Source of the DNA: Dialister sp.
GTDB taxonomy: Bacteria > Bacillota > Negativicutes > Veillonellales > Dialisteraceae
Direction: 5' to 3'
DNA length: 7,394 nt
Assembly (NCBI GenBank): GCA_022722495.1
Contig: JAIJLI010000094.1
Span: forward strand, 1-7,394
The notes under the pieces were generated by a model that was not told the DNA's origin, ran no database searches, and was given only the letters and a program-made list of their open reading frames with translations. A program made the position numbers and the translations under genes. This document shows, one piece after another, positions 1 through 7,394 of this stretch; positions within the stretch are counted from its first letter, which is position 1; each line of letters starts with the position of its first letter.

Positions 1-160
1 GAGTGAGGAGTGGTGGTGCGGCGCAAAAAATCATATAGCGCCGGACGTTTTAAGGAAACATGACCGAAACAAACTCCTCCGCCACACATGGGCATCGCTC
101 CATTTTCCTTTTGCGACGCTATATGAATCGTGCGCCGCCCTTTCACTCCCTGCTCCTCAC
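1..160. repeat. Composite repeat copy A: two half-elements in inverted orientation downstream of kdsB
   Basis: The two ends are imperfect inverted copies. GTGAGGAG at 3-10 matches its complement at 153-160. GCGGCGCA at 18-25 matches 131-138. TCATATAGCG at 31-40 matches 117-126, and an AAGGAAA-type stretch near 51-57 matches 103-110. About 40 bases of less-paired sequence lie in the centre. The right half, read on the minus strand, has the same order of motifs as the other copies: a GTGAGGAG-like repeat, the GCGGCGC core, then GGAGCGATGCCC (complement at 90-101). The left half has the first two on the plus strand. The region follows the kdsB stop directly and could fold into a large RNA or DNA hairpin. 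It has no T-run, so a factor-independent terminator is not supported. Confidence 0.75.
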
Positions 161-915
161 TTATTGTGAAAATATTTGAAAAAATTACATTCCCATTTTT
201 CAAAATATTCATTGGCCTTCTTCAGGTCTTCTTCGGTATCAATGCCGATATCCTGTGTCTTCACCTCGATGACACCGATCTTGTAGCCCATTTCGAGGGC
301 ACGGAGCTGCTCTAAGGACTCGGTCTTTTCGAGCGGGGTCTGCGCCATCTTCGCATAGGCGAGGAGGAAATCTCTCCGATACGCATAGATGCCGACGTGC
401 TTCAGCGCCGGCACTTCGAAATCGTGGCGGGGATACGGGATGAGGGAGCGGGAGAAATAGAGTGCTTCGCCCTTCTGGTTCACGACGACCTTGACTGCGG
501 AAGGATCATCGTATTCGTCTTCGTGGAGAGGCGTGGCGACAGTCGCCATATCCAGCTCCGGATGGTCGATGAGATCCTGCGCCAGACGATCGATCACGTC
601 TGGGTCGATCAGCGGTTCATCGCCCTGTACATTGACGATGATCTCATAGTCCGGCGTATGGGAAGCCACTTCTGCCAGACGATCGGTGCCTGTCGGATGG
701 TCGACGGAGGTCATCATGACATGACCGCCGAAGCTCTTCACTTCCTTCTCAATGTCCTCATGGTCTGTCGCAACGATGACGACGTCAGGGAGCTTGGCCT
801 GAACGGCTCTTTCATAGACACGATGCACCAGTGTCTCTCCCGCGATCAGGCGGAGGGGCTTCCCCGGAAGACGTGTCGATGCATACCGGGACGGAATGAT
901 ACAAGCAATTTTCAT
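157..915 (-). CDS. kdsB: 3-deoxy-manno-octulosonate cytidylyltransferase (CMP-Kdo synthetase)
   Basis: This cytoplasmic enzyme activates Kdo with CTP to give CMP-Kdo and pyrophosphate, the sugar donor for WaaA. The 252-residue length is typical of the family. Diagnostic segments are the N-terminal nucleotide-binding loop IIPSRYASTRLPGKPL (residues 6-21), the metal-binding NVQGDEPLI (95-103), KHVGIYAYR (172-180), TESLEQLRALE (198-208) and the near-terminal GIDTEEDL (224-231). The start at 915 is chosen because the protein begins at the family's usual MKIACIIPSR and has AAAGGAG six bases upstream. An ATG at 978 would add 21 residues unlike the family and overlap lpxK. It is the last gene of the run, 34 bases after lpxK. 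The tail after residue 238 (WECNFFKYFHNK) is AT-rich and ends inside the inverted repeat that supplies the stop codon, so the C-terminal residues may have been shaped by repeat insertion. Confidence 0.97.
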   Translation of the reverse strand: MKIACIIPSRYASTRLPGKPLRLIAGETLVHRVYERAVQAKLPDVVIVATDHEDIEKEVKSFGGHVMMTSVDHPTGTDRLAEVASHTPDYEIIVNVQGDEPLIDPDVIDRLAQDLIDHPELDMATVATPLHEDEYDDPSAVKVVVNQKGEALYFSRSLIPYPRHDFEVPALKHVGIYAYRRDFLLAYAKMAQTPLEKTESLEQLRALEMGYKIGVIEVKTQDIGIDTEEDLKKANEYFEKWECNFFKYFHNK

Positions 916-921
916 GATGAA

Positions 922-928
922 CTCCTTT
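922..928 (-). promoter_or_regulatory. Ribosome binding site of kdsB
   Basis: The minus strand reads AAAGGAG, six bases before the ATG at 915. It decides the start in favour of 915 over the in-frame ATG at 978. Confidence 0.85.
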
Positions 929-930
929 GC

Positions 931-944
931 GTAGTGACTAGTGA
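931..944 (-). repeat. Two-unit heptamer remnant in the lpxK-kdsB gap
   Basis: The minus strand reads TCACTAG TCACTAC, two units of the heptamer that fills the larger spacers elsewhere. It begins five bases after the lpxK stop (950-952) and ends just before the kdsB ribosome binding site. In the larger gaps the same heptamer reads on the plus strand, so this remnant is inverted relative to them. With only two units, chance is possible, but the placement matches the other arrays. Confidence 0.5.
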
Positions 945-949
945 AGGGA

Positions 950-2077
950 TCATGGATGAGGGACTTGCGGCTTGGCATGGAGGAATTCTTCCAATACCTC
1001 CCTGTCTTCCTTCGAGAATGTCATCGCGATCTCAAGGACGTAAAAGGGAATGTCAGACTCAGCGAGGCTATCAAGGGAGAGCATCTTCACGGCATCTTTT
1101 TCTGTCATGACGATGAGCTCTGCGCCCTTGGCTTTGGCTTCGGAGATCGCATTCCGCACATCTTCTTCTGTATACCTGTGGTGGTCAGGGAAGGGCATCT
1201 CCCCCACCGGACGCAGACCGGCTTCCTTGGCGGTCTTTTTAAAGGCAGCGGGGTTTCCGATGCCGGAGACCAGATAGGCCTTCTTCATCCTGACGTCTTC
1301 GAGCGTCCCTTCATGAAGGAAGGCTTTCCACTTCTCATACGGCACCACCTTCGACGGCGCATGTGTGGAGGATAGGACGGGCACACCCGGCGCAAGACGG
1401 GCGAGCTCTTCTCTGATCTCCATCAGATCTGTCAGATGTACCTGATCACTCTTGGTCAGGATGAAAAGGCTCGCCCGCGAAAGGGCATCGAGCGGCTCCC
1501 GAAGCAGACCGCGGGGCAGGCCGTGACCATAGCCGAAGGGATTCGTCGCATCGATGAGAATGATATCTTGATCGCGTCTGAGCTTCCAGTACTGAAAGCC
1601 ATCATCCAAAAGCAGGATGCCCACTCCCATTTCCTCGGCTCTCTTGACAGAGGCAATGCGGTCTTTTCCGATGAAAATGGGGACGGAGGGAAGTTTTCTC
1701 GCCATCATGTAAGGCTCGTCCCCTGCCATCTGCTGGGATACGAGGATGGAGCTTCCATCCGATACACAGCCGCCTTCCTTTTCAAGGCCGCTTTTATAGC
1801 CTCGGCTGATGATGGCGGGCTTCTTACCGATTGAGCGGAAGAGCTCGGCCAGCATCAGGATGCAGGGGGTCTTGCCCGTCCCGCCTGCCGTGATATTGCC
1901 GACACTGATAACGGGTACATGGGCGGAGACCGCAGCGGCCATATCTGCCGTCCTCTTCTTTTCGACCTGAGAGAAATACATTTTTTCCAGCTGCGAAAGG
2001 CCTGACAGGACCAGCCTGTCCATGCCCTTCGGCGATGGCTCCTTCATCAAGCCTGTGACATAGGACTCAAGACTCAT
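950..2077 (-). CDS. lpxK: Tetraacyldisaccharide 4'-kinase
   Basis: LpxK phosphorylates the 4' position of tetraacyldisaccharide 1-phosphate with ATP to make lipid IVA, at the cytoplasmic face of the inner membrane. The 375 residues contain the family's P-loop SVGNITAGGTGKTP (58-71), SRGYKS (91-96), GDEP (119-122), DDGFQ (158-162), PRGLLREP (188-195), FPDHHRYT (296-303) and TEKDAVK (325-331). From knowledge of the Aquifex enzyme I infer that D120/E121 and a histidine in FPDHHRY are the catalytic and metal-site residues. The N-terminal ~50 residues are the amphipathic membrane-associating part. The ATG at 2077 has GGGAGG five bases upstream and overlaps the 3' end of waaA by 11 bases, suggesting translational coupling. 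No truncation or frameshift is visible. Confidence 0.97.
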   Translation of the reverse strand: MSLESYVTGLMKEPSPKGMDRLVLSGLSQLEKMYFSQVEKKRTADMAAAVSAHVPVISVGNITAGGTGKTPCILMLAELFRSIGKKPAIISRGYKSGLEKEGGCVSDGSSILVSQQMAGDEPYMMARKLPSVPIFIGKDRIASVKRAEEMGVGILLLDDGFQYWKLRRDQDIILIDATNPFGYGHGLPRGLLREPLDALSRASLFILTKSDQVHLTDLMEIREELARLAPGVPVLSSTHAPSKVVPYEKWKAFLHEGTLEDVRMKKAYLVSGIGNPAAFKKTAKEAGLRPVGEMPFPDHHRYTEEDVRNAISEAKAKGAELIVMTEKDAVKMLSLDSLAESDIPFYVLEIAMTFSKEDREVLEEFLHAKPQVPHP

Positions 2078-3395
2078 GACGGCCTCCCAGCTTCACGCCG
2101 GCTTCCGCGACCAGCTGCTCGAAAGCCTTGATGTTTCTCTCGGTCGCGCCCTGATTCTCATGCACCACGGTCAAAGCCGCCTCTCCCATCCGTTTCATGG
2201 TATCGGGATGAGAGAGAAGGTCCATGAGCGTTTCCTTGAATTCATGCTCTGACTTCGTCATGAGGCACACGCCGCGGCTCTCCAAAAGCTCGAAGATCTC
2301 CTGAAAGTTGAACATGTAAGGCCCGACGATGACAGGCTTGCCATGCGCCGCCGGCTCCAGAATATTATGACCGCCGACTTTGACGAAGCTGCCCCCGACA
2401 AAGACGACATCCGCCAGACTGTAAAGACGCCCAAGCTCTCCGATGGTATCCAGAATGACCACCTGCGGGCTCGTGCCGTCATCCTCCTCCGTGCCCATCT
2501 TGGAGCGGCGCAGGACGCTGTAGCCGTGATGCTTGATGGCAAATTTCACGGACGGCGCTCTCGTGATCTCACGAACGGCGAGAAGCAGACGCGCCTTCGG
2601 ATATTTTTTCAGGATCTCACCAAAGGTGCGGAGTACGATCTCCTCCTCTCCGCTGTGCGTGGAACCGGCGACGATGATCGGTCCCTTCCCGTCGAAGCGG
2701 AATTCTTTACGAAGCGCGGCGCGTTCTTCCTCCGACACTTCGGCATACGTCTGATCGTACTTGGTATTGCCTGTGATGGTGCAGCGCTTCGGCTGGGCGC
2801 CCATCGCGATGATGCGCTCCTCGTCGATGCGGGACTGCATGCAGAAACGCCGGATCTGGCAGAGCATGCGCGTCGTGAAGCGCTTGATCAGCGAATAGCG
2901 GCGCATCGAGCGGCTGCTGATGCGTCCATTCATCATCATGACAGGGATCTTTTTGCGGAAAGCGAGGCGAAGGAAATTCGGCCACAGCTCCGTTTCGATC
3001 AGAATGATCGCCTTGGGATTCACGATATCTACGATGCGCTCGGTGATGACGGGCAGGTCAAAGGGGAAGAAAATGTGTCCGTCAGCCTCTGGGATGATGC
3101 GCTGTGCCATGCGGTGACCAGTCGCAGTGACGACAGACACCACCACCATTTCATCCGGGTACTTCTTCTTCAGCTCGCGCACGATCGGGCTCGCGGCGAC
3201 CACTTCACCGACGGAAGCGGCATGCACCCAGATGGCATTGTGGTAGGCGATCTGCTGCAGCGTGGGCGTCGGCATGACGCCGGCGCTCTGCTTCAGACGG
3301 TCATAGAAGCCTTCTTCGAAGACAAGCCGATAGATCAGGATCGGTATCTGCAGCAGCCAGTAGGCGACAAGACAAATGTTGTAAATCCAGTACAA
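2067..3395 (-). CDS. waaA: 3-deoxy-D-manno-octulosonic acid (Kdo) transferase
   Basis: WaaA (KdtA, glycosyltransferase family 30) transfers Kdo from CMP-Kdo to lipid IVA at the inner membrane. Whether it adds one or more Kdo units cannot be told from sequence. The 442-residue protein has an N-terminal membrane anchor (about 3-24), then WVHAASVGEV (56-65; E64 aligns with the catalytic glutamate of SVGE), LIETELWPN (132-140), NGRIS (156-160), GNTKYDQ (209-215), AGSTHSGEE (243-251) and the C-terminal VGGSFVKVGGHNILEP (333-348). The segment that reads PRHPER in Escherichia coli is VREITRA here (274-280). The start is TTG at 3393-3395, with AAAGGAG six bases upstream and no alternative ATG in a suitable place. 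It lies 65 bases downstream of msbA and overlaps lpxK. Confidence 0.97.
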   Translation of the reverse strand: MYWIYNICLVAYWLLQIPILIYRLVFEEGFYDRLKQSAGVMPTPTLQQIAYHNAIWVHAASVGEVVAASPIVRELKKKYPDEMVVVSVVTATGHRMAQRIIPEADGHIFFPFDLPVITERIVDIVNPKAIILIETELWPNFLRLAFRKKIPVMMMNGRISSRSMRRYSLIKRFTTRMLCQIRRFCMQSRIDEERIIAMGAQPKRCTITGNTKYDQTYAEVSEEERAALRKEFRFDGKGPIIVAGSTHSGEEEIVLRTFGEILKKYPKARLLLAVREITRAPSVKFAIKHHGYSVLRRSKMGTEEDDGTSPQVVILDTIGELGRLYSLADVVFVGGSFVKVGGHNILEPAAHGKPVIVGPYMFNFQEIFELLESRGVCLMTKSEHEFKETLMDLLSHPDTMKRMGEAALTVVHENQGATERNIKAFEQLVAEAGVKLGGRHES

Positions 3396-3401
3396 TTTTT
3401 T

Positions 3402-3408
3402 CTCCTTT
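3402..3408 (-). promoter_or_regulatory. Ribosome binding site of waaA (TTG start)
   Basis: The minus strand reads AAAGGAG, six A residues before the TTG codon at 3395. The strong site supports use of the non-ATG start, which also gives the normal family N-terminus with its membrane anchor. Confidence 0.8.
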
Positions 3409-3460
3409 GATGGTTTTTGTTATGGGTGGGAAAATGAAAACGGGTCAGAGGGAGGAAGCC

Positions 3461-5230
3461 TCATCCCTCTTCACTATTTTTCTCACGATCATTTTTCTGC
3501 GACATCGTGTAGAGCTCATGATACAGCCCTTTCTTTTCCATGAGCTCCTTATGTGTACCGCTTTCTTCGATGACGCCGTGATTCAGGACAAGGATCTGGT
3601 CAGCATTCTTGATGGTCGACAGGCGGTGAGCGATGACGAAGGAGGTACGACCGACCATGAGTTTGTCGAGCGCATCCTGCACGATCTTCTCGCTTTCCGT
3701 ATCGAGTGCGGAGGTCGCTTCGTCAAGGATGAGGATCTTCGGATTCTTCAAGATCGCTCTTGCGATGGCGATGCGCTGACGCTGACCGCCGGAGAGGACG
3801 AGGCCGCGATCGCCGACCTTGGTATCAATGCCGCGCGGCAGCCCTTGAATGAATTTCTCTGCATTCGCGGCGCGAATGGCATCCCAGACCTCTTCATCCG
3901 TCGCATCCAGGCGACCGTAGAGGACATTTTCTTTAATGGTGGTATTGAAGAGGAGTGTATCCTGCGGCACGAGGCCGATGTTGTCGCGAAGGGAGCCGAC
4001 CGTCACATCTCGGATATCGACGCCGTCGATGCAGATGGCTCCGCCTGTCACATCATAGAACCGCGGAAGCAAGTTGGCAATGGTGGTCTTGCCGGCGCCG
4101 GAGGGCCCGACGACGGCGATGGTCTGTCCGGGTCTGGCGACGAAATTCAGATCTGTCAGAACCGGATTGTCTTTTTCATAGGCAAAGGCCACATGGCGCG
4201 CTTCGACTAAGCCTTCTGTGACTTCGATCGGCTTGGCGCCGTCCTTGTCCTGGATCTCTGACTTCTCATCCAGGATCGCAAAGACGCGGTCTGCTGCAGC
4301 CAGGGATTTCTGGATATTACCGAAGCTTTCTGCCAGACGGCGGGTCGGATTGGCCAGGTTGATGGCATAGATCAGGAAGGCGATGAGCTCGCCGGTGGTC
4401 ATCACGCCCTCAATGACAGAGACACCGCCATACCAGATGATCGCGCAGACGGCAATGGCAGCGAGAAATTCGACCAGCGGCGTCATCTGGCTCTGCTGCC
4501 TTATGGAGCGCACGGTCGCCTTGAAACTGGATTCATTGATGTCATTGAAGCGCTTCTCTTCGAAGTCGCCTCGATTGAAGCTGCGCACGATGCGCACGCC
4601 CTGGATAGTCTCCTGCAGCATGGACGTCACATCGGCCAGTCGTTCCTGCACGTCGCGGCCGCTCGAGTGGAGCTTTTTCCCAAAGAATTTGATCGTATAA
4701 GAAACGAGCGGTACGATCACAAGGCAGAGCATCGTCAGTTTCCACTGCAGGTAGATCATGGAAACGAAAGAACCGATGAAAATGGCGCCTTCCTGCACCA
4801 GCTGGATGAAATTATCCACGATGGCTGTCTGCAGCGCCGCAATGTCATTCGTCAGGTTGCTCATGATGTCCCCGGTGCGGCGACGATCATAGTAGGAGAT
4901 CGATAATTTCTGCAGATGATGATACAGCGTATTTCGAAGATCCTTGATGACAGCCTGCCCGATGTATCCCATGAGGTAGCGGTGTCCAAAGGTGGTGATC
5001 GCGCGGATGAGGAAGGTCACAAGGATCGCCACGATGATGAGGTAGAGCATGGCAAGGTCCTTGTCATTCAGCACCTTATCGATGACATCCTTGATGATCC
5101 ACGGCACGACCAGGTTCGAGCCTGATACGAGCAGCATGAAGAACACGGAAACAAGAAGCAGCTTCCAGTAGGGTTTTAGATAGGATAACAGTCTCATGTA
5201 ACTGTTCAGTTTACTTGATTTTGTATTCAT
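3461..5230 (-). CDS. msbA: Lipid A export ABC transporter, permease and ATPase fused
   Basis: MsbA is a homodimeric ABC half-transporter that flips lipid A-core from the inner to the outer leaflet of the inner membrane. The 589 residues fit the family (about 580-600). A six-helix transmembrane domain (segments near 22-46, 61-82, 141-160, 163-182, 252-272, 278-297) precedes the nucleotide-binding domain. That domain has Walker A GPSGAGKTT (375-383), Q-loop Q423, signature LSGGQ (479-483), Walker B ILILDE (499-504), D-loop SALD (507-510) and H-loop H535. All catalytic positions are intact. The ATG at 5230 has GGAG six bases upstream. The assignment to MsbA rather than another exporter of this type rests partly on its place between lpxB and waaA. 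A T9/G7 double homopolymer lies 14 bases upstream of the start. Confidence 0.93.
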   Translation of the reverse strand: MNTKSSKLNSYMRLLSYLKPYWKLLLVSVFFMLLVSGSNLVVPWIIKDVIDKVLNDKDLAMLYLIIVAILVTFLIRAITTFGHRYLMGYIGQAVIKDLRNTLYHHLQKLSISYYDRRRTGDIMSNLTNDIAALQTAIVDNFIQLVQEGAIFIGSFVSMIYLQWKLTMLCLVIVPLVSYTIKFFGKKLHSSGRDVQERLADVTSMLQETIQGVRIVRSFNRGDFEEKRFNDINESSFKATVRSIRQQSQMTPLVEFLAAIAVCAIIWYGGVSVIEGVMTTGELIAFLIYAINLANPTRRLAESFGNIQKSLAAADRVFAILDEKSEIQDKDGAKPIEVTEGLVEARHVAFAYEKDNPVLTDLNFVARPGQTIAVVGPSGAGKTTIANLLPRFYDVTGGAICIDGVDIRDVTVGSLRDNIGLVPQDTLLFNTTIKENVLYGRLDATDEEVWDAIRAANAEKFIQGLPRGIDTKVGDRGLVLSGGQRQRIAIARAILKNPKILILDEATSALDTESEKIVQDALDKLMVGRTSFVIAHRLSTIKNADQILVLNHGVIEESGTHKELMEKKGLYHELYTMSQKNDREKNSEEG

Positions 5231-5244
5231 TCCATTCTCCAGAA

Positions 5245-5260
5245 TTTTTTTTTGGGGGGG
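5245..5260. repeat. Adjacent homopolymer tracts T9 and G7 upstream of msbA
   Basis: Nine T residues (5245-5253) are followed directly by seven G residues (5254-5260) on the plus strand. On the transcribed side this reads C7A9, ending four bases before the GGAG ribosome binding site of msbA (5237-5240). Such tracts are prone to slippage. Confidence 0.8.
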
Positions 5261-5359
5261 AGACTAAAGGTTCAAAGGGTTCAGGTTGATGGGTTCAGGG
5301 TTACAGGGCGTCCCTTGCTTGTGAATGAAAGCATGGCTCCCCAGTGAGGAGTGAAGGTA

Positions 5360-5384
5360 CGGCGCATAAAATGAGGGAGCGCCG
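5360..5384. repeat. Hairpin core of copy B
   Basis: CGGCGC at 5360-5365 pairs with GCGCCG at 5379-5384 around a 13-base loop. A flanking GTAC at 5357-5360 and another at 5389-5392 may extend the structure with an internal bulge. No T-run follows on either strand. Confidence 0.65.
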
Positions 5385-5409
5385 CGAAGTACAACTAGTG
5401 GCGATGCCC

Positions 5410-5520
5410 AAAAGTCTCTCGATAGCAGGCTTCCCGTTTTGAACTTTCCAAACATTGCCTACCTGACCGCGAATGACAAAGATTTCTCGCTTCACTCAAA
5501 ATGACGATACGGGAGTCTGA
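5410..5520. repeat. Insert in copy B, resembling a different dispersed repeat
   Basis: Where copies C and D pass from the GATGCCC box to the heptamers within about 15-25 bases, copy B has over 110 bases. The minus strand of the second half contains GTCATTTTGAGTGAAGCGAG followed by AAATC (about 5483-5507). I recognise this as similar to GTCATTTCGAGCGAAGCGAG-type interspersed sequences seen in many bacterial genomes. The first half (about 5410-5460) is not recognised. No transposase or target-site duplication is evident. Confidence 0.45.
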
Positions 5521-5535
5521 TGTCTCCTAATCTCC

Positions 5536-5563
5536 TAGTCACTAGCCACTAGTCACTAGCCAC
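5536..5563 (+). repeat. Heptamer array of four units at the lpxB 3' end
   Basis: The units TAGTCAC, TAGCCAC, TAGTCAC, TAGCCAC alternate exactly with a 7-base period and end three bases before the complement of the lpxB stop codon (5567-5569). Confidence 0.85.
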
Positions 5564-5566
5564 CAT

Positions 5567-6694
5567 TTACTTTTTCCCCGTCCTCACGATGAGCTCTGCC
5601 ACGCGGCGCACCGCGCCTCCGCCGCCCAGTGCTTTTCTCACTTCTCGGATGCCTTCCACATTCTTTTCTCGCGCGGCAGGCTGAATGAGCCACGGTGTCA
5701 CGATGCGGGAAATATTTTCCGCTGTCACTGCATCCTGCAGGAGCTCGGGAGTGACCTCACGGTCCAGCAGAAGATTCGGCAGGCCCGCATACTTCACGTG
5801 GACGAGAAGCTTCGCCAGCATCCATGTCACAGGCGCGAGGCGATAGATCAATACGGTCGGCAGCTCCATGAGCGCCGTTTCCAGTGTCGCCGTCCCCGAA
5901 GAGGCGACGCAGGCATCACAGATCTGCATCAGGTCATACTGCCTGCCCTCGGTGATCTCTACGGAAAGCTCCGAAGCCCCAATGAAGGACGAGAGCATCT
6001 CCATCGGGATCGTCGAGGCCCGGGGGATGAAGAACTGGCAGTCTGCCTTTTGGGCGAGCTGGCGCGCCGCCTCCAGCATCACGGGCAGAAGCCCCGCGAC
6101 CTCATTCTTGCGGCTCCCCGGCATGAGAAGGATACGCTTTTTATTCGGATCGCCATGGAAATAGGCCATCGCCTTCTCCTTCGACATGGAAGGCTTCACC
6201 GTATCCGCCAGCGGATGACCGACGAAGGTCACATGCGCTCCCGCCTTCCGGTATGCGTCCGCTTCAAAAGGAAATATGGACGCCACCTGCTCGACATCGC
6301 GGACGATGTTTTTCGCCCGTCCCTTGTTCCACGCCCAGATGGTGGGCGCGATATAGTAGACAACAGGGATGCCCAGCTCTTTCGCCACATGGGCGAGCTT
6401 CATATTGAATCCGGGGTAATCTACACAGACCAGCACATCCGGCTTTTCCCGCAGCATGGCTTCCTTCAGGAAGCTGCGCAGCTTGAAGAAGAGCGGCAGG
6501 TGCTTGATGACTTCCACCAGTCCGATGATGCCCAGATTTTCTATATCATAGATGATGCGGACGCCGCTCCTTCGCATGTCCGCACCGCCCATCCCGAAGA
6601 TGTCTGTCCCGGGGTAGAGCTTTTTGATTTCTGCCGCAACGGCTGCGGCATGCATATCGCCAGAGGCCTCTCCGGCAGACATCATGATTTTCAT
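5567..6694 (-). CDS. lpxB: Lipid-A-disaccharide synthase
   Basis: LpxB (glycosyltransferase family 19) joins lipid X and UDP-2,3-diacylglucosamine into the beta-1,6 disaccharide 1-phosphate at the cytoplasmic membrane surface. The 375-residue protein has family motifs in order: SAGEASGD (6-13), GMGG (35-38), VDYPGFN (91-97; D92 aligns with the essential aspartate), YYIAPTIWAW (113-122, where many homologues have YYVSPQVWAW), FVGHPLAD (157-164), LLMPGSRKNEV (189-199), SSGTATLE (265-272) and GLPNLL (304-309). The ATG at 6694 gives the standard N-terminus, and GAGGA lies eight bases upstream. It receives its first substrate from LpxI, encoded just upstream. It is isolated on both sides by large repeat-filled spacers, unlike the tightly packed waaA-lpxK pair. 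Confidence 0.97.
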   Translation of the reverse strand: MKIMMSAGEASGDMHAAAVAAEIKKLYPGTDIFGMGGADMRRSGVRIIYDIENLGIIGLVEVIKHLPLFFKLRSFLKEAMLREKPDVLVCVDYPGFNMKLAHVAKELGIPVVYYIAPTIWAWNKGRAKNIVRDVEQVASIFPFEADAYRKAGAHVTFVGHPLADTVKPSMSKEKAMAYFHGDPNKKRILLMPGSRKNEVAGLLPVMLEAARQLAQKADCQFFIPRASTIPMEMLSSFIGASELSVEITEGRQYDLMQICDACVASSGTATLETALMELPTVLIYRLAPVTWMLAKLLVHVKYAGLPNLLLDREVTPELLQDAVTAENISRIVTPWLIQPAAREKNVEGIREVRKALGGGGAVRRVAELIVRTGKK

Positions 6695-6718
6695 AAGTTA
6701 AGTCCTCGTGAATATAAG

Positions 6719-6760
6719 GGTTCAAGGTTCAAGGTTCAGGGTTCGGGGTTCAGGGTTCAG
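6719..6760 (+). repeat. GGTTCAR heptamer array
   Basis: Six units run in unbroken 7-base register: GGTTCAA, GGTTCAA, GGTTCAG, GGTTCGG, GGTTCAG, GGTTCAG, followed by a diverged GGTTAGC. The array begins 11 bases upstream of the lpxB ribosome binding site when read in the direction of transcription. Confidence 0.9.
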
Positions 6761-6811
6761 GGTTAGCCCTTGGGGCGTGCCATCCACTGATTCTAAATGA
6801 AAGCTTTGCTC

Positions 6812-6832
6812 GAATGAGGAATGAGGAATGAG
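6812..6832 (+). repeat. GAATGAG heptamer array
   Basis: Three perfect GAATGAG units are followed by a partial GAATG. Copy D has the related GAATGAG, AAATGAG, AAATG at 7024-7042. Copies A and B have GTGAGGAGTG at the same place. Confidence 0.85.
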
Positions 6833-6842
6833 GAATGGTGGT

Positions 6843-6869
6843 GCGGCGCATAAAATATGGAAGCGCCGC
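6843..6869. repeat. Hairpin core of copy C
   Basis: GCGGCGC at 6843-6849 and GCGCCGC at 6863-6869 form a perfect 7-base-pair stem around a 13-base AT-rich loop. There is no adjacent T-run on either strand, so it is not a classical terminator. Its position between heptamer blocks is the same in the other copies. Confidence 0.8.
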
Positions 6870-6905
6870 GGAATATAAATAGATCGATGCCCGAAGATGG
6901 CATTT

Positions 6906-6957
6906 CAGTCACCAGTCACTAGTCACCAGTCACTCCTAATCCCTAGCTACTCATCCC
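6906..6957 (+). repeat. YARYYMC heptamer array of copy C
   Basis: CAGTCAC, CAGTCAC, TAGTCAC, CAGTCAC run in 7-base register (6906-6933). After a three-base TCC step, TAATCCC, TAGCTAC and TCATCCC continue in register (6937-6957). Confidence 0.8.
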
Positions 6958-7048
6958 TGCTTTCAAACTTCAGGGTTAGCCCGGGGGCGTGCTGCCCTTT
7001 GATAACGGTTGAAAGCTCTGCGCGAATGAGAAATGAGAAATGGTGGTG

Positions 7049-7061
7049 GCGGCTTCGCCGC
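7049..7061. repeat. Shortened hairpin core of copy D
   Basis: GCGGC and GCCGC pair around a three-base TTC loop, replacing the 13-base loop of copies B and C while keeping a GC-rich stem in the same place. Confidence 0.7.
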
Positions 7062-7102
7062 GAGTATTATGGAGCGATGCCCGAAGGTAGTATTCAAGTC
7101 AC

Positions 7103-7161
7103 CAGTCACTAGTCACTAGTCACTCCTAATCCCTAATTCCTAGCTACTAGCCACCAGTCAC
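7103..7161 (+). repeat. YARYYMC heptamer array at the lpxI 3' end
   Basis: Units CAGTCAC, TAGTCAC, TAGTCAC (7103-7123), a three-base TCC step, then TAATCCC, TAATTCC, TAGCTAC, TAGCCAC, CAGTCAC (7127-7161) give eight heptamers in two in-register blocks. The final unit contains the complement of the lpxI TGA (7158-7160). Confidence 0.85.
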
Positions 7162-7394
7162 TTCTTTCCTTCCACCGCCAATATCACAATGCCTTTTTTA
7201 TTGGCCTCTTGGAGCACGGCTTCCTTTTCTGCAAAAAGGGTATGCCAGGCTTCGATTGCAAGGACCGCGCAGCCGCTCTCCTCCATGGAAGAAAGGGTCG
7301 TAAGTCCGACCGCCGGCATGTCGAAGCGGGTATCCTGTCCGGGCTTGGCTGTCTTCACGACGACAGCGCCGCCGCGGGCGAGACTGCCGCCACG
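7158..7394 (-). CDS. lpxI: UDP-2,3-diacylglucosamine pyrophosphatase LpxI, C-terminal part (cut by window edge)
   Basis: LpxI hydrolyses UDP-2,3-diacylglucosamine to lipid X and UMP, replacing the unrelated LpxH in many bacteria. Only the last 78 residues are present; the family is about 270 residues, so the 5' part lies beyond position 7394. The visible part starts within RGGSLARGG and continues with VVKTAKPGQDTRFDMPAVG (about residues 12-30 of the fragment), the hallmark of the LpxI C-terminal domain (formerly DUF1009), which I believe includes the catalytic aspartate region. It then has CAVLAIEAWHTL and GIVILAVEG. A GTG at 7356-7358 is internal and should not be taken as the start, because the reading frame and family similarity continue upstream. 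The TGA stop lies inside the heptamer array that fills the downstream spacer. Adjacency to lpxB supports the call. Confidence 0.92.
   Translation of the reverse strand, partial: RGGSLARGGAVVVKTAKPGQDTRFDMPAVGLTTLSSMEESGCAVLAIEAWHTLFAEKEAVLQEANKKGIVILAVEGKK

Follow-up and report, generated by a model that had tools for sequence, protein, structure and literature searches.

What are the repeated sequences that lie between the genes of a lipid A operon in Dialister sp., and how did they come to be there? The window, i.e., the whole 7,394-nt stretch of DNA that was analyzed, contained six genes of the lipid A/Kdo operon, all on the minus strand and all assigned by profile matches: kdsB (157-915), lpxK (950-2077), the Kdo transferase gene waaA (2067-3395), msbA (3461-5230), lpxB (5567-6694), and the 3′ part of lpxI (7158-7394, stop codon 7158-7160). 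The msbA match to TIGR02203 was barely above the cut-off; lpxI, being cut by the window edge, matched LpxI_C and scored well under the NCBIfam cut-off. The closest loci in terms of LpxB included those of Dialister sp. UBA1703 (83%) and D. succinatiphilus (81%), followed by other Dialister/Veillonellaceae records (75-78%). The first-pass annotation had described a composite intergenic repeat inside an operon of envelope genes, and the profile matches bore out this location, the operon being that of lipid A.

Copies C and D of the repeat occurred together in the lpxI-lpxB gap, both on the plus strand. Copy C (6717-6960) comprised a GGTTCAR array (6717-6764), the CAGGGTTAGCCC block and a GAATGAG array (6812-6837), behind which the sequence and the predicted folds of both strands gave a GC hairpin (GCGGCGC/GCGCCGC, 6843-6869). 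A second, small hairpin (ATGCC/GGCAT, 6887-6903) was found by folding, and the copy closed with an AGTCACY array with drifting outer units (6906-6956; 6906-6934 by Tandem Repeats Finder together with the sequence). Copy D (6961-7160) comprised the TTCAGGGTTAGCCC edge, an AATGAGA array (7025-7042), a GC hairpin found by sequence search (GCGGC TTC GCCGC, 7049-7061) in the form that is common in the related genomes G001 and G007, and an AGTCACT array (7097-7124) with drifting units to 7160. Tandem Repeats Finder counted 6.9 copies of AGGGTTC (6717-6764), 3.7 of GAATGAG (6812-6837), 2.6 of AATGAGA (7025-7042), and 4.0 of AGTCACT (7097-7124). The hairpin foot was GGTG in both C and D, and the array ended 0-4 nt from the foot in both. 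All annotated modules were located at their positions in the sequence, and C and D followed the same order of blocks, D having only the edge of the GGTTCAR array as had been claimed. The extent of the last array in D was revised, in that its heptamers run to 7160 and contain the lpxI stop codon.

Copy B (5265-5566, plus strand), which was delimited by sequence, Tandem Repeats Finder and alignment, filled the lpxB-msbA gap. It contained a GGTTCA-type array (5276-5308), GGAGTGA-type units (about 5343-5356), hairpin arms at 5360-5365 and 5379-5384, and a CTAGTCA/CTAGCCA array (5535-5563). It had been said to repeat the order of C and D; the block order was indeed common, but extra sequence lay between GATGCCC and the last array. 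Half-copies had also been proposed at 1-160, and they were present there as two facing halves rather than as one half-copy. The forward half of copy A (1-60, plus strand) carried GAGTGAG/GAGTGG units (1-16) and hairpin stem arms at 19-24 and 38-43. The reverse half (86-161, minus strand, aligned to about 165) carried a GATGCCC block, hairpin arms at 113-119 and 132-138, and an inverted array to 161, inside which the kdsB stop codon (157-159) was located. In the lpxK-kdsB gap, the sequence showed a two-unit heptamer run (GTGACTA, 931-947) with no hairpin. Because the operon is on the minus strand, copies B, C, and D, oriented by the hairpin foot, are antisense to it. A run of nine T followed by a G run, which could slip, was observed just upstream of the msbA ribosome site (about 5245-5261).

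The composite repeat was confirmed as real. The best period-7 run scores were 13 in B, 30 in C, and 19 in D, and the best of 500 dinucleotide shuffles per copy, with maxima taken over periods 4-12, reached 10, 11, and 9, respectively. Copies C and D aligned with 141/167 identities (z 54.6), B and C with 118/142 (z 19.8), B and D with z 11.3, and C and the locus L081 of Dialister sp. UBA1703 with 167/192 (z 53.5). The forward half of A (1-60) scored z 15.9 against both B and C, 4.4 against D, and 0.6 against L081; the reverse half (about 86-165) was the weaker one, with z 6.0 against D, 3.8 against B, and 2.7 against C. B, C, D, and L081 share one block order, with alignment scores 11 to 55 standard deviations above shuffles, and the alignments uphold the original view of a structured element rather than random low-complexity sequence. 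No named family had been recognized, in agreement with the Rfam covariance models, which gave no match to the window up to E = 1.

The gaps that hold the repeat were compared with the same junctions in eight relatives (L001-L008). The lpxI-lpxB distance was 463 nt in the window, whereas the genes overlapped by 4 nt in seven of the eight relatives and were separated by a few bases in L006 (by eye). The lpxB-msbA distance was 336 nt, against overlaps of 4 to 17 nt in all eight. On the 3′ side of kdsB, at least 156 nt ran to the window edge, whereas an overlap of 4 nt with the next gene was read by eye in the seven relatives printed; from its first residues we take this gene to be kdsA. At three places, then, the window has a filled gap and the relatives have genes that overlap or abut. 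In the window, lpxI and kdsB end within the outermost heptamers and lpxB ends beside heptamers, and the starts of lpxB and msbA are preceded by ribosome-site-like sequences (by eye). At the end of kdsB (157-200), EYFEKWECNFFKYFHNK was found in the window and EYFERNHL in L001, the gene continuing into the heptamers.

The other junctions were more variable. The waaA-lpxK overlap was 11 nt in the window, as in four relatives. The lpxK-kdsB gap was 34 nt with its two heptamer units, against -4 nt in four relatives, -1 in one, +18 in one, and -70 in two, the last value probably reflecting a misread start. The msbA-waaA gap was 65 nt in the window and ranged from -1 to 249 nt in the relatives; the 249-nt gap, in L005 (Dialister sp. 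UBA7295), contained GCTAATA-like and AACGAAC-like arrays (about 12512-12735) directly behind the msbA stop codon. Six further pairs of unequal gaps were compared between relatives. The gap of G005, the genome of Dialister sp. UBA7295, contained arrays and a hairpin that the relative's gap did not in two pairs (L304/L129 and L310/L332); the same gap was filled in both species, each by its own version, in L308/L314; the hairpin was present on both sides of L120/L323, with more in G001; the G001 gap contained hairpin modules and other sequence in L133/L317; and the difference was a whole gene, not a repeat, in L312/L131. These mixed outcomes indicated that gap length alone is no proof. Neither a transposition event nor a target duplication was seen, and the relatives, at about 70-77% DNA identity, are too distant for one to be read. 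In L312 (560-1120, G005), an acetyltransferase-like reading frame (by eye) was situated between two genes and was absent in G001 (L131).

A search with C and D together gave one further composite, L081 of UBA1703 (E 7e-28; 71% identity over 192 bases), along with numerous partial matches, mostly around the hairpin, in G001 and G007. At E 0.01, matches were found in three of six genomes of the genus. The full block order was therefore present in B, C, D, and at least one site outside the window; in the two richest genomes, G001 and G007, 40 of 60 and 40 of 96 candidates were scored, and more full-order copies are possible there. Two hairpin patterns were then counted, GGTGCGGCGC...GCGCCGC (long) and GGTGGCGGC...GCCGC (second). 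Long and second patterns matched 55 and 72 times in G005 (127 in total), 0 and 57 times in G001, and 0 and 73 times in G007, counts that come from the relatives' genomes and include a few palindromic hairpins on both strands; the reversed second pattern matched 0, 8, and 3 times in G005, G001, and G007. A search for further copies in related genomes had been proposed, and the hairpin core indeed recurred 57, 73, and 127 times in three Dialister genomes. In the other nine genomes of the family, the long pattern gave 0 to 1 match and the second pattern 0 to 7: 2 to 7 in G002, G003, and G004, where the reversed control gave 6 to 10, 3 against 0 in G011, and 1 against 0 in G009. Among the genomes of the family, the long hairpin was thus seen in G005 as well as in the window; the repeat family extends over part of the genus, as far as sampled. 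Of 300 genomes of the class, 23 contained the long pattern: G005 had 55 matches and the remaining 22 had one or two apiece; the reversed control had a single match in each of 12 genomes. The one of these 22 that was read (L373) lay in a repeat-rich stretch unlike the element, and the GGTGCGGCGCATAAAAT pattern matched five viral stretches, none of which resembled the element by eye.

The fixed order of modules was not supported as the rule for the family. What recurs across the genus is an array-hairpin unit, in which a tandem array sits at the GGTG foot of a GC hairpin, while the array sequence and the neighboring modules change; the initial reading of the repeat family as a whole is thus partly supported. 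We examined 127 distinct hairpins in stretches around the copies (74 in G005, 41 in G007, and 12 in G001) as well as two in the window. Only 2/127 lay inside genes called by codon usage (G005 0, G007 1, G001 1). When, as a cruder rule, every ORF of 100 aa or more was counted as a gene, 26/74, 17/41, and 2/12 of the copies in G005, G007, and G001 fell inside ORFs, a difference that we take as due to spurious frames in GC-rich repeats. Of the arrays of period 7, 8, 9, or 14, 221/226 were outside coding-like frames, window included.

The array had a preferred side. Under a threshold that shuffled flanks reach in at most 1%, a 5′ array was present in 41/74 hairpins of G005, 16/41 of G007, and 7/12 of G001, against 10, 4, and 1 with a 3′ array (Fisher p = 1e-7, 0.004, and 0.03, respectively). 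In G005, 32 of the 41 5′ arrays (32/74 copies) ended 0-4 nt from the GGTG foot, and 33/74 copies had no 5′ array under the rule used; in G007, 9/16 were 25-34 nt off the hairpin. The 5′ periods were all 7 or 9 save for three cases, of which the one in G005 was a run of N and the two period-5 cases in G007 may be so too. The units are thus 7 nt in the window and mostly 7 or 9 nt in relatives. Among the seven-nt arrays of G005, 20/28 could be followed by the counting rule, with four units in 11 arrays, five in 8, and six in 1; the ten nine-nt arrays had five units (6 arrays), three (3), or six (1). Unit sequences among copies included CGTGATT, CGGGGTG, CGTTCTT, AGGGATT, and the nine-nt TCGGGNNNN, and the unit identity was 6.0 of 7 within arrays against 4.8 between arrays. 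In evenly spaced 400-kb samples, arrays of period 7/8/9 with at least 2.9 copies numbered 5/3/11 in G007 and 0/0/2 in its congener G011, and 422 kb of Veillonella loci gave 0/2/0; array richness and the hairpin occur together in this small comparison.

Three ideas about the arrays themselves were rejected. The first was that flanking arrays are, as a rule, inverted copies of one heptamer: among copies with a 5′ array (40 in G005, 13 in G007, 3 in G001, and 2 in the window), a copy's own reversed downstream DNA scored no better than that of another copy (means 11.6 vs. 13.2 in G005 and 12.3 vs. 13.2 in G007), and facing heptamer arrays occurred as single cases, at both ends in L310 and in L005. 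The second was that arrays behind genes supply stop codons. Among arrays located between 25 nt inside a gene end and 60 nt beyond it, three-frame stops in sense and antisense were found in 8 and 6 of 15 in G001, 6 and 8 of 23 in G005, 2 and 1 of 6 in G007, and 2 and 1 of 2 in the window, and this was dismissed as a general purpose. The third was that the window heptamers are special in viruses. Exact triples matched 10, 57, and 17 viral stretches and permuted units 0, 8, and 70, the first control being misleading if taken alone; since permuted units match as well, the units of the window are not special there. In the phage contig L150 (about 1350 and 2340), AGTCACT arrays were seen by eye between a stop codon and a ribosome-site-like sequence.

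From these observations we judge it somewhat probable that the element is a composite intergenic repeat built on a unit of GC hairpin and 5′ array, that it likely spread in a REP-like, non-autonomous manner, and that it likely uncouples the genes of the lipid A operon. The hairpin would be the part that is copied or selected, and either slippage or conversion among the units would let the array grow and become homogeneous in place. With the inserts, tight junctions of the window's operon may have given way to separate stop codons and ribosome sites, so that the spacer would end translational coupling; at most the inserts would add small hairpins to the operon mRNA. A covarying inner stem pair of the G005 hairpins, described below, counts for this reading as well. 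RNA folding gave it partial support: copy C on the minus strand (z -3.2) and the facing pair at 15-164 (z -3.1 and -4.0 on the two strands) folded better than shuffles, and B, D, the plus strand of C, and the whole C and D gap were within shuffles. No common direction of the hairpin relative to genes was found in the relatives, so the antisense setting in the window is not a rule. Mobility and the effect on expression are both what we infer from the comparison of sequences. The presence of such elements in lipid A junctions that overlap or abut in relatives amounts to a natural experiment on the importance of translational coupling at these junctions.

It is also conceivable, if rather doubtful, that the hairpin directs the array: a process at the 5′ foot of the palindrome would write or rewrite about four units, with the unit sequence replaced at once and the number and flanks kept. 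Among the 31 copy pairs of G005 with like left flanks (at least 14/20), which share copies and are not independent, 10 differed by T versus G at one and the same unit position, throughout all four units, and in the best pair the flank was alike at 18/20 positions, the hairpin was identical and the array units differed. If true, this would constitute a hairpin-anchored generator of short tandem repeats, and it would account for the finding of arrays with 7- and 9-nt units and variable sequence on one side of the same palindrome. The same pattern would be expected from ordinary slippage and conversion if arrays of about four units were selected. A family whose arrays hold a fixed position next to a palindrome, with units that are interchangeable and narrowly limited in number, can be counted, and models of slippage, conversion, and hairpin direction make different predictions for it.

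A MITE mobilized in trans by another kind of transposase is a further explanation, which we regard as fairly unlikely. It agrees with the inserts of array and hairpin in gaps of G005 whose counterparts in relatives are short (L304 vs. L129, L310 vs. L332), and with the facing heptamer arrays at both ends in L310 and in L005. However, the copies have no terminal inverted repeat in common because their array sequences differ, and of the transposase families tested, namely Y1, IS110, DDE_Tnp_1, and Mutator types, none tracks the hairpin across genomes. The last three were richest in G011 (40 DDE_Tnp_1, 16 Mutator-type, and 14 IS110-type matches), yet this genome gave three hairpin-pattern matches. 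Reverse transcriptase was also considered and rejected, RVT_1 giving four matches in G007, one in G002, and none in G001 and G005.

Movement by a REP-associated tyrosine transposase (RAYT), in which facing hairpin pairs of a REPIN/BIME family would be mobile and the arrays baggage, appeared improbable. High-copy intergenic palindromes, the facing pair at 1-160 of the window, and two Y1 transposase matches (PF01797) in G005 speak for it, but no PF01797 match was found in G007 or in the draft assembly of G001 despite their 73 and 57 hairpin matches. A linked RAYT, which had been suggested as something to look for, was not found, PF01797 being absent from two of the three hairpin-rich genomes. 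Moreover, the foot is GGTG, also in the relatives' copies that this pattern retrieved, as opposed to the GTAG tag given for REPs in PMC3733652, and arrays that face each other were no commoner than chance in relatives.

Plain heptamer slippage, i.e., gaps that grew in place from short direct repeats with hairpins arising by chance, is quite improbable. Heptamer repeats are widespread in bacteria according to the accounts in PMC4692102 and PMC4679880, permuted heptamers occur in viral contigs too, and the lpxK-kdsB gap holds a two-unit run. It was already disfavored by the common non-repeat blocks that B, C, D, and L081 have in one order; the hairpin core is furthermore repeated tens of times, with the array side and distance fixed in G005.

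An RNA or terminator-like element acting in cis to control expression inside operons was considered just as improbable. TTTT was found within 12 nt behind the hairpin in 43/74 G005, 30/41 G007, and 5/12 G001 copies, and in the short hairpins of G005 the first inner pair of the stem covaried (C-G 27, G-C 6, T-A 2; 35/35 paired) without being forced by the search pattern, whereas the loop of the G001 and G007 hairpins leaves no inner pair comparable to it. Against this, a T run was present in 0/2 scored window copies, terminator-like sites in 5200-7200 numbered 3 vs. 1.6 expected, and the G005 hairpins had no orientation bias to genes.

A G-quadruplex-forming repeat, as proposed for the Xanthomonas and Nostoc heptamers, is the least credible explanation and was rejected as a common function: a canonical motif occurred within 80 nt 5′ of 30/74 G005 copies (none on the other strand; shuffles predict 0.5) and once in a window array (6739-6762), but beside only 1/41 G007, 0/12 G001, and 0/2 window hairpins, and the GAATGAG, CGTGATT, and AGTCACT units are unable to form it.

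Cyanobacterial STRR heptamers resemble those found here in forming intergenic heptamer arrays. Calothrix is mentioned once in PMC4692102. REP palindromes and REPINs have been described for many genomes (PMC3116915, PMC3733652). Like the present element, REP, REPIN, and BIME sequences are short GC palindromes with many intergenic copies, at times facing or with other modules (PMC3116915, PMC2817692, PMC3733652); here, a short palindrome gave 57-127 pattern matches in three relatives and was in coding-like frames in 2/127 cases. They differ in the tag (GTAG or CGTC, vs. the GGTG foot), in the Y1/RAYT transposase that two rich genomes here lacked among their profile matches, and in the 7-/9-nt array beside the hairpin, which is not among the REP features as described in these three sources.

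Heptameric intergenic repeats are reported from Xanthomonas, Nostoc, and Beggiatoaceae among others (PMC4692102, PMC4679880), and heptamers are said to be the most abundant long-unit repeat class in most genomes surveyed, with their origin open (PMC4679880, citing Mrazek 2007). The present element likewise has 7-nt tandem units over-represented outside genes. The GGGNATC heptamers of Xanthomonas and Nostoc are similarly intergenic, mostly of about four units, at times facing, and found between same-strand genes too, and the account in PMC4692102 describes no conserved hairpin beside the array, which is present here; the window units are GGTTCAR, GAATGAG, and AGTCACY, and G-quadruplex motifs are common only in G005. 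The TAACTGA heptamers of Beggiatoaceae also form short intergenic arrays, including within essential-gene operons, but are presented as one unit genome-wide, mostly at the start codon (PMC4679880), whereas the units here are variable and attached to a hairpin. The BrickBuilt MITE of Porphyromonas gingivalis is comparable as a tandem repeat in a dispersed, always intergenic composite, and differs in its 23-nt units, leader and tail, about 19 copies, and small inverted ends (PMC4596501). The STAR elements of Staphylococcus are akin to the present element as direct repeats scattered through intergenic regions, which differ in location between species and which expand and contract; they are of a different repeat kind, and the description in PMC3532100 mentions no array at a hairpin foot.

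Our literature search, which was thin on subscription journals, returned no description of these repeats in Dialister and none of an array of heptamers joined to a palindrome on one side; the main text of RepRanger (PMC12306157) mentions neither Dialister nor Veillonella. We therefore take the fused array and palindrome as a new variation on known repeat types. We read the element as a REP-like, non-autonomous repeat joined to heptamers that are prone to slippage.
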